64,000 nt of DNA from Streptomyces qinzhouensis (GTDB taxonomy: Bacteria; Actinomycetota; Actinomycetes; Streptomycetales; Streptomycetaceae), in contig NZ_CP042266.1 in the NCBI RefSeq assembly GCF_007856155.1, positions 7,564,001 through 7,628,000 on the forward strand, in the 5' to 3' direction. Positions within the stretch are counted from its first letter, which is position 1; each line of letters begins with the position of its first letter. Under the pieces are notes generated by a model. It did no database searches, was not told the origin of the DNA, and saw only the letters and a list, made by a program, of their open reading frames with translations. The position numbers and the translations under genes were made by a program. Positions 1 through 64,000 of the stretch are shown here, in pieces.

Positions 1-621
1 GTGGTCACCACCTCCAAGGCCTTCGGCGGCGGCAAGTCCTCCATCTCCGCCTTCGTCGCCCGCGAACCGGTCTTCAAGAAGGCCTACGACAACCTCGGCG
101 ACGCCATGCTCCAGTCCACCAGCACCACCTACTACGGCTTCGGCGAGGAGACCGCCACCGCCATCGAGGCCGTCAACATCGTGGTCGAGGACGACTATCC
201 GGCCCGGGCCCGCGCTATCGAACGGGTACTCGTCCCGGGTCTGGAGCGGCTGCGCAAGCAGTACCCCGACATCATCGCCGACGTCCGGGGCGCCGGAGCG
301 CTGCACGGGGTGTTCCTGGACGGCGGTCCGCGCATCCTCGACCTCGCCGCCAAGCTCGCCCCCGGCGGCCTCGCCCGCGACCCCCTGCTGCGGACCAAAC
401 TGATCACCTGCGCGGTGATCAACGCGATGTACCGGGAGCACGACGTGTTCCTCTACTACACGCTCAACGGCCGCAGCCCGCTGGTCGTCGCGCCGCCGCT
501 GGTCGCCGGACCCGCCGAGGTGGAGATCTTCCTGGACGCCTTCGAACGGACCCTCGCCAAGGGACTCACCCGGCTGCTCACCGCCTTCGTGAAGGACAAG
601 GCGGTGTCCCGATGGGCCTGA
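1..621 (+). CDS. Class III PLP-dependent aminotransferase, C-terminal part (cut by window edge)
   Basis: About 206 residues of a class III (ornithine/acetylornithine-type) aminotransferase are visible. The frame is open from base 1, so the GTG there is probably an internal Val and the N-terminal half lies outside the window. The motif TSKAFGGGK near the visible start contains the lysine (visible residue 6) that forms the Schiff base with pyridoxal phosphate in this family. The C-terminal small domain follows, with the TYYG and VRGAGALHG segments typical of the fold. The stop overlaps the next gene by about 10 bases, so it heads a coupled operon with the epimerase and glycosyltransferases. Its probable role is transamination of a sugar or polyol intermediate. 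The substrate cannot be told from sequence. Confidence 0.85.
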   Translation: MVTTSKAFGGGKSSISAFVAREPVFKKAYDNLGDAMLQSTSTTYYGFGEETATAIEAVNIVVEDDYPARARAIERVLVPGLERLRKQYPDIIADVRGAGALHGVFLDGGPRILDLAAKLAPGGLARDPLLRTKLITCAVINAMYREHDVFLYYTLNGRSPLVVAPPLVAGPAEVEIFLDAFERTLAKGLTRLLTAFVKDKAVSRWA

Positions 622-1655
622 GCATCGCCGTCACCGGAGCCGCGGGCATGCTCGGCTCCCATCTGGTCACCCGGCTGGCCGCCGACGGGCACGAGGTGAC
701 CGGGCTCGATCTGCGCCCCGCCGAGACCACCCCGCAGGGCGCCCGGCATCTGCTCGCCGACATCCGCGACGGCGCCGCCCTCGCCCGTGCCTTCGCCGGG
801 GCCGACGCCCTGGTGCACTGCGCCGCCGCGCTGCCCAGCTACCCTGTCGACCAGATCCGCTCCATCACGGTGGACGGCACCCGCAGCGTCCTCACCGCCG
901 CCGAACAGGCCCGTATCCCGCGCGTCGTGCACATCTCCTCCACCGCGGTCTACGGGCTGCCCAAGCGGGTGCCCACGCCCGAGGAGCATCCGCGCGAGCC
1001 CGTCGACCCGTACAGCAGCGCCAAGGCGGAGGCCGAGACGGTCTGCGAGGAATTCCGCGCCCGGGGCATGTGTCTGCCGGTGCTGCGCCCCAAGACCTTT
1101 GTCGGCCCCGGCCGGATGGGCCTCTTCTCGATGCTCTTCGAATGGGCCGACGAACGGCGCAACTTCCCGGTCCTCGGGCGCGGCGACGTCCGGATACAGA
1201 TGTTCGGCATGGCCGATCTGGTGGACGCGGTCGTACTCGCCCTGGCGGCCCCGCCGGAGATCGCCAACGATGTGTACAACGTCGGCGCCGCCGAGTTCGG
1301 CACCATCCGCGAGGACTTCCAGGCCGTCCTGGACGCCGCGGGACACGGGAAGCGAGTCGTCTCGCTGCCCGCGGGCCCGGCCCTCGCCGTACTGCGAGGG
1401 CTGGAGCGCGGCAGGCTCTCACCGGTGTACGGCCGACTGCTCTACAAGCTGCTCGACGACAGCTATGTCGACATCAGCCGCGCCCGCGAACGGCTCGGCT
1501 TCCGGCCGCAGCAGTCGAACCGCGATGCCATCCTGCGCACCTACGAGTGGTGGCGCACCCTGCCCGCCGCCCGCGCCGCCACCGGCGCCGGCGGCCGGAC
1601 CAGCCGTGACCCCTGGAAGCAGGGAGCGCTCGGGCTGGCCAAGGTCTTCTTCTGA
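612..1655 (+). CDS. NAD-dependent epimerase/dehydratase (extended SDR)
   Basis: A 347-residue extended short-chain dehydrogenase of the sugar-nucleotide epimerase/dehydratase family. The NAD-binding glycine motif TGAAGMLGSHLV lies at residues 8-19. The active site is Ser109/Ser110-Thr111 with Tyr134-Ser-Ser-Ala-Lys138. The length is normal for the family. The ATG at 612 overlaps the end of the aminotransferase gene, indicating translational coupling. The downstream UbiA-like and glycosyltransferase genes suggest it converts an activated sugar for a surface glycan. Epimerase, dehydratase and reductase activities cannot be told apart from sequence alone. Confidence 0.88.
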   Translation: MGLSIAVTGAAGMLGSHLVTRLAADGHEVTGLDLRPAETTPQGARHLLADIRDGAALARAFAGADALVHCAAALPSYPVDQIRSITVDGTRSVLTAAEQARIPRVVHISSTAVYGLPKRVPTPEEHPREPVDPYSSAKAEAETVCEEFRARGMCLPVLRPKTFVGPGRMGLFSMLFEWADERRNFPVLGRGDVRIQMFGMADLVDAVVLALAAPPEIANDVYNVGAAEFGTIREDFQAVLDAAGHGKRVVSLPAGPALAVLRGLERGRLSPVYGRLLYKLLDDSYVDISRARERLGFRPQQSNRDAILRTYEWWRTLPAARAATGAGGRTSRDPWKQGALGLAKVFF

Positions 1656-1673
1656 CCACCTGGAACCCCAGCA

Positions 1674-2669
1674 GTGGAGAACCGTGCCGTGGACATCCCG
1701 AAGTTCTCCGCCGCGCCCGTGCGCGTGGCGGCCCCACCCGCCTTCGTCCCTCCCCGCCCAGCACCGGCAGGGCCCACCGACCCCCGCCGCCGCCCGGTGG
1801 CCGACCTGCTGGCCCTGATCCGCCCCGGCCAGTGGGTGAAGAACCTGGCCGTGGTCCCCCTCGTCCTCCTCGACACCCGCCACTGGACGTCCTCCGGTGC
1901 CGGCCGGATCCTCTGGGCGCTGGCCGTCTTCACCCTCGCCTCCGCGATCGTGTACGTCGTCAACGACCTCGCCGACCGCGAACGCGACCGGCTGCACCCC
2001 GCCAAGCGGCACCGCCCGCTCGCGGCCGGCCGGATCGGCACCGGCGGGGCGCTGGCCCTGGCCGCCGTACTGGCCGGTGTGCTGACCGCCGCCGTGCTGT
2101 TACGCCCGTTCGCCGAGTGGTGGCCGGTGACCGTCTATCTGCTGATCAGCGTCGGCTACAGCCGGGGGCTCAAACACGTGCCCCTGCTGGACGCGTTCAT
2201 CGTCGCCTCCGGCTTCGTCCTGCGTCTCGCCCTCGGCTGTGCCGCCGTCGGCCGGCCGGTGCCCTACTGGCTCGCCGTCTGTGTCTTCTCGTTCTGCCTG
2301 CTGCTCTCGCTGGGTAAACGGCGGCATGAACTCACCGCCGCCGAAATGGGTCACCGGCCCGCGCTGAGCGGCTACACGATCGCCTTCGTCGACCAGCTCA
2401 TCTGTCTGATCGCCGGTCTGACCGCGGTCTCTTATCTGCTGTTCCTCCGGGAGGATCCGCTGTTCGCCGGTCCCGCCGACACCCTGGCCCTGCTCTCGGC
2501 GCTCTGCGCGCTCTTCGGGCTGGCCCGCTATCTCCAGGTGCTGCTGGTCGAGGAGGGCGGCGGCAACCCCGTCCGGATCCTGCTGCGGGACCGGGTCACC
2601 CTGGTGAACTCCGCGCTGTGGGCCGTTCTCATCGGCACCGCGCTGCTCCTGGACGCGACCGCGGCCTGA
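1674..2669 (+). CDS. UbiA-family prenyltransferase, decaprenyl-phosphate phosphoribosyltransferase-like
   Basis: A 331-residue polytopic membrane protein of the UbiA superfamily. The first Asp-rich motif is Asn97-Asp98-x2-Asp101-x3-Asp105, followed by HPAKRHRPLAAG. This is the arrangement in actinobacterial decaprenyl-phosphate phosphoribosyltransferases (DPPR synthase, arabinan precursor pathway) and related polyprenyl-phosphate glycosyl donors. About eight hydrophobic segments follow. The start is GTG at 1674; a second in-frame GTG at 1689 is possible. An N-terminal Pro-rich stretch of about 40 residues precedes the conserved domain. The neighbours (epimerase, GT2, GT4) fit synthesis of a lipid-linked sugar. 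True DPPR activity is an inference from family resemblance. Confidence 0.85.
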   Translation: MENRAVDIPKFSAAPVRVAAPPAFVPPRPAPAGPTDPRRRPVADLLALIRPGQWVKNLAVVPLVLLDTRHWTSSGAGRILWALAVFTLASAIVYVVNDLADRERDRLHPAKRHRPLAAGRIGTGGALALAAVLAGVLTAAVLLRPFAEWWPVTVYLLISVGYSRGLKHVPLLDAFIVASGFVLRLALGCAAVGRPVPYWLAVCVFSFCLLLSLGKRRHELTAAEMGHRPALSGYTIAFVDQLICLIAGLTAVSYLLFLREDPLFAGPADTLALLSALCALFGLARYLQVLLVEEGGGNPVRILLRDRVTLVNSALWAVLIGTALLLDATAA

Positions 2670-2769
2670 CCGCCGCGGCTGCTCCTGGACGCGACCCCGG
2701 CCTGACCGCCGACCCCTCCGCCGTACGTACCGCGCCCCCGTCCGACCGCCCCGAAAGGCACGGCCCGAC

Positions 2770-3813
2770 ATGACCCGCCCCACCGGAAAACCCCTGGCCT
2801 CGGTCGTCATCCCGAACTACAACTACGGCCGCGCCCTGGAGCTCTGTCTGCGCGCCGCCCAGGCCCAGACCTACCGGCCGCTGGAGATCCTGCTCGTGGA
2901 CGACTGCAGCACCGACGACTCGGTAGCCGTCGCACAGTCCCTCGGCGTACGGGTGATCAGCACCGGGGTCAACAGCGGAGTGGCCGTCACCCGCAACACC
3001 GGCGCCGCCCACGCCCGCGGCGAGATCGTCGTCTTCGTCGACTCGGACGTGGCCATGGAACCCGACGCCGTCGCCAACGCGGTCGCCATGCTCCGGGCGA
3101 ACCCCCGTATCGGGGCGGTCTGCGGGACGTACGACGCCGAGCCCCTGATCCGGGACAGCCTCATCGAGGAGTACCGCTGTCTGCACCAGTACTACTGGCT
3201 CGCCGAGCACGAAGGACGGATCGGCACCCTGCACACCGCCATCTGCGCGATACCCGCCGAGGTCTTCGCCGAGGTCGGCCCGTTCAACCCGAAGCTGCGC
3301 CACACCGAGGACGGCGACTACGCGGCCCGGATCTGCCGCAGCCACGAGGTCCACAGCTCCACGACCGTACGCGGCCGCCACGACCACGACGACACCTGGC
3401 GGGTGGTGCTGCGCAAGGTCTTCCACCGCACCCGGCTGCATATTCCGCTGTACGTCCGCCGGCGCGATCTGCCGGGCGGGATAGCCACCGGACCGCGGGC
3501 CGGAGCCAGCGTCGCGGCCCTGCTGGCCCCGGCCACCCTGCCCGTCGCGCTGTTCGGCGCCCTCTGGCTGCTGTTGCCGGCCGGTCTCGCCCTCGGCTCA
3601 CTGCTCGCCGACCGCCGTCTGTACGCCTTCGTCCTGCGGCGCCGGGGGTACGGGTTCACCGCCTACTTCGCCCTGGCGCACTTCGTCGTCAACGCCGTCA
3701 TCGCGCTCGGCGCCGGAATCGGCGTACTGCAGTGGCTCACCTCCCGGAGCTTCCGGCGGCTGTACGACGCACCTGCGCCGCGAGGCCCCCGGCCCGCCGG
3801 GGCGACCGCATGA
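2770..3813 (+). CDS. Glycosyltransferase family 2 with C-terminal membrane segments
   Basis: 347 residues. The GT-A nucleotide-sugar fold starts with SVVIPNYNYG (residues 11-20), then LLVDDCSTDDS and the metal-binding Asp91-Ser-Asp93 in VFVDSDV. Acceptor-side acidic residues follow in the HTEDGDYAARI segment. The last third has two or three hydrophobic helices (around residues 240-285 and 300-325), so the enzyme is probably anchored at the inner face of the membrane. The ATG at 2770 follows a purine-rich AAAGG. The stop overlaps the next start (ATGA), so it is translated together with the EEP gene. It probably transfers a sugar to a lipid-linked or surface acceptor; donor and acceptor are unknown. 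Confidence 0.88.
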   Translation: MTRPTGKPLASVVIPNYNYGRALELCLRAAQAQTYRPLEILLVDDCSTDDSVAVAQSLGVRVISTGVNSGVAVTRNTGAAHARGEIVVFVDSDVAMEPDAVANAVAMLRANPRIGAVCGTYDAEPLIRDSLIEEYRCLHQYYWLAEHEGRIGTLHTAICAIPAEVFAEVGPFNPKLRHTEDGDYAARICRSHEVHSSTTVRGRHDHDDTWRVVLRKVFHRTRLHIPLYVRRRDLPGGIATGPRAGASVAALLAPATLPVALFGALWLLLPAGLALGSLLADRRLYAFVLRRRGYGFTAYFALAHFVVNAVIALGAGIGVLQWLTSRSFRRLYDAPAPRGPRPAGATA

Positions 3814-5057
3814 GCGCCCCCGCCGATACCGGCCGGCCCGCCCCGGAACCGGGGCCCGGGCCCGGTTCCGGTTCCGCGGTGGGACCAGGAGCCGACCCCG
3901 GACCGGTGGCCGCACCGCCCGCCGTTCCGCACCCGACGGATCGCCGGGCCCGCGCGACCCGTACCGCCGGCACCCTGCTGTTCGGTCTCGCCGCGCTCTG
4001 GGCGCTGAACACCGTCCTGCGCACCGCCTTCAGCGGCCGGTGGTGGCTCTGGAACGGCATCGACCTCGCACCACCGCTCGCCTATCTGGCCGTACCCCTC
4101 GCCCTGCTGGTACCCGCCGCCCTGTTCCGCAGACTGCGCCGGTCCACCCTCCTGCTCGCCGCCCTCTCGCTCCTTCTGGGCGCCGGACAGGCGGGCGTTC
4201 ACCCCGGGGCCCTGCTGCGCGACCGGGCGCCGGTCCCCGCCGACGCCCTGCGCGTGGTCACCTGGAACACCTTCTTCTGGCACCAGGACGGCGACCCCGA
4301 ACGCTTCTACAGCTATCTGCGCCGCTACGACGCCGATGTCTATCTGCTCCAGGAGTACCAGAACGCCCGCGGGGACCGGCCCGTCCCGATCGACGACCTC
4401 ACCCGGATCAGGGCCGCCTTTCCCGGCTACCGGATCTCCGCCGAGGGCGCGTTCCTCACCCTCTCCCGCCACCCCGTCACCCTGACCCGGGCACTGCGCC
4501 CCGCCGGGCTGCCCGCCCCCGCCACCGACTGGCCCGACTACTGGGACATCCGGATACTGCGCACCGACATCAGCGTCGGCGGGCGGACCCTGTCGCTCTA
4601 CAACACCCATCTGCCCGATCTGCTCAACGTCGACCGCAACCCGCTGACCCCGTCCTACTACCACGAGGTCGGCTCGCACGCCCATCGCCGACTGCTCCAT
4701 CTGCGCGCACTCCGCGCCGATCTGGACGCCAATGATCACCCGGTGGTGCTCGGCGGCGATCTCAACACGCTGCCGGGCAGCGAGGACCTGCGCTGGTTCC
4801 GGGGTCTGCGCGATACCGCCGAATCCGGCACCGACCTCTACCCCGCGACCTTCCCGGCCGGGCGAGCCGCGCTGTGGCGGCTCGACTGGACCTTCGCGTC
4901 CCCGGACATCGACATCCACCGCCAGTCGCTGGACAACCCGCCCGCCGGGCTCTCCACCCATCGTCTGATCGAGCTCCGGCTCTCCCTGCCGCCACAGCCG
5001 TCCACCCGGGCGGACGGCGGCCGTCCGCAACCGGCAGACCCGAAGGTGCAGCCATGA
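3810..5057 (+). CDS. Membrane-anchored endonuclease/exonuclease/phosphatase (EEP) family protein
   Basis: 415 residues from the ATG at 3810, chosen because it forms an ATGA overlap with the GT2 stop; the frame is open further upstream. A Pro/Gly-rich cytoplasmic stretch of about 45 residues is followed by three hydrophobic helices (about residues 50-135) and an extracytoplasmic EEP domain. Domain motifs are VTWNTFF, LLQEYQ (metal-binding Glu), VVLGGDLNTLPG (GDxN) and a C-terminal STHRL histidine. Proteins of this plan usually hydrolyse phosphodiesters. In a glycan operon a phospholipid, polyprenyl-phosphate or glycopolymer substrate is more likely than DNA. A second EEP protein with a similar layout is encoded at 23.3 kb. 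Confidence 0.8.
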   Translation: MSAPADTGRPAPEPGPGPGSGSAVGPGADPGPVAAPPAVPHPTDRRARATRTAGTLLFGLAALWALNTVLRTAFSGRWWLWNGIDLAPPLAYLAVPLALLVPAALFRRLRRSTLLLAALSLLLGAGQAGVHPGALLRDRAPVPADALRVVTWNTFFWHQDGDPERFYSYLRRYDADVYLLQEYQNARGDRPVPIDDLTRIRAAFPGYRISAEGAFLTLSRHPVTLTRALRPAGLPAPATDWPDYWDIRILRTDISVGGRTLSLYNTHLPDLLNVDRNPLTPSYYHEVGSHAHRRLLHLRALRADLDANDHPVVLGGDLNTLPGSEDLRWFRGLRDTAESGTDLYPATFPAGRAALWRLDWTFASPDIDIHRQSLDNPPAGLSTHRLIELRLSLPPQPSTRADGGRPQPADPKVQP

Positions 5058-6211
5058 CCGCCGTCCCGTCCCCGCGCCCGTACCGCTTCGACCTGACCGT
5101 CGCCCTCACCTACTACCTGCCGTACACCAGCGGGCTGACCGAGGTCGCCCGTACGGTCGCCGAAGGCCTGGCGGCCCGCGGCCGACGGGTCGCGGTGGTC
5201 GCCTCCCGGCACGATCCGTCCTCGCCCGTACGGGAGCGGGTCAACGGGGTGGATGTATTCCGCGCGCCCGTCGCCGCCCGGATCGGGCGGGGAGTGCTCA
5301 GCCCCGGCTTCCTTCCGCTGGCCGCCCGGCTGGCCCGCGCCTCCCGGGCCGTCAACATCCATCTGCCGATGCTGGAGGCGGGCCCGCTGGCCCTGCTGAC
5401 CGGACGCACCCCCGTGATCACCACCCACCACGACGACGTCTGGCTGCCGCCCGGCCGTCTCGCCGGACTCCAGGTCCGGGGCGTGGACGCCTCGGTGGCC
5501 ACCGCGCTGCGCCGCTCGGCGGCCGTCGTCGTCAACAACGCCGACCACGCCGAGCACTCCCGCCACTGGCCGCTCATGCGCGACCGTCTCGCCGTGATCG
5601 CCCCGCCCTGCCGGCTGCGGGAGCCGGCCCCCGCGACCTTCCGGGACGGGCCGGGGCCGCACTTCGGATTCCTCGGACGGATCGCCCCCGAGAAGGGTCT
5701 GCACCATCTGGTCGACGCCTTCCGCGCCATCGGGGACCCCACCGCCCGGCTGCTGATCGCCGGGGACTACTCCAAGGTGGCCGGGGGCAGCGTGGTCGGC
5801 GCGCTGCGCGAGCGCGCCTCGGGGGACCGGCGGATCCGGTTCACCGGATTCCTGACCGACCGGCAGGTGTCGGAGTTCTACGCCTCACTGGACGTCTTCG
5901 CACTGCCGTCGGTGGCCGAGGAGTCCTTCGGCATCTCGCAGACCGAGGCGATGATGACGGGCGTCCCCTCGGTGGCCGCCGACGCCCCCGGGATGCGGGT
6001 GCCGGTCACCAGTACCGGCTTCGGACGGCTCTTCCCGCCCGGCGACGCCGCCGCGCTCGCGGCCGCTCTGCTGGCGGCCGCCGCCTTCTCGCCGCGGCAG
6101 CGGGCCGAAGGCGCTACGGCCACCCGCGCCCGTTACTCCACCGACAACTGCCTCGACCGTTTCGACGCGCTCCTGGGGAGGCTCGGCGCGGACGACCGGG
6201 TGACCGCATAG
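5054..6211 (+). CDS. Glycosyltransferase family 4 (GT-B fold)
   Basis: 385 residues from the ATG at 5054, which overlaps the preceding stop (ATGA). The frame runs further upstream, but the coupled ATG matches the family N-terminus (a YYLPYTSGLTEVAR segment corresponding to the glycine-rich acceptor loop). The C-terminal donor domain has FLGRIAPEKGLHHLVDAF and the EX7E-type segment EESFGISQTEAM (about residues 290-301). It is the last gene of the operon that starts left of the window and is followed by a hairpin. It is probably a retaining enzyme adding a sugar to the product of the upstream enzymes; specificity cannot be assigned. Confidence 0.87.
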   Translation: MTAVPSPRPYRFDLTVALTYYLPYTSGLTEVARTVAEGLAARGRRVAVVASRHDPSSPVRERVNGVDVFRAPVAARIGRGVLSPGFLPLAARLARASRAVNIHLPMLEAGPLALLTGRTPVITTHHDDVWLPPGRLAGLQVRGVDASVATALRRSAAVVVNNADHAEHSRHWPLMRDRLAVIAPPCRLREPAPATFRDGPGPHFGFLGRIAPEKGLHHLVDAFRAIGDPTARLLIAGDYSKVAGGSVVGALRERASGDRRIRFTGFLTDRQVSEFYASLDVFALPSVAEESFGISQTEAMMTGVPSVAADAPGMRVPVTSTGFGRLFPPGDAAALAAALLAAAAFSPRQRAEGATATRARYSTDNCLDRFDALLGRLGADDRVTA

Positions 6212-6216
6212 CGGCC

Positions 6217-6244
6217 GGGCCCTCCCGGCTCGAGGAGGGAGCCC
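6217..6244 (+). terminator. Possible hairpin terminator after the glycan operon
   Basis: GGGCCCTCC (6217-6225) can pair with GGAGGGAGCCC (6234-6244), with a short bulge. The hairpin begins five bases after the GT4 stop. There is no T-run, which is common in high-GC actinobacteria. Confidence 0.4.
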
Positions 6245-6527
6245 GCACGGCGCCCTGCCGAACCCCGGAGCGTCCGACTCACCGCGTCCATACGGAATTT
6301 GACGATCCGTCTGTGAATAAAATCTCCGGTCGATTCATCCGTTCGTGCGATGATGACGCCGGTCGGGTGCCGATCACGCCTGGTGCGTCAGCATGCCCGC
6401 GGATACCGGTTCCGCGACCTCCGGAGCCTGCCCGGCCGCCGGGCCGGACGGTGCCGTCGCCCACCCCGCTGCTCCGCGCACCGCCGCACTCTTCCGCGCC
6501 ACAGACAGAACTCCGAGAGGACGTACG
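6245..6527. other. Gene-free stretch upstream of the aldo/keto reductase
   Basis: No convincing gene is seen. The segment around 6290-6345 is unusually AT-rich (GGAATTTGACG ... GAATAAAATC) and is the likely promoter region of the reductase gene. A -35-like TTGACG (6299-6304) and a -10-like TAAAAT (6318-6323) are only 13 bases apart, too close for a standard pair, so no promoter is assigned. Confidence 0.4.
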
Positions 6528-7535
6528 ATGCGTCACCGCTTCCTGGGATCGACCGGCCTGGTGGTAAGCGAACTCTGCCTGGGGGCCATGACGTTCGGGC
6601 GTGAGAGCGCCGAACCGGAGTCCCATGCCATCCTCGACCGCTTCACCGAAGCCGGCGGCAACTTCATCGACACCGCCGACATCTATGCGGCCGGGGCCTC
6701 CGAGGAAATCATCGGCCGATGGCTGAAGCAGCGCCGCCGTGATGACCTGGTGATAGCCACCAAGGTCCGGTACGGCACCGGGGACAGCCCCAACGACCGG
6801 GGACTGGGCCGAAACCATCTGATCGCCGGGGTGGAGGCCAGCCTGCGCCGGCTCGGCACCGACCACATCGACCTGTACCAGGTCCATGCCTGGGATCCGG
6901 CGACCCCGCTGGAGGAGACCCTCTCCACCCTGGACACCCTGGTGAAGTCCGGCAAGGTCCGCTACCTGGGGGCCAGTAATTTCACCGGCTGGCAGCTCCA
7001 GAAGGCGATCGACCTCAGCCGCCGGTACAACTGGGAGCGCTTCACCGCCCTCCAGCCGCTGTACAACCTGCTGGACCGCTCCACCGAGTGGGAACTGCTG
7101 GAAGTGGCCCGCAACGAGGGCCTCGGCGTCATCCCGTGGAGCCCCCTGCGGGGTGGCTGGCTCAGCGGCAGGATCCGGCGCGGCGACACCGCCCCGCCGG
7201 CCGGCAGCCGGGTGGAGACCGCCGAACGCTTCGGCTGGGGCGAATCCTGGAGCGCCTACCAGGACGAGCGGACCTGGCGGGTCCTGGACGCCCTGTTCGA
7301 GGTGGCCGAGCGCACCGGGCTGACCCCGGCCCAGACCGCCGTCGCCTGGCTCGCCGGCCGGCCCGCCGTCACCGCCCCGATCGTCGGGGCCCGCACCCTC
7401 GACCAGGTGAACGAGCTCCTCGGCGCGGCCGGATTCGACCTGGACCCGGCCGACGCGGCCCTGCTCACCGAGGCCGGTGACCAGCCGCTTCCGTACCCGT
7501 ACAGCGTCATCGCCACCGACCCGGCCCAGCGCTGA
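6528..7535 (+). CDS. Aldo/keto reductase
   Basis: 335 residues from the ATG at 6528, preceded by GAGAGG at a proper distance; the frame is open further upstream but lacks family similarity. The NADPH-dependent TIM-barrel signature is complete: Asp48 and Tyr53 in FIDTADIY, Lys79 in ATKV and His120 in YQVH. The [10 protein letters not shown] and [10 protein letters not shown] segments are typical of the AKR subgroup that resembles voltage-gated K-channel beta subunits and YajO. It probably reduces small aldehydes or ketones in the cytoplasm. It is a single gene with its own AT-rich upstream region. A hairpin lies at 7718-7752, about 180 bases past the stop. Confidence 0.92.
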
Positions 7536-7717
7536 ACCCGGCCGCCCGGGTGGGGTGAACCCGGGCGGCACCGGACCGGCGCACCGGTACGGGGGAGAGC
7601 TGTCCCGGGACCGTCTGATGCCGCTGCGCCACGGCGGTATGACCCAGGTCCAGTTCATGGACCCGGCCCATGCCCGCACCGTCCTGGACTCGGCCGTCCG
7701 TGAGGTCCTGCTCCCGG

Positions 7718-7752
7718 CCTGACCCGCCCCGGGGCCCAGGGGCGCGGTCAGG
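7718..7752. terminator. Bidirectional hairpin between convergent genes
   Basis: CCTGACCCGCCCC pairs with GGGGCGCGGTCAGG across a GGGGCCCA-type loop, with one extra base in the right arm. It sits downstream of the aldo/keto reductase and overlaps the end of the convergent gtrA-like gene, so it can serve both. Confidence 0.6.
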
Positions 7753-8251
7753 CCGCGCGGCAGAGCGCCCCGGCGGCCGGTGCCGCCGTGAGCGCCACCG
7801 TGGCGCTCACCGGGCGGGCGGACCCTCCGCGGTTCCGGGCGAAGACCACGAGCCGCAGCACCGCGAACCGCGCCACACCGGCCAGCCCGGAGGCGGACAG
7901 ATAGACGATCTGCTCCAGCGCCGCGCCGGGCGCCGTGACCAGCAGATGCAGAACGAGCACGGCCGCACAGGTCACCACGTACGCGGCCGCCGCTGACCCC
8001 GCCGACTGCAGATGCTGGCGCCGGGTCGCCCGCCCGCCCGCGCCGAAGGTGAAGCGGGCGTGCAGTTCGGTGGCGAAGAGCGTGGAGGCCACCGTGATCA
8101 GGGCATTGGCCAGAACCCAGGGAATCCAGGAGGCGAGGGCCGCCACGGCGAAGGAGGAGGCGAGCCCCACCCCGCCGCCGCAGAGCACGAACCGGGCGAA
8201 GGCGGTGAGGGCCCCGGGCGCCGCCTGCTGTCCGTGCTGCGCCGTTTCCAT
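7748..8251 (-). CDS. GtrA-family membrane protein
   Basis: 167 residues with four hydrophobic helices and the GtrA/DPMS signature: FARFVLCGGGVGLASSF at the N-terminus, then a central LANALITVASTLFATELHARFTF segment. GtrA proteins are proposed to move polyprenyl-linked glucose or other sugars across the membrane, usually next to glycosyltransferases. Here the glycan operon is 1.5 kb away on the other strand, so a link is plausible but not shown. The ATG at 8251 is used. Its upstream region carries the cluster of ATGGCGCCAT palindromes. Confidence 0.82.
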   Translation of the reverse strand: METAQHGQQAAPGALTAFARFVLCGGGVGLASSFAVAALASWIPWVLANALITVASTLFATELHARFTFGAGGRATRRQHLQSAGSAAAAYVVTCAAVLVLHLLVTAPGAALEQIVYLSASGLAGVARFAVLRLVVFARNRGGSARPVSATVALTAAPAAGALCRAA

Positions 8252-8347
8252 GATCCCCGACCCCTTTGCGACTCACTCCGTGGAATGCCGCCCCTTCAGC
8301 CTGGTGGACCGAAGGGGCGCCGTTACTGATGTCATGATGGCACATCG

Positions 8348-8474
8348 ATGGCGCCATGCGCGAGCCGTTTATGGCGCCACATGCGTGATCGATGGCGCGA
8401 TGGGTTGCGGCTTGGAGAAAACGCAGGTCAGCGCCCTGGTGCGGGGTCGGGTCGCGCTGCCGCTATGGCGCCAT
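8348..8474. promoter_or_regulatory. Cluster of ATGGCGCCAT palindromes (putative operator array)
   Basis: Perfect 10-bp palindromes ATGGCGCCAT occur at 8348-8357 and 8465-8474. Near-perfect copies occur at 8371-8380 (ATGGCGCCAC) and 8392-8401 (ATGGCGCGAT). The first three are spaced 23 and 21 bp apart, close to two helical turns, as expected for cooperative binding on one DNA face. They lie in the 381-bp gene-free region between the divergent gtrA-like and PH-domain genes. The regulator is unknown. Confidence 0.5.
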
Positions 8475-8632
8475 GTCCAAGGCCCTCGACAGGCGCTGCG
8501 TACGATGAGGCCACCAAAGCCGGGCAAAGGGCGTGTACGCCCTGGATCAACCCTGAACGGTCGGGAAGGTCCCAAACCATCGGACGGGTCCCGGTGAGAC
8601 GACGGACGAGAAGACAGTAAAGCGAGAGCGCC

Positions 8633-9124
8633 GTGGAACCGATCGAATATCGCAACCGGGAAGCGCGGCGGGCACTCGTCCTGGTGGTCGTCTCCGCCGT
8701 CTGGGGTTCGGTGGCCCTGGTGCGTCTGCTGCGCGGCGCCGACCCCGGTTTCTTCGATGCCCTCAGTATCGCGTCGCTGGTGCTCGCGCCCTTCCTGCTC
8801 AATGCCGGCCTCGGCCGGATCACCGTCGACGCGACGGGGATCCACGCATGGCGCCCGTTCGCCCGCAGGACGTACCACTGGCAGGACATCTCCGGAATCA
8901 CCGTCGAGGAGCGGACCGGCCGGGGATACGGCGCCCACCGGATCAAGATCCTCCGCCATGGGCGCCGGGCCCGCTTCCTGCCCGCGCCGTATGTCGACAG
9001 CCGCGCGTCGCGCCGGTGGTACGAGGAACTGCTCACCCAGGCCGAGGATCTCAGGGCCCGCCACCGTGCCGCCCTCGCCGACGGGTCAGGCAGGCCCGGT
9101 GGCGGCCCGGCGTCCATGGGGTAG
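8633..9124 (+). CDS. PH-domain-containing small membrane protein
   Basis: 163 residues from a GTG start preceded by AGCGAGAG. Two hydrophobic segments near residues 15-35 and 45-60 are followed by a bacterial PH-like domain (RITVDATGIHAWRPF ... YHWQDISGITVEE), as in many short actinobacterial proteins. The C-terminus is charged and cytoplasmic. No enzyme motif is visible and the role is unknown. Its promoter region would contain the palindrome cluster at 8348-8474. Confidence 0.8.
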   Translation: MEPIEYRNREARRALVLVVVSAVWGSVALVRLLRGADPGFFDALSIASLVLAPFLLNAGLGRITVDATGIHAWRPFARRTYHWQDISGITVEERTGRGYGAHRIKILRHGRRARFLPAPYVDSRASRRWYEELLTQAEDLRARHRAALADGSGRPGGGPASMG

Positions 9125-9290
9125 CCGCCGGGGCGCATGCGAACGCGCCGCGGATCGCCGCGGCGCTCGCTGCTCGTGCGGTGCGGACAGTGCCGGAGGC
9201 GACCGCGGTGGTCCGGCGCTACGTGATATCGCTGGAGACCCGGATCAAGGCGGCGGCGTCGGGCCGGGGCCGAACACGCCCGACGGGCGA

Positions 9291-10511
9291 CTACCGGAAC
9301 TGACCCTGTGTCAGCTCCCGTACCAGAGCCCCCACCTGGGCGGTTTCGATCAGGAAGCCGTCGTGTCCATGGCGGGAGGCGATCACCCGCAGGGTGTCCG
9401 CGCCCGGCAGGAGGGCGGCGAGACGGCGTTGCTGGGCGAGTGGATAGAGGCGGTCGGAGTCCACCCCCGCGACGAGGGCGGGCATCGCCGCGCGGCGCAG
9501 TGCGGTCCGCTCGCCGCCCCTGCCGCGGCCGATGTCATGGCTGTTCATCGCCTCGGTGAGGACCACATAACTGCCCGCGTCGAACCGGTGGACCAGCTTG
9601 TGCGCCTGATGGTCGAGATAGGACTCCACCTGGTAACGGCCCCCGCTCCAGGGGTTTTCGGCGCCCTGCGGGGTCCGGCCGAAGCGTTCGTCGAGCTCCG
9701 GTTCGGAGCGGTATGTGACATGGGCCAGTCTGCGGGCGATCCCCAGGCCCCGGTGCGGCCCCCCGCCGGGCCCCGCGCCGTGGTAGTCGCCGCCGTGCCA
9801 GCCGGGGTCGGAGCGGATCGCGTCGAGCTGGACACGGGCCCAGGCGATCTGTTCGGCGCTCGCGGCGGCGGTGCAGGCGAGCAGGAGGAGCGCGCCGGTC
9901 CTGGCGGGATGGGTGACCGCCCACTCCAGCGCCCGGTTGCCGCCCATCGAGCCGCCGATCACCAGGGCCCAGCGGTCGATGCCGAGGGCATCGGCGAGCC
10001 GGACTTCGGCGGCCACCTGGTCACGGGTGGTGAGAAAGGGGAAGGAGCCGCCCCAGGCCCGGCCGTCGGGGCGCGGCGACGAGGGGCCGGTACTGCCCTG
10101 GCAGCCGCCGAGCACATTGGGCACGACCACGAACCACCGGTCGGTGTCGAGCGCCCGGCCGGGTCCGATCAGACCGTCCCACCAGCCGGGGGAGGGGTGG
10201 CCGGGACCGGCGGGACCGGCGGCATGACTGTCGCCGGTGAGGGCGTGGAGGACCAGGACCGCATTGGCCCGGTCGGCGGCGAGCGTGCCCCAGGTCTCGT
10301 ACGCGAGCCGGACCCCGGCCGGTGCGGGCGGGGAGCCGGTACGGGACTCGGCGCCCGGTGCTCCCGGCAGTTCGCCGCCCGCCTCCAGGGCCAGACCCCC
10401 GGGCAGCCCGACCCACCGGCGGCGGCCCGGCGGATCCCCCTCCCGCCAGGCGCCGCCGGCGGGAGGGGCGGAGCCGGTCCGCGCTCCGGGGACTCCGGTT
10501 CCGGTGCTCAG
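9291..10511 (-). CDS. metX: Homoserine O-acetyltransferase, apparent CTG start
   Basis: 406 residues if read from the CTG at 10511. It transfers acetyl from acetyl-CoA to homoserine, the first committed step to methionine. It is an alpha/beta hydrolase with the nucleophile Ser in GGSMGGNRALEW, Asp in VDSDRLYP and His in SRHGHDGF. The conserved N-terminal half (VRLAYETWGTL, LHALTGDSHAAG, GWWDGLIGPG) lies upstream of the first GTG at 10130, and no ATG, GTG or TTG occurs in frame between 10511 and 10130. The codon overlapping the metY stop is CTG in a CTGA arrangement, where an ATGA coupling would be expected. A CTG start or a one-base change is inferred. An annotation starting at 10130 would lose about 127 essential residues. 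Confidence 0.85.
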   Translation of the reverse strand: MSTGTGVPGARTGSAPPAGGAWREGDPPGRRRWVGLPGGLALEAGGELPGAPGAESRTGSPPAPAGVRLAYETWGTLAADRANAVLVLHALTGDSHAAGPAGPGHPSPGWWDGLIGPGRALDTDRWFVVVPNVLGGCQGSTGPSSPRPDGRAWGGSFPFLTTRDQVAAEVRLADALGIDRWALVIGGSMGGNRALEWAVTHPARTGALLLLACTAAASAEQIAWARVQLDAIRSDPGWHGGDYHGAGPGGGPHRGLGIARRLAHVTYRSEPELDERFGRTPQGAENPWSGGRYQVESYLDHQAHKLVHRFDAGSYVVLTEAMNSHDIGRGRGGERTALRRAAMPALVAGVDSDRLYPLAQQRRLAALLPGADTLRVIASRHGHDGFLIETAQVGALVRELTQGQFR

Positions 10512-11863
10512 GAGGCGCCCTTGGCCGCGCGGAACCCGGACTCCAGATCCGCCTTCAGATCCGTGAGGTTCTCGATGCCCGCGGAGAGCCGGACCAGCCC
10601 GGGGCCGGCGCCCGCGGTGGCGAGCTGCTCGGGGGTGAGCTGGCTGTGGGTGGTGGAGGCCGGATGGATGATCAGACTCCGTACATCACCGATGTTGGCC
10701 AGATGGCTGAACAGCTCCACGGCGTCCACGAACCGCTTTCCGGCCTCGGCGCCGTCCCGCAGCTCGAAGGAGAGAACGGCACCGGCGCCGCGCGGCAGAT
10801 AGCGGCGCGCCGCCTCGTACCAGCGGTTGCCGGGCAGCCCCGGATAGTGGACGGCCGCGACCTCGTCCCGCTGCTGGAGCCACTCGGCGAGGGCCAGCGC
10901 GTTGGCCGAATGCCGTTCGATACGGAGGCTGAGCGTTTCGACGCCCTGGAGCAGCAGGAAGGCGGAGTGCGGGGCGATCGCGGGGCCGAGGTCGCGCAGC
11001 AGCTGGACCCGGAGCTTGACGGCGAAGGCGCCGTGACCGAGGTCCGGCCAGTACCGCAGACCGTGGTAGCTCGGGTCGGGCCGGTGGAAGTCCGCGAAGC
11101 GCTCGGAGTGGGCCCCGAAATCGAAGGTGCCGCCGTCCACCACCACACCGCCGAGGGTGGTGCCGTGCCCGCCGAGGAACTTGGTCGCGGAGTGGACCAC
11201 GATGTCCGCGCCGTGCTCCACGGGCCGCAGCAGATACGGCGTCGGCACGGTGTTGTCCACGATCAGCGGAACCCCGGCCGCATGGGCGGCGTCCGCCACC
11301 GCCCTGACGTCCAGCACGTTCCCGCGCGGGTTGCCGAGGGTCTCCGCGAAGAAGGCCTTGGTGTTGGGCCGGACGGCGGCACTCCACTCCTCGGGGTCGT
11401 CCGGGTCCGCGACGAAGGACACCTCGATCCCGAACCGGGGGAGGGTGTGATGGAAGAGGTTGTACGTGCCCCCGTACAGCGAGGCACTGGAGACGATGTG
11501 GTCACCGGCGCCCGCGACGGTGAGCACCGCCAGGGTCTCCGCGGCCTGCCCCGAGGCCACCGCCACCGCCGCGACCCCGCCTTCCAGAGCGGCGATCCGC
11601 TGCTCCAAGGCGTCCTGGGTGGGGTTGTGGATCCGGGTGTAGATGTTCCCCGGCTCGGCCAGCGAGAAGAGGTCCGCCGCGTGCGCGGTGTCCCGGAAGA
11701 CGAAGGACGTGGTCTGGTAGATCGGCACCGCCCGGGCCCCGGTCGCCGGATCGGGTACGGTCCCGGCGTGCACCTGCTGGGTCTCGAAGGACCAGCCCGG
11801 CCTCGGCGCGGGCGTCTCGTCAGGGATGTGACCGGCGGTCACCGAGTCGATGGGCTGGCTCAT
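10508..11863 (-). CDS. metY: O-acetylhomoserine sulfhydrylase (aminocarboxypropyltransferase)
   Basis: 451 residues from the ATG at 11863, which has AAGGAAG eight bases upstream; the open frame extends another 45 codons without family similarity. A Cys/Met-metabolism PLP enzyme: the lysine that binds PLP lies in VHSATKFLGGHGT, and the substrate-binding YQTTSFVF and GNIYTRIHNPT segments are present. It makes homocysteine from O-acetylhomoserine and sulfide. Its stop overlaps the apparent start of metX, so the two consecutive pathway enzymes are coupled, with the later step encoded first. A 16-bp perfect palindrome 149 bases upstream is a candidate operator. Confidence 0.93.
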   Translation of the reverse strand: MSQPIDSVTAGHIPDETPAPRPGWSFETQQVHAGTVPDPATGARAVPIYQTTSFVFRDTAHAADLFSLAEPGNIYTRIHNPTQDALEQRIAALEGGVAAVAVASGQAAETLAVLTVAGAGDHIVSSASLYGGTYNLFHHTLPRFGIEVSFVADPDDPEEWSAAVRPNTKAFFAETLGNPRGNVLDVRAVADAAHAAGVPLIVDNTVPTPYLLRPVEHGADIVVHSATKFLGGHGTTLGGVVVDGGTFDFGAHSERFADFHRPDPSYHGLRYWPDLGHGAFAVKLRVQLLRDLGPAIAPHSAFLLLQGVETLSLRIERHSANALALAEWLQQRDEVAAVHYPGLPGNRWYEAARRYLPRGAGAVLSFELRDGAEAGKRFVDAVELFSHLANIGDVRSLIIHPASTTHSQLTPEQLATAGAGPGLVRLSAGIENLTDLKADLESGFRAAKGAS

Positions 11864-12011
11864 GAGCACTTCCTTACGCGGCGGGAGACGGCCTGCCGGC
11901 GAAGGCCGGCGACGGTCCGACAGGGCACGGCGGGCCCGGTGCCGAGCAACGTAACGACCGGGAATCCGCAGGGGGAAGAGCCCGCTCCGTACCGCCACAT
12001 TGCCGTAACAC

Positions 12012-12027
12012 TCCGGACATGTCCGGA
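12012..12027. promoter_or_regulatory. 16-bp perfect palindrome upstream of metY
   Basis: TCCGGACATGTCCGGA is a perfect inverted repeat in the short gap between metY (start 11863) and the end of the upstream membrane-protein gene (12053). Its position fits an operator for the metYX operon. There is no loop or T-run to suggest a terminator. The binding protein is unknown. Confidence 0.45.
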
Positions 12028-12052
12028 ACCCGAATGGCGGACGGCGGGTTGT

Positions 12053-12670
12053 TCAGAGGGAGTTCACCGGGGTGTGTTCCGTATCCTTCGCCTGCCGCGC
12101 CCGTACCTCCGCCAGGATCCGTTCGAGCCGCCGGGACCGCCGCAGCAGCCGGGGTGTCCGCGCGCCGGAGAGGGCCAGCGCGGTCACCGGAACGGGCCGG
12201 CCCGCCAGTACGGCGAGGGCGATGGACCAGGGCGGGACGCCTGCCAGCGCGCACGCCAGGACGGCCGCCCGGGGTGTCCACGGCAGCAGGGCGAGCGCGG
12301 CCAGGGCCAAGGCGCCGTGCCGGTTCACGACATCACTCGCCTCGCGCAGTTCACCGCTTCCGGGCAGGCGCCCGGCTGCCTCCAGGAGCCAGGGACCGGC
12401 CGACTGCACGGCCGTCGCCACCAGCAACGCGCCCACGGCGGAAGCGGCGACGAAGGTCAGGGCGATCGTGCGCCACCGCCGGGGGTGGAGCGCCGAAACC
12501 CCCATGAGCAGCAACTGGTTGGGCAGGACCGGCAGCACATAGTCGCTGAGCGGGAAGACGGCGAGCGCCGGAAGGAACCACGGCCGGTGCGCGGCCCTGT
12601 CCAGCCGTATCAGCAGCCGTCCGGCGCGGGTCGAGGGAGGGCCGGGAGCGGCGGCCGGGGCGTCAGCCAT
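12053..12670 (-). CDS. VTT/SNARE-associated (YqaA-like) membrane protein
   Basis: 205 residues from the ATG at 12670, which overlaps the SDR stop by eight bases. Four to five hydrophobic segments and the central pattern FPLSDYVLPVLPNQLLL, then a re-entrant-like GALALAALALLPWTPRAAVL loop, recall the DedA/YqaA superfamily of membrane transporters and lipid scramblases. It lies in one operon with the upstream SDR gene. The C-terminus is Arg-rich and cytoplasmic. The family assignment is moderate and no substrate is assigned. Confidence 0.65.
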   Translation of the reverse strand: MADAPAAAPGPPSTRAGRLLIRLDRAAHRPWFLPALAVFPLSDYVLPVLPNQLLLMGVSALHPRRWRTIALTFVAASAVGALLVATAVQSAGPWLLEAAGRLPGSGELREASDVVNRHGALALAALALLPWTPRAAVLACALAGVPPWSIALAVLAGRPVPVTALALSGARTPRLLRRSRRLERILAEVRARQAKDTEHTPVNSL

Positions 12671-13412
12671 GGCGCAGCGCACGGTAGCCGACCGAGGGAG
12701 CGACCCGCATCAGGGCCGGCAGGAGCCGGGTCCTGCCCACATAGATCTCGTTCCGCTCGCGCCGGATGCCCGTGAGCACCGCCCGCGCCGTCTCGTCCGG
12801 GCTGATCTTGCCTCGGCCGCGGCCCGCGGTCATATCGGTGTCCACCAGCGGAAGGACCGCGTCCATGATCCGGACCCGGGGTGCGGAGTCCTCGCACTGG
12901 TAACGCAGGGCGCGGGTGAAGGTCCGGACCGCCGACTTGGCCGCGCAGTACACCGGTGCCGAGGGTTTGGGCACGATCGCCAGCCCGCTGCTGATGTTCA
13001 CGATCGCCGCCGACGGCAGACTCCGGAGATGGGGGAGCAGCCCCGTGGAGAGGGTGATGACGGCATCCAGATTGACGGCCAGCTCACGGCGGAGGACCGG
13101 CCGGAGAGCCCGGGGGTCGCCGGTCAGGAAGGAACTGAGGTTCTGCACTCCGGCGTTGTTGATGACGACGGAGACCTCGGGATGACGGCCGGGGAGCGCA
13201 TCGGTGAAGGCGTCGACGGCATCGGGGTCCGCGAGGTCGACACACTCGGCTGACACCCGGTCGCCGTATTCGGCCGTGAGGTCCGCGAGTCCGGCCGGGT
13301 CGCGTCCCACCGCCACCACATGGGCGCCGAGCCCGGTCAGCCGCCGGGTCAGGGCCCGGCCGACGCCGCGGGCACCGCCGGTGACGAGGACCGTTCTGCC
13401 GGTGAGGTTCAT
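12663..13412 (-). CDS. Short-chain dehydrogenase/reductase (classical SDR)
   Basis: 249 residues from the ATG at 13412; 18 further upstream codons are open but lack family similarity. Classical SDR motifs are present: TGGARGVG cofactor loop (TGxxxGxG), NNAG, and the catalytic Ser in NISSGLA with YCAAK (YxxxK). It is a cytoplasmic NAD(P)-dependent oxidoreductase of unknown substrate. It is followed by the coupled membrane-protein gene and preceded on the same strand by an AraC-type regulator whose stop is 14 bases away, suggesting an operon or local regulation. Confidence 0.9.
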   Translation of the reverse strand: MNLTGRTVLVTGGARGVGRALTRRLTGLGAHVVAVGRDPAGLADLTAEYGDRVSAECVDLADPDAVDAFTDALPGRHPEVSVVINNAGVQNLSSFLTGDPRALRPVLRRELAVNLDAVITLSTGLLPHLRSLPSAAIVNISSGLAIVPKPSAPVYCAAKSAVRTFTRALRYQCEDSAPRVRIMDAVLPLVDTDMTAGRGRGKISPDETARAVLTGIRRERNEIYVGRTRLLPALMRVAPSVGYRALRHG

Positions 13413-13425
13413 GGAGTGCTTCCGT

Positions 13426-14394
13426 TCATGGAATTCTGCTGTCCGTGGATTCATGGCCGGGTACATGGCCGGGTACGTCCGGAGCGCCGGGTGACTGCTG
13501 CCCGAACACCGAGCGGTAGACCGCGGGGGTCATGGCGGTCCGGAGTTTGAAGTGGCGGGTGAAATGGGGCTGGTCGGCATAGCCGCAGGCGAAGCCGATG
13601 ACACCGACCGAGTGCTCACCGTCCATCAGCAGCCCGGCGGCGGTCTCCGCCCGTACCGTCCCCAGCAGTCCGCTGAAGCCGCCCGCCCCCGCCAGCCTCC
13701 GCTGAAGGGTCCGGACGGGAACTCCCAGTTCGGCGGCGAGCTCCCCGAGCGTCCACCGGTGGGCCGGGTCGGCGGCCAGTAACCGTCGGGTACGGGTGAC
13801 CTCGTCCCGGCCGGAATCCGCCGCCCGGCCGCGGGGGCGAGGCTCGGTACGGGACCAGGCGAACCGCCACCGGCCGCTGCCCGGCCCGGGCGGGGGCGCT
13901 GTGAAGGCGCCGTCCGAGAACACGGTGACCGGTGCGCCGCCGCCCGCGGTGACCGTGACGTCCCGCGCTCCGCACAGCGACAGCAGCGCCGTCAGTACGC
14001 CGAGGACGAGGGCGTCCTCGGCGGCATCCGGGGGTTCACCCGGAGGCCCGGCATGTTCGGCGACGATATGCCGCGCACCGCGCTGCCGGATCACCACACG
14101 GTGACGGGAGTGCGTGAACCGCTCCAGCCGTCGCCATCGCTCGAACAGATCGTGCGGCCCGTTGGCGCTGAGCAGGGCGGCGATCGCGGGATCGGACGCC
14201 GCCGTCGACAGTGTCGTGCCGACGCGCATCAGGGGCAGGAGACCGTGGTCCCTTACGACAACTGCCAGGAACGCGCGTTTCGCGGCCAGCGGCAGCAGTG
14301 CCCCGCCGCTCACGGGCGCGACGACGTGGATGTTCTCGGCCGCCAGCCCGCGTTGGACCAGTTCCAGCAGCCTGGCGCTCGCGTACTCCTCCAT
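13426..14394 (-). CDS. AraC-family transcriptional regulator
   Basis: 322 residues. An N-terminal AraC-type (Arabinose_bd/OruR-like) effector domain of about 180 residues is joined to a C-terminal double HTH domain. The first HTH is WTLGELAAELGVPVRTLQRRL and the second contains the family signature IGFACGYADQPHFTRHFK. The start is ATG at 14394. The gene is co-directional with the downstream SDR and membrane-protein genes, which are its likely targets together with its own promoter. The last 20 residues after the HTH are low-complexity. The effector is unknown. Confidence 0.9.
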   Translation of the reverse strand: MEEYASARLLELVQRGLAAENIHVVAPVSGGALLPLAAKRAFLAVVVRDHGLLPLMRVGTTLSTAASDPAIAALLSANGPHDLFERWRRLERFTHSRHRVVIRQRGARHIVAEHAGPPGEPPDAAEDALVLGVLTALLSLCGARDVTVTAGGGAPVTVFSDGAFTAPPPGPGSGRWRFAWSRTEPRPRGRAADSGRDEVTRTRRLLAADPAHRWTLGELAAELGVPVRTLQRRLAGAGGFSGLLGTVRAETAAGLLMDGEHSVGVIGFACGYADQPHFTRHFKLRTAMTPAVYRSVFGQQSPGAPDVPGHVPGHESTDSRIP

Positions 14395-14539
14395 GGCAGT
14401 CCCCTTCGCTCCGCTCCGCGGGAAACGTTAGGTCCGGCCCGGTGGGGCCGTCTTGAACGATCACGCCACGGAGGAGGCGGGCGGCCGGGCCGCGGTACTG
14501 CGGGCGGGTCCGGGGGGAGAGAGTGGGCGTGCGGTCCGG

Positions 14540-15703
14540 TCAGGCGGCGGGCTTGCCGGGCTGGTCGTGCGTGGCGCAGTGGATGCCGCCACCGCCCGAG
14601 GCGACGGTGTCGATGGGGACCAGGACGACGTCCCGGCCGGGGAAGTGCTCCCGCATGATGCCGCGGGCACGGTCGTCGGCCTTCCGGTCGCCGAACCGGG
14701 GCAGGAAGACCGAGTCGTTGGCGATATAGAAGTTGGCGTAGGACGCCAGGAAGTCCTCGCCCTCGCCCGTGATCTTCCGCAGGTCGGGCTGGGGGAGTTC
14801 GACGATCTCGAACCGCCGCCCGCGGGCGTCCGTCGCCGTCGACAGGACGGACTCGGCCTGGTCGGCGGAGCGGGACCAGGAGTCCGGCGGGGTGCCGGGG
14901 AAGGCCCGGTCGAGCAGGACGACACCGGGTTCGGTGAAGCGGACGAGACTGTCGACATGGGCGTCGGTGATGTCCTCGCCGCGCACGCCGGCCAGCCACA
15001 CCACCTTCTCGACGCCGAGCGACTGCTTGAGCTCGGCTTCGATCCGGTCCCGGCTCTTGCCGGGGTTGCGGTTGACGTTGACGATCGAACTCTCGGTGAT
15101 CAGCAGGGTGCCTTCGCCGTCGGTCTCGAAGGAGCCGCCCTCGGAGACCAGCGGGGCCTGGACCCGGGGGATCCCGTACTCGGGGAGGAGTTTCCGTCCG
15201 ACGCGGGCGTCGTTGGTGTGCTCCTGCTTGTCACCCCAGCCGTTGAAGTTGAAGTCGACGCCGGTGACCTTGCCGCCCTGTTCGACGAAGACGGGGACGG
15301 TGTCCCGGGCCCATAGATCGTCGACGGCCAGCGGGATGACCTCGACCTGGGAGCCGCAGGCCCGCTGAGCGGCCTTCACCTGCTCGGGCCGGGCCATCAT
15401 CACGACCGCTTCGTACTCCCCGACGGCCCGCGCGATCCGGGCGATGTCCTCACGCACATAGGGCAGATCCTCCTCCCAGACGGAGGTCAGGGCCGGCCAG
15501 GACATGAAGGTGCGCGTGTGGCTCTCCCACTCGGCGCCCAGCCGGCGCCCTCCGGTCGCGGCCGCCGTCCGGGGCGAGCCACCGGTGGCGCGGGGCCGGG
15601 CCGCGGGTTCGGCCGGACCGCAGGCCGAGGCGCCGAGAACCAGGGTGCCGAGTCCGGCGAGAGCGCGCAGGGCGGCCCGCCGGGAGGGGGAGATGAAGGA
15701 CAC
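14540..15703 (-). CDS. Agmatine deiminase-like (PAD_porph family) Tat-exported lipoprotein
   Basis: 387 residues from the GTG at 15703, preceded by CAGGAG. The N-terminus has a twin-arginine signal (SPSRRAALRALAGLG) and a lipobox ending ASAC, so it is exported folded and lipid-anchored. The mature part is a guanidine-modifying pentein of the agmatine deiminase/peptidylarginine deiminase family: WARDTVPVFVE, the NGWGDKQEHTNDARVG region, EGGSFETDGEGTLL, DAHVDS (catalytic His) and the C-terminal GGGGIHCATHDQP with the catalytic Cys. It probably deiminates agmatine or a peptidyl arginine outside the membrane. The upstream palindrome at 15858-15875 and a divergent TetR gene suggest inducible control. 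Confidence 0.88.
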   Translation of the reverse strand: MSFISPSRRAALRALAGLGTLVLGASACGPAEPAARPRATGGSPRTAAATGGRRLGAEWESHTRTFMSWPALTSVWEEDLPYVREDIARIARAVGEYEAVVMMARPEQVKAAQRACGSQVEVIPLAVDDLWARDTVPVFVEQGGKVTGVDFNFNGWGDKQEHTNDARVGRKLLPEYGIPRVQAPLVSEGGSFETDGEGTLLITESSIVNVNRNPGKSRDRIEAELKQSLGVEKVVWLAGVRGEDITDAHVDSLVRFTEPGVVLLDRAFPGTPPDSWSRSADQAESVLSTATDARGRRFEIVELPQPDLRKITGEGEDFLASYANFYIANDSVFLPRFGDRKADDRARGIMREHFPGRDVVLVPIDTVASGGGGIHCATHDQPGKPAA

Positions 15704-15857
15704 GGACGGCTCCTGTCGTGGTCGGCCGGAGGCTGAACCTCCCGCCGGGTGGTACGGGTGGCACGGGGCGTGTAGGTGCCCAGGGCAAGGATGCGCACGG
15801 CGCACCGGAAACGACGGTCCGCACGGAAAGCGGTCCGCCGCGTGTCGCCACCCTGAC

Positions 15858-15875
15858 ACTGACCGATTTGTCAGT
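15858..15875. promoter_or_regulatory. TetR-type inverted repeat in the agmatine deiminase/TetR intergenic region
   Basis: ACTGAC-CGATTT-GTCAGT, a perfect 6-bp inverted repeat with a 6-bp spacer, is typical of TetR operators. It is 155 bases upstream of the deiminase gene, inside the 455-bp region (15704-16158) shared with the divergent TetR gene at 16159. The rest of that region holds an AT-rich stretch (about 15875-16045) and no convincing gene. Confidence 0.5.
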
Positions 15876-16158
15876 CAAATTTCATCGCCGAGTGGAGTCG
15901 GAGGGTGACTATCTGATGCGTATAGTCGACTTTGTCCGGCCTTGAAGGCGGAATCTTGCGAAAGGTACAGCTGTTGGGCGCTCGCGCTTGGCCCATGGGG
16001 GCATTTCTCCGCCCTGGAACTGAAAAAATCATCAGGAATCTATGACTGCCGGAGCGGACGGGCCGGACAACTCCGCCCGGAACCGGGGTGCATACCGGGC
16101 CTTACCCCCCATGACCTGCTACGCACCCCCGCTACCGGGTCCCGGTAGAGTGCGCGCC

Positions 16159-16740
16159 ATGTCGTCTCGCAGCACTCGGATCCTCGAAGCGGCCGCCCGG
16201 GTGATCGCCCGGCGCGGGGTTCGCGGCCTGCGTGTGGAGGAGCTGGCCGCGGAGGCCGGCGTCTCCACCGCCCTGATCTACTACCACTTCAAGGACCGGA
16301 CCGGGGTGCTGCGCCGGACCCTGGAGTTCATCAACGACCGCGCCGAGCGCTACACCACCGACCGCGATCCGGACGCGCCGCCCCCCACTCCCCGCGAGGA
16401 GCTGGAGGAGACCCTGCTGCTGGAGCTCCAGGACGCCGTGGAGGTCCGGGAGAACAGCGCCGCCTGGGGCGAGCTGCGCGCGAGCGCCGTATTCGAGGAG
16501 GCCCTGCGCGAGGACCTCGCCCGGGCGACCCTGGACTGGGTCCAGGAGGTCGCCGCCCTGCTGGGCCGGGTCCAGCCGCTGGCGCCGGCCTCCTCGCTCG
16601 CGGCCGCCGCCGAGCGGCTCACCGCGCTTCTGGAGGGACTCAGCATGCGCTGGCTCAGCGGCGGCATCCGCGTCGACCATGCCCGGGACCTGGTGCGCGG
16701 CGCGATCGACGCGGAACTGGCGGGGCTCCGGCGGGACTGA
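16159..16740 (+). CDS. TetR-family transcriptional regulator
   Basis: 193 residues from the ATG at 16159; upstream in-frame codons exist but MSSRSTRILEAAARVIA is the usual TetR N-terminus. The HTH is VEELAAEAGVSTALIYYHFKDR (about residues 30-51; the recognition helix holds STALIYYHF). The ligand-binding domain that follows is acidic and Leu-rich. It is divergent from the agmatine-deiminase-like gene, and the inverted repeat at 15858-15875 lies between them, so autoregulation and control of the deiminase are the simplest inference. The inducer is unknown. Confidence 0.9.
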   Translation: MSSRSTRILEAAARVIARRGVRGLRVEELAAEAGVSTALIYYHFKDRTGVLRRTLEFINDRAERYTTDRDPDAPPPTPREELEETLLLELQDAVEVRENSAAWGELRASAVFEEALREDLARATLDWVQEVAALLGRVQPLAPASSLAAAAERLTALLEGLSMRWLSGGIRVDHARDLVRGAIDAELAGLRRD

Positions 16741-16833
16741 CGCGGGCCCGGCGGGCTCCGGCGGGACCGGCGTGGGCCTTGGCGGCGCTGCCGGGTGCGG
16801 CGCCGGACGCCGCCGCGTGCCGGTGTTGCGGAT

Positions 16834-17526
16834 TCAGCGCGGACGGTACGCGCCCTGCTCGTCCGGGCGCAGCGCGTCCAGGATCAGCGATAGTCCGAAC
16901 GCGAACTCCTCGGCGTAGTCGTACTCGGGGCCGGCCGCCCGGGCCATGACGAGTTCCGCGAGGTGCGGGTGGGTGTCGGATGAGAGGGCGGGGAGGAAGG
17001 CGGTCGCGATCGCGTCGCGTTCCCCGGGCGCGGTGAAGGGGAGACTCAGCTCCTGGAGCACCGAGCCGTAGACGAAGCTGTCGATGACCGCGACGGCGCG
17101 TGCTGCCAGCGGGACGGAGAAGCCGCCCGTGCGCAGGGCTCCCAGGACGGCGTCGTGGTGGTGCAGGGTGGCCGGACCGGGCCGGCTGCGGGAGTCCATC
17201 AGGCCGACGGCCCACGGGTGGGCCCGGAGCGCGGCGCGGGCCGATGCGGCGCGGTCGCGCATGGCCGTCTTCCAGTCGGCCGCCGGGGGTGGCAGTTCGA
17301 TCAGGGCGAATACCGCGTCGACCATGCCGTCGAGGATGTCGTCCCGGTTGCGCACATGGTTGTAGAGGGACATCGCCTCGACGCCCAGCCCGGTGGCGAG
17401 GGCCCGCATGGTGACCCCGGACTCGCCCTTCTCGTCGGCGAGGGCGACCGCGGCGGCGATCACGCGCTCCCGGCTGAGGGCCGTTCGCTTCGGCCGGCCG
17501 CCCCGGCGGGTGGGGATCTCTCCCAT
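16834..17526 (-). CDS. TetR-family regulator with actinobacterial C-terminal domain (TetR_C_1-like)
   Basis: 230 residues from the ATG at 17526; the open frame continues far upstream but only as antisense of the NmrA-like gene. After an Arg/Gly-rich tail (RRGGRPKRTALSRERV) comes an HTH with MRALATGLGVEAMSLYNHVRN, the hallmark of the TetR subgroup related to tetracycline and efflux repressors. Two copies of a CTTACAGTGTAAG operator lie between this gene and the divergent gene at 17632. They probably let this protein repress itself and that neighbour. Confidence 0.9.
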   Translation of the reverse strand: MGEIPTRRGGRPKRTALSRERVIAAAVALADEKGESGVTMRALATGLGVEAMSLYNHVRNRDDILDGMVDAVFALIELPPPAADWKTAMRDRAASARAALRAHPWAVGLMDSRSRPGPATLHHHDAVLGALRTGGFSVPLAARAVAVIDSFVYGSVLQELSLPFTAPGERDAIATAFLPALSSDTHPHLAELVMARAAGPEYDYAEEFAFGLSLILDALRPDEQGAYRPR

Positions 17527-17571
17527 GAATGTTCTCCGGCTGTGTGGTCGTCCGGCTGTCGCACCGGCCTG

Positions 17572-17609
17572 CTTACAGTGTAAGTTCACGGTCCTGCTTA
17601 CAGTGTAAG
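17572..17609. promoter_or_regulatory. Twin TetR operators CTTACAGTGTAAG
   Basis: Identical 13-bp palindromes (6-bp arms CTTACA/TGTAAG around one central base) lie at 17572-17584 and 17597-17609, 25 bp apart centre to centre. They sit in the 105-bp gap between the divergent tetR gene (start 17526) and the NmrA-like gene (start 17632). Paired sites in such a gap are the classic layout of an autoregulated TetR switch. Confidence 0.75.
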
Positions 17610-17631
17610 TCGAGGGTGGGAGAGCCGAGAG

Positions 17632-18336
17632 ATGAGTAGTACCGAACGGATACGGAAGGTCTGCGTCATCGGCGCGTCGGGAAAGCTGGGCGGCTATCTG
17701 GTCCGGCTCGCGCTGCACCACGGCTACGAGGTCGTCGGGGTCTGCCGCGAACGCAGCGTCGGCAAGCTCGCCGAGTTCGCCGACCGGATCACGATCGTCC
17801 CCGGCGACACCAACGACCCGGAGGTGATCCGGCGGGCCGTCGCCGGGTGCGACGGTGTGCTGACCGTGCTCGTCCCCTGGGGCGTACGGCAGTACTCGTC
17901 GGGCACCGCACAGGCGGTGCTCGACCACGCGGACCCCGGTGCGCGGCTGGTCTTCTCCTGCGGCTGGCATGTGCCCCGGGACGAAAAGGACCGGTACACC
18001 CGGACCTTCAGGGCCTCGGCCCGGATCGTCACCCTGCTGGGCCGGGCCCTGCGCGTCATCGACATCGACGACCAGGTGATGGCGGCGCGCCGGATCTTCG
18101 CCAGTGACCGGCGCTGGACCGTGGTCCGCGCCAGTGACCTGGAGGAGGGCGAGAGCCAGGGGCTGCCCGTATGGACCCGCCATGTCGGCGATCCGCTGCT
18201 GAAGAGCAATCTGACCCGGCGCGTGGACTTCGCCCTGTTCATGGTCGAGGCGCTCACCGACGACACCCTCGTCCACGAGGCCCCGGCGATCGTCGGCCGG
18301 CCCGGGAGTCTCTCGGGGCGGACCGGCGAAGGCTGA
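17632..18336 (+). CDS. NAD(P)-binding (NmrA/SDR_a5-like) oxidoreductase
   Basis: 234 residues from the ATG at 17632 with a purine-rich upstream. The Rossmann signature VIGASGKLGGYLV is at residues 12-24, followed by atypical-SDR features (GDTNDPEVIRRAVAGCDGV; TVVRASDLEEG). There is no YxxxK active site, as in NmrA-like atypical SDRs that sense or reduce quinones and other electrophiles. It is probably induced through the TetR repressor divergently encoded next to it. It converges on the regulator gene ending at 18344, with only seven bases between the stops. Confidence 0.82.
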   Translation: MSSTERIRKVCVIGASGKLGGYLVRLALHHGYEVVGVCRERSVGKLAEFADRITIVPGDTNDPEVIRRAVAGCDGVLTVLVPWGVRQYSSGTAQAVLDHADPGARLVFSCGWHVPRDEKDRYTRTFRASARIVTLLGRALRVIDIDDQVMAARRIFASDRRWTVVRASDLEEGESQGLPVWTRHVGDPLLKSNLTRRVDFALFMVEALTDDTLVHEAPAIVGRPGSLSGRTGEG

Positions 18337-18343
18337 GCCGCGG

Positions 18344-19327
18344 TCACAGCCAGCCGCTGCGCTGTGCCTGCAAGGCCATCTGGAAACGGTTCGCGGCGCC
18401 GAGCCGGGCCATCAGGACCTGGAGCCGCCGGTACAGCGTGCGGCGGCTGATGCCGAGTTCGCGGGCGATGACATCGTCGCCCGCACCGCCCGCGAGAAGC
18501 CAGAGCAATCGCCGGTCGGCGGGCGGCAGGCCGCCGGGGCGGGTGGTGCGCCCCTGGAACGGCAGGGCGTTGCGCCAGGACTGCTCGAACAGCGCCACGA
18601 GCGCCGAGAACAGTCCGCAGGGCTGGACCACCAGCATGGTGTTGTGCACATCGGCCTCTTCGATCGACAGCGAGACCAGCGCGTACGCGTCGTCGATGAT
18701 GACGAGCTTGACCGGCACCGACGGCAGCACCCTGGCCTGCTCGCCGGCCTCGATACACGGTTCGATGACATCCTTCAGCCGGCCCGGGTGCTCCAGCGAC
18801 TCCCGCGAGTACACGACCCGTTGTGTCACCCCGCGGGCGAGCGTGGCCAGGGCGTCGCCGGTGGCTTCGGTCAGGGGGAAGTACGGCGGCGACTCGAACT
18901 GCCGGATCTGCTCGCGGGCGCTCGCCCAGGCCCGGCGGATCCTGGGGCCGATGGCCTCCCCGGTGACGACCTCGACGAGATCGTCGTTGTACGCGGCCAG
19001 CCGCTGCCGCCGGAACGACTCGAAGGCGCCACCGACCGCGATACGCGACTCCTCGACCTCGGCCGCCCGGTGCCGGGCCAGGATCTCCAGACCCGCGGCG
19101 GGCGGAACCGGGGCCACCGTGTCCTCGCCGTCCCGGGCGGCACTGGCCAGACCGGCGTCCACGAGGGCGCCGTACGCCGTGGCCTGCTCCTCGCCGTCCA
19201 GACCGGACGCCTCCGCGATCGTCCGCAGCGGGGCCGGGCCCCGTTCCAGAAGCGTCAGATAGACCCGGACCGCCGCGGGTCCGAGCCCCAGGAGCCGCAG
19301 GGCCTCGCCGAGTTTCGCGTTCGTCAT
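18344..19327 (-). CDS. TrmB/LuxR-like transcriptional regulator
   Basis: 327 residues from the ATG at 19327 (an in-frame ATG at 19336 is also possible; the very long upstream open frame is antisense to the M24 peptidase gene). The N-terminal winged-helix resembles TrmB (LGLGPAAVRVYLTLLERGPA). A middle domain contains REQIRQFESPPYFP. A C-terminal LuxR-type HTH is seen (DRRLLWLLAGGAGDDVIARE then LGISRRTLYRRL). This three-part plan is common in Streptomyces helix-turn-helix regulators beside secondary-metabolism or peptidase genes. The divergent M24 peptidase gene is the likely target. Confidence 0.82.
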   Translation of the reverse strand: MTNAKLGEALRLLGLGPAAVRVYLTLLERGPAPLRTIAEASGLDGEEQATAYGALVDAGLASAARDGEDTVAPVPPAAGLEILARHRAAEVEESRIAVGGAFESFRRQRLAAYNDDLVEVVTGEAIGPRIRRAWASAREQIRQFESPPYFPLTEATGDALATLARGVTQRVVYSRESLEHPGRLKDVIEPCIEAGEQARVLPSVPVKLVIIDDAYALVSLSIEEADVHNTMLVVQPCGLFSALVALFEQSWRNALPFQGRTTRPGGLPPADRRLLWLLAGGAGDDVIARELGISRRTLYRRLQVLMARLGAANRFQMALQAQRSGWL

Positions 19328-19460
19328 AGGCCGCATTATCGGCCGCGCCGGACCGGAAATGGCCGATCCGTGCCAGTGGCACGCTCCCGCCCCGGCGGAA
19401 CGCGGCGCGGGATACGTTCCGGGGGCCGCCGATGACCGGCGGCGGCGAGGGCTCCCGGGC

Positions 19461-19535
19461 CGTACCGCAGGAAGCCGTGCGGCAGGAACCCGTACGGCAG
19501 GAACCCGTACCGGATGAACCCGTACCGGAGGAACA
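19461..19535 (+). repeat. Five tandem copies of a 15-bp repeat
   Basis: Five consecutive 15-bp units of the form CGTACCGCAGGAACC run from 19461 to 19535, with one to four changes between copies. They lie in the 249-bp gap between the divergent TrmB/LuxR-like regulator and the M24 peptidase gene, about 40 bp before the latter's start. They could be spaced regulator sites or simple slippage. Confidence 0.7.
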
Positions 19536-19576
19536 ACCGGAACCGCGGCACGGCCGTTCCGGACCCTCGCCGGTCG

Positions 19577-21016
19577 ATGAAACAGCCCAGGAAGGTGGAC
19601 GACGTGGCGAAGGGCCGGAAGAACGGTCTCTACTCGGGGATCTCCGAGGAACTGTCCGCGCTGATGCGGACGGGATGGGCGGACACCGAGCGGCACGATC
19701 TGCTCCCCGACGAGCAGGCCCCGCACGCGGCCCGGCGCCGGACCGCGCTCTCCGCGCGCTTCCCCGGTGAGCGCCTCGTGATCCCCTCCGGGGGCCTCAA
19801 GGTCCGCTCCAACGACGACAGCTACCCCTTCCGGCCGTACACGGGTTATGTGCATATGACCGGGGACCGGGCCCGGGACGGCGCCCTCGTCCTCGAACCC
19901 CGCGCGGACGGCGGCCACGACGCCTACTGCTACCAGTTGCCGCGCGACAGCCGGAACGACAACGAGTTCTGGACCGGCCCCACGGCCGAGCTGTGGATGG
20001 GCCGCCGGCGCTCCCTCGCCGAAGCCGAACTGGTCCTCGGCCTGCCCTGCCGCGACGTCCGTACGGCCGCGGAAGATCTGGCCGCCGTCTCCGGCGTCCC
20101 GACCCGGATCGTCCGCGGGATCTCCCCCTCGCTGGAAGCCGCCGTCACCACGGACGAGGAGCGCGACGCCGAACTGAAGGCGGCGCTCGACGACCTCCGG
20201 CTGGTCAAGGACGCGTGGGAGATCGGCGAACTCCGCAAGGCCGTGGACTCCACCGTCCGCGGCTTCACCGATGTGATCGGCGAACTGTCCCGGGCGGTCG
20301 CCTCCTCCGAGCGGTGGATCGAGGGCACCTTCTTCCGCCGTGCCCGGCTGGAGGGCAACTCCGTCGGCTACGGGTCGATCTGTGCCGCGGGCGAGCACGC
20401 CACGATCATGCACTGGACGGACAACGACGGCCCGGTGCGCCCCGGGGATCTGCTCCTGCTCGACGCGGGTGTGGAGACGCACACCCTCTACACCGCCGAT
20501 GTCACCCGCACGCTCCCGATCAGCGGCACCTTCACCCCCGTCCAGCGGAAGGTGTACGACGCGGTGTACGAGGCCCAGGAGGCGGGCATGGCCGCCGTCC
20601 GGCCCGGTGCCGCCTACCGCGACTTCCACGAGGCGGCCCAGCGGCACCTGGCGGCCAGACTGGTCGAGTGGGGCTTCATCGAGGGCCCGGCCTACCGGGC
20701 GTACGAACTCGGGCTCCAGCGCCGCTTCACCATGGCGGGCACCGGGCACATGCTCGGCCTGGACGTCCACGACTGTGCCCAGGCCAGGAACGAGGAGTAC
20801 GTCGACGGCGTACTGGAGCCCGGAATGGTGCTCACCGTCGAGCCCGGCCTCTACTTCCAGCCGGACGACCTCACCGTGCCGGCGGAGTGGCGCGGCATCG
20901 GCGTCCGGATCGAGGACGATCTGCTCGTCACCGACGACGGCCACGAGAACCTGTCGGGCGGTCTGCCGCGGTCGGCGGACGAGGTCGAGGCGTGGATGGC
21001 CCGGCACGCGGGCTGA
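19577..21016 (+). CDS. M24-family aminopeptidase P (Xaa-Pro aminopeptidase)
   Basis: 479 residues from the ATG at 19577; a longer frame reaches 19514 but runs into the tandem repeats. The N-terminal aminopeptidase P domain (residues about 40-180) is followed by the pita-bread catalytic domain with the dinuclear metal ligands: Asp in LLLDAGVETHTLYTADVTRT (two Asp), His in GTGHMLGLDVHD, Glu in TVEPGLYF and Glu in GVRIEDD. It removes an N-terminal residue ahead of proline in the cytoplasm. The length fits aminopeptidase P I. A hairpin terminator follows at 21038-21066. Confidence 0.92.
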   Translation: MKQPRKVDDVAKGRKNGLYSGISEELSALMRTGWADTERHDLLPDEQAPHAARRRTALSARFPGERLVIPSGGLKVRSNDDSYPFRPYTGYVHMTGDRARDGALVLEPRADGGHDAYCYQLPRDSRNDNEFWTGPTAELWMGRRRSLAEAELVLGLPCRDVRTAAEDLAAVSGVPTRIVRGISPSLEAAVTTDEERDAELKAALDDLRLVKDAWEIGELRKAVDSTVRGFTDVIGELSRAVASSERWIEGTFFRRARLEGNSVGYGSICAAGEHATIMHWTDNDGPVRPGDLLLLDAGVETHTLYTADVTRTLPISGTFTPVQRKVYDAVYEAQEAGMAAVRPGAAYRDFHEAAQRHLAARLVEWGFIEGPAYRAYELGLQRRFTMAGTGHMLGLDVHDCAQARNEEYVDGVLEPGMVLTVEPGLYFQPDDLTVPAEWRGIGVRIEDDLLVTDDGHENLSGGLPRSADEVEAWMARHAG

Positions 21017-21037
21017 CCTCCGAAGGCGGCGGGGCGC

Positions 21038-21066
21038 CGCGGGCCCGTCCGGGGGACGGGCCCGCG
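21038..21066. terminator. Bidirectional terminator hairpin, 13-bp perfect stem
   Basis: CGCGGGCCCGTCC (21038-21050) pairs perfectly with GGACGGGCCCGCG (21054-21066) around a GGG loop. It lies between the convergent M24 peptidase and GMC oxidoreductase genes. Confidence 0.8.
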
Positions 21067-21076
21067 CGCCAGGGCC

Positions 21077-22648
21077 TCAGTCCAGCCGGTCCGCCATCAG
21101 CTCACCCACCATGATCGACACCAGGTTGGTGTTGGCCCGGGGGCACGACGGCAGCACCGAGGCGTCCGCTACATACAGCCCCTCCGTGCCGAGGACCCGC
21201 CCGCCGGGGTCGACCACGGTCGCCGGATCGGCCGGATCGCCCATCCGGCAGCTACTGGTGAGATGCTGGCCGTCGCCGGCGGTCCGCAGCAGATACCGGT
21301 CGAGGGCCCGGTCGTCGTCGACGACGGCCAGCAGCTCCGCGTTGATCTCGTCGAACCGCCCGTCGCAGATCTTCGAGACGGGCCGGGCCCGGGCCAGGTC
21401 CAGCAGCGCGCGGACACCGTCGCGCAGCCGCTCCAGGTCCCTCGCGTCGGACAGCATCCGCTGATCCAGCAGCGGTTGGGCCGTCGGATCCGCCGAGGTC
21501 AAGAGGGTCTTCCCGCGTGCGTACACCTGGTTGACCCAGACGAGGACGGCACCCGCGCCCCGGCGGGTGTCGGCCCGGGCCAGGGCGAGGACGTTCTGGT
21601 TGCAGGCCACGAACATCATGTCGTTCGGCTGCCCGCCGGGGCCGCCGCTCGGGTACCGGACACAGACATTGGTGTAACGGTCGTCGGGCCCGGCCTCCCA
21701 GGGCTCCGCCAGCGGCAGCCCGATGATGCTCAGGGGATGGTCCTGGAGCCCCTCCCCGACGGGCAGGTCCTCGACCGGAGCGATCCCGAGCGCCCGCAGC
21801 GCGTCGGCCGGGCCGATGCCGGAGCGCTGGAGGATCGCGGGGGAGTGGACGGCGCCCGCGCTCAGCACCACCCGCTCGGCCCGCTCCTCCCGCACCCCGC
21901 CGCCCGTGACGCAGCGCACCCCGGTCACCCGGCGCCCGGTCAGCAGCACCCGGTCGACCACGGTGTCGCACCGGATCGTGAGCAGGGGGTTCGCCCGGAG
22001 GGGCTCCAGATAGCCGTCATTGGTGGTCACCCGCCGTCCGCCGCGGGAATTGACGGGGTACGGGGAGACCCCGGTCGCGCCGGGCGCGTTGACGTCCGGC
22101 GCCCAGCCGTACCCGGCCGCCAGGGCCGTCTCGTACAGCGCCCGGTCCACCGCGCCCCACTCCGCTTCGGGGGTACGCGTGACCGGGATCGGGCCGCCCC
22201 GGCCGTGCCCGGGCGCCGCACCGTACTGGGCGTCGTCCTCCAGCGCGGCGAAGTACGGCAGCACCTCACGCGGCGACCAACCGGTGCAGCCGGCCCGCGC
22301 CCAGTCGTCGAAGTCCTCCATCGGCGGCCGGATCGCGATCTGTCCGTTGACCGTGGAGCTGCCGCCGATACCCCGGCCCTGGAGATAGGGGAGCGGCGGC
22401 TGGAGCTCGGTCCGCCGTGCCGTCAGTCCCTGCTGGAGTAGTGAACGGCCGGCTTCCGGGTCCCCGAGGGCCCGCAGCGGATTCGGCAGCCGCCAGACCT
22501 CGGACAGCTGCGCCGAGCGGTGGTCGGGTCCGGTCTCCAGCAGCAGGACCCGCTTTCCCTTCGCCACCGACCGGGCGGCCAGTGCCGCACCGGCCGAACC
22601 GGCGCCGACGACGATCAGATCCCATTCCCGTTCATGGTGGTGAACCAT
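21077..22648 (-). CDS. GMC-family oxidoreductase (choline dehydrogenase-like)
   Basis: 523 residues from the ATG at 22648 (longer frames exist upstream without family similarity). The FAD-binding motif VVGAGSAGAALAARS is near residue 12, followed by the GMC signatures GRGIGGSSTVNG and SAGAVHSPAILQRSGIGP. The C-terminal active-site region has GQHLTSSCRMG and ANTNLVSIMVGELMADRL. It oxidises an alcohol with FAD; the best-known relatives act on choline or polyols, but the substrate here is open. It stands alone on the minus strand with a 644-bp upstream region that contains the GTGCCC repeat tract. Confidence 0.92.
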   Translation of the reverse strand: MVHHHEREWDLIVVGAGSAGAALAARSVAKGKRVLLLETGPDHRSAQLSEVWRLPNPLRALGDPEAGRSLLQQGLTARRTELQPPLPYLQGRGIGGSSTVNGQIAIRPPMEDFDDWARAGCTGWSPREVLPYFAALEDDAQYGAAPGHGRGGPIPVTRTPEAEWGAVDRALYETALAAGYGWAPDVNAPGATGVSPYPVNSRGGRRVTTNDGYLEPLRANPLLTIRCDTVVDRVLLTGRRVTGVRCVTGGGVREERAERVVLSAGAVHSPAILQRSGIGPADALRALGIAPVEDLPVGEGLQDHPLSIIGLPLAEPWEAGPDDRYTNVCVRYPSGGPGGQPNDMMFVACNQNVLALARADTRRGAGAVLVWVNQVYARGKTLLTSADPTAQPLLDQRMLSDARDLERLRDGVRALLDLARARPVSKICDGRFDEINAELLAVVDDDRALDRYLLRTAGDGQHLTSSCRMGDPADPATVVDPGGRVLGTEGLYVADASVLPSCPRANTNLVSIMVGELMADRLD

Positions 22649-23045
22649 GTGTCTCTCTCCTTCCGCGCACAACGGCGCGCGCTGCGAACGTGCAGCGGTT
22701 CGGCATGAAGTGATGACGGAGACCGGAGCCGTACGGCCGCACCGCGGACAGGAGCACACGGCGGGCGGAAGGGGTCCGGCCCGGAGCACGGCGGCGCGGG
22801 GGCAGGGGAGGGCCGGGGAGCGGTATCCGACACATGGCGGCGGGACGAACGGATTCGCCGGACCGCCCCGCTGCCGCGGGTCACATCCGTGATCGGACGG
22901 GAACCGGCGGGCGGGGTGCGCACTCTTCTCGGCCATCAGCCACCGGACAACCGGTGGCTAGGCTCTGGACGCCTCGGGGCTGGACATGCCCGCAGGTTAC
23001 GGGCGAGGGGCGCCGGGCGTCCATGGATTTTCGCGCATTCTCCGC
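22649..23045. other. Gene-free stretch upstream of the GMC oxidoreductase
   Basis: No convincing gene is seen in this part of the 644-bp gap (22649-23292). Open frames here are shadow frames of high-GC DNA. It should contain the promoter of the oxidoreductase gene. Confidence 0.4.
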
Positions 23046-23135
23046 GTGCCCGTGCCCGTGCCCGTGCCCGTGCCCGTGCCCGTGCCTGTGCCCGTGCCCG
23101 TGCCTGTGCCTGTGCCTGTGCCCGTGACCGTGACC
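23046..23135 (+). repeat. Hexanucleotide repeat tract (GTGCCC/T), 15 units
   Basis: Fifteen consecutive hexamers GTGCCC, GTGCCT or GTGACC run without interruption in the gap between the GMC oxidoreductase and EEP genes. As 6 is a multiple of 3, every frame stays open. One plus-strand frame reads Val-Pro repeats and the minus strand reads alternating Gly-Thr or Gly-His, but none has a credible gene context. Confidence 0.9.
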
Positions 23136-23292
23136 GTGAGCCGTCGGCCCCGGGCCGCCGGGTGCGCGGAAACCCGGTTGATACAGAGCCGCGCGATCGC
23201 TGAAGCACCCCTTTGACCAGGCGGCAGCCCTGTTCCCCGAGGCTGGGGACGTACCCGGCCCCGGGTGGACACGAGATGGGGAGACACCGCAC

Positions 23293-24273
23293 GTGCCTAG
23301 CGCTCCGACGGTCCTTGGACCCGCCGCCGAACCGACGCCGGAGGAGCCGGCCGTCGCTCCTCGACCCCGGGGGCGCCTGCTCGCCGCGGCCGGGCTGTTC
23401 TGGGCGGGGCTGATGGCACTGCACGACCGGATCCCCAACGGGTTCGGCAATCTCGGCAGCCTCTTTCAGACACTGCTGCCCTGGGCGGGGAGTGCCGTGC
23501 CCGTACTGCTCGGGCTGGCCGCCGTGCGCCGCTCCCGCCTCGCGGCGGTCACGGCACTCGTGCCCGCCGTCGTCTGGGTGGTGCTCTTCGGCGGCACCCT
23601 CACCGACAAGAGCACCGGCGGCGGAGATCTGACCGTGGTGAGCCACAACGTCGACGAGGGCAACCCGGACCCGGCGAAGACCGCGCGTGCCCTGGCCGCG
23701 GTGAACGCGGACGTGCTGGCTCTGGAGGAGTTGCCCGAGGACTCCGCCGACGTGTACGAACGCGCACTGGCCGGTGTCTATCCGCACCACGCGGTACGCG
23801 GCGGGGTCGGACTGTGGAGCCGCTATCCGCTACGGGACGTGGCCGAGGTGCCGATCATGCCGTGGACCCGTGCGGTACGGGCCACGGCCGATACCCCACG
23901 GGGACCCGTCGCGCTCTATGTCGCGCATCTCGCGTCCGTACGGGTGCATCCTGCCGCCGGTTTCACCACCGGGCGCCGCAACGACGCCGCCCGGGCCCTG
24001 GCCGCGGCGCTCCGCGCGGAGCCCCTGCCGCGGATCGTGCTGATGGGCGATTTCAACGGCACCTCCCGGGACCGGGCGCTCGCTCCCGTGTTCTCGGCGC
24101 TCCGCTCGGTCCAGCGGGAGGCCGGCGACGGTTTCGGCTTCACCTGGCCCGCCGCGTTCCCCGTGGTCCGTATCGACGACATCCATGTGAAGGGGATCAC
24201 TCCGCGCTCTGCCCGGACCCTGCCGGCCACCGGCAGCGACCATCTGCCCGTCGCGGCTTCCCTGCGCCTGTGA
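23293..24273 (+). CDS. Membrane-anchored endonuclease/exonuclease/phosphatase family protein
   Basis: 326 residues from a GTG at 23293. Two or three N-terminal hydrophobic helices (about residues 28-100) anchor an extracytoplasmic EEP domain: VVSHNVDEGN, LALEELPED (metal Glu), VLMGDFNGTSRD (GDFN) and a C-terminal GSDHLPVAA with catalytic Asp-His. The layout is as in actinobacterial EEP proteins that cleave phosphodiesters at the cell surface. The stop codon lies inside a 12-bp tandem repeat (24268-24327). It is similar in plan to the EEP protein at 3.8 kb. It may be co-regulated with the two-component pair just downstream, but this is not shown. Confidence 0.85.
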   Translation: MPSAPTVLGPAAEPTPEEPAVAPRPRGRLLAAAGLFWAGLMALHDRIPNGFGNLGSLFQTLLPWAGSAVPVLLGLAAVRRSRLAAVTALVPAVVWVVLFGGTLTDKSTGGGDLTVVSHNVDEGNPDPAKTARALAAVNADVLALEELPEDSADVYERALAGVYPHHAVRGGVGLWSRYPLRDVAEVPIMPWTRAVRATADTPRGPVALYVAHLASVRVHPAAGFTTGRRNDAARALAAALRAEPLPRIVLMGDFNGTSRDRALAPVFSALRSVQREAGDGFGFTWPAAFPVVRIDDIHVKGITPRSARTLPATGSDHLPVAASLRL

Positions 24274-24327
24274 CCGGGCCTGTGACCGCGCCTGTGACCG
24301 GGCTTGCGACCGTGCGTGTGACCGGGA
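24268..24327 (+). repeat. Five tandem 12-bp repeats spanning the EEP stop codon
   Basis: Five units of CTGTGACCGGGC (two with two or more changes) run from 24268 to 24327; the first supplies the TGA stop of the EEP gene. A perfect 14-bp palindrome CCCCGGCGCCGGGG follows at 24331-24344. The two together could act as a terminator. Confidence 0.75.
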
Positions 24328-24378
24328 CTTCCCCGGCGCCGGGGTAGGACCGGCGACTGATTACGATACGAGGGTCGG

Positions 24379-25128
24379 ATGAACGATGACGACCAGGTGA
24401 GTGGTGTGGCGGAATCCCGGGTCCCGGACCCTCTCAACATGCTACTCGTCGAGGACGACGACGCCATCCGGCGCTCGGTCCAGCTGGCCCTGGAGCGCTA
24501 CGGCTACCGGGTCACGGTGGCCGCGGACGGGCTCGGCGGTCTTGAGGCGTTCCGGGACGGCGGCCATGATCTGCTGATCCTCGACGTGATGCTGCCCGAA
24601 CTCGACGGCATCGGCCTGTGCTGCCGGATCCGGGAGCAGAGCCAGGTACCGGTGCTGATGATGTCGGCCCGCGGCGACGCCCTCGATGTGGTCGCCGGAC
24701 TGGAGGCGGGCGCCGACGACTATGTCGTGAAGCCCGTCGACACCGCGGTCATGGTCGCCCGTATCCGCGCTCTGCTGCGCCGCGCCACCTTCCAGCCACC
24801 CGCCACCACCGCCCCCGCCCGTTCCGCGGCGCCCGGCGACGGGCCCCTGGTCTTCGGCGACCTCAGCGTCGACACCCGGGGCATGGAGGTCCGCCGGGCC
24901 GGCGAGCTCATCCCCATGACCCCCACCGAACTGCGCCTGCTGCTGGAGTTCGCCGCCTCCCCCGGAGTGGTCCTCGACCGCCGCAAGCTGCTGCGCGACG
25001 TCTGGGACTACGGCTGGGAGGGCGACACCCGCGTCGTCGACCTCTGCGTCCTGCGGCTGCGCAAGAAGGTCGGCAGCGGCCGGATCGAGACCGTCCGCGG
25101 CTTCGGCTACAAACTCGTCCGCGGCTGA
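24379..25128 (+). CDS. OmpR-family response regulator
   Basis: 249 residues. The receiver domain has the acidic pocket Glu25-Asp26-Asp27, phosphoacceptor Asp69 in LLILDVMLPELDG and a conserved Lys in YVVKPVD. The C-terminal winged helix has the OmpR signature (MTPTELRLLLEFAASPGVVLDR ... TRVVDLCVLRLRKK and a C-terminal RGFGYKLV). It pairs with the histidine kinase that begins six bases past its stop. The resemblance to the CseB group of envelope-stress regulators, and the DD-carboxypeptidase gene downstream, make a cell-wall role plausible. No sigE gene is present, so no gene name is given. Confidence 0.92.
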   Translation: MNDDDQVSGVAESRVPDPLNMLLVEDDDAIRRSVQLALERYGYRVTVAADGLGGLEAFRDGGHDLLILDVMLPELDGIGLCCRIREQSQVPVLMMSARGDALDVVAGLEAGADDYVVKPVDTAVMVARIRALLRRATFQPPATTAPARSAAPGDGPLVFGDLSVDTRGMEVRRAGELIPMTPTELRLLLEFAASPGVVLDRRKLLRDVWDYGWEGDTRVVDLCVLRLRKKVGSGRIETVRGFGYKLVRG

Positions 25129-25133
25129 CCGCC

Positions 25134-26390
25134 GTGGGCCTGTTCAACCCTCGCGCCCTGCGCTGGAAGATCGCCGCGCTGACCGCCCTCGCCTGCTGCG
25201 CCGTCGCCGCGGTGATCGCCCTCCTGGTCCGGGAGGACAACCGGGACCAACTGATCCGGGTGGGGCGCGAACGGGCCACCATCCAGCTGGAGATGGAGAG
25301 GGAACAGTACAACGGGACGGAGAAGCGGCCGACGGACATCGATCTCCGTACCCCGGAGGAGACGCCCGCGCCGCTTCTGCGCGATCTGGCCGAACAGCGC
25401 CGCCTGGGCGGGGACATCGGCCTCTGGTACCAGGTCGAGAAGCCCAATGTGCACTGGATGTGGGCGGCGACCCCCGTCGACGACGGCAGGATCCTGATCG
25501 CCAGAACCGATATGTGGCTCGAGGAGCGCAGTCTCCAACTGCAGGACCGCTCCATCGTCACCTCCGTCCTCGTCGCCCTCGCCGTCGTCGTTCCGCTCGC
25601 CGCACTGGCCATGGAACCGGTCGTCCGGCGCCTGGGGCACGGTGCCCGTACCGCCCGGGCGATCGCCGACGGCGATCTCGACGCCCGGATCGGCCGTCGC
25701 GGACGCGCCCGCGACGAGGTCACGGAGATGTCGGCCGCCGTCGACGAGATGGCCGCCGCCCTCCAGCGCAGACTCGAGAGCGAACGACGGTTCACCGCCG
25801 ATGTCGCACATGAACTGCGCACCCCGCTGATGGGCCTGGTCACCACCGCGGGACTGCTGCCCGACGACGAGGTGTCCGGATTGCTCCGGGATCGGGTACG
25901 GGCACTGAACGCGCTGGTCGAGGATCTGCTGGAGATCTCCCGACTCGACGCGGGCATCGAACGGGCCGACTTCGACGCGGTACCGCTCGGCGAGCTCGTC
26001 GCCGATGTCGTACGGCGTCTGGAACCGGGTCCCGGAGTCACCGTCACGGTCTCCGCCGGAGACGACACCCGGGTCCGGACCGATCCGCGCCGGGTGGAAC
26101 GGATCGTGGTGAACCTGGTCGCCAACGCCCAGCGGCACGGCGCCGAACCCGTCGGGATCACCGTCACCGGGAGCCGGATCACGGTCCGCGACCACGGTCC
26201 CGGTTTCCCCGCCGCACTGCTCGACGAGGGCCCGCAGCGGTTCCGGACCGGTGCGAGCGAACGGGGGCGCGGGCACGGGCTGGGACTGACCGTCGCCCAG
26301 GGGCAGGCCGGGGTTCTCGACGCCCGTCTGACCTTCGCCAACGCCCCGGACGGTGGCGCCGTCGCCACCCTCGACCTGGGCCGTGTCTGA
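25134..26390 (+). CDS. Sensor histidine kinase whose 3' end is replaced by a MITE-like insertion
   Basis: 418 residues from the GTG at 25134, six bases past the response-regulator stop. Transmembrane helix 1 is about residues 12-32 and helix 2 about 141-160, flanking an extracellular sensor loop of about 108 residues. HAMP, HisKA with phosphoacceptor His226 in TADVAHELRTPL, and HATPase_c (NLVANAQRHG, DHGPGFP, GRGHGLGLTVAQ) follow. The last codons and the TGA stop lie inside the left terminal inverted repeat of the element at 26382-26550. Without the element the frame would end LDLG-Pro-Val-Pro-stop; with it the end is LDLG-Arg-Val-stop. All catalytic motifs are upstream, so the kinase is probably functional. 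Confidence 0.92.
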   Translation: MGLFNPRALRWKIAALTALACCAVAAVIALLVREDNRDQLIRVGRERATIQLEMEREQYNGTEKRPTDIDLRTPEETPAPLLRDLAEQRRLGGDIGLWYQVEKPNVHWMWAATPVDDGRILIARTDMWLEERSLQLQDRSIVTSVLVALAVVVPLAALAMEPVVRRLGHGARTARAIADGDLDARIGRRGRARDEVTEMSAAVDEMAAALQRRLESERRFTADVAHELRTPLMGLVTTAGLLPDDEVSGLLRDRVRALNALVEDLLEISRLDAGIERADFDAVPLGELVADVVRRLEPGPGVTVTVSAGDDTRVRTDPRRVERIVVNLVANAQRHGAEPVGITVTGSRITVRDHGPGFPAALLDEGPQRFRTGASERGRGHGLGLTVAQGQAGVLDARLTFANAPDGGAVATLDLGRV

Positions 26391-26558
26391 CAAATCCCGT
26401 CTGGCCCGCGACGCCCGGCACGCACACTCGCTGCGTTGTCGGGATTTCCCAAGTACGTCCAGTACGAGGGAAACCCTCCGCCTTGCGATTGCACGCACCG
26501 GACGCCGCAGGCCCCGCCCTCCGGGCGGACGACGCTATTTGTCAGACACGACCTGGGC
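26374..26558. mobile_element. MITE-like element (169 bp) with 14-bp terminal inverted repeats and 8-bp target duplication
   Basis: CGTGTCTGACAAAT at 26382-26395 and its exact inverse at 26537-26550 bound a 169-bp non-coding insert. Inside, a second pair of imperfect arms (GCGACGCCCGGCACGCAC near the left, matching GTGCGTGCACC-like sequence near the right) can form a long stem. ACCTGGGC occurs directly on both sides (26374-26381 and 26551-26558), as a target-site duplication. There is no transposase gene, so mobilisation in trans is inferred. The insertion point is the 3' end of the histidine kinase gene. Confidence 0.85.
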
Positions 26559-26725
26559 CCGGTTCCGTAACCCCGGGTCGGCCGCGTACGACCCTCGCCG
26601 GCGGTGAAACGTAACCGCAACAGGGTTCCGTGGTGGCGGAAACCACGTCGCACCGGTGTCGAAGAACGACTCCCCGAAGGTGATCGGAGTGCCTCACCGC
26701 ACCCGAACCACCGGAGGTCTCCGCC

Positions 26726-27727
26726 ATGTCAGCCGTCTCGCGCCGCACCCCACCGGGCCCCGGAGCCCGGCCCGCCGCGCTCCCCGCCCGCCGTCTGCTC
26801 CTCGTCCTCCTGGCCGTCGGCGCGCTGCTCTCCGGCGCGTGCGCCCGGCCCGCCGCCGACGAAGGGCTTCCCGACCCCGGTATCCCGGGCGTCGCCGCCG
26901 TCGCCGAGTCCATGGACCTGCCCTGGCCGGACGAGGGCCAGGCCAGTGTGGCCGTCGAAGGCATCGGCAGCCTCGGCACCAAGGGCAGGCAGACCCCCGT
27001 CCCGATCGCCAGCGTCACCAAGGTCATGACCGCCTATGTGATCCTGAAGGACCGTCCGATGAAGGACGGCGGGACCGGCGCGAGCGTCGTCGCCGACCAG
27101 CAGGCGGCCGACGAGTCGTTCTCCTCCGTCGAATCGGCCGCACCCGTCCTGGCCGGACGCTCCTACACCCAGCGCGAGCTGCTGGAGATCATGATGGTGT
27201 CCTCCGCCAACAACGTGGCCCGGCTGCTGGCCCGCTGGGACGCGGGCACTCAGGAGGCCTTCGTCGCCAAGATGAACCGGACCGCCGCCGCGCTCGGGAT
27301 GGACCGCACCACCTACACCGGGGTGAGCGGTATCGAGTCCGACACCCGCAGCACCGCCGCCGACCAGATGAAACTGGCCCGCGCCGCCATGAAGGACCCC
27401 GCCTTCCGCGCGATCGTGGCCACGCCGGCCGTGAAGCCACCCGGCGGTGTACGGCTCCCCAACACCAACAAGCTGCTGGGCCGGGACGGTGTCGTCGGAC
27501 TGAAGACCGGCTCCTCGACCCCGGCGGGCGGCAACCTCGTCTGGGCCACCACCCAGAAGATCGGCGGCAGCTCCCGGCTGGTGATCGGCGTCGTGCTGGG
27601 CCAGCGCGCCGGCAGCACTCCCGCCGCGGGCAGCGCCGCCGCACGCGATGCCAGCCTGGCCCTGATCACCTCGGTCCGCGAGGGCCTCCCGGACGCGGTC
27701 ACCCGGGCGGCCGGGGCGGGCGGCTGA
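26726..27727 (+). CDS. D-alanyl-D-alanine carboxypeptidase (class C low-molecular-mass PBP), probable lipoprotein
   Basis: 333 residues from the ATG at 26726. The N-terminus has an Arg-rich region, a hydrophobic stretch (residues 22-36) and a lipobox-like LSGAC (Cys39), so it is exported and probably lipid-anchored. The penicilloyl-serine transferase motifs are complete: Ser96-Val-Thr-Lys99, Ser160-Ala-Asn162 and Lys260-Thr-Gly262. It trims the terminal D-Ala from peptidoglycan stem peptides and would bind beta-lactams. It follows a two-component system, from which it is separated by the MITE. Control by that system is an inference. Confidence 0.9.
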   Translation: MSAVSRRTPPGPGARPAALPARRLLLVLLAVGALLSGACARPAADEGLPDPGIPGVAAVAESMDLPWPDEGQASVAVEGIGSLGTKGRQTPVPIASVTKVMTAYVILKDRPMKDGGTGASVVADQQAADESFSSVESAAPVLAGRSYTQRELLEIMMVSSANNVARLLARWDAGTQEAFVAKMNRTAAALGMDRTTYTGVSGIESDTRSTAADQMKLARAAMKDPAFRAIVATPAVKPPGGVRLPNTNKLLGRDGVVGLKTGSSTPAGGNLVWATTQKIGGSSRLVIGVVLGQRAGSTPAAGSAAARDASLALITSVREGLPDAVTRAAGAGG

Positions 27728-27746
27728 CCGGGCGCGACCGTAACGC

Positions 27747-27852
27747 GGTCGTCGTACCGTCGTCGTACCGCCGCGGTCCTCGTGCCGTCGTCGTCGTTGT
27801 ACCGCCGTGGTCGTCGTACCGTGGTCGTCGGAGCGCCGCCGTACCGCCCGCC
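27747..27852 (+). repeat. Degenerate GTCGTCGTACCG repeats
   Basis: The 185-bp gap after the carboxypeptidase gene holds about eight imperfect copies of GTCGTCGTACCG or shorter GTACCG units. The tract is simple-sequence DNA without a gene. It lies between two convergent genes and might reduce read-through. Confidence 0.6.
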
Positions 27853-27912
27853 GACGGTCCGGGCCCGCCGATGTCGGCTTCGGCGGGCCCGGCGAAATCC
27901 GTAGGACAGGCC

Positions 27913-28188
27913 CTACACCCGGGCGTACAGGTCATAGGTGCCCCAGCTGTTGAGGGAGCACCACCACACTTTCCCCCAGAGGACTTCGCCCGCGGTCCCC
28001 GCCGCCTGGCAGCTCTCCAGCGTGGGGTAACGGCCGTGGACGATCCACGGCCATGCGGCGGCGGTGGCCGCTGTCGCGGTGGGGGCGGCCGTGGCGGGCG
28101 CCGCGGCGGCGGACGGGGTCACGGTGAGGGCGAGTGCCCCCGCCGTCAGAGCGGCTGAGCCGAGCACGATTCCAATGCGTCTGATCAT
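27913..28188 (-). CDS. Small secreted protein of unknown function
   Basis: 91 residues from the ATG at 28188, which has GGGAGT nine bases upstream; a much longer open frame upstream is spurious. An Arg-Arg then hydrophobic signal peptide ends near AAAA (residue about 30). A short Ala/Thr-rich linker and a compact mature domain follow: PWIVHGRYPTLESCQAAG, then VLWGKVWWCSLNSWGTYDLYAR. Two cysteines could form a disulfide. Small secreted proteins of this kind are common in Streptomyces, but I do not recognise a named family. Confidence 0.75.
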   Translation of the reverse strand: MIRRIGIVLGSAALTAGALALTVTPSAAAAPATAAPTATAATAAAWPWIVHGRYPTLESCQAAGTAGEVLWGKVWWCSLNSWGTYDLYARV

Positions 28189-28838
28189 GAAAGTACTCCC
28201 TTGGAAACGGAAGAGAGCGTGACAGAGCGGAGAGAATGTCCAGTACGGGCCGTCCGGCCGACGGCCAAGGGAGAACGTAGCGACGGCCCCGAAGCGGTAA
28301 CAAGAGGTCTGGACCAGGGAATCGCTGTACATGGTGCGGACAGTGGCCTCCCCGGCCGCATCCGCCCCCGGAACCCCGGAGGACCCACTCGAACCGCGGC
28401 CTCCCGGGCCGGTTGCCCGCACGGCGGCCGCCAACAGGCCCTCGGGGATGGCCCGTACGGCCCGACAGTATGCCCAATCAGTCATGAGCATTTCAACCGT
28501 GGTCAAAGGCCGGTCAAGCCGGTAAGTTGTCGCACGCACAGCGGACACGGAGGTCCGGAAAGCGGCGATCCCGCGAGGGCCACCGTCCCGATGTGTGCCC
28601 GACGCCCTGTCATGACGAGCGGGGCGGCCGGGCCCGGGCGGTACTCGTCGCCGTCCGTATTCCCCCGCTGTGCCCAGCGCACCATTCACGCCGCCTCCGT
28701 GCGGCGAGCTGTTCCACCTTCCGCGCCCCGGCCCCGTTTCCACCGGGTGTTCCCCACACCCCGTACGGCCCGGGCGCGTTCCCCCACACACCGGCCGCCG
28801 GCTTGCCGCGGCCGGACGACGAAAGGTGTCAGCCCTCC
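28189..28838. other. Gene-free 650-bp divergent promoter region
   Basis: No convincing gene is seen. Short open frames on both strands lack family features. The segment 28466-28525 is AT-rich for this genome (AATCAGTCATGAGCATTTC) and is the likely promoter region for the S8 peptidase gene. The small secreted protein is divergently transcribed from the other end. Confidence 0.4.
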
Positions 28839-30005
28839 ATGCGCAAGACCCACATCTCCGGCATCGCCGCCGGGGCCCTCGGACTCGCCCTGCCGATCGC
28901 CCTCGTTCCCGCCACCGGATCCGCCGCCCCCGTCCCCACCCCGCTGGTCTCGGTCGCCCAGGCCCCGGCGGAGGCCGAGCTCAAGGGCCGGTACATCGTC
29001 ACCGTGAAGGCCGGCAACGACGCGGCGGCCGTCGCCGACGCGAAGTCGGTCAGAACGGACTACGTCTACGACGAAGTCATCAACGGCTTCGCCGCCTCGC
29101 TCACCTCGTCCCAGCTGGCCGCCCTCCGCGCCGACAAGCGCATCGCGTCCATCGAGGAGGACCAGAAGGTCGTCTCCAAGGCCACTCAGAACAACGCCCC
29201 CTGGGGTCTGGACCGAATAGACCAGCGCACCGGGCGCAACACCACCTACACCTACACCGGTACCGGCGCGGGGGTGACCGCGTACATCATCGACTCCGGT
29301 ATCTACACCGCCCACCCCGACTTCGGGAACCGCGCCCGCAATGTCTTCGACGCCTTCGGCGGCAACGGCCAGGACTGCAACGGCCACGGCACCCATGTCG
29401 CGGGCACCGTCGGCGGTGCGACCTACGGCGTGGCCAAGGCCGTCCAGCTGCGCGGTGTGAAGGTCCTCAACTGTCAGGGCTCGGGCTCCTTCTCGGCCAT
29501 CATCGCGGGCTTCGACTGGGTCCGGCAGAACGCGGTGAAGCCCGCGGTCGCCAACGCCTCCCTCGGCGGCGGCTACTCGGCCGCCCTCAACAACGCGGCC
29601 ACGGCCCTGGCCAACTCCGGTGTCCACACCACCGTCGCGGCGGGCAACAACAACCAGAACGCCTGCAACTACTCCCCGGCCAGCGCCCCCGGCGCCCTCT
29701 CCATCGCCGCCTCGGACTCCGCCGACAACAAGGCGAGCTTCAGCAACTGGGGCGACTGCACCGACCTCTACGGTCCCGGCGTCGGCGTCGTCTCCACCCG
29801 GATGGGCGGCGGCACCACCAGCATGAACGGTACGTCGATGGCCGCGCCGCACGTCGCGGGCGTCGCCGCGCTCTACAAGGGCGCCTACGGCGAGGCCTCC
29901 AGCACCACCGTCAACAACTGGATCATCAACAACAGCACCGCCAACGCGATCCGGGGCAATGTCACCGGTACACCCAACCGGCTGCTGTTCAAGTCGACCC
30001 TCTGA
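28839..30005 (+). CDS. Secreted S8-family subtilisin-like serine protease with propeptide
   Basis: 388 residues from the ATG at 28839 (GAAAGG upstream). The signal peptide is about residues 1-29 and the I9 inhibitor propeptide about 48-113 (RYIVTVKAG ... RIASIEED). The mature peptidase of the proteinase K/aqualysin type has the catalytic triad Asp152 (IIDSGI), His183 (GHGTHVAG) and Ser333 (GTSMAAPHVAG), with oxyanion Asn270 in AAGN. The propeptide would be removed autocatalytically near residue 115 after export. Cys180, Cys211 and others could form disulfides. It converges on a trypsin-like protease gene and shares a terminator with it. Confidence 0.95.
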   Translation: MRKTHISGIAAGALGLALPIALVPATGSAAPVPTPLVSVAQAPAEAELKGRYIVTVKAGNDAAAVADAKSVRTDYVYDEVINGFAASLTSSQLAALRADKRIASIEEDQKVVSKATQNNAPWGLDRIDQRTGRNTTYTYTGTGAGVTAYIIDSGIYTAHPDFGNRARNVFDAFGGNGQDCNGHGTHVAGTVGGATYGVAKAVQLRGVKVLNCQGSGSFSAIIAGFDWVRQNAVKPAVANASLGGGYSAALNNAATALANSGVHTTVAAGNNNQNACNYSPASAPGALSIAASDSADNKASFSNWGDCTDLYGPGVGVVSTRMGGGTTSMNGTSMAAPHVAGVAALYKGAYGEASSTTVNNWIINNSTANAIRGNVTGTPNRLLFKSTL

Positions 30006-30061
30006 CCCTGCCGCCCGCGCGGCGCGCGGGCCGGGAGTGACACCGCTCCCATGAGCCGAAA

Positions 30062-30088
30062 GGGCCCGGCCGGAGTCCGGCCGGGCCC
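30062..30088. terminator. Bidirectional terminator hairpin between two protease genes
   Basis: GGGCCCGGCCGG (30062-30073) and CCGGCCGGGCCC (30077-30088) form a perfect 12-bp stem with an AGT loop, between the convergent S8 and S1 protease genes. Confidence 0.85.
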
Positions 30089-30110
30089 CCGCGTACTCTC
30101 CGTCCGGCTG

Positions 30111-30866
30111 TCAGACGCCGGCGATCGACTGGATCCAGGGGCGGTAAGCCGTCACATTGGTGTAGGCCGTGATGGTCTGCCGGTCACTGGTGGAGGCCAC
30201 GCCGACCTGCACGCCGTTGGCCGTCATCGGACCGCCGGAGTCGCCGCCCGCGGTGATGCCGTCGCCGCGGCGGGCGCAGATCGCCGAGCCGTTGTAGGCG
30301 TCGCGGCAGCCGCCGGTCACCACGACCTTGGCGACCTTCAGATAGCGGGACTGGCAGTTGATCTCCGAACCGCACTGGGAGGTGGCTCCCCAGCCGAAGA
30401 CCTGGACGGTCTGGTTCACCGAGACCGAGCCCGGCTGGCCGAGGGGCGAGTAGGTCGCCGCGACCGAGCGGTCGAGTCTGACCAGGGAGAGGTCCGACGA
30501 CGCGTGGTTGTAGACGGCGGATCCGTTGGCCACGGTGCCGCCGCTGGTCTGGTCGAGGCTGCCGATACGGAACGAAAGACCGCCGCCGCTCACACAGTGC
30601 CGGGCGGTCAGAATCCAGGTCGGCGCGATGATCGTGGCGCTGCACGTCTGACGGCCGTTGGAGAACAGCCGGGCCGCCCACGGGGCATCGGTGGCGTAAC
30701 CTCCACCGATGATCGGCAGGGCCGCGGTACCGGCAGCGGCGCTCGGCGCGCTCCCGACGGCCGGTGCCGGTGCCGGTGCCGGCGCCTGGGCGTTCGCGGC
30801 GGGGGCGAGGGTGACGACCGAGGCCGCGGCGGCCACGAGGGCGGGTATGAGCCGGGTGATGCGCAT
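30111..30866 (-). CDS. Secreted trypsin-like serine protease (S1 family)
   Basis: 251 residues from the ATG at 30866 (GGAGAAG upstream); a longer frame upstream lacks a signal sequence. The signal peptide is about residues 1-26, followed by an Ala-Pro-rich propeptide (27-50). The mature N-terminus is around Ile52-Ile53-Gly-Gly. The triad is His90 (LTARHC), Asp125 (SSDLSLVRL) and Ser210 (GGDSGGP). Six cysteines are placed for the usual S1 disulfides. Streptogrisin or Streptomyces-trypsin-like activity is expected outside the cell. It probably acts in the same extracellular degradation as the neighbouring S8 protease. Confidence 0.93.
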   Translation of the reverse strand: MRITRLIPALVAAAASVVTLAPAANAQAPAPAPAPAVGSAPSAAAGTAALPIIGGGYATDAPWAARLFSNGRQTCSATIIAPTWILTARHCVSGGGLSFRIGSLDQTSGGTVANGSAVYNHASSDLSLVRLDRSVAATYSPLGQPGSVSVNQTVQVFGWGATSQCGSEINCQSRYLKVAKVVVTGGCRDAYNGSAICARRGDGITAGGDSGGPMTANGVQVGVASTSDRQTITAYTNVTAYRPWIQSIAGV

Positions 30867-31162
30867 GTGGTCTTCTCCATGGTGTGGGGGGTGATGGAGC
30901 CCTGCGGGATGGTGCAGGAGGTGGCGCACGCCGTGGGGTTGATGGCGTGTCGCTATGACGTGTGCATGACATAGAGCCGCGGGGAGAATCTGACAGACAC
31001 CGCGCCGTCGGCGCAAGAGGGCGGCGCCCGCGGGCCGGCGCCGTACCTCACCCGGAGGCCGTGCGGTACGCCCCCGGGTGACCGGCCCCGTCGCCCGCCG
31101 CCGTCCGGGGCCCGGCGTGGTAGGGATCATCCGTAGCACCCGAACCCCCACGAAAGGCCCCC

Positions 31163-32722
31163 ATGAGCGCGGAACCCACCCCGGCGGGCGGCGGACTGCA
31201 CTGCCTGGTCACCGGCGCCACCGGCTACATCGGCGGCCGGCTCGTACCCGAGCTCCTCGCGGCGGGGCACCGCGTCCGGGCCATGGCCCGGACGCCCCGC
31301 GCCCTGCGCGACCACGCCTGGGCGGACCGGGCCGAAGTGGTACGCGGCGATGTCACCGACGCCGAATCCGTCGCCGCCGCCATGGCCGGCATCGACGTGG
31401 CGTACTACCTCGTACACGCCCTGGGAACCGGCAAGGGATTCGAGGAGACCGACCGCCGGGCAGCCAGGATCTTCGGCGAGCGGGCGCGGGCGGCGGGCGT
31501 CCGGCGGATCGTCTACCTCGGCGGGCTCACCCCCGCCGGGGTGCCGGAGCGGGAACTCTCCCCGCATCTGCGCTCCCGCGCCGAAGTCGGCCGGATCCTC
31601 CTCGACTCCGGAGTCCCCGCCACCGTACTGCGCGCCGCCGTCATCATCGGCTCGGGCTCCGCCTCTTTCGAGATGCTCCGCTATCTCACCGAGCGGCTGC
31701 CCGTCATGATCACCCCGCGCTGGGTCCGCACCCGGATCCAGCCGGTGGCGGTACGGGACGTGCTGCGCACGCTCACCGCGAGCGCCACGATGCCCCCGGA
31801 CGTCAGCCGGACCTTCGACGTCGGCGGCCCCGATGTGCTGACGTACCGCGAAATGATGCTCCGTTACGCGGCGGTCGCCGGGCTCCCGCGACGGCTGATC
31901 CTGCCGGTACCCGTCCTCACGCCCAGACTGTCCGCGCTCTGGGTCGGACTGGTCACCCCCGTTCCCGGCGCCATCGCCCACCCGCTGGCCGAATCGCTCC
32001 GTCACGAGGTGGTGTGCCAGGAGAACGACATCAGCCGTTACGTTCCCGAGGTGCCGGGGCATCCGCTGGACTTCGACACCTCGGTGGCACTGGCGCTGCG
32101 CCGGGTGCGGGATGCCGGGGTCACCACCCGCTGGTCCTCGGCCTCGGTGCCGGGCGCCCCCAGCGATCCACTGCCCACCGACCCCGACTGGGCGGGCGGC
32201 AGCCTCTACACCGACGAGCGCGAGCGGACGGTGGACGCGCCCGCCGGGGAGCTGTGGCGGGTCGTCGAGGGCATCGGCGGCGAGAACGGCTGGTACTCCT
32301 TCCCGCTCGGCTGGGCCGTCCGCGGCCATCTCGACCGGCTGGCGGGCGGTGTCGGACTGCGCCGCGGCCGCCGGGACGCCACCAGGCTGCGGATCGGCGA
32401 CTCCCTCGACTTCTGGCGGGTGGAGGAGATCGAACCGGGAAGGCTGCTGCGGCTCCGTGCCGAGATGCGGCTGCCCGGTCTTGCCTGGCTGGAGCTCTGC
32501 TGCGAACCGCTGGGGGAGGGGCGGGCCCGCTACCGGCAGCGGGCCCTGTTCCATCCGCACGGGCTCCTCGGGCACACGTACTGGTGGAGCGTCGCCCCCT
32601 TCCACGCCTTCGTCTTCGGGGGAATGGCCCGGAACATCACCCGCGCCGCGGCCGCCGGGGCCGGCCGTCCGACCGCCGCGCGAGGTGCGGCCGCCGGGGG
32701 GACACCGCCCCCCGGCGGGTGA
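31163..32722 (+). CDS. NAD(P)-binding SDR fused to a DUF2867 domain
   Basis: 519 residues from the ATG at 31163 (GAAAGG upstream). The N-terminal atypical-SDR/NmrA-like domain has LVTGATGYIGGRLV (residues 14-27) and YYLVHALGTGKGFEETD. The C-terminal DUF2867 domain runs from about residue 345 (WAGGSLYTDERERTV) to the end, including ALFHPHGLLGHTYWWSVAPFH. The architecture and length match a common actinobacterial family of unknown substrate. Both halves are intact. The last 30 residues are Ala/Gly-rich tail. It is not visibly in an operon. Confidence 0.88.
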   Translation: MSAEPTPAGGGLHCLVTGATGYIGGRLVPELLAAGHRVRAMARTPRALRDHAWADRAEVVRGDVTDAESVAAAMAGIDVAYYLVHALGTGKGFEETDRRAARIFGERARAAGVRRIVYLGGLTPAGVPERELSPHLRSRAEVGRILLDSGVPATVLRAAVIIGSGSASFEMLRYLTERLPVMITPRWVRTRIQPVAVRDVLRTLTASATMPPDVSRTFDVGGPDVLTYREMMLRYAAVAGLPRRLILPVPVLTPRLSALWVGLVTPVPGAIAHPLAESLRHEVVCQENDISRYVPEVPGHPLDFDTSVALALRRVRDAGVTTRWSSASVPGAPSDPLPTDPDWAGGSLYTDERERTVDAPAGELWRVVEGIGGENGWYSFPLGWAVRGHLDRLAGGVGLRRGRRDATRLRIGDSLDFWRVEEIEPGRLLRLRAEMRLPGLAWLELCCEPLGEGRARYRQRALFHPHGLLGHTYWWSVAPFHAFVFGGMARNITRAAAAGAGRPTAARGAAAGGTPPPGG

Positions 32723-32907
32723 AGCGGTGCGGTGAACAGCGGCGGACGGCCGTGCGTGCGCCGCGGCGGAGCCCGCCGGGCTCGCACTCCGGTCCCGCTC
32801 GCGCTCCCGCTCGCACTCCGCTCCGGGCTCCGGCTCGCACTCCGGTCCGTCAAGAACACTCCGACCGTCGGCAGGACCGTCGGCAGGACGTCCCCCGACC
32901 GGCCGTG

Positions 32908-33552
32908 CTACCCCGGTGGAACCGTCTGCCGGTCGGGGTCGTCGGCCCATCTCCCCAGCTCCCCCGGCCCCATCGAAGACAGCTCGGGCCGTTGCCCCGA
33001 CCGGCGGGAGTCGACTTCGGCGTCGCACATGGTGGGGACCGTCGTACCGTCGATGCCCGAGAGCATCACCTCGGTCCAGCCCGTCGGGTCCACCGCGTAC
33101 ACGGCGGTACAGATCGTCTGCCAGACCGCGGTGTCGGAGAGGGAAGCGATCCTGAACGGGAGCTTGACCGCGATCCGCTGGTCGACCCGTGCCGCCCCCG
33201 TCGGCCCCGCGCCCGGCAGCCTGGGCAACGCGGTGCGCAGACCCGTGTCGCGCTCCATGGGCGTGGGGCCCTCGAACAGGGCTTGCAAGGCTTCGTCCAT
33301 CGGCTGGTCGGGCCGTGTGATCCGCCCCTTCGGCGGGCGTTCCCGGTACACCGGGATCAGCGCCCCTTCGGCAGACTCCAGGAACACCAGCATCCAAGGC
33401 GGACCGGTCGGCACGGGAATCGCCCCGGGACCGCCCGCCTCGATCGGTTCGGTGCCACTGATGCCGCATCCCGACAGCAGGGCGACGGCCAGCACCAGCG
33501 CGCCCGCGCGGCGCCCGCTCCGACGAAGGGTGCCGTGGGCTCCCCTCATCAC
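32908..33552 (-). CDS. Lipoprotein encoded with a two-component system
   Basis: 214 residues from GTG at 33552 (GTGA overlap with the kinase stop; an ATG follows at 33549). The N-terminus is Arg-rich, then hydrophobic, ending in the lipobox LLSGC (Cys about residue 29). The rest, including the FLESAEGALIPVYRERPP segment and an Ile/Val-rich core, recalls the GerMN-like fold of lipoproteins such as LpqB and CseA that modulate a partner kinase. The order regulator-kinase-lipoprotein with overlapping stops and starts supports a sensing accessory role. The family assignment is tentative. Confidence 0.7.
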   Translation of the reverse strand: MMRGAHGTLRRSGRRAGALVLAVALLSGCGISGTEPIEAGGPGAIPVPTGPPWMLVFLESAEGALIPVYRERPPKGRITRPDQPMDEALQALFEGPTPMERDTGLRTALPRLPGAGPTGAARVDQRIAVKLPFRIASLSDTAVWQTICTAVYAVDPTGWTEVMLSGIDGTTVPTMCDAEVDSRRSGQRPELSSMGPGELGRWADDPDRQTVPPG

Positions 33553-35177
33553 TCCCCCTCCCGGGACCGCCCCCGCGGCCCCCCGTCCAGCGGCATCGTG
33601 ACCGTGAAGACGGCGCCCCGCCCGCCGGGTCCGTTCGCCGCGTGGATCGTGCCCCCGTGCAGCCGTACGTTCTCCGCGGTGATCGCCAGGCCCAGACCGC
33701 TGCCCGCCGACCGGGTCCGGGCCGCGTCCGCCTTGAAGAACCGGTCGAAGACCCGCGGCAGGACGTCCGGCCGGATCCCGGGACCGCCGTCGGTGACTTC
33801 CACAGCCAGCAGCGGGCTACCGTCATCGGCCGCTTCCCGGCGCAGGGTCACCGCCACCGGGTCCCCGCCGTGCCGCAGCGCGTTGCCCACCAAATTCGCC
33901 ATCACCACGTCAAAGCGGCGCGGGTCGAGCCGGGCCCGGATCCCGTCCGGGAGCCGGGCGCCGACCCGGCCGGTCCAGTGCCGGTTCGCCAGGGTGCGCC
34001 GGATGGTCTCGGCTACGTCCACCTCGTCGGAGTTGAGTTCGGCGGCCCGGGCGTCGAAGCGGGAGATCTCCATCAGATCCTCGACCAGCACGGCCAGTTT
34101 TCCCGTCTCGGTGCTGATCAGCCGGACCGCGCGGGCGGTGTCCGGATCGAGCCCGGCGGCGTCCTCGTCCAGCACTTCCGTGACCGCCAGCATCCCCGCC
34201 AGCGGGGTGCGCAGTTCATGGGAGACGTCGGAGGCGAAACGGCGGGCCCGCTCCTCCGCCTCCCGCAGCTCGGTCACCGACCGCTCCAGACCGGCCGCCG
34301 TCTCGTTGAACGTCCGGGCGAGATCGGACAGCTCGTCCCGCCCCCGGACCGCGATCCGGGTGTCGAGTTTCCCGCTGCCCATGCTCAGGGCGGCCCGCCG
34401 CAGCTCCCGCACCGGGCGAAGTACGCTGCGGGCCGCCAGCAGCGCGGGCACCAGCGCGATCGCCAGACCCGGTACGGCGCCGTTGCGGGCGGCCGTGAGG
34501 AGCGCCTCGATCTGCATCTTCTCCTCGTCCAGCGCCAGGACGGCGTAGAGCACCAGACCGGAGTCGAGCTTCATGCCCGGCTGGGACTTGAGCAGTACGG
34601 GCATGCCGACCGCCAGATACGGCACCCCGTCCTTCACGACCCGCTGGAACGCGCCGTACGGACGGCTCTTGATGCGCTCGCGCAGCGCGGGGGTGACCAC
34701 CGTGGACACCGGACTGCTGCCCGACGAGACGCGGACCGTCGTCCCGTACTCGGCGAAGACGAACCAGGGCCGGGGTTTGCCCAGCGCGGCCAGCTCCTGG
34801 AGGTACGTCGGGAGCTTGCCGGGATCGACGGGCAGCAGGGAGGGGTGCCCGCGGACATGGTCGCGGAACGAGGCCACGGCGGTGTCCTGCGTCGCGTGGA
34901 GCACCGAGTTGCGCGCCTCGCGGTAGGTGAGCGCGGCGGTGGAGCTCGCGGTGACCAGGGCGACGAAGAGAAAGGCGAACACCAGCCGGGTCCGCAGCCC
35001 CAGCCTGGCCCGGAACCGGCGCCCGCGCCGGCCGGACCGCTCCGCGCGCCGGGCCGGCCGGCCCGCCCGGCGGCGCGGTAGCCCCGCGGACTCCCGTCCG
35101 GCCCCGGACCCCGCCGCGTGCCCCGGGCCGCCCGCCTTCCCGGCCCGGCGCCGCACCTCTGCCACGAGGCCGCTCAC
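33549..35177 (-). CDS. Sensor histidine kinase
   Basis: 542 residues from the GTG at 35177, which overlaps the response-regulator stop (GTGA). An unusually long Arg/Gly/Pro-rich cytoplasmic tail (about 65 residues) precedes transmembrane helix 1 (RTRLVFAFLFVALVTASSTAA). An extracellular sensor of about 150 residues, transmembrane helix 2, HAMP (RPVRELRRAALSMGSG), HisKA (FASDVSHELRTPLAGM) and HATPase_c (NLVGNALRHG, DGGPGIRPDV, GSGLGLAITAENVRLHGG) follow. It is of the same class as CseC/MtrB-like envelope kinases. It is translated with the regulator and the lipoprotein as a three-gene operon. Confidence 0.92.
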   Translation of the reverse strand: MSGLVAEVRRRAGKAGGPGHAAGSGAGRESAGLPRRRAGRPARRAERSGRRGRRFRARLGLRTRLVFAFLFVALVTASSTAALTYREARNSVLHATQDTAVASFRDHVRGHPSLLPVDPGKLPTYLQELAALGKPRPWFVFAEYGTTVRVSSGSSPVSTVVTPALRERIKSRPYGAFQRVVKDGVPYLAVGMPVLLKSQPGMKLDSGLVLYAVLALDEEKMQIEALLTAARNGAVPGLAIALVPALLAARSVLRPVRELRRAALSMGSGKLDTRIAVRGRDELSDLARTFNETAAGLERSVTELREAEERARRFASDVSHELRTPLAGMLAVTEVLDEDAAGLDPDTARAVRLISTETGKLAVLVEDLMEISRFDARAAELNSDEVDVAETIRRTLANRHWTGRVGARLPDGIRARLDPRRFDVVMANLVGNALRHGGDPVAVTLRREAADDGSPLLAVEVTDGGPGIRPDVLPRVFDRFFKADAARTRSAGSGLGLAITAENVRLHGGTIHAANGPGGRGAVFTVTMPLDGGPRGRSREGE

Positions 35178-35857
35178 AGCGGTCCGAAGCGGTAGCCGAA
35201 GCCCCGCAGCGTCTGGATGTAGCGGGGCGACCCCGGCACATCCTCGACCTTGTTGCGGAGCCGCCGCACACAGGCGTCCACCAGCCGGGCGTCCCCGTGG
35301 TAGCTGTGCTCCCATACCTGCTCCAGCAACTGCTGACGGCTGAACACCTGCTCGGGCGCCGCGCTGAGATACAGCAGCAGTTTCAGCTCCGACGGCGCCA
35401 GCGCCAGCTCCTGCCCGGATTTGGTGACGGTCAGCCCGGTACGGTCGAGGACCAGATCGCCGTGGCGCTCCACCGTCTGCCGCCCGGCGCCCGGCTCCTC
35501 GATCCGTCGCAGCACCGCCCGGATCCGGGCCTCGATCACCTCCGTACGGGCCGGTTTGACGATGTAGTCGTCGGCGCCCGCCTCCAGCCCGATGACGACG
35601 TCGAAATCGTCGCCGCGCGCGGTCAGCATGATGATCGGCAGCTGGCCGGCCGCCCGGATCCGCCGGCACACCTCCACCCCGTTGACCCCGGGCAGCATCA
35701 GATCCAGCAGCACCAGATCCGGCCGGAACTCCGGCAGGGCCGCCAGCCCCTCCTCGCCGGTGGCCGCCGCCGCGACCTCGTGGCCCCGGCGCTGCAGACC
35801 CAGCTCCACCCCCTCACGGACCGACGGATCGTCCTCGATGAGCAGAACGCGTGGCAT
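35174..35857 (-). CDS. OmpR-family response regulator
   Basis: 227 residues from the ATG at 35857 with GAAAGAGAG upstream. The receiver has Glu8-Asp9-Asp10, phosphoacceptor Asp52 (LVLLDLMLPGVNG) and Lys in YIVKPARTE. The winged-helix DNA-binding domain ends YIQTLRGFGYRFGPL. It forms a cognate pair with the kinase whose start overlaps its stop. The gene lies just downstream of murJ on the same strand, 32 bases away, so it might share transcripts with murJ-femX and respond to envelope stress. This is an inference from position. Confidence 0.93.
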   Translation of the reverse strand: MPRVLLIEDDPSVREGVELGLQRRGHEVAAAATGEEGLAALPEFRPDLVLLDLMLPGVNGVEVCRRIRAAGQLPIIMLTARGDDFDVVIGLEAGADDYIVKPARTEVIEARIRAVLRRIEEPGAGRQTVERHGDLVLDRTGLTVTKSGQELALAPSELKLLLYLSAAPEQVFSRQQLLEQVWEHSYHGDARLVDACVRRLRNKVEDVPGSPRYIQTLRGFGYRFGPL

Positions 35858-35888
35858 CACAACTCTCTTTCGGTCCGTCCGGGCGCGG

Positions 35889-37616
35889 TCAGCCGCGCGC
35901 GGGACGCCTGCGCAGTCGTCGTACGGCACCGGAGACGGCGGTGTCGAGTTCGGTGAGCCGCAGCGGCCGGGCGAGCGCCACGAAGACCGCGCCGATCACC
36001 ACGGCACCCGCGACCCCCGCCGCCGGCGCCCCGGCCGCTTCGCCCGTCACCCGGGCCGTCAGATGCCCGAGGCCCGCGGCCGGTACCGCCGCCACCAGCA
36101 GCCTGGTGACCGTCCCGGCGGAGGCCGAGCGCCACAGCGGCTCCGGACGGCGGCGCCGGGACCGGCGACCGTGCCGCCCCCGCTGCCCCGGTACGTTCAC
36201 CGGCGGCGGCAGCAGCCGGCGCCGCAGCACCAGCGCGGTCACCAGCCAGCCCGCCAGCAGCGCCGCCGAGTACGCCCCGGCCAGACCGGTGACCACCCAG
36301 CGCGCGGGAAGCAGCAGATACGCCGTCACCGCGAGCCCCGCGTTCACCGCCACGATCACCAGATTGAGGAAGAACGGGGTCCGGGTGTCGGAGAGCGCGT
36401 AGAAGGCCCGGGACAGTACGTACTGCCCGGAGAAGGCGACCAGCCCCGGGGCGAAGGCCATCAGAATGCCCGCCATCAGCGCCACATCGTCCGGATCGGT
36501 CTGCCCGTAGCCGTACACCACCGTCATCACCGGCTGAGCCAGCGCCAGCAGGGCACAGGCGGCGGGCACGATCATCGACGCGCTCGTCCGCAGCGCGTAG
36601 GAGACGTCACGGCGTACCGCCATGGGATCGTCGTCGGCGGCCGCCCGGCTCATCCGCGGCAGCAGCGCGGTCACCAGGGACACCGTGATGATGCCGTGCG
36701 GAACCGCCCAGAGCGTATAGGCGTTGGTGTACGCGCTGAAGCCCGCACCGCCGTCGATTCCCTGCTCCGCCGCCCGCCGGCCGGACATCGTCGCCAGCCG
36801 GGTCACGACCCAGTAGGCGGCCTGGTTGGAGAGCACCAGCAGCACCAGCCAGCCCGCCGCGCGCAGCGGCCGGGTCAGTCCGCTGCCGCGCCAGTCGAAC
36901 CGGGGCCGCCAGCGGAAGCCCGCCCGGCGCAGCGCCGGGGCGAGCGCCAGCGCCTGCAGGGCGATACCCGCCGTGGTGCCCCAGCCCAGCAGCGCCCGCT
37001 CCGCGGAGCTGAGCGCGCCGCCGTCGCCGGTCACCAGATACAGCCCGAAAACGGAGATGACGACGATGTTGTTGAGGACGGGAGTCCACATCATCGCGCC
37101 GAACCTGTCGCGCGCGTTGAGCACCTGCCCGAGCACGGTGAACAGCCCGAGGAAGAAGATCTGAGGCAGACAGTAGCGGGCGAACGCCACCGTCATCTCC
37201 GCCTGCGCACCGCTGTAGCCCGTGTACACGGCCACGATCTGCGGGGCGGCGGCCACCGCCGCCCCGGTGATCACCAGCAGGGCGACGGCGCATACGGTCA
37301 GCAGCCGCTGGGTGTACGCGGTCCCGCCGTCCGTGTGCTCCTTCGCGGCCCGCACCAGCTCCGGCACGAAGACGGCGTTCAGCGCCCCGCCGACGAGCAG
37401 CATGTACAGGATCATCGGCACGGCGTTGGCCACCGCGTAGCCGTCGGCGGTCAGCCCGATGCCCAGGGCCGCGGCGACGACCGCCGAGCGGACGAAGCCG
37501 GTGGCCCGGGACACCAGCGACCCGGCGGCCATCAGGGCCCCGCTGCGGGCGACCGACGAAGCCTTCTTCTCCCCGGTCTCCGGGGCCGGTGGCGCGGCGG
37601 CGTGCGCCGGGCTCAC
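35889..37616 (-). CDS. murJ: Lipid II flippase MurJ-like (MviN) integral membrane protein
   Basis: 575 residues from the GTG at 37616, which overlaps the upstream stop (GTGA). About 14 hydrophobic helices are visible, with the MurJ pattern AGSLVSRATGFVRSAVVAAALG near the N-terminus, GGALNAVFVPELVRA and FARYCLPQIFFLGLFTVLGQVLNARDRFG. It exports or flips lipid-linked peptidoglycan precursor. The N-terminal 25 residues are low-complexity and the last 25 are Arg-rich. Streptomyces usually has several MurJ/MviN paralogues, so essentiality of this copy is uncertain. The femX-like gene upstream in the same operon supports a peptidoglycan role. Confidence 0.85.
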   Translation of the reverse strand: MSPAHAAAPPAPETGEKKASSVARSGALMAAGSLVSRATGFVRSAVVAAALGIGLTADGYAVANAVPMILYMLLVGGALNAVFVPELVRAAKEHTDGGTAYTQRLLTVCAVALLVITGAAVAAAPQIVAVYTGYSGAQAEMTVAFARYCLPQIFFLGLFTVLGQVLNARDRFGAMMWTPVLNNIVVISVFGLYLVTGDGGALSSAERALLGWGTTAGIALQALALAPALRRAGFRWRPRFDWRGSGLTRPLRAAGWLVLLVLSNQAAYWVVTRLATMSGRRAAEQGIDGGAGFSAYTNAYTLWAVPHGIITVSLVTALLPRMSRAAADDDPMAVRRDVSYALRTSASMIVPAACALLALAQPVMTVVYGYGQTDPDDVALMAGILMAFAPGLVAFSGQYVLSRAFYALSDTRTPFFLNLVIVAVNAGLAVTAYLLLPARWVVTGLAGAYSAALLAGWLVTALVLRRRLLPPPVNVPGQRGRHGRRSRRRRPEPLWRSASAGTVTRLLVAAVPAAGLGHLTARVTGEAAGAPAAGVAGAVVIGAVFVALARPLRLTELDTAVSGAVRRLRRRPARG

Positions 37617-38809
37617 CGGTGTGCCAGATACGCCTGGAACGCCCGGTACAGCGCGTGGTTGGTGGCCCCGCCCAGCGGTTTCTCCCATTCCCCCAGCGTC
37701 TCCACAACATGCCCTCCGGTGCCGAGCTTCCAGCGCAGAAGCCCGTACGAACGGTCCGAGGGGTCGAGTGTGGAGGGTACCCCGCGCATGTCGTACACCT
37801 GTGCGCCGGAAGCGTGGGCGTCCATCAGCATCCGCCACTGGAGAGCGTTCGACGGACGGACCTCACGGCGGTGGTCGGCCGAGGCGCCGGTCTGGTACCA
37901 GACCCGCCGCCCCACGGTCACCATGGTGTGCGCGGCGAGGATCTCGCCCCGATGGCGGGCCAGACAGAGCCTCATCCGGCCCGGCTCCTCGGTGTTGAGC
38001 GCCGTGTACTGACGCTGGTAGTACGCCAGGGACCGGCCCAGCCGGAAACCGTCGCGCCGCTCGGTCAGCTCCAGCAGACGGAAGAAGTCCGGCAATTCGG
38101 CCGCGCTGCCGACGACCACCTCCACCCCCTCCTTGCGGGCCCGCCGCACATTGCGGCGCCACTCCTGGTTGAGCCCGTCCCACAGCTCCTCCGCGGACCG
38201 CCCGGCGAGCGGCACCCGGAAGACGTGGCGCGGCTGGGCATCGCCGTCGTCCGCACCGCCGCAGCGCCGCCAGCCCCGGGCGGTCAGCCTCTCCGCCACG
38301 GCCGTGCCCAGCGGATCGACCTCGCAGTCGAGGACGTCGGTCAGCTTCCGCCCCGGTCCCGTACCGGACTTCAGCGCCCGGCCGCTCCAGGTCCGGTAGG
38401 CGGGCGACGGCCCGATGCGTACGGCGAAGACCCCCGCCCCGCGCAGATGCTCCAGCAGCGGGTCGAGCCAGGCGTCCGGCTCCGGATCCGACCAGTCGGC
38501 GACCGGGCCCTCCGGCAGATAGGCGAAGGAGCGCCGGGTGCCGGGCAACTGCCGCAGCAGCACCAGGGCGACCCCCGTCAGCCCGGCGGGTCCCGCCGAA
38601 GGATCCGGCCCCCAGCCCAGCAGCAGGGACCGCCAGCCCTCCTTGACCTCGGCCCAGGAGGGGCACTGGAGGAAACCGGCACCGAGGGCGGCCCCGTGGC
38701 CGGAGGCGAGGAACGCCCGGTAGGTCGCCGCGTCGACGGGCGCGAGCCGGGTACGCGGGTTCACGGAGTCCTGCCGTCCGTCCCGGCCTGTCACAAGAAG
38801 CGCTGACAT
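37613..38809 (-). CDS. FemX/FemABX-family aminoacyltransferase (interpeptide bridge)
   Basis: 398 residues from the ATG at 38809; a GTG at 38764 is an alternative start with a good upstream AGGA. Two GNAT-like halves are typical of FemABX peptidyltransferases: SFAYLPEGPVADW and FAVRIGPSP in the first, then WRRNVRRARKEGVEVV (lipid-II/tRNA-binding region) and YDMRGVPSTLDPSDRSYGLLRWKLG near the C-terminus. It would add glycine or another residue from tRNA to the stem peptide of lipid II, as FemX of Streptomyces does. Its stop overlaps the start of murJ. Confidence 0.88.
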   Translation of the reverse strand: MSALLVTGRDGRQDSVNPRTRLAPVDAATYRAFLASGHGAALGAGFLQCPSWAEVKEGWRSLLLGWGPDPSAGPAGLTGVALVLLRQLPGTRRSFAYLPEGPVADWSDPEPDAWLDPLLEHLRGAGVFAVRIGPSPAYRTWSGRALKSGTGPGRKLTDVLDCEVDPLGTAVAERLTARGWRRCGGADDGDAQPRHVFRVPLAGRSAEELWDGLNQEWRRNVRRARKEGVEVVVGSAAELPDFFRLLELTERRDGFRLGRSLAYYQRQYTALNTEEPGRMRLCLARHRGEILAAHTMVTVGRRVWYQTGASADHRREVRPSNALQWRMLMDAHASGAQVYDMRGVPSTLDPSDRSYGLLRWKLGTGGHVVETLGEWEKPLGGATNHALYRAFQAYLAHR

Positions 38810-39173
38810 CAGGAAGAGCCGCCTTCCGATCGTGGTCCTGGGCCCCGCCCAGCAGCAGGGACGGGCAGGATGCTCACAGCGGCCCATGACCGCGTCACGC
38901 GCGGAATGTGACAGAACGATGACCGTTCCTCATCAGAGGTCGTTACATCGGGGTTAGGGCCTTCACCTGCTGATTTTCGGCATTAGGGTGAATGGTGTCC
39001 CCAAGGAACGGTTGAGCGGCGGACGGGTGTTGCGGCGGTACGTGACCTCGGCCCGCCCCCCGCCCGCCTCAGCACCGGGCGGACACCACCGACATTCGCC
39101 GAATCCCGGATTCGCCGAGCCCGCCGGCCCCTGCGCCGACGGGCTTGAATCCCCGCTCCCCACGGAGGATCCG
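38810..39173. other. Gene-free divergent promoter region between femX-like and L,D-transpeptidase genes
   Basis: 364 bases. No credible gene lies here; the open frame that runs into the transpeptidase from 38988 has no signal sequence of its own. The stretch 38920-38995 is AT-rich (GTTACATCGGGGTTAGGG, CTGATTTTCGGCATTAGG) and is the likely promoter region. The Shine-Dalgarno CGGAGGA sits at 39162-39168. Confidence 0.5.
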
Positions 39174-40388
39174 TTGCGCCCGATATCCGCCCGCCCCGTC
39201 CGTCACCCGGCAACGCGCCTCGCGGTGGCGGCCGCCGTGCTCGCTCCGCTCGCCCTGGCCGGCTGCTCCTCCGACGGTTCGGGTTCCGGCGGCGACGGGA
39301 AGGCGGGGTCGGCCAAGGCGGCGGACAAGCCGGCGACGGTGGCCGTGACTCCGAGCGGCAGCGGGGCGAAGGCCGGACAGCCCATCAAGGTCACCGCCCA
39401 GGGCGGCAAGCTGACCTCCGTACAGGTCAGCGACGCCGACGGCGGCACCGTCACCGGAAAGCTGTCGGCGAACGGCACGGTGTGGACCTCGGACCGCAAG
39501 GCGGGCGCCGGAGCCTCCTACCAGGTCACCGCGGCCACCAAGACCGAGAGCGGCACCACGGGCAGCGCCAAGGCCGCCTTCACCACCGCCAAGGCCGAGA
39601 AGAAGAACCTGGTCACCTTCTGGCCGCTCAAGGGCTCCACGGTCGGCATCGGCCAGCCGATCTCCCTCGTCTTCGACTTCCCCGTAGCCGACCGGGCCGA
39701 GGTGGAGAAGGCCCTCAAGGTCACCACCTCCAACAACACCGAGGGTTCGTGGGGCTGGCTGAAGCACTACGACGGCAAGGACCGCATCGACTGGCGGCCC
39801 AAGGAGTACTGGAAGCCGGGCACCCAGGTCACTCTGGACGCCCCGCTGAACGGCATCGCCACGTCCAAGGAGCGGATGTTCGCCCGTGACTACGCGATGA
39901 AGTTCACCATCGGCGCCAAGGAGGTCGTCAAGGTCGACCTCAACAAGAAGAAGCTCGTCCTGGAGCGGAACGGCAGCCCCGTCCGTACCATCCCGGTCTC
40001 CGGCGGTACGCCCGGCGGGGAGAAGCGGTCCTGGGGCGGGACCACGGTGCTCATCTCCAAGGAGGGCACCATCAACATGAACTCCGAGACCGTGGGCCTG
40101 GGCGACGCCTACAACAAGATGGTCGACTACTCGATGCGGCTGACCTGGTCGGGGATGTACGCCCATGCCGCGCCCTGGAACTCCTCGTACTTCGGCAGGG
40201 CCAACAAGAGCTCCGGCTGCATCGGCATGAGCACCGGCGAGGCCGCGTCCTTCTACAAGAGCGTCAAGGTCGGTACGCCGTTCGAGACCACGGGCCGGGA
40301 CACCAAGGGCATCCCGGCCCAGGGCAACGGCTTCAGCAACTGGAACGAGTCCTGGGAGCAGTGGAAGAAGCGCAGCGCCCTGAGCTGA
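39174..40388 (+). CDS. L,D-transpeptidase with Ig-like domains, lipoprotein, TTG start
   Basis: 404 residues from a TTG at 39174. This start is chosen because CGGAGGA lies seven bases upstream and the protein then opens with a short Arg-rich signal and lipobox LALAGC (Cys31). Two Ig-like domains (about residues 50-250) precede a YkuD catalytic domain with His331 (YAHAAPW) and catalytic Cys349 in KSSGCIGM. This matches LdtMt2-type enzymes that make 3-3 cross-links in peptidoglycan and are insensitive to most penicillins. It is a single gene ending in a strong hairpin at 40403-40440. Confidence 0.92.
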   Translation: MRPISARPVRHPATRLAVAAAVLAPLALAGCSSDGSGSGGDGKAGSAKAADKPATVAVTPSGSGAKAGQPIKVTAQGGKLTSVQVSDADGGTVTGKLSANGTVWTSDRKAGAGASYQVTAATKTESGTTGSAKAAFTTAKAEKKNLVTFWPLKGSTVGIGQPISLVFDFPVADRAEVEKALKVTTSNNTEGSWGWLKHYDGKDRIDWRPKEYWKPGTQVTLDAPLNGIATSKERMFARDYAMKFTIGAKEVVKVDLNKKKLVLERNGSPVRTIPVSGGTPGGEKRSWGGTTVLISKEGTINMNSETVGLGDAYNKMVDYSMRLTWSGMYAHAAPWNSSYFGRANKSSGCIGMSTGEAASFYKSVKVGTPFETTGRDTKGIPAQGNGFSNWNESWEQWKKRSALS

Positions 40389-40402
40389 GCCGTCCCACCC
40401 AG

Positions 40403-40440
40403 CACCGCGGCGGCGGGCCCTCGGGCCCGCCGCCGCGGTG
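40403..40440. terminator. Strong intrinsic terminator, 18-bp stem
   Basis: An 18-bp perfect stem (40403-40420 with 40423-40440; arms start CACCGCGG and end CCGCGGTG) is followed by TTT. It separates the L,D-transpeptidase gene from the convergent TPR gene and can stop transcription from both sides. Confidence 0.9.
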
Positions 40441-40464
40441 TTTCCGTTCCTCGGCCGACCGCTG

Positions 40465-40800
40465 TCAGTCGCCGTTCATCGCGGCGGCCATCCGCAGATG
40501 CGGCGCGGCTTCCGCGGCCCGCCCCTGGCGCTCCAGGGTGCGGCCCAGCATCAGCCGGGCGTAGTACTCGGCGGGGTTACGCTCCAGGACGGCACGGAGC
40601 TCGGTCTCCGCCGGCCCGAGCCGGGCGGAGTGGTAGTACGCCCGGGCGAGCAGCAGGCGCGGCGCCAACTGCTCCGGCGCCTCCTCGATCAGTCCGCTCA
40701 GAATGCGCGCGGCCGTCAGATACTCCTTGCTGTCGAAGAACATCTGGGCCCGGTCCCACCGCTCGGCGGGGGTGCCGAACTCGTAGTACGTCTCGCTCAC
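40465..40800 (-). CDS. Small tetratricopeptide-repeat protein
   Basis: 111 residues from a GTG at 40800. About two and a half TPR units can be traced: WDRAQMFFDSKEYLTAARIL, then APRLLLARAYYHSARLGPAE and YARLMLGRTLERQGRAAEA. There is no signal peptide, so a cytoplasmic adaptor is likely. It is widespread in Streptomyces as a short conserved protein and often sits beside a pirin-like gene, as here (divergent, 178 bases away). The partner is unknown. Confidence 0.85.
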   Translation of the reverse strand: MSETYYEFGTPAERWDRAQMFFDSKEYLTAARILSGLIEEAPEQLAPRLLLARAYYHSARLGPAETELRAVLERNPAEYYARLMLGRTLERQGRAAEAAPHLRMAAAMNGD

Positions 40801-40978
40801 GGGTTTACCTTCCTCCGTCCTCGTCCTCGGGCGGCTTCCGTCGCCGCTGTCCCTGGCAACGGCGGCAGGTCATTCAATGTTCCACCACCCGGTTCCGGGT
40901 CCACCGCTCCTGCATCCGGCCCCGTCCGCGAGGCGTGGGGGCTGCCCGGCGTGCCGCCGCGGGATTAGGTTGAGCGCC

Positions 40979-41944
40979 ATGAGCAATCTCGATCGTCAGG
41001 CCGCCCTCTCCGTCTGCGGCGGTCGCGGTTTCGTCGTCGCCGAACCGGTGCGCGAACTCCTCAGCCCCCGTACGGTCCGGCTCGGCGAGTCCACGGAAGT
41101 CCGCAGACTGCTGCCGAACCTCGGGCGCCGGATGGTGGGCGCCTGGGCCTTCGTCGACCACTACGGCCCGGACGACATCGCCGACGAGCCCGGCATGCAG
41201 GTACCGCCCCACCCGCATATGGGCCTCCAGACCGTGAGCTGGCTCCACCAGGGGGAGGTGCTGCACCGCGACAGCACCGGTAGCCTCGCCACGATCCGCC
41301 CCCGCGAACTGGGGCTGATGACCTCCGGCCGGGCGATCAGCCACTCCGAGGAGAGCCCCCGCTCCCACGCCCGCTACCTCCACGGCGCCCAGCTCTGGGT
41401 CGCGCTCCCCGACGCCCACCGCCATGCGGACCCCCACTTCGAGCACCACCCGAAGCTACCCAACGTCACCGCGCCGGGACTCACCGCGACAGTGATCCTC
41501 GGCAGCCTCGACGGCGCCACCTCCCCGGGCACCGCCTACACCCCCATCGTCGGCGCCGATCTCACCCTGACCCACGGCGCCGATCCGCGCCTCCCGCTCG
41601 ACCCCGACTTCGAGTACGCCGTCCTGTCGATGTCCGGGGAGGTCGTCGTCGACGGGGTCCCCGTCCTCCCCGGCTCCATGCTCTACCTCGGCTGCGGCCG
41701 GACCGAGCTCCCCCTGCGGGCGGAGTCCGACGCCGGCCTGATGCTCCTCGGCGGCGAACCCTTCGAGGAAGAGCTGATCATGTTCTGGAACTGGATCGGG
41801 CGGAGCAACGAGGACATCGTTCAAGCGCGCCAGGACTGGATGGAAGGCACCCGTTTCGGCGAGGTGAAGGGCTACGACGGCGACCCGCTGCCCGCCCCCG
41901 AGCTGCCGCCGGTGCCCTTGAAACCCCGAGGAAGAGTGCGCTGA
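40979..41944 (+). CDS. Pirin-family protein (bicupin)
   Basis: 321 residues from the ATG at 40979; codons further upstream in frame lack conservation. The pirin N-terminal cupin has the metal-binding HPHMGLQTVSWLHQGEVLHRDS segment (two His then another His) and a Glu in HSEESP. A C-terminal cupin follows (LPLDPDFEYAVLSMSGEVVVDG). Pirins act as Fe-binding redox sensors or as quercetin 2,3-dioxygenases. The exact role is not set by sequence. It marks the left edge of the core-like region before the CRISPR locus. Confidence 0.9.
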   Translation: MSNLDRQAALSVCGGRGFVVAEPVRELLSPRTVRLGESTEVRRLLPNLGRRMVGAWAFVDHYGPDDIADEPGMQVPPHPHMGLQTVSWLHQGEVLHRDSTGSLATIRPRELGLMTSGRAISHSEESPRSHARYLHGAQLWVALPDAHRHADPHFEHHPKLPNVTAPGLTATVILGSLDGATSPGTAYTPIVGADLTLTHGADPRLPLDPDFEYAVLSMSGEVVVDGVPVLPGSMLYLGCGRTELPLRAESDAGLMLLGGEPFEEELIMFWNWIGRSNEDIVQARQDWMEGTRFGEVKGYDGDPLPAPELPPVPLKPRGRVR

Positions 41945-43016
41945 CCTGCATGAAGGAAGGTGCTGCCGTGGCGGATGACTTACCTGCGGCTGCGCTTTGC
42001 TCTCACGTTCCGTCTCTGTGCGCGGGGGGCTCCTGGCCTGTTCGGTAGCTGGTACGCGGCGCTCGCGGCAGTCCAGGCTGTGGTCGGTTGTGGCTGGCTG
42101 TGGCAGAACGCTTGCTGACTTTACTGACGGGGCGTCAGGTGGTGATGGTGAGTAAGCCGTGGGGTGAGGCGGCGTGGGGCGGAGTTCGAGCTGGGAAGTG
42201 GCCGCCTGTGTTCGGGGCGCGGAGACCGTGGCGTTCGGTCTGCCTCTTTGTGTGAAGTCGACAAGGTGCGGTGTTGGCGGTGCCCCCGTACCGGCCCCCG
42301 GCCATCGAACCGGGGGGCTGCGCTGAGGTCGTGGACAGGTTGGGTCAGGCCCACGGTCGTGTTCGTGAAGACTGAGCCCGGTGTGCGAGGAGCGCGACCG
42401 AGGTCGCCTGAGAAGGGTCGGAGACTCGGCTCCGGTCCTCTGCGTCGGGTGCGGTGTGGTGGGTTGGTCAGCCGAGGCAGGCAAGCTCTCGCCGTCGGTC
42501 CGGGGGTGGCGCCACATTTCACACGGTGTGTCATCGGGAAGAGGTCGGCTTTGGCCTGGTTGAAGATAGGGGCAGGCCAGAGGCTATTTGGTGGGCACGA
42601 TTGTGGCGAATTCTGGGTCCCGAGCGTCATATGAGCGTCAAGCCCAAGGTGACCCAGATGAGCGCCGAGGCTCGGCGTCAGTCGCCAGTCGCCAGTCGGC
42701 CTGGTTCTGTGACTGAGCGTGAGCGTGCAGGTGGTGGCCGCCCCTGGGGGATGAGTCAAAGCGGGGGCGGGACTGGGGGCTTTCCAGCGAAGCTGTGAGC
42801 AGATGTCGCGGAAGAGACCAGTCAGGTCTGTGACCTGCCGTGTTTGCTGGTACCGCGCAGCTGACCTGCACAAATGTTCTTTCGGTTGTTTCATGGTCAT
42901 GGCCGTTGATGCAGCCGGAAGTCCCAGATAAGTCCCAGGGAAATCCCGCTGCCCGTCGTCACTCTCTTGGCTCTATGCAGAGGATGGGGGTGCGGTGTGG
43001 GCTGGTCCGTGTCCGT
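41945..43016. other. Gene-poor 1.07-kb flank on the trailer side of the CRISPR array
   Basis: No recognisable gene. Open frames on either strand are low-complexity and lack family features. Base composition is less GC-rich than the flanking genes, suggesting acquired or decayed DNA. CTGACCTGCA occurs at 41941-41950 and again, as CTGACCTGCAC, at 42861-42871 and just past the array at 43976-43986. Confidence 0.5.
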
Positions 43017-43970
43017 ACGCGGTGGGGAGAGCAGCAGGAAAACGGAACACCCCCACGCGGTGGGGAGGACATGACGGCAACCACGAGCACCGTGAAGAGA
43101 ATCGGAACACCCCCACGCGGTGGGGAGGACGGCATGGTCGTCTCGGTGTACGGCATGTGGGGCGGAACACCCCCACGCGGTGGGGAGGACGCGATGCTGG
43201 AAGGCACGGCCTGGGCGCTCACCGGAACACCCCCACGCGGTGGGGAGGACAGCCGGGGCATAGCGCGGAACGCGGCCGTCAGCGGAACACCCCCACGCGG
43301 TGGGGAGGACCTACGAGCGAGCGGTGGAGGCGGCTGCCTAGCCGGAACACCCCCACGCGGTGGGGAGGACGTCTCTTCCGTCCCTGCGACCGGCAGCCCG
43401 CACGGAACACCCCCACGCGGTGGGGAGGACGGGTTCGGCCTGCCGGTCATCGCTGCCTACTACGGAACACCCCCACGCGGTGGGGAGGACACTCATCCGG
43501 ACAGCCGTTGCCAGCAAGGAAGCGGAACACCCCCACGCGGTGGGGAGGACCGCACGGAGGACATCGCACGCCTGCACAGCACCGGAACACCCCCACGCGG
43601 TGGGGAGGACCGGTCCTTCACCGGCGAGTCCGTCGGCGTCCACGGAACACCCCCACGCGGTGGGGAGGACGACGGCGCCGAGGAGGGCGAGGAGGAGGCC
43701 GGCGGAACACCCCCACGCGGTGGGGAGGACCCGGGCGAGGTGCACTCTCACGTACGGCTCGTCGGAACACCCCCACGCGGTGGGGAGGACGTCGTCTCCA
43801 CCGGATCCGACGGCGCCGTCCGCGGAACACCCCCACGCGGTGGGGAGGACTGACACGCCATGAAACACGTCGTCACAGGTTCCGGAACACCCCCACGCGG
43901 TGGGGAGGACAAACCGATCCTCACCATCATCATCTGCACCGGCGGAACACCCCCACGCGGTGGGGAGGAC
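43017..43970 (-). CRISPR. Type I-E CRISPR array: 16 repeats, 15 spacers, degenerate trailer repeat
   Basis: Sixteen identical 28-nt repeats start at 43043 and recur every 60 bases to 43970, separated by fifteen 32-nt spacers. On the plus strand a repeat starts CGGAACACCCCC and ends GGGGAGGAC. Read on the minus strand it has the stem CCCCAC/GTGGGG and ends GTGTTCCG, equivalent to the E. coli I-E crRNA 5' handle. The array is therefore transcribed leftwards, with the leader on its right beside cas3. A half repeat lacking the handle (43017-43032, 14 of 16 matches) marks the decayed trailer end, with a last spacer of only 10 nt. All full repeats are identical, indicating an active or recent array. 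Confidence 0.97.
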
Positions 43971-44150
43971 CCTTTCTGACCTGCACGTTAGGAGTGGCTT
44001 TGCCTTGCCTTTGCTGATGGCACTGTGCCTCCCGGATGTAGTTCCCTCACTGTAGCTGCGGATCCCGTGGGGTATCGCGGGGGCTGGTGGTTGTGATGGC
44101 GGGTGCTGTGAGGGGCGGACTGCTTCGGTCTGTGGTGTGGATGGGGCCCG
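43971..44150 (-). promoter_or_regulatory. CRISPR leader and cas3 upstream region
   Basis: The sequence to the right of the last full repeat is more AT-rich than its surroundings (GGCTTTGCCTTGCCTTTGC at 43998-44016) and sits at the 5' side of the array as judged from crRNA polarity. It should contain the leftward array promoter, the integration site for new spacers and the divergent promoter of cas3. Exact elements are not assigned. Confidence 0.6.
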
Positions 44151-44226
44151 TTGTCGGTGCGGTCTGCTTGACTCATTGGCCGGCGAGCGCGTGAGGGGTT
44201 GTGCGGGAATGGGTGTGCCCAGGGCT

Positions 44227-47052
44227 ATGGCGGATGAGTCGATTTGGGCGAAGTCGCGAGGTCTGGACCCGGGGCTGCCTCCATACCCGCTGGTCAGGCA
44301 CTTGGTTGACGCCGCTGCCATGGCGCTGCATTTGTGGGATGTCTACTTGTCGGACGGCCAGCGAAGGACTATTGAGCGGGGCTTGGGTCTGGCCGGTGAG
44401 CCGGAGCGGGCGCGGAGCCTGGTTGGCTTGTGCGCCGGGCTGCACGATATCGGGAAGGTATCGGGGTTTCAGTTCTGTTCCCGGCATGGGCGGGAACATC
44501 TTGGCACTTCGTTTGCATCGGGTCGGCGGGGGATGGAGGCTGACCGTCTTGGTCACGATGTGGCCGGAATGGAGGCAGCCGCAGAAGTTCTGGAGGTTCT
44601 CGGCTTCGACGTGGAGGGGTCCTGGGCGACGGAGCGCGTCGCCGAGATCATTGGTGGGCATCATGGACGGTTCCACCGCAATGAGGCATGGGGGGATTCA
44701 CCGTTCCTGGGCGGGCTCGCCTGGTCGCAGCAGCGTATCGCTCACGCGTCCGCTGTCCACGGAGTGCTGGGCGCACCGGTTCCGCCGTCTTCGTTCGACG
44801 CGCCGGCTGCCGTGCTGGTGACGGGAGTGGTGATCCTGGCGGACTGGCTGGTCAGTCAGACGCACTATCTGCGGGCGCGGCAGAGGCAGCTTGCATCTTC
44901 GCTGGAGGCGCACTTCGCCCGGTCCGTCGCGGACGCGCCCGGCCTGTTGGAGGGTGCGGGGCTGGTACCGGTCTGCCTGGAACGTGTGGGCTTCGGTGAG
45001 GCGTACGGGATCGAGGGCGGCCCGAATCCTCTGCAGCGGTCGATCATGGAGGAGCTGCCAGGCGCCGTGGCCGACGGCGGTGGACGCGGTGGCGTCGCGT
45101 TGATAACGGCTGCTCCGGGAGACGGGAAGACCGAGGGGGCGCTGACGGCCGAGAAGGTGCTGGCGGAGGCTTTCGGCACGCGTGGGCTGGTGTTTCTGCT
45201 GCCGACGACGGCGACAAGCGATCAGATGTACGGGCGGGTGTCGAAGGCTCTGGTGCGGCAGTCGGGCCAGGGGGCCGGACTGACCCTCGTCCATAGCATG
45301 GCCTGGCTGAACAGCGCCTATTCGGACGAGGAGTTGGATCCCGGTTCGGGCGTGGTGACGTGTGACGGTGACGAGTGTGCGGCCGGGAGTTCGCGAGCGG
45401 AGGCGGACATGCGCCCGCGCCGGTGGCTGCGCGGTCCGAAGCGTCCTTTGCTGGCGCAGTTTTCCGTGGGGACGGTCGACCAGGCGCTGATGGCTGTGCT
45501 GCCGGTACGGCACAACGCGCTGCGACTGCTGGGATTGTCGGGGAGGACGGTGGTCGTCGACGAGGCGCACGCGTACGAGCCGTACATGCAGGTGCTGCTG
45601 GGCCGGCTGCTGAACTGGCTCGGTGTGTACGGCGTGCCGGTGGTGCTGCTGTCGGCCACGCTGCCGGTCTCGGTCAGCGAGCGGCTGCTCAAGGAGTACC
45701 TGGACGGCTCGGGGGCGGACTGCGAGAGCCGGGAGGACCTGCCTTCTTCGGCACCCTATCCGGGCTGGTTGTACGTGGACGGTGCCACGGGGCGCCGCAC
45801 GCCGATGTCCGGCCGGCGGAGGCGGGAGCAGGCGGCCGAGCGGAACATGGAACTGGGTCTGCGGGTCGAACCGGTGGGTGAGCGAGGCAGGCTGGCGGTT
45901 GTCGAACGCCTTGTGGAGCCGGTGGCCCGGGGCGAGGGTGGCAGTGCGCTGGTGGTGTGCAACACCGTGGGCGACGCTCAGGAGACTTATCGCCGTCTGC
46001 GGGAGCGGTTCGACGACCGGTCCCACGAGGACGGGGGAATCGTGCATCTGCTGCACGCCCGGTTCCCCGGAAACGTCCGCGAGGCGCGGACCCGGGGGGT
46101 CACCGAAGGTCTCGGGCGCGGGGGGCCGCGACCCGAGCGCCGGATCGTAGTGGCCACGCAGGTCGTGGAGCAGTCCCTCGACCTGGACGCCGACCTGGTC
46201 GTGAGCGACCTCGCCCCGCTCGCCCTGCTCCTGCAGAGAGCCGGCCGGTGCTGGCGGCATGAGAACTGGTGGGCGCGCCATGGATATCCCGGGGACCGCG
46301 GCCGTCCCGGCTGGGCGCGGGCGCCGCGGTTGGTAGTGCTCGACCCCCTCGTGGGAACCGGTACGGTCCCGAAACGATGGGGCGAGGTGTACAGCGAGTA
46401 CCTTCTCCGCTTGACGTCTGCCCGGCTCCGGTCGCTCGACGGCGGGGTGGTGTCCATTCCGGATGATGTGCAGGAGTTGGTCGAATCGGTTCACGGGACC
46501 GGCGTGGAGTCCTTCGACTGGGATGCCCCGGGCGGCGAGTACCAGCAGTCCTGGGCCGCTCACGCCGGAACGGAGGCGGCGGAACGGGGCCAGGCCGCCT
46601 TGGTTGCCGTACCCAGGGCGCGGGAGGTTCGCGGGCTGCACGACCTGCACAAGCTGCCCGGCACAGAAGACGAGTGGGAGGCCGCCACACGTCTGGGCGC
46701 ACCATCACTGCGCCTGTTGTGTGCCTATGTCCAGCAGAACGGGAGGGCGACGCTCGATCTCGCTGGCCACGAGGTGCTCCCCGACCCGCCAAAGGAGCAG
46801 CAGGGGGACACCAGCATCCCGGTGGCCGCAGTGCGGGCGGTCATGCGACGCACCATTCCGGTGTCGGCGGACTGGTTCAGGAACGCGGAGGCGAACGGGC
46901 TGGTCAGCCCGCCGGGATCATGGGAGGGACACCCGATGCTGGGGGACGTCCGCGTCCTGTACCAGCCGGTGCGCAACGGTCAGGCCCAGACGGTCGACAT
47001 CGGTGGCATGATCCTGCGCCTGGACGCGGACCTCGGCCTGGTCCGCGCCTGA
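44227..47052 (+). CDS. cas3: CRISPR-associated helicase-nuclease Cas3 (type I-E)
   Basis: 941 residues from the ATG at 44227 (ATG 44209 is an alternative). The N-terminal HD nuclease domain has His25-x2-Asp28, His73-Asp74 (GLHDIGK) and IIGGHHGRFH. The SF2 helicase part has Walker A in TAAPGDGKTEGAL, DEAH in VVVDEAHAYEPYM, SATLP, and motif VI in LLLQRAGRCWRH. It is recruited by Cascade to degrade target DNA. The HD and helicase domains are fused, as in most I-E systems. It is separated by 627 bp from the rest of the cas operon, a gap that holds a mini-CRISPR and a small ORF. Confidence 0.96.
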   Translation: MADESIWAKSRGLDPGLPPYPLVRHLVDAAAMALHLWDVYLSDGQRRTIERGLGLAGEPERARSLVGLCAGLHDIGKVSGFQFCSRHGREHLGTSFASGRRGMEADRLGHDVAGMEAAAEVLEVLGFDVEGSWATERVAEIIGGHHGRFHRNEAWGDSPFLGGLAWSQQRIAHASAVHGVLGAPVPPSSFDAPAAVLVTGVVILADWLVSQTHYLRARQRQLASSLEAHFARSVADAPGLLEGAGLVPVCLERVGFGEAYGIEGGPNPLQRSIMEELPGAVADGGGRGGVALITAAPGDGKTEGALTAEKVLAEAFGTRGLVFLLPTTATSDQMYGRVSKALVRQSGQGAGLTLVHSMAWLNSAYSDEELDPGSGVVTCDGDECAAGSSRAEADMRPRRWLRGPKRPLLAQFSVGTVDQALMAVLPVRHNALRLLGLSGRTVVVDEAHAYEPYMQVLLGRLLNWLGVYGVPVVLLSATLPVSVSERLLKEYLDGSGADCESREDLPSSAPYPGWLYVDGATGRRTPMSGRRRREQAAERNMELGLRVEPVGERGRLAVVERLVEPVARGEGGSALVVCNTVGDAQETYRRLRERFDDRSHEDGGIVHLLHARFPGNVREARTRGVTEGLGRGGPRPERRIVVATQVVEQSLDLDADLVVSDLAPLALLLQRAGRCWRHENWWARHGYPGDRGRPGWARAPRLVVLDPLVGTGTVPKRWGEVYSEYLLRLTSARLRSLDGGVVSIPDDVQELVESVHGTGVESFDWDAPGGEYQQSWAAHAGTEAAERGQAALVAVPRAREVRGLHDLHKLPGTEDEWEAATRLGAPSLRLLCAYVQQNGRATLDLAGHEVLPDPPKEQQGDTSIPVAAVRAVMRRTIPVSADWFRNAEANGLVSPPGSWEGHPMLGDVRVLYQPVRNGQAQTVDIGGMILRLDADLGLVRA

Positions 47053-47074
47053 CATTACGGGCGGCGCGGTTCGG

Positions 47075-47164
47075 TCGGGCGCCCCCACTAAGGCGGGGAG
47101 TTGTCCGCAGACCTGAACTGCCCGGGCCCTTCCACCGGAACACCCCCACGTCTGCGGGGATCGC
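47075..47164 (-). CRISPR. Two degenerate CRISPR repeats with one 32-nt spacer (CreA/CreR-like mini-CRISPR)
   Basis: On the minus strand the order is psi-repeat 1 (47164-47136), a 32-nt spacer (47135-47104) and psi-repeat 2 (47103-47075). Psi-repeat 1 keeps the last 14 bases of the array repeat exactly (GTGGGGGTGTTCCG), including the whole crRNA 5' handle, but its 5' half has diverged. Psi-repeat 2 keeps the stem-like CCCCGCC...GTGGGGG but has lost the handle. Both are one base longer in the loop than the array repeat. The spacer begins GTGGAAGGGCC, which also occurs next to an AAG at 47481-47496. A functional crRNA-like RNA is an inference. Confidence 0.75.
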
Positions 47165-47198
47165 CAGCGGGATCGGCATGGGTGGCGGACTGGCAGCG

Positions 47199-47369
47199 TC
47201 AGTGTGTCAGACGGCGGAACGCTTCGGTCGCGGTGAGCAGCAGCATGCTGCAGGCGCCGACGGTGGCGGGATCGGGCCTGGAGGCGAGTACGACGACGAT
47301 CACCGCGATCACGATGACCGCCGGGGTAGTGGCGCTTGTCCACGGGCGGGTTAAGACGGGCGGCTGCAT
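47199..47369 (-). CDS. 56-residue hydrophobic protein upstream of the mini-CRISPR (possible CreT-like toxin)
   Basis: The ATG at 47369 has AGGAGGAG five bases upstream, one of the best Shine-Dalgarno sequences in the window. The protein has a short polar N-terminus (QPPVLTRPWTSATTP), a hydrophobic stretch PAVIVIAVIVVVLA, a charged turn ASRPDP, a second hydrophobic part ATVGACSMLLLTA, and a basic C-terminus EAFRRLTH. It is probably a small membrane protein with one or two helices. It is read on the same strand as the mini-CRISPR, which begins 35 bases past its stop. I do not recognise a family. A toxin role is proposed only from the arrangement. Confidence 0.6.
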   Translation of the reverse strand: MQPPVLTRPWTSATTPAVIVIAVIVVVLASRPDPATVGACSMLLLTATEAFRRLTH

Positions 47370-47480
47370 GGCTCCTCCTGAGTGTGCGGGCGGCGGTACC
47401 AACACCCGATGCTGGGCTACCGGCCCGGACCCCAAAGGCGACAGGAGTGGCTGCGCAACCCTCCAACTACCCCTGTAACC

Positions 47481-47496
47481 ACGGCCCTTCCACCTT
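47481..47496 (-). promoter_or_regulatory. PAM-flanked match to the mini-CRISPR spacer seed
   Basis: Read on the minus strand, AAG (47496-47494) is followed by GTGGAAGGGCC (47493-47483), identical to the first 11 bases of the mini-CRISPR spacer. AAG is the canonical I-E PAM and lies on the correct side. Homology ends after base 11, as expected for a site bound but not cleaved. It lies 114 bases upstream of the small ORF and 184 bases upstream of cas8e, between these two divergent genes. Confidence 0.65.
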
Positions 47497-47679
47497 CACT
47501 GCATCGTCTTGAACCTTCTGTGTGACGGTGCGGCTGCGGCTTTACGGACGTTTCCAGGTCGGTTGTCAGTGGTGGCTGCTTGAATGTCGGCACGGCTTCC
47601 CCCGGCGGTTTGGCGGGAGTTGTCGCATGCCCGGATGTGCGGTCCGGGCTGCGCCGGAACGAGGATGGGGCGGTGGTCG

Positions 47680-49266
47680 ATGCTGGGGTACGACCTGAGG
47701 GACGAACCATGGATTCCCGTACGGTTGCGGTCCGGTGAGCAGAGGAGGTTCGGGTTCCGGGAGCTGTTACGGCGGGCTCACGAGATCGCGGACCTGGAGC
47801 TTCCGGTGCCGCCCGCGGCATCGGGCCTCCTGCGGATTCTGGCGGTGATGACCGCCTCGATCGGTGGACAGAGGGGGATGCGGCTCGACGGTACCGGCAC
47901 GGCACGTGACGCCGCGTCCTGGTACGCACTGCGTCAGCGCGTACTGGACCAGGGGCTGTTCGATCCGGAGGCCGTCGACTCGTACTTCGACGACCCGAGC
48001 AGGTCAGGGCGATTCGATCTGTTCAGCGATGACTATCCGTTTCTTCAGGACCCCCGTCTCCTGAAGGAGTGTGTGGACTCCAAGGGGGCACCGAATCCGT
48101 CCGGGGTGAACAAGCTGGTCTTCGGACGTCCGACCGGCATCAACGGAGCGGTTCTGTTCGGGCACTTCACGGACAGCGAGCCGATCCCGGTTCCCGCCGC
48201 CGAGGCGGCCTGGCATCTGATCGCCCAGCTGTACTTCGGGCCGTCGGGTCAGTGCACACCACGGCGGATCACAGAGGAGCGGGCCGGCAGTGGGGACGCG
48301 GCACCCCTGCGGAAATCCATCTCCTACTTCCCCTGGGCACCCGAGCTGTTCACGACTCTGGTACTGGCTGTGCCCAGCCCTCAGACCGGTGCCGACCGTG
48401 AAGCTCAGGACTTCGCCGCGTGGGAAGGGGAACTCCTCCACCCCCTGAAACCGCTGCCGCCGCTGACCTCGCCGAGGCGTCTGCTGACAGGACGCTTCCG
48501 GCACGCGGTGCTGCTGATGCCGTCGGCCGACCGCCGGACGGTCACGGACGCCTACATCACCTGGTCGACGCACGACAAGCCGGCCCCCGTCTGGGACCCG
48601 TTCCAGATCCTCGACCGCCGTAAAAAGGGGGAGTTCCAGCCCCGGGAGGCGGACGGGGCGAGGGCACTGTGGCGGGACCTGGACTCTCTCCTGCTGAAGG
48701 ACAGCCGGAGGGACGTGCAGCGGCCGCCCGCGCTCGAGTACCTTCCCCGGAGCCTGCGGTCGCAGCTCCGTGTCCGCGCCTACGGCTTCGACCAGGACGG
48801 CCAGCAGAAGGACAGCGTCTGGTTCCAGGCGACGACTCCGCCGGTTTTGCAGTGGCAGGAGGAAGCCGACCGGGCCATGGCGTATCACGTGCGGAGCTGC
48901 CACACCGCAGCCGAAAAGGCGGGAGAGCGGCTGGAGTTCGCAGCCATGGTCGCCTGGCGCATCGCCTCCGACTCCGGCACCGACATCTCACCCAAGGCCA
49001 AGATCAAGATCGACCGGCGCAAGCCCGGGCCCTGGGCGGGGGCCGCCCGGTCCCTCTACTGGCCCGCCGCCGAACGGGAGTTCTGGAAGCTCGCCGCACC
49101 ACAGGAGGCTGCTGCCCCGGTCGAGCGGCCCTTCGTGCGAGCTGCCCTTGACTGCCTGGACGAAGCGATCGGCCCGGCGAACCGAGCCGACATTCGCGTG
49201 GCCCGCGCCCGCAATCGCGCCCGCGCCATCCTCCTCGGCCTCCTGCCCCGCCCCGCGGCGGACTGA
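47680..49266 (+). CDS. cas8e: Cascade large subunit Cas8e (Cse1/CasA)
   Basis: 528 residues from the ATG at 47680; an in-frame ATG at 47665 with a GGAACGAG upstream is an equally good start. The family opens with YDLRDEPWIPVR as here. The PAM-reading and Cas3-docking large subunit of Cascade is recognised by ASWYALRQRVLDQGLFDP, FDLFSDDYPFLQDP, the GVNKLVFGRPTGING loop and SGQCTPRRI. It contacts the crRNA 5' handle and the PAM. It is the first gene of a tight operon with cse2, cas7e, cas5e, cas6e, cas1 and cas2. The upstream region carries the mini-CRISPR seed match. Confidence 0.95.
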   Translation: MLGYDLRDEPWIPVRLRSGEQRRFGFRELLRRAHEIADLELPVPPAASGLLRILAVMTASIGGQRGMRLDGTGTARDAASWYALRQRVLDQGLFDPEAVDSYFDDPSRSGRFDLFSDDYPFLQDPRLLKECVDSKGAPNPSGVNKLVFGRPTGINGAVLFGHFTDSEPIPVPAAEAAWHLIAQLYFGPSGQCTPRRITEERAGSGDAAPLRKSISYFPWAPELFTTLVLAVPSPQTGADREAQDFAAWEGELLHPLKPLPPLTSPRRLLTGRFRHAVLLMPSADRRTVTDAYITWSTHDKPAPVWDPFQILDRRKKGEFQPREADGARALWRDLDSLLLKDSRRDVQRPPALEYLPRSLRSQLRVRAYGFDQDGQQKDSVWFQATTPPVLQWQEEADRAMAYHVRSCHTAAEKAGERLEFAAMVAWRIASDSGTDISPKAKIKIDRRKPGPWAGAARSLYWPAAEREFWKLAAPQEAAAPVERPFVRAALDCLDEAIGPANRADIRVARARNRARAILLGLLPRPAAD

Positions 49267-49352
49267 CGGACCGACCTCCGGCCGCACCCGATCCGACGCT
49301 CACGGCGTCGAGATCGGCGCGCGCACCGATCCCACCGCTTTCGAGGAAGCCC

Positions 49353-50003
49353 ATGACCAGTACTCAACCCGCGGTCACCGTGCCGAAGAAGAGGGAGGAA
49401 CGCACTCCCGAACGCTTCGTCGCCTACATCGTCGGACTCTGCGAAGCCCCCAGGACACGGGCGGAACTGCGCCGAGGTCTCGGGCTGCCCGTCGAGCGCT
49501 GCAACTACCTGCACCGCTACCTGGTCCCGTGGACCCATGACCGCGACGACCCGGCGAAGAACATGCATCCCGCCACCAAGCGGGCCCACTACGCCGTCGC
49601 CGCACTGATCGCGGCCCGCCCCCGCGTGGCCCGTGCCCCCCAGCCCCTCAACGGCGCGGCCGGTGATTCCGGGGAGTCCGCGCGCCGGGTGAGAGCGGAT
49701 CTGGGCGTCTCACTCGGACAGGCCGTATCCGCGAAGGTGATCAAGCCGGCGACAGCAGAGAGCACCCTGCACCTGATGTCCCGGCAGAGCGCGGACTCCG
49801 TCCACTCGACACTGCCCTCCCTGACCCGGCAACTGCTCAGCGGCGGAATCGCAGTGGACTGGGCCGTCCTTCTGGACGACCTCGCCTGGTGGGACCTCAG
49901 GCGCGACCGGATCGGTTCCCGCTGGCTGGAGAGCTACTTCCGTACTGCCTATCCCGAGAACGACACCGAGACCCCCAGCGCGACCGAGGAGAACGAGCGA
50001 TGA
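49353..50003 (+). CDS. cse2: Cascade small subunit Cse2 (Cas11e/CasB)
   Basis: 216 residues. An all-helical small subunit present in two copies in E. coli Cascade, which binds the displaced strand of the R-loop. Recognition is by the order in the operon, the size and the family-like C-terminal half (LHLMSRQSADSVHSTLPSLTRQLLSGG ... DWAVLLDDLAWWD). The N-terminal 20 residues are polar and charged. The ATG at 49353 follows an 86-bp gap after cas8e. The stop overlaps the cas7e start (ATGA). Confidence 0.92.
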   Translation: MTSTQPAVTVPKKREERTPERFVAYIVGLCEAPRTRAELRRGLGLPVERCNYLHRYLVPWTHDRDDPAKNMHPATKRAHYAVAALIAARPRVARAPQPLNGAAGDSGESARRVRADLGVSLGQAVSAKVIKPATAESTLHLMSRQSADSVHSTLPSLTRQLLSGGIAVDWAVLLDDLAWWDLRRDRIGSRWLESYFRTAYPENDTETPSATEENER

Positions 50004-51133
50004 CCCTCTACCTGGACCTGAGCGTCCTGCAGTCCGTTCCGGCGGCAAACCTCAACAGGGACGACCTCGGCTCCCCCAAACAGGTCCGCTACGGCAGCAC
50101 CCCCCGCATCCGCGTGTCCAGCCAGTCCTGGAAGAGGGCCATCCGCCACGGCGTCGAGGAAGACCTCGGAGAGAAAGCCGCCCGCACCCGCCTGGTACCC
50201 GCCCAGGTCAGCAAGGCCCTCGCAGGCAGCAGCCACAACTGGCCTGGCGAACTTGCCGAGTTCGCCGGACAGCAGGTCGCCGCGAGCGCAGGAAAGAAGG
50301 GCATCGGCACCGAGAAGGAAGGACACACCTCCGCCCTGCTGTTCGTGCCCGAGGCCGCCATCACCGAACTGGTAACCGTCTGCACCGAACACCGCGACGC
50401 CCTGGAACAGAACCTCGGAAAGAAAAGCCCCGGCAAAGTACTCCCCCCCGAGCGCATCGAGGCCATCCTCAAGCGCCGCACAGCTTCCATCAGCCTGCTC
50501 GGCCGGATGCTCGCCGAACTCCCCGGCGCCAACGTCGACGGCGCCGCCCAAGTCGCCCACGCCTTCACCACCCACACCGCCGAGCCCCAGCGGGACTACT
50601 TCACCGCCGTCGACGACTGGCACGGCCAGGCCGACACCGGAAGCGCACACCTCGACACCGCCGAGTTCAGCGCGGGCGTCTTCTACCGCTACGCCACGGT
50701 CAACGTCGCCGACCTGGTGACCAACCTGGACGGCGACGCCGACGCCGCACGCACGGTGCTGACTTCGTTCGCCGAGCACTTCCTGTACTCGCTGCCCCAG
50801 GCCAAACGCACCAGCTCCGCCCCCCACACCCTGCCCGACCTCGCCTACCTGGCCGTCCGCAAACACCGGCCGATCTCGCTCGCCGCAGCCTTCGAAACCC
50901 CGGTCACCGCCCACAACGGAGGCTTCTCCCAGCCCTCCCGCACAGCGCTCGCCAAGTACACCGAGAACATCAACCGGCTCACCGGCAACCGCGGCCGAGA
51001 CTTCCACGGGCACGCCGCCATCAACCCCGACGAACAGCTCGCCGGACTGGGCGAAAGCCACACCTCCTACGACACGCTCATCAGCACGGCCGTGGACGCA
51101 GCCTTCCCGGCAACCTCCGGTGACGCAGGATGA
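50000..51133 (+). CDS. cas7e: Cascade backbone subunit Cas7e (Cse4/CasC)
   Basis: 377 residues from the ATG at 50000, overlapping the cse2 stop. The RRM-fold backbone that wraps crRNA is recognised by YLDLSVLQSVPAANLNRDDLG, then PKQVRYGSTPRIRVSSQSWKRAIR, and TGSAHLDTAEFSAGVFYRYATVNV. Six copies are expected per Cascade. The stop overlaps cas5e by four bases. Codon use is typical of the locus, with no frameshift. Confidence 0.96.
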   Translation: MTLYLDLSVLQSVPAANLNRDDLGSPKQVRYGSTPRIRVSSQSWKRAIRHGVEEDLGEKAARTRLVPAQVSKALAGSSHNWPGELAEFAGQQVAASAGKKGIGTEKEGHTSALLFVPEAAITELVTVCTEHRDALEQNLGKKSPGKVLPPERIEAILKRRTASISLLGRMLAELPGANVDGAAQVAHAFTTHTAEPQRDYFTAVDDWHGQADTGSAHLDTAEFSAGVFYRYATVNVADLVTNLDGDADAARTVLTSFAEHFLYSLPQAKRTSSAPHTLPDLAYLAVRKHRPISLAAAFETPVTAHNGGFSQPSRTALAKYTENINRLTGNRGRDFHGHAAINPDEQLAGLGESHTSYDTLISTAVDAAFPATSGDAG

Positions 51134-51900
51134 GCGGGCTGCTGCTACGGCTCGCCGGCCCCCTCCAGTCCTGGGGCGAACGCTCCGCCTTCACCACCAT
51201 CAGGGACACCGCTTCCTTCCCTACCCGCTCCGGCCTCATCGGCATGCTTGCCGCGGCGGAAGGCATCAGCCGCAACCAGGGAGGGCTGGAGCGCTACGAC
51301 GGCCTCCGGTTCACCATCCGCACCGACCGCCCCGGCCACCGCCTCGTCGACTTTCACACCGTCGGTGGCGGCCAGCCGAAAGCCCGCACCGCCGCAACCA
51401 GCGGCGGCAGCAACAAAGGCGCGGCCGTCATCACCCGGCGCCACTACCTGAGCGACGCCGTCTTCGTCGTCGCCGTCACCACGCCCGACGAAAAGACCGC
51501 AACCCGCCTCGCCGAAGCCCTCGACCGCCCCCACTGGGCCCCCTACCTGGGACGCCGCTCCTGTGTACCCGACGAACCACTCGTCCTGCGCTGCCACGCC
51601 CCGGACCCCGAAGAAGAACTGCTCACCCGCGTCCCACTCGCCCGCACCACACCACCCCACCACGGCGAAGACACCGTCGGCGTGGAGTTCCTCTACGAAT
51701 CGCCACCCGAAGACCCCGCGCAGGCGGCCGACACCATCGACGTCACCGACATCCCCCTCAGCTTCGCCCAGCACGCACGCGCCCACGGCGTACGCCGACT
51801 CCACCGGGTCACCAGGCAGCTGCCCCTCGGCCTGACCGGGCCCCAGAGCGAACTGCAGGACCGCCTGATTGAATACGCCCGGACCGAGGAATCCGCATGA
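51130..51900 (+). CDS. cas5e: Cascade subunit Cas5e (CasD)
   Basis: 256 residues from the ATG at 51130 (overlap with cas7e). The opening LLLRLAGPLQSWGERSAFTTIRDT and TRSGLIGMLAAAEGISR are the Cas5 signature; the protein caps the backbone and grips the crRNA 5' handle. The middle has YLSDAVFVVAVTT and APYLGRRSCVPDEPLVL, typical of the I-E subtype. It is complete and coupled to cas6e. Confidence 0.95.
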   Translation: MSGLLLRLAGPLQSWGERSAFTTIRDTASFPTRSGLIGMLAAAEGISRNQGGLERYDGLRFTIRTDRPGHRLVDFHTVGGGQPKARTAATSGGSNKGAAVITRRHYLSDAVFVVAVTTPDEKTATRLAEALDRPHWAPYLGRRSCVPDEPLVLRCHAPDPEEELLTRVPLARTTPPHHGEDTVGVEFLYESPPEDPAQAADTIDVTDIPLSFAQHARAHGVRRLHRVTRQLPLGLTGPQSELQDRLIEYARTEESA

Positions 51901-52547
51901 ACGACCACCCCGTACTCGCGCGCATTAGCCTCAACCCGCACAGCCGCGAGGTCCAGCGCGACCTCCGCGACGCCACCCAGATGCACCGCACCGTCATGCG
52001 CATGGTTCCCGACGGCCTCGGCGCCTCACCCCGCCACCGCGCCGGACTCCTGTACCGGGTGGACGAAACCGACACCGCCAGCACTCTCCTTGTCCAGGCC
52101 CACCGCCTCGACCCCGCCGGACTCCCCAACGGATACGGCCACGCACAGATCAAAAGCCTCGCACCCATGTTCACCGCACTCCGGGCCGGACTCCCGGTCC
52201 GATACCGCATCGTCGTCAACCCCTCAAAACGCGAACGCCCCCCACACGCCGACGTAAACATCCGAGGCCGGATCGTTCCCCTCTCCGGAGCCGACGCCGA
52301 CCAGTGGTGGCACCGCCGGGCAAACACCGCCGGCCTCGACCTCCACATCATCACCCCCACCAACGTCCATCCCGTGCGCCCCCGAGGCGCCGAAGCCCCT
52401 CCCATGCGGCACAGCCTCCTCCGCTACGACGGCACCGCCGCCGTCATCGACCCCGCCGCCCTCACTGAAGCCCTCCTGAACGGCATCGGCCGGGCCAAAC
52501 CCTACGGAGCCGGCCTCCTCAGCCTCGCCCCGGCCACCGCCTCATGA
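51897..52547 (+). CDS. cas6e: crRNA endonuclease Cas6e (Cse3/CasE)
   Basis: 216 residues from the ATG at 51897 (overlap with cas5e). Two ferredoxin-like folds are expected, with the probable catalytic His30 in QMHRTVM and the C-terminal glycine-rich loop GIGRAKPYGAGLLSLAP that holds the repeat hairpin. It cuts pre-crRNA at the 3' base of the CCCCAC/GTGGGG stem and leaves the 8-nt handle GUGUUCCG. Psi-repeat 1 of the mini-CRISPR retains that cleavage region, so the same enzyme should process it. Confidence 0.95.
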   Translation: MNDHPVLARISLNPHSREVQRDLRDATQMHRTVMRMVPDGLGASPRHRAGLLYRVDETDTASTLLVQAHRLDPAGLPNGYGHAQIKSLAPMFTALRAGLPVRYRIVVNPSKRERPPHADVNIRGRIVPLSGADADQWWHRRANTAGLDLHIITPTNVHPVRPRGAEAPPMRHSLLRYDGTAAVIDPAALTEALLNGIGRAKPYGAGLLSLAPATAS

Positions 52548-53545
52548 ACCCGCCCGGCCGCAACAGCGACGCCCGCCGACGCCTCGCAGCCCCGACCCTC
52601 GCCATGCTCCCGCGCGTCGCGGACTCCCTCTCCTTCCTCTACCTCGACATGGTCCGTGTCCTCCAGGACGACACCGGAGTATGCGCCCAGATCCAGGCCA
52701 GCGACGACCGCACCGACACCGTCTACATCCCCACCGCCGCACTCTCATGCCTACTGCTCGGCCCCGGCGTCTCCATCACCACACCGGCACTCACCACCCT
52801 CGCCCGCCACGGCACCAGCGTGGTCTGCGTCGGAGCAGGCGGCGTACGCGCCTACGCCGGCATCCTCCCCGACTCCCTCACCACCCACTGGCTCGAGCAA
52901 CAAGTCACCACCTGGACCGACCAGACCCGACGCCTCGAAGTCGCCGTCCGCATGTACCGGATGCGCTTCCACGACGCCGAACTCCCCGACACCGTCACCC
53001 TGGAACAACTGCGCGGCATGGAAGGCCAGCGCATGAAGACCCTCTACAAAATCCTCGCCCAGCAGCACGGCATCGGCCGATTCCGACGCAACTACCACCC
53101 CGACCAATGGCACGCCCAGGACCCTGTCAACCTCGCCCTGTCCTCGGCCAACACCTGCCTCTACGGAATCGTCCATGCAGCCCTGCTTGCGCTCGGCCTC
53201 TCACCGGCACTCGGATTCGTCCACGCAGGCAAACAACATGCCTTCGTCTACGACATCGCCGACCTCAACAAAGCCGAAACCACACTTCCCCTCGCCTTCG
53301 CACTCCACCAGTCCGGCAACCCTGAACAGGACGCCCGCCGCCGGTTCCGCGAGAACCTACGGCTGCTGAAACTACTCCCGCGCATCGTCCACGACGTACA
53401 GTCCCTGCTCACGCCCGGCAGCCCGGTCACAGCCGATCAGCCAACCCCGGCCTCGGAACGACGGGACACCGAAATGGTGCACCTGTGGGACCCCAAGCGA
53501 GGAGTCCTCCCCGCAGGAGTTAACTACGGCTCGGGAGAACAGTGA
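52544..53545 (+). CDS. cas1: CRISPR integrase Cas1 (type I-E)
   Basis: 333 residues from the ATG at 52544 (overlap with cas6e). The metal-binding residues Glu160 (GMEGQRMK), His227 (GFVHAGKQH) and Asp240 (YDIAD) are spaced 67 and 13 apart, as in E. coli Cas1. A 20-residue N-terminal extension precedes the conserved start. The C-terminus continues about 40 residues past the core with a low-complexity linker. It works with Cas2 to insert new spacers at the leader end on the far side of cas3. Confidence 0.96.
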   Translation: MNPPGRNSDARRRLAAPTLAMLPRVADSLSFLYLDMVRVLQDDTGVCAQIQASDDRTDTVYIPTAALSCLLLGPGVSITTPALTTLARHGTSVVCVGAGGVRAYAGILPDSLTTHWLEQQVTTWTDQTRRLEVAVRMYRMRFHDAELPDTVTLEQLRGMEGQRMKTLYKILAQQHGIGRFRRNYHPDQWHAQDPVNLALSSANTCLYGIVHAALLALGLSPALGFVHAGKQHAFVYDIADLNKAETTLPLAFALHQSGNPEQDARRRFRENLRLLKLLPRIVHDVQSLLTPGSPVTADQPTPASERRDTEMVHLWDPKRGVLPAGVNYGSGEQ

Positions 53546-53862
53546 TGCCGTCCATGCTCGTACTCGCCACCACCGCCGTCCCCGACCACTTGCGCGGCGC
53601 CCTCAGTCGATGGACCACGGAAGTCGTCCCCGGGATCTTCGTCGGCGCCGTTTCTACCCGAGTGCGCGACCACCTGTGGCAGGCCGTCACCGACACCGTC
53701 GGCGACGGCGCAGCAATTCTCGTCCACCCGGCCCAGACCGAACAGGGTTATGCCATCCGGACTGCAGGCAGCCGCCGCAGAGTACCCATGGACTTCGACG
53801 GCCTCACCCTCATGCGAATGACAGCCGCACCAACAGGCGAGGAGAACCGCAGCCCTGGCTGA
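53545..53862 (+). CDS. cas2: Cas2e, CRISPR adaptation partner
   Basis: 105 residues from the ATG at 53545, sharing its first base with the cas1 stop; a GTG at 53542 is possible. The I-E type Cas2 fold starts MLVLATTAVPDHLRGALSRW and contains GIFVGAVSTRVRDHLW and the AILVHPAQTEQGYAIRTAG segment. It is the structural dimer between two Cas1 dimers. It is the last cas gene; no further repeats were found downstream. Confidence 0.95.
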   Translation: MPSMLVLATTAVPDHLRGALSRWTTEVVPGIFVGAVSTRVRDHLWQAVTDTVGDGAAILVHPAQTEQGYAIRTAGSRRRVPMDFDGLTLMRMTAAPTGEENRSPG

Positions 53863-54176
53863 AGCGCGGCCCGGAAAGGATTCGGACTACGCGGGGCCCA
53901 GTCGCCGAACTCGCGCTATAAGGAAACGTGGCGTCCCTGAAGAGCCACGGCTCCGGAGGCCGTTCGATTTTTCTGCGTTTTCCCAGGTCAGCGCCTTATC
54001 TGACGCCTCGTCAGGGCCGTGATCCCGCGAATATCCCGCCAAGGTGAAATGCCACGCGATGTGCTTTATGTCCACATTGCAGCGTTTCTCTCCGCCGGGA
54101 AGGCTCGCGGTCAGGGCGCGAAATAATCCAGCCTCTGTCCTCGTTGCGCCCTGTAGATGATCTCTGATAAGGGGCG
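53863..54176. other. AT-richer gene-free stretch after cas2
   Basis: No gene or CRISPR repeat is seen. A short minus-strand frame (53887-54075) starts with GTG and has no family features. A small hairpin CTGACG-CCT-CGTCAG lies at 54000-54014. The stretch is richer in A/T than the cas genes, consistent with a boundary or regulatory region. Confidence 0.4.
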
Positions 54177-55064
54177 ATGGATCTGAGGCTGTTCAGTGTA
54201 AGGCGCGACGTGACATAGATCACGCCGCGTCTGGCGGAGGTCGAGGCGGATGTTCAGGGCCTGGTCGAGGCCCACATGGAGACGATGCTGGGGGTGCGGT
54301 TCCTGGCGAGTGAGTACAGCACCGGGCCGGTCCACGGCGGGCGGATCGACTCGCTGGGCCTCGACGAAAACGGGTCGCCGGTGATCGTCGAGTACAAGCG
54401 GGCGACGGACGCAGGGGTCATCCACCAGGGCCTGTTCTACCTGGCGTGGCTGATGGACCACCGTTCGGAGTTTCAGCACCTGGTGCGCGACCGTATCGGT
54501 GCCGAAGCCGCCGGGCGGGTCCTGTGGAGCAACCCGCGGGTGGTCTGCGTCGCCGGCGACTTCACCCGCTACGACGTCCACGCCGTGCGCGAGCACCGGC
54601 GCAGCATCGACCTCGTCCGCTACCGCCTCTACGGCGATGACCACATCGCACTGGAGACCGTTGCCTCTGTCGCAGGGCACGCCGGAGTGCCCCGCCGCCG
54701 AAGGGGCGCGGGTGCTGTTGCAGCGTTGCCTCGCCGGGCGGCCGGTGGGGCGATGGTCGACCTCTCGGCTGCCGTGGGCGAGGTGCTGCTCGGTCTGGGT
54801 GGCGATGTGGCGGCGGTGCGGCGCAAGCAGTACACCGCATACCGGCGGCTGCGGAACTTCGTCTGCGTTCCGCCGGCGCGGCAGGACAAGCTCCTCGCCT
54901 ACGTGAAGGTTTACCCGGGTGCGGTCGATCTCGTGCCGGGGTTCACCCGGGATGTGACGGGGCTCGGCCATCACGGCACGGGGGACTTGGAGGTCCAGCT
55001 CCGGTCCGAGCGGGACCTGGAGCGGGCCGGGGAGCTGTTCCGCCTGGCGTACGCGGGGGCGTAG
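54177..55064 (+). pseudogene. NucS/DUF91-like PD-(D/E)XK nuclease with DUF5655 domain, interrupted by an in-frame TAG
   Basis: The ATG at 54177 (AAGGGG upstream) starts MDLRLFSVRRDVT, then TAG at 54216-54218, then in the same frame ITPRLAEVEADVQGLVEAHM and on to 55064. The sequence on both sides of the stop continues the family N-terminus, so one base change (GAG to TAG) is the simplest explanation. The nuclease core has GRIDSLGLDENGSPVIVEYKRA (Asp ... Glu-x-Lys). The C-terminal part from about VGEVLLGLGGDV is the DUF5655 domain ending GTGDLEVQLRSERDLERA. An internal restart at ATG 54276 could make a shorter protein. It lies next to cas2 in what may be a defence neighbourhood. Confidence 0.8.
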
Positions 55065-55272
55065 CGGCGAACCGGCTCGGCGCGTTCCGTTCGTCGTGGC
55101 TGTGTGCTGTTGTGGCTGGTGATCGTGCAGGTGGCCTCTCCTCGTCATCTGGCTCCGAGACCTCGCCAAAGAGCCGTCAGACAGGCCCTAGGAGACCCGG
55201 ACCCCTGCAGCCCTGCAGCCTGACCTGCCGGAAGCCTTGTTCGGGCCGGGCGGGAGCGCCGATGATCAGGGC

Positions 55273-55581
55273 ATGAGACCAGAAGTCCTGACCTTCGTTG
55301 CCGGCGGTCCGCTGCCCGACTGGGACGCCGAGGAGGAAGAGATCAACCGGCGTGTCACCCAGCTCGAAGCGATCAGCAAGCCTGTGACCGGTGAGGAAGC
55401 GGCCGCCCTCGTCACCTGCTTCGGCCCCGACGACTGCTACGGGGTTGCCTGGACACTCCTGCACCTGATCGAGACCGGCCCCCATCCGGTCCTCCAGACC
55501 AAGCCGCCCATGGACGCCAACGAGTGGCACCACCGGCTCTACGACCGCGCCGTGTTCGAACAGTTCACCTCAACAACTTGA
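55273..55581 (+). CDS. Conserved short acidic protein, unknown function
   Basis: 102 residues from the ATG at 55273. It is acidic in its first half (WDAEEEEINRRV) with a central DDCYGVAWTLLHLIETGP segment and a His-rich end (NEWHHRLYDR). No signal peptide or membrane helix is present. I do not recognise a family. Good codon bias and a clean start support a real gene. Its neighbours are a decayed nuclease gene and a small membrane protein. Confidence 0.65.
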   Translation: MRPEVLTFVAGGPLPDWDAEEEEINRRVTQLEAISKPVTGEEAAALVTCFGPDDCYGVAWTLLHLIETGPHPVLQTKPPMDANEWHHRLYDRAVFEQFTSTT

Positions 55582-55668
55582 GGAGTTGGCTTAGCTGAGG
55601 CTCGCGGATGCCGACTCCGGCAGATTCGCGACGGCAGCGACCTCATCGGCGTCGCAAGGATGTGAAAC

Positions 55669-56064
55669 ATGAACCTCATACGATGCGCCAAAGGTGCCGT
55701 CACCGCCTCCGCAGCCACCGCCGCCTGCTACACCCTCATGTACTGGGGATACGCGTGGGCCCGGGAAGCTGCGGACACTCGGACCGCCAGGGGCGGGACG
55801 TTTGGCGGTGCGATCGAGCACCTGCTCACCACGGCAGGTTCCTGGATCCTCATGCCCCTCCTGTTATGGGCCGGAATGCGCCTGCTGAGGGAAGGCGGCA
55901 ACACCGTCTTCGTCCTCGCTGGGGGAGTCGCCTGGGTGTTGGTCTCCGGAATCCTCATCGACGATATCGACTTCCCCGGCAGCCGGACCCCCTACGTCGC
56001 CCTGGCCGTCTACGTCCTCTTCTGCACCATGCTCTCGGGGAAAGACCAGCCCACCAAGCCGTAG
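55669..56064 (+). CDS. Small integral membrane protein, unknown function
   Basis: 131 residues from the ATG at 55669. Four hydrophobic segments are visible (about residues 8-26, 55-69, 77-95 and 107-122), with short polar loops. The basic end KDQPTKP is probably cytoplasmic. No family was recognised. An intrinsic terminator follows at 56115-56138. Confidence 0.72.
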   Translation: MNLIRCAKGAVTASAATAACYTLMYWGYAWAREAADTRTARGGTFGGAIEHLLTTAGSWILMPLLLWAGMRLLREGGNTVFVLAGGVAWVLVSGILIDDIDFPGSRTPYVALAVYVLFCTMLSGKDQPTKP

Positions 56065-56114
56065 CCTCAAATGCATCGCGCATCAGCACCGTGTTCGGCG
56101 TTCCCGGACAGTCC

Positions 56115-56138
56115 AAGCCCCGCTACCCGCGGGGCTTT
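56115..56138 (+). terminator. Intrinsic terminator
   Basis: AAGCCCCGC (56115-56123), loop TACCC, GCGGGGCTT (56129-56137), then T. A perfect 9-bp stem with flanking A and T runs follows the small membrane protein gene. Confidence 0.88.
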
Positions 56139-56225
56139 CGTGTGTCACGGTCCGGACACACCGCCACCAGCCCCCTGCCCCCGGCGCCACGATGAGACAT
56201 CTCATCACGCATCCCAGGGGGGATC

Positions 56226-56810
56226 ATGCGACGCACCAACCTCGCCGCCATCGGTGCGGCACTCATCCTCGGACTCACCGCCTGCACCGACGACAGCGAC
56301 CCCGAGGACACCACCAAACCCGACACCAAGACCAGCACACCCGCCACCGAGCCCACGAAGAGCACCGCCGGCACGCCATCACCCGCCCCCCAAGCGGGCG
56401 GTCTCGGCGACGCCATCACAGTCAACGGCGACGAGGACGGCCAGAGGCTGTCGGTCACCCTCAAGAAGGTCTCCGACCCGGGCGTCCCGGCAACCGAATT
56501 CAACCAACCCGGCAAGGGCAACCGGTTGATCGGAATCGAATTGGAGATCAAGAACACCGGCACCGCCGTCTACGCCGACACCCCCGCCATCAGTACCCAG
56601 ATCACCGACACCCAAGGCCGGCAGTTCGACACCGCGGTCGCCAAGATCAAGGCCGGGCCCTCCATGGCCTACGGCCTCACGCTCCAGACCGGTGACACTG
56701 CGCTCGGCTGGCTGGTGTTCGAGGCCCCCAAGACGGCGAAGATCGCGTCCGTGCAGTTCGGTATGAACTCCGGGCTCGCCGACCACAAGGGGCAGTGGAA
56801 GCTGCCGTAA
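56226..56810 (+). CDS. DUF4352-type lipoprotein
   Basis: 194 residues from the ATG at 56226 with AGGGGGG upstream. A signal and lipobox ILGLTAC (Cys20) are followed by a Thr/Pro-rich linker of about 45 residues and an immunoglobulin-like DUF4352 domain: GNRLIGIELEIKNTGTAVY, then ALGWLVFEAPKTAKI. Such lipoproteins are surface-anchored and of unknown role; some are telokin-like and interact with other secreted proteins. A terminator follows at 56826-56847. Confidence 0.85.
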   Translation: MRRTNLAAIGAALILGLTACTDDSDPEDTTKPDTKTSTPATEPTKSTAGTPSPAPQAGGLGDAITVNGDEDGQRLSVTLKKVSDPGVPATEFNQPGKGNRLIGIELEIKNTGTAVYADTPAISTQITDTQGRQFDTAVAKIKAGPSMAYGLTLQTGDTALGWLVFEAPKTAKIASVQFGMNSGLADHKGQWKLP

Positions 56811-56825
56811 TCCGACCACGCCCAC

Positions 56826-56847
56826 AGCCCCGCCACCGCGCGGGGCT
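56826..56847 (+). terminator. Intrinsic terminator
   Basis: AGCCCCGC (56826-56833) and GCGGGGCT (56840-56847) form a perfect 8-bp stem around CACCGC, followed by T. It lies just after the DUF4352 lipoprotein gene. The rest of the gap to 57140 holds no gene that I can support. Confidence 0.8.
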
Positions 56848-57140
56848 TCCATATGCCACGGAACAGAAACACCACCCGCACCACCACCATCCCGCCGCGC
56901 ATGATGGCCCCCTCTCACCCGGGGAGTCCGGGGCCTTCGTAGACGTCGGGTGTGATGCGGCTTCCATCCGCGAGGGCGACGGTCTCGCAACACCCCGGCT
57001 CAGGGTTGCAGGACTTCGGGCAGTTCGTCCTGCTGAGGTTCGCGGCGAGCCTGGGTAGTCCCCCCTCGCGCTGTCACGGGGGCGGGGCTGCCACCATGGG
57101 CTGTGCAGGGTCGAATGCAGGGGGGAAAGGGGCTGGTGGG

Positions 57141-57869
57141 GTGGGGTCTGTTGATCGTTCTCGGCTGGTGGCCGGGCCGCGGATGGCGGCGTATCTGGAG
57201 GCGGCCTTCACTCCGGGTACCCGTTTGGGGATGCTTGCGGATTATCCGGATGTGTCGGTTGTCGTGCACGAGGTGACCTTTGTGACGGCGGTCCGTGTTC
57301 CCAGCGGACGTCTGGCGGTGGGCTGTCCTTTCCCCGGGGAGGAGTGGCTGGAGCTGGCCGAGAGGATCCCGTCGGGTGTCCACCGGATGGAGGTGGCCTG
57401 GACGAGGGCGCCGTACGTCTTCATGGACGAGGCGTTCGAGGGCCGGGAGTCCGCCGGTTGTCGCCTCATCATCCGCGACGAGCCCGTGGCCGGGTGGGAG
57501 ATGGGCCTGGGGGTGGAACGGCAGCCCGGTAACATGCCGGCCCGGGAGGTTAAGGAGTTCGGCATCGATACGGGGATGGGCTGCTTCGCGGACGCCCCGT
57601 CGTGGGAGTCCCTCACCGAACCGTTCCGCAGGTTCCGGGAGACACCGTTCCCCCGGGGGCCCCGGGACACGATCAGCCTCCCGGGCGGGTTGGAGGCCGT
57701 CCACGAGCCGGCGACCGGCGCGGACCTGGTAACGGTAGTCGCGGCCGAAGGTGTGACGACCGTCTGGCTGGGCCGCACCGCCCGGGGAGACATCGCCACG
57801 GTGGCCGTGGTCCCCCGCGTGGAATCCGTCGACCCGAGCACGTGCATCTACCCGAACCCCTGGGAATAG
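57141..57869 (+). CDS. DUF4241 domain protein
   Basis: 242 residues from a GTG at 57141, chosen because GAAAGGGG lies about ten bases upstream and the conserved part begins soon after (MAAYLEAAFTPGTRLG). The frame runs on to 56952, but that part is low-complexity. DUF4241 features are the central VVVHEVTFVTAVRVPSGRL and the REVKEFGIDTGMGCFAD segment. DUF4241 proteins are cytoplasmic and uncharacterised, often near polymorphic-toxin or immunity genes. No membrane or signal sequence is present. Confidence 0.72.
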   Translation: MGSVDRSRLVAGPRMAAYLEAAFTPGTRLGMLADYPDVSVVVHEVTFVTAVRVPSGRLAVGCPFPGEEWLELAERIPSGVHRMEVAWTRAPYVFMDEAFEGRESAGCRLIIRDEPVAGWEMGLGVERQPGNMPAREVKEFGIDTGMGCFADAPSWESLTEPFRRFRETPFPRGPRDTISLPGGLEAVHEPATGADLVTVVAAEGVTTVWLGRTARGDIATVAVVPRVESVDPSTCIYPNPWE

Positions 57870-58378
57870 GGCTGCCTTCGGGGGGAGAGCTGGGCTGCGG
57901 CCTTCTTGTCGATGTGGAGCCGCAGCCGACCCGTCCCGACGAGGGGTCCGGCTGCAGCAGGCTCCGGGTCGCTAGCCACATCTGATCCCTCTTGCGCCAC
58001 TGTGCGCCTTGCTGCGGCGGATTGGCTCTGCGCGGTCGTGCCCGCCCTGATGATCCAGGAGCGGCAGCAGGTCCCCGCAGCACCCCGGACCGACAGGCGC
58101 CTTCCCCGGGGCGCTCGGCGTACGCCTCAACAGCCGGGCCACCCAGTAGCAACTGCCGGCCACCACAACGCTGCGCGGTGCGCGACAGTTCCTGCCCGAC
58201 ACCCTTGCGTGAGCCTCCCGTGCGGGGACGGGCGGCTGCAGTGTTGCCGCACGCCTGAACGGGTCGTCGGGCTGGAGCGGACAGCGTCCGGACAGGGGAC
58301 GATCTTTCGCAGGCGTGCCGACGCAGCGGGCATGTACGATCCGCCGAGTCCAAGCCGTTCCCTCAAGGAAGAAACCGC
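57870..58378. other. Gene-free stretch of about 510 bp
   Basis: I see no gene or repeat that I can support. Open frames on both strands have mixed codon use and no family features. The final part before 58379 contains AAGGAAG, the ribosome-binding site of the next gene. Confidence 0.4.
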
Positions 58379-59161
58379 ATGCACACCCCTGTTGTTCACC
58401 GTGGCGCCGTCGCCGCCTCCGCCGTCTCCCTCGCCCTCCTCCTTACCGCCTGCGGCGAGGAGAACGGCAGTAAGGATGTGAAGGGGGAGGAGAGCGGCAG
58501 CAAGGGGACGAAGCAGTCGGCCCTGGCCAAGTCCCGGGCGGAGCTGGAAAAGCTCATCCTTTGCAAAAAGGACATCAAAGGCCACTCGGTGGAGCTCGTT
58601 CCCCCGGCGGCTCTGAAGGACGCGAAGGCCACCAGGGCCGACAAGAGCGAATGCGCGATGCTGAACGAGGCGCTCACCTTCGGTGCACCCGGCGCCGAAA
58701 GCGCCTTCGCGGCACGGAAGACGTTGACGGAATTGAAGGACGAGCCGGCGGCGACCGGCTCCTCCACGGAGGAGAAGCTCGATGCCTGGGCGAACCAGTT
58801 CCGGAAGGATCTCGACAATTCGTTCATGACCCAGGTGAGTCTGAGTTCGTATGCGGGCGGCGAGGCCGAGAAGAGCATGGCCGGCCTGAAGAAGTCGGCC
58901 GAGTCCTGTGCCGGGGGCTTCACCGGCACGGCGCCGGCCGAGAAGGTCAAGTACACCAAGATCACCCCGGCGTCCTACGCCGGAGGTGAGGAGGCCCTCG
59001 CCTACACCGTTACGGCGGACTTGGACGGAGAGCCGGCAGTCATCGAGGTGGTCGTGATCCGCAAGGGCACTGAGATCATCAGCACGCAGACCATATGCCT
59101 GGGAGACGGGTCCCGGCAGCCGAAGGACATCCTTGACGCGCAGCTCAAGAAGCTGGGCTGA
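58379..59161 (+). CDS. Lipoprotein of unknown function
   Basis: 260 residues from the ATG at 58379 (CAAGGAAG upstream). The signal peptide ends in the lipobox LLLTAC (Cys25). After a Gly/Ser/Lys-rich linker the mature domain is helical at first (SRAELEKLILCKKDIKGH) with four cysteines after the lipobox, then a beta-rich end (EVVVIRKGTEIISTQTICLGDG). This PknH-sensor-like plan is common in Streptomyces cell-surface lipoproteins. I cannot assign a function. Confidence 0.8.
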   Translation: MHTPVVHRGAVAASAVSLALLLTACGEENGSKDVKGEESGSKGTKQSALAKSRAELEKLILCKKDIKGHSVELVPPAALKDAKATRADKSECAMLNEALTFGAPGAESAFAARKTLTELKDEPAATGSSTEEKLDAWANQFRKDLDNSFMTQVSLSSYAGGEAEKSMAGLKKSAESCAGGFTGTAPAEKVKYTKITPASYAGGEEALAYTVTADLDGEPAVIEVVVIRKGTEIISTQTICLGDGSRQPKDILDAQLKKLG

Positions 59162-59554
59162 CCCCGGTCCGGCATCGGATACGGCCGGACAACAACAGCC
59201 GTAACCCCCGTCCTCCACACGCGCAAGCCGACTCCGTCCGAGCAGAAGGCTGCCCGAACCGCGATCAGACGGGGGCGCTCTCCGGTCTGCCTGACCGGTC
59301 CGTCGCCCGCCCGCCGGACCAACCGGCCGTCACCACACCCGCCTCATCGGCCGCCTACGGGCAGTGCATCACCACGCGTGGCATCGAGAGCGTCGCTGAC
59401 CTCGGACTCCCGCTCGGGCGGGCTTGCATACGGGCTGCGAGTCCTTGGCCAGTCGTACGCCGACCGCCCTGTCCACCAGTAGGAGTGGCGTCCTTGGCCT
59501 TACAAGGAGACAGTCCCTGGACGCGCTCGTTGACCGACTCGTAGCGAGATCGAC
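59162..59554. other. Gene-free stretch
   Basis: No supported gene. The fragment between the lipoprotein gene and the minus-strand gene ending at 59555 has mixed open frames with poor codon bias. It looks like decayed DNA. Confidence 0.35.
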
Positions 59555-60037
59555 TCAACCTCGAGAAATGACCTTGACGGAATCCGGCCTGGGGAACGGC
59601 ATCATTTCCCAGCCCAGCGGCCAGTCTTTTCCGCGCTGCTCCGACGGATCGACCTCCAGAAGCCTGGGAACCCGCCAGATCCACCATCTGGCTTCGCCTT
59701 CGGCATGCCCGGGCCACAGAATCGTGGCGCGGCGGTACCGCTCGTCGATGCTGTGAAGCTCCAGCTGTCCGATCTCCTGGACGCGGGCTGGGATGATCGG
59801 CCAGATGCTCGCCAGGATGTCACGGCACCAGATGTCGTTGCTGAGTTCGGGAGCGCACCACGAGTAGCCCTCCTCCACCTCGTCGGCCAGGTCCTTCCAG
59901 CGATCGAGCAGCGCATTGAGGGTGACCCGGTGTCCGTCTGCCCGAAGGGGTGCAACCATGGCGATGGCAGCCTGCACTGCGTCGTACTCCTCCGCGGTGG
60001 GCGCGAGGCTGTCCATGGGCTCGTCGGCTCGATCCAT
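59555..60037 (-). CDS. Conserved hypothetical protein, SMI1/immunity-like size
   Basis: 160 residues from the ATG at 60037. It is acidic overall, with [19 protein letters not shown] and [18 protein letters not shown] helices, then [13 protein letters not shown] near the end. No signal peptide or membrane segment. The size, acidity and aromatic content resemble cytoplasmic immunity or antitoxin-like proteins, but no family is recognised. It stands alone on the minus strand. Confidence 0.65.
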
Positions 60038-60432
60038 GCAGTGACTATCGCCGGGTGGTGACGCTGTCTGCCACTGGCTTTCCCTCGGACGCCTGCGGCA
60101 ACCGGGCGGACCGGCAGGGTCTCCACCGCAGCAGGTACCGGGCTGCCAGGTCCGGGCCGTGGGTACGCGGGGCAGCGGAAGAGCCGCAACGGATCAGCGC
60201 CACCGGGACCGGCAGCCAGGCCGGGAACGTCCCGGGCGAAGGGCAGGTACCGGAAGAGCGACGCCCGGGCAGCCCGGGTCCCCTGCGGAGGCCTGGTCTC
60301 GGTTCCCTGCTCATGGGCTCCGTGCCGCGTTCCGCCGACGGCTTCCGGGCTCGGGCGACACCGGCAGCGGAGATGAGCGGGCAGGCTCAGATGCCCGCAC
60401 CATCCGTCGTGAACGGAGCACATCCCCTTTTT

Positions 60433-60447
60433 CGGAAAGATGTTCCG
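60433..60447. promoter_or_regulatory. Inverted repeat upstream of the lexA-like gene
   Basis: CGGAA-AGATG-TTCCG lies 64-78 bases upstream of the lexA-like start, in the 473-bp gap 60038-60510 that otherwise holds no supported gene. It is not the usual actinobacterial SOS box (TCGAAC-N4-GTTCGA). It may be the operator of this paralogue itself. Confidence 0.35.
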
Positions 60448-60510
60448 TTCTGGGTGGGCTGCGGGTTACTGTCCCTCCACGCAAGATCCCTTCAGGGGGA
60501 GGAGCAGCGC

Positions 60511-61197
60511 ATGCACGCCGCCGAATCCACAGCGCGCCCCGGTCGCCCACCCGGTGTCACCGGCCCGGGCCAGGACGGACTCACCACCCGCCAGGCCGCC
60601 ATCGTCGAGTTCATCGAGCAGACGGTCGCCCGCCAGGGCTATCCGCCGTCGATGCGGGAGATCGGCGAAGGCGTCCACCTCCGGAGCACGTCCTCCGTGG
60701 CCCACCAGCTCCTGGCGCTGGAACGCAAGGGTGTGCTCTACCGGGACCCGCACCGCCCCCGCGCCTACGGCGTCCGGCCCCGCTACTCCGACGACCCCGG
60801 CGCCTCGGTCGGCACGGCGGCGGAGGCCGTCGAGGTCCCGCTCGTCGGCCGGATCGCCGCCGGCGCGCCGATCCTCGCCGAGGAGGCCGTCGAAGACATC
60901 CTGCCGCTGCCGCGGCACCTGGTCGGCGAAGGCCGGCTGTTCGCGCTGACGGTCGTCGGCGACAGCATGATCGAGGCCGCCATCTGCGACGGCGACATCG
61001 TCACCGTGAGGAAGGCCGATACCGCTGACCACGGCGACATCGTGGCTGCCATGCTGGACGGCGAGGCCACGGTCAAACGCCTGCGCCGCGAGAACGGCCA
61101 GGTCTGGCTCATGCCGCACAACCCGGCGCACCAGCCGATCCCCGGCGAGGACGCCGTTGTTCTCGGCAAGGTGGTCGCCGTCCTGCGCGCGCTCTGA
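60511..61197 (+). CDS. LexA-like SOS repressor paralogue
   Basis: 228 residues from the ATG at 60511 with GGGAGGAG upstream. The N-terminal winged helix has [20 protein letters not shown] and [14 protein letters not shown]. The C-terminal S24 domain has the autocleavage site Ala117-Gly118 (GRIAAGAPI), nucleophile Ser152 (GDSMIEA) and Lys189 (GEATVKR), so self-cleavage is expected. It lacks the N-terminal extension usual in housekeeping Streptomyces LexA. The accessory surroundings suggest a second, possibly acquired copy, so the gene symbol is withheld. It would repress DNA-damage or mobile-element genes. Confidence 0.88.
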
Positions 61198-61597
61198 GCG
61201 CCCTGCGCCGCCCGACGGGATGACTTCCGCGACACGGCGCACCCGGCACCTTCACGGGCCGGCAGGAACGCCGGCCAGTACCAGAACGACGACGGGACCC
61301 GAATTGACCCGGATACCAGGAGCAGGCGGTGGCCGCCCGCCTCCGAGTCGCCGAAGACCGGCCGCACCCCGTGCAGCACCTGCGAGAGCGCACCGCCAAA
61401 GCGCACGGGGCACACCCTGGGCGCCGGCGGCAGATGGAAAGGCGGCGCGATCTGCGGGCTATGCAGTTTCAGCGCGAACGGAGGACACCGGCCTGGAATC
61501 ACCGACCGGGAGCGGATCGCGACGATAGAACATGACCATCACCTCGGCCTGAACCTGGCACGCCCGGCACCCGGTGCACGCCGAGATACTGGCGGCT
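61198..61597. other. Decayed stretch after the lexA-like gene
   Basis: No intact gene. Several short overlapping frames with no family features suggest decayed coding DNA. It leads into the truncated NUDIX gene. Confidence 0.35.
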
Positions 61598-61756
61598 ATG
61601 ACGAACACCCCCACACCCGCCCCGTTTTCCCGGATCAAGATCCGGACCGGGGCGCTGGTGTTCTGCGGCGGCGACGTCGCCCTCATCTGCCGCGACCGCG
61701 CCGACTCCGTCCGCTACACCCCAACTGGAGTACGGGCGGGTTCCCTGAAGGGCTGA
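61598..61756 (+). pseudogene. Truncated NUDIX hydrolase gene
   Basis: The ATG at 61598 opens 52 codons. The reading IRTGALVFCGGDVALICRDR then RADSVRYTP is the start of a NUDIX hydrolase domain. Where the family continues TPPGGNVEPGE into the Nudix box, the sequence becomes Thr-Gly-Val-Arg-Ala-Gly-Ser and stops. The catalytic Nudix box is missing, so this is a remnant. Confidence 0.7.
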
Positions 61757-62164
61757 GCGGCGCGTCGTTCCATTTCAGCTGGCAGGAGGCTCGATGGGCT
61801 CCTGTATCAGCCTCTCCAGATGTTGGGCCGTTCTCCTGAACTTCAGGACTCGCTGCTGTAATTTCAACGTCTATGGCAGATCCCGGGACGCGCGTGCTCT
61901 CCCTCGTACCGCCGCCCAGCGAACCGTCCTCCGCAGAGGCGGAGTTGCGATCACTGCCTCTCGTGGGGTCGAAACCAGATATGCGGCGCCTGTAGACGCT
62001 GGCGTCGCACATACGCTGATCAGCGGGAATGTTGTGGTCGGTGTGGCGCGGGGCCGCTTCCCCTGCGGAACGGTCGATGCCACGACTGCACTCGGCAGCG
62101 CCTACAGCTGGGACCTGACACCGACGCCTCGACCTGGCGGCAACTTCGGTTTGCCGGACCGTCC
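61757..62164. other. Decayed stretch before the recombinase
   Basis: No supported gene. The region probably holds the lost N-terminal part of the recombinase in broken frames, but no clear motif can be traced. Confidence 0.35.
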
Positions 62165-63439
62165 TTGGCGAACGGCAGCACGATCCGTCGCGAGCACCTT
62201 GCGGATCGCCTGGAGTTCAGTCCGCCAGCGGTACTTGAAGGTCAGGCGACGATCTTTGAGATGGAGCGGGACTGGCGCCCGCTGGCCGGAGCCCTGTTGC
62301 CGACCCCACTACCGTCGGTGAAGGCTCTGCTGGCGGACTTCGCCCGGTACGCCACCGAGCACCGCTGGAGCCAGAAGGTCCACGAGCCCACCGCTCGGGT
62401 TCTACGAGTGGCCGCCACCTGGCTGGGCGCCGAGACCGTCTTCCGCGAGGATGAGGTCCGGGCGATGCACCGCGTGTGCGGCGGCAAGGGTCGCATTCGC
62501 GGGCTTGTCAGCTTCCTAGACCAACGCCAACAGCTCGTCCCCTCGCCGCCGCGGCGCGAGACCGGCGAGGCATTCGTCCAGCGCACCATCGCTGCCTGCC
62601 CTCCACGCATCAGCGACGAACTCGGCACGTGGGTCGGGGTCTTGCGTGGCACCAGCAGGTCCCACCACCGCGTAACCAACTACGCCACCCTGCGCCGCTA
62701 CCTCATCTACCTGGCCACGCCACTCGCTGACTGGACCACCCGCTACACCACTTTGCGCCAGGTGACGGAGGCTGACGTCACGGCCGCTGTCACCGCGGTC
62801 AAAGGCCCACGCGCCCACGAGCGCGCTGTGGCGGTCCGGTCGCTCTTTCGAGCCCTGAAACACGCCAAGCTCGTCTTCGTCGACCCCACCCGTGGACTCC
62901 GTATCACCCGTCAGGAACTGCTGCCCACAACCCTGGCTCCCGACCGGCTGGCCGGGCTCTTGGAGACCAGCTCCAACCCCGCTACCCGCCTGGTTCTCGC
63001 ACTGGTCGCCCTCCACGCAACCAGCGGCACCGAACTGCGCAACCTCGTCCTCTCCGACGTGCTGCTTACCCGACGGCATCTTCTGATCCGCCGCCCCCAC
63101 TACCGTCACGTCGTCCACCTCGACGACACCACAGCTGCCCTACTGCATGCCTGGCTCCGCTACCGCCATCAGCGTTGGCCACGCACCGTCAACTCGCACC
63201 TTCTGGTCACTCAACAGACCCCCAACGCGACCGATCCTGTCTCCGCCGACTACGTCTACAGGCGCCTCGATCCCGCCGGTCTGACTCTGCGCGCAGTTCG
63301 CGCCGACAGAATCCTGGACGAGGCCTGCGAGACCGAAGATCCCGTCCACCTCGTCCGTGTCTTCGGAATCTCCATCACCACTGCCATGAAATACATCCAC
63401 ACGGCCCACCCTCAGCGTGGCGGCCCAATTCCTCCATGA
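62165..63439 (+). CDS. Tyrosine recombinase/integrase-like protein, degenerate or N-terminally truncated
   Basis: 424 residues from a TTG at 62165, without a clear Shine-Dalgarno, so the true start may lie upstream in broken sequence. The N-terminal SAM-like core-binding domain is followed by a catalytic-like domain. The place of the box I Arg reads HATSGTELRNLVLSDV, where the usual TGLR is replaced. The box II region LRAVRADRILDEA keeps Arg but not the His-x-x-Arg order. The end ITTAMKYIHTAHP keeps the nucleophilic Tyr position. It is probably an inactive relative or remnant of an integrative element. No att sites were found. Confidence 0.6.
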   Translation: MANGSTIRREHLADRLEFSPPAVLEGQATIFEMERDWRPLAGALLPTPLPSVKALLADFARYATEHRWSQKVHEPTARVLRVAATWLGAETVFREDEVRAMHRVCGGKGRIRGLVSFLDQRQQLVPSPPRRETGEAFVQRTIAACPPRISDELGTWVGVLRGTSRSHHRVTNYATLRRYLIYLATPLADWTTRYTTLRQVTEADVTAAVTAVKGPRAHERAVAVRSLFRALKHAKLVFVDPTRGLRITRQELLPTTLAPDRLAGLLETSSNPATRLVLALVALHATSGTELRNLVLSDVLLTRRHLLIRRPHYRHVVHLDDTTAALLHAWLRYRHQRWPRTVNSHLLVTQQTPNATDPVSADYVYRRLDPAGLTLRAVRADRILDEACETEDPVHLVRVFGISITTAMKYIHTAHPQRGGPIPP

Positions 63440-63587
63440 CAGGCGGGTGACCCTGAACTGAACCGAGGCTCAGAAGTTGTCACCGGCGGAGCCGGCTGAG
63501 CTGGCGGGTAGAGCTGGACGAGGCAGCCTGGTTGTCACCAACAAGGCATTCGATTTGTCACAAGTACTTGTTCGGCAACCCCTCCTG

Positions 63588-64000
63588 TCACGGAGAAATG
63601 ATGGCCGCCCAACCGGTGACGGCCACTACCTCCCGTGCGATGTCGACGATGAGCCGCCCGTCCGTCGCTACTCGCACAATGTCTTGAGGAGACCGCTGAT
63701 CCAGGAGCCTTGCCTTGCGGATACTTCCTTGCAGCTCCTTCTCCAGCTCTGAGCCGCGTTCACGGCCCACCAGCCGCTCGCGGGCGGTGGCGTCGGAAGC
63801 GGTGAGCAGGACTCGTGTGATCCGTACTCCACCCCCCATGGCACGTTCGAACATGCCCGCTGCCTCCGGCAGCACGCTCAGGGTGTTCGTGTAGATGAGA
63901 CGCCGGTATCCGCGCTGGGTGAAGTTAGCCCACACGGCAGTCAGATTGCTCTCGGTGATCTCCGCGCGGTGGGGGTCTCCCTCTGGTGCAGGATGCACCT
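63588..64000 (-). CDS. P-loop kinase-like protein, C-terminal part (cut by window edge)
   Basis: At least 136 residues on the minus strand run into the right edge of the window, so the N-terminal P-loop is outside. The visible part (LTAVWANFTQRGYRRLIYTNTLSVL, then VRITRVLLTASDATARERLVGRERG) looks like the adenylate/gluconate-kinase-type small P-loop proteins annotated as hypothetical ATPases in Streptomyces. The Arg-rich ARERLVGRERG would be the lid region. Function is unknown. Confidence 0.65.
   Translation of the reverse strand, partial: VHPAPEGDPHRAEITESNLTAVWANFTQRGYRRLIYTNTLSVLPEAAGMFERAMGGGVRITRVLLTASDATARERLVGRERGSELEKELQGSIRKARLLDQRSPQDIVRVATDGRLIVDIAREVVAVTGWAAIISP

Follow-up and report, generated by a model that had tools for sequence, protein, structure and literature searches.

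The cas3-cas8e interval

The window, a stretch of 64,000 nt taken from a complete 8.15 Mb chromosome (G000:C1:7564001-7628000), contains a type I-E CRISPR-Cas locus with an array, cas3, cas8e, cse2, cas7e, cas5e, cas6e and cas1e; each of these cas genes matched its PADLOC model. The genus is taken to be Streptomyces, as G221 (L003), a genome of the same genus, has its cas8e upstream region in common with Streptomyces populi (L036). The array lies at about 43042-43971 on the minus strand and has 16 repeats, and cas3 is found at 44137..47052 on the plus strand. The first gene of the Cascade operon, cas8e, occupies 47680..49266 (plus strand) after re-assignment of its start: position 47680 is more likely than 47584, because the alignment of most homologues begins only around residue 33. 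It is followed by cse2 (cas11e), cas7e, cas5e, cas6e and cas1e at 49353..53545 on the same strand, whose products would be the machinery that processes and uses a guide RNA.

The first-pass annotation, made from the letters alone, had proposed a five-element module between cas3 and cas8e, and every element was found where it had been placed. Read along the minus strand, the order is an AAG-flanked target, a small ORF, a degenerate repeat, a spacer and a second degenerate repeat. The target site (47462..47496) comprises a PAM AAG at 47496-47494 and a protospacer at 47493-47462, whose matched seed part is its first 11 nt (47493-47483); it lies about 185 nt upstream of cas8e, counting from start 47680. 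The small ORF (47199..47369; 56 codons and a stop) encodes a hydrophobic, membrane-type protein, a candidate effector or toxin. Its ribosome-binding site, AGGAGGAG, had been put five bases before the ATG and in fact ends 2 nt before it. Degenerate repeat 1 (47136..47163) retains the hairpin and the 8-nt handle GTGTTCCG, the putative 5' handle of a guide RNA, and this handle is, as had been claimed, identical to that of the real array. Next come the 32-nt spacer (47104..47135), with the seed GTGGAAGGGCC, and degenerate repeat 2 (47076..47103), in which the handle has decayed. Identity to the array repeat is down to 18/28 for the first and 15/28 for the second degenerate repeat; folding indicated that both still form the hairpin of the repeat.

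Spacer and site match at positions 1-11 directly after the AAG, as had been noted, although the match does not simply stop there, since positions 14 and 15 agree too; apart from these two, the match in the window is poor from position 12 on. At the local composition (66% GC), 5.7e-6 same-strand matches of AAG plus 11 nt are expected per kb, close to the 1 in 100,000 estimated beforehand. In 5000 dinucleotide shuffles of the adjoining 1 kb the longest AAG-flanked match was 8 nt, seen in one shuffle. Across the 8.15 Mb genome there are two copies of AAGGTGGANGGGCC, one of them being the target site.

Spacer-site pairs in other cas8e upstream regions

Cas8e was present in 63 of the 392 genus genomes searched, and further Cas8e loci were taken from genome contigs (44) and from plasmids (69 records, 10 of these plasmids being used). 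Usable upstream DNA was available for 103 of 105 loci (it was too short in two), and removal of 10 near-duplicates left 93 non-redundant regions; a later addition of 15 (19 minus 4 near-duplicates) brought the total to 108. The scan looked for a hairpin with an octamer resembling the handle and, after it, a spacer for which another part of the region held an AAG-flanked partner. Pairs were scored over 15 positions (1-17 minus 6 and 12), with a threshold of at least 12; since an AAG PAM and a near-canonical handle are demanded, some pairs are missed.

Pairs scoring at least 12/15 were found in 39 of the 93 non-redundant regions (the doubtful L062 included) versus 9 of 930 shuffled regions. Two of the 15 added regions were also positive, giving 41/108 overall, with the shuffle control referring to the first 93 only; the scan returned no pair at this threshold in the other 67. 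Five loci stand outside the 41. L008 needs a one-base shift to fit, L044 and L055 score 10/15 and 11, and L046 and L102 reach 12 and 14 but failed the scan filters. The search for decayed repeats with a co-varying PAM-seed site that the first-pass annotation had called for was thus positive, and the outcome that it had named as fatal, homologues that keep the repeats and lose PAM and seed match, is not the general picture: in the 39 regions both are kept while the letters differ. Exceptions with a guide and no good site are L032 and the decayed guides of L104 and L105. In the latter two, both on plasmids, decayed guides lie about 190-280 nt upstream of cas8e with no small ORF (by eye), and their spacers have remained similar to the one in L099, a close relative, which possibly gives a view of guide decay and ORF loss. 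In L062 and L121 the guide-site pairs (13/15 each) lie on opposite strands, as is the case for no other pair of at least 12; the L062 hairpin is poor and this pair may be due to chance.

The 39 pairs represent 30 distinct spacer groups. Each spacer scored 12-15 against its own site, and cross scores between groups had a mean of 4.7 and a maximum of 11. Matches among the 30 groups were 28, 28, 30, 30 and 30 at positions 1-5, 9 at position 6, 30, 29, 22, 26 and 30 at positions 7-11, 7 at position 12, 25, 28, 25, 24 and 19 at positions 13-17, and 5 at position 18, with 8-14 beyond. Given a match rate of 0.28 for mismatched spacer-site pairing, positions 6, 12 and 18 are near or below chance. When sites were picked on positions 1-5 and 7-11 alone, the choice agreed in 29/30 groups, and positions 13-17 matched in 19-27 of the 29 and position 12 in only 7; when they were picked on 7-11 and 13-17, it agreed in 27/30, with 25-27 of the 27 matching at positions 1-5 and only 8 at position 6. 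The dips at 6 and 12 were therefore not created by the way in which the sites were chosen. Cascade flips out every sixth base (PMC5904413, in part), and the constraint at positions 1-17 with dips at 6, 12 and 18 is, judging from this natural variation, the pairing pattern of I-E Cascade. In E. coli an AAG PAM and about five seed nucleotides are enough for Cascade binding, and robust interference and priming need at least 18-25 bp (same source, in part); the pairing described here fades past position 17, that is, below this range.

Across the guide genes the hairpin and a GTG-type handle are kept and the remainder of the repeat has decayed. Some handle letters differ from those of the array in several relatives. 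The stem of degenerate repeat 1 carries paired changes in L052, L044, L009, L065 and L056 (for instance, CCTCGC/GCGAGG in L052 as compared with CCCCGC/GCGGGG in the array of the same locus), so that it is the hairpin itself that is kept.

Two layouts were observed. The window's clade comprises loci whose Cas8e shares at least 58% identity with the nearest query; here, moving away from cas8e, one meets the site, then the small ORF where there is one, then the guide. Where Cas8e identity is 35-49%, the guide comes before the site. At 8 of 20 sites of this distant layout the cas8e strand has a TANNNT box no more than 10 nt from the PAM (random expectation 0.029; binomial p 5e-8, the loci being not fully independent). 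The site there overlaps the presumable cas8e promoter in those loci, and cas8e repression would be the simple reading for this layout.

The promoter signals in the window's clade are of another kind. TANNNT is found near the PAM in only 1 of 23 loci; in the window no such -10-like box was seen at the target site, the site overlaps no obvious cas8e core promoter, and a search of 47000-47750 for sigma-70-like promoters found none. Eight of 24 clade loci, the window not among them, have a TTGNNN-N17/18-TANAAC box that starts 32-56 nt after the protospacer start and lies beyond the 17 paired bases. By comparison with these, TTGCGC at 47453..47458 (minus strand) is a possible, weak -35 box of the window's small ORF/guide unit; no clear -10 follows it. 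On the cas8e side, the element TTGTCAGTGG (47563..47572, plus strand, about 70 nt to the cas8e side of the target site in the window) recurs with at most two mismatches in 30 of 34 clade loci, guide-less loci included, at a distance of 80-130 nt from cas8e on its upstream side, and is mostly followed by CTGCTTGAATG or an CTGTTTCACTG-like stretch. It is probably part of the cas8e control region. We take its letters to resemble the core of the RecA-NDp/PafBC DNA-damage promoter; a full promoter of that type was set aside, as the expected -10 is missing. Given the position of the small-ORF box, the distance to TTGTCAGTGG and the rarity of TANNNT, simple promoter occlusion is no more than a possibility in this clade. 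Two sub-threshold Rfam matches were taken as chance.

The small ORF family

An intact small ORF was found in 14 non-redundant loci and encodes 54-64 amino acids; after the hydrophobic stretch the consensus is RPDPAT...C..LL.GA.EA.RRL. The near-duplicate L103 (of L097), which was dropped from the counts, also retains it at full length. All 28 pairs among eight closer members gave dN/dS values of 0.11-0.57, and the small ORF is, on this comparison, a conserved protein family under purifying selection. The window protein had no match in Pfam up to E 0.1 or in PADLOC. For the 13 members searched NCBIfam returned nothing, and Pfam returned four DUFs, each matching one member (best E 0.021). A literature search, whose coverage did not extend to the original CreR and CrePA papers, found no description of the ORF.

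Strong matches (E below 1e-19) were obtained in 7 of the 392 genus genomes and in none of the 329 genomes that lack a Cas8e hit (the two 392-genome draws being taken as the same set). Six lie at cas8e loci with a guide; the seventh (L110, in genome G142) is on a 4.1 kb contig that also carries a guide and site next to it; past the conserved element, unrelated DNA stands in place of the cas8e side, which we read as an insertion. A distant relative (L115; G168, 1501-1587; E 7.5e-4) occurs in a genome without a Cas8e hit. A tRNA read by eye next to it was withdrawn, as ARAGORN found none in that stretch. A tblastn search of the plasmids with the window ORF alone gave no match and is too weak a test, because plasmid L099 (NZ_CP108815.1) carries an annotated divergent member. 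The cse2 annotation of L099 is split into two parts that flank a winged-helix gene and a transposase.

Within the window's clade, loci were classified by reading (24 with guide and site, L008 and L044 being counted as site-bearing, and 10 without an intact pair, among them the decayed guides L032, L104 and L105; L074, whose upstream region is unrelated, was left out). The ORF is intact in 14 of the 24, decayed or partly deleted in 4 and absent from 6. None of the 10 gave a tblastn match to the small ORF, a result that is partly mechanical, since in most of them the whole interval is deleted, ORF included. On the Cas8e tree 12 changes of the label 'intact' are needed, 7 of them forced by well-supported branches, so the ORF came or went many times; we infer that it was ancestral and has been lost repeatedly.

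TTA is the bldA codon in Streptomyces. A single TTA is present in 7 of the 14 small ORFs, in 6 of these within codons 6-13 (codon 6 in the window). Per codon the frequency is 7/807 versus 12/7000 for cas8e of the same loci (Fisher p 0.002), and 7 of these 14 cas8e genes also contain a TTA.

Cascade as a candidate regulator of the interval

We consider it probable (about 0.8) that a guide of the CreR/CreA type, encoded at 47163-47076, steers I-E Cascade to 47496-47462, where it would act as a repressor of the divergent intergenic region. The guide gene would be a mini-CRISPR whose repeats have decayed except for hairpin and handle. Its transcript is predicted to be processed by Cas6e, giving a 5' end GUGUUCCG at 47143, and to be loaded into Cascade, which would recognise the AAG-flanked site through seed pairing at positions 1-5 and 7-11. 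Such pairing should be long enough for binding and too short to license Cas3. The unit most likely to be repressed is that of the small ORF and the guide, as an autoregulated operon of the CreTA kind; the cas8e operon may be repressed as well. As the repressor would be Cascade itself, transcription should rise when there is little Cascade, when other crRNAs occupy it or when an anti-CRISPR inhibits it, and in the window strain shortage or inhibition of Cascade would then switch on the small membrane-type protein.

The guide belongs to a known class, for CreR and CreTA are published and CreR has been described for types I-B, I-E and V-A (PMC13131331, in part; see also parts of PMC12737573 and PMC12948488). 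Two degenerate repeats around a single spacer, a retained 5' handle, PAM-flanked partial complementarity within the cas locus with a seed at 1-5 and 7-11, and complementarity that is maintained by co-variation between loci are all found here. Like CreR, the module is a mini-CRISPR with decayed repeats inside a cas locus and has partial complementarity upstream of cas genes; unlike CreR, it has a conserved gene for a small membrane-type protein between site and guide, and in the window's clade an overlap of the site with the cas8e core promoter is not evident. The resemblance to CreTA of Haloarcula hispanica and Halobacterium hubeiense (type I-B) extends to two divergent degenerate repeats, the guide, and the order site, ORF, guide on one strand, with the ORF as candidate toxin and the site as putative promoter. 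There CreA represses the promoter of its own toxin-guide operon, a role that is only proposed for the window, and requires seed positions 1-5 and 7-11 while 6 and 12 are free (PMC8501985, in part). The CreTA- or CreR-like assignment made in the first-pass annotation gains support from the co-varying site and from the fit of the pairing pattern to this seed rule. However, the window system is bacterial, of type I-E and uses the PAM AAG, and CreT is an RNA with a rare-codon ORF of 4-6 codons that sequesters a tRNA (same source, in part), whereas here a family of 54-64 aa proteins is found; the window ORF has one TTA (codon 6) and an AGG (codon 31), none of them consecutive. In CrePA a protein toxin with a KilA-N domain, CreP, is repressed by a crRNA-like RNA with the Cas effector and is freed by anti-CRISPRs (PMC12737573, in part). 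The window would share control of a protein effector, here a candidate only, by guide and Cas effector, but its protein is small and hydrophobic, with no Pfam, NCBIfam or PADLOC match and hence no KilA-N domain among its hits.

Which promoter is served, and what the small protein does, may be read in more than one way. Regulation might concern only the cas8e operon (and the guide), with the small ORF a passenger in the unit. Published CreRs do autorepress systems of types I-B, I-E and V-A through partial promoter complementarity (PMC13131331, in part); in the distant layout guide and site occur, L055 being the only locus there with a short hydrophobic ORF in addition, and at 8 of its 20 loci the site abuts the -10-like cas8e box; and in the window's clade all ten guide-site loci without an intact ORF still have sites of at least 12/15. 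Pure autorepression of cas nevertheless has to accommodate an ORF kept as a protein in 14 loci, in CreTA order and with the dN/dS range given above, as well as a window site some 70 nt away from the conserved element on the cas8e side, and we hold it as a tentative reading, well short of an even chance. An addiction system like CreTA or CrePA, in which Cascade and guide silence a toxic membrane-type protein and the cell is harmed or arrested once Cascade is lost or inhibited, is quite possible, if still somewhat short of even odds. The CreTA order on one strand, an intact ORF in 14/24 guide-site clade loci as against 0/10 without an intact pair, and strong ORF matches in 7/392 genus genomes and 0/329 lacking a Cas8e hit speak for it; the protein is also short and hydrophobic, as are many type I toxins. 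On the other hand, the 0/10 owes something to deletions of the interval that remove the ORF as well, one strong match (G142) is on a contig that lacks the adjoining cas8e, and the ORF is dispensable, since 10 of the 24 loci retaining both guide and site have lost it or carry a decayed copy. An extended form of this proposal can be entertained, as possible rather than probable: a type I-E module of novel construction, serving addiction as well as anti-anti-CRISPR functions, in which guided Cascade would restrain a small, conserved membrane-active protein, phage inhibition or loss of Cascade would lead to membrane damage or dormancy, and the module, ancestral in the Streptomyces clade, would repeatedly have been reduced to a bare CreR.

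Two readings do without regulation. The repeats are degenerate, the L032 guide outlasts a deleted site and ORF, and the L104 and L105 guides are decayed, as might be expected if an ordinary array had decayed to a remnant that matches its own locus by accident. The 6-nt mismatch pattern, the 9/930 of the shuffles and the fact that 30 spacer groups co-vary with their sites make this very unlikely for the window, and as a general account an array relic or chance self match is refuted by shuffles and co-variation. CRISPR spacers normally derive from mobile elements, and the spacer might serve in immunity against an element that shares the sequence; yet the guides match an adjacent intergenic site and pairing ends near position 17 across loci, and we regard this as the least probable reading, close to negligible.

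If the regulatory reading is right, I-E Cascade has been kept as a gene regulator in actinobacteria, as natural variation in 30 spacer groups indicates, and an immune complex doubles as a switch that controls its own genes and, as the window strain suggests, an uncharacterised small membrane-type protein. The variant part is this protein, which is conserved and occupies the toxin position of a type I-E locus. Should it prove toxic, it would be a protein effector of CRISPR-dependent addiction outside KilA-N and tRNA-sequestering RNAs. The words CreR, CreTA and toxin are absent from the main text of a 2025 review of actinomycete CRISPR-Cas (PMC12231136), and named Streptomyces species provide loci in which the proposal can be tested.

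A possible independent case is seen in Actinomadura sp. DC4 (L055), where a different hydrophobic ORF of 36 aa lies between the guide and the weaker site (11/15), on the cas8e strand and so opposite to the guide; a marginal match to the small ORF was also obtained at this locus, at 5952-5815 (35%, E 8e-4).
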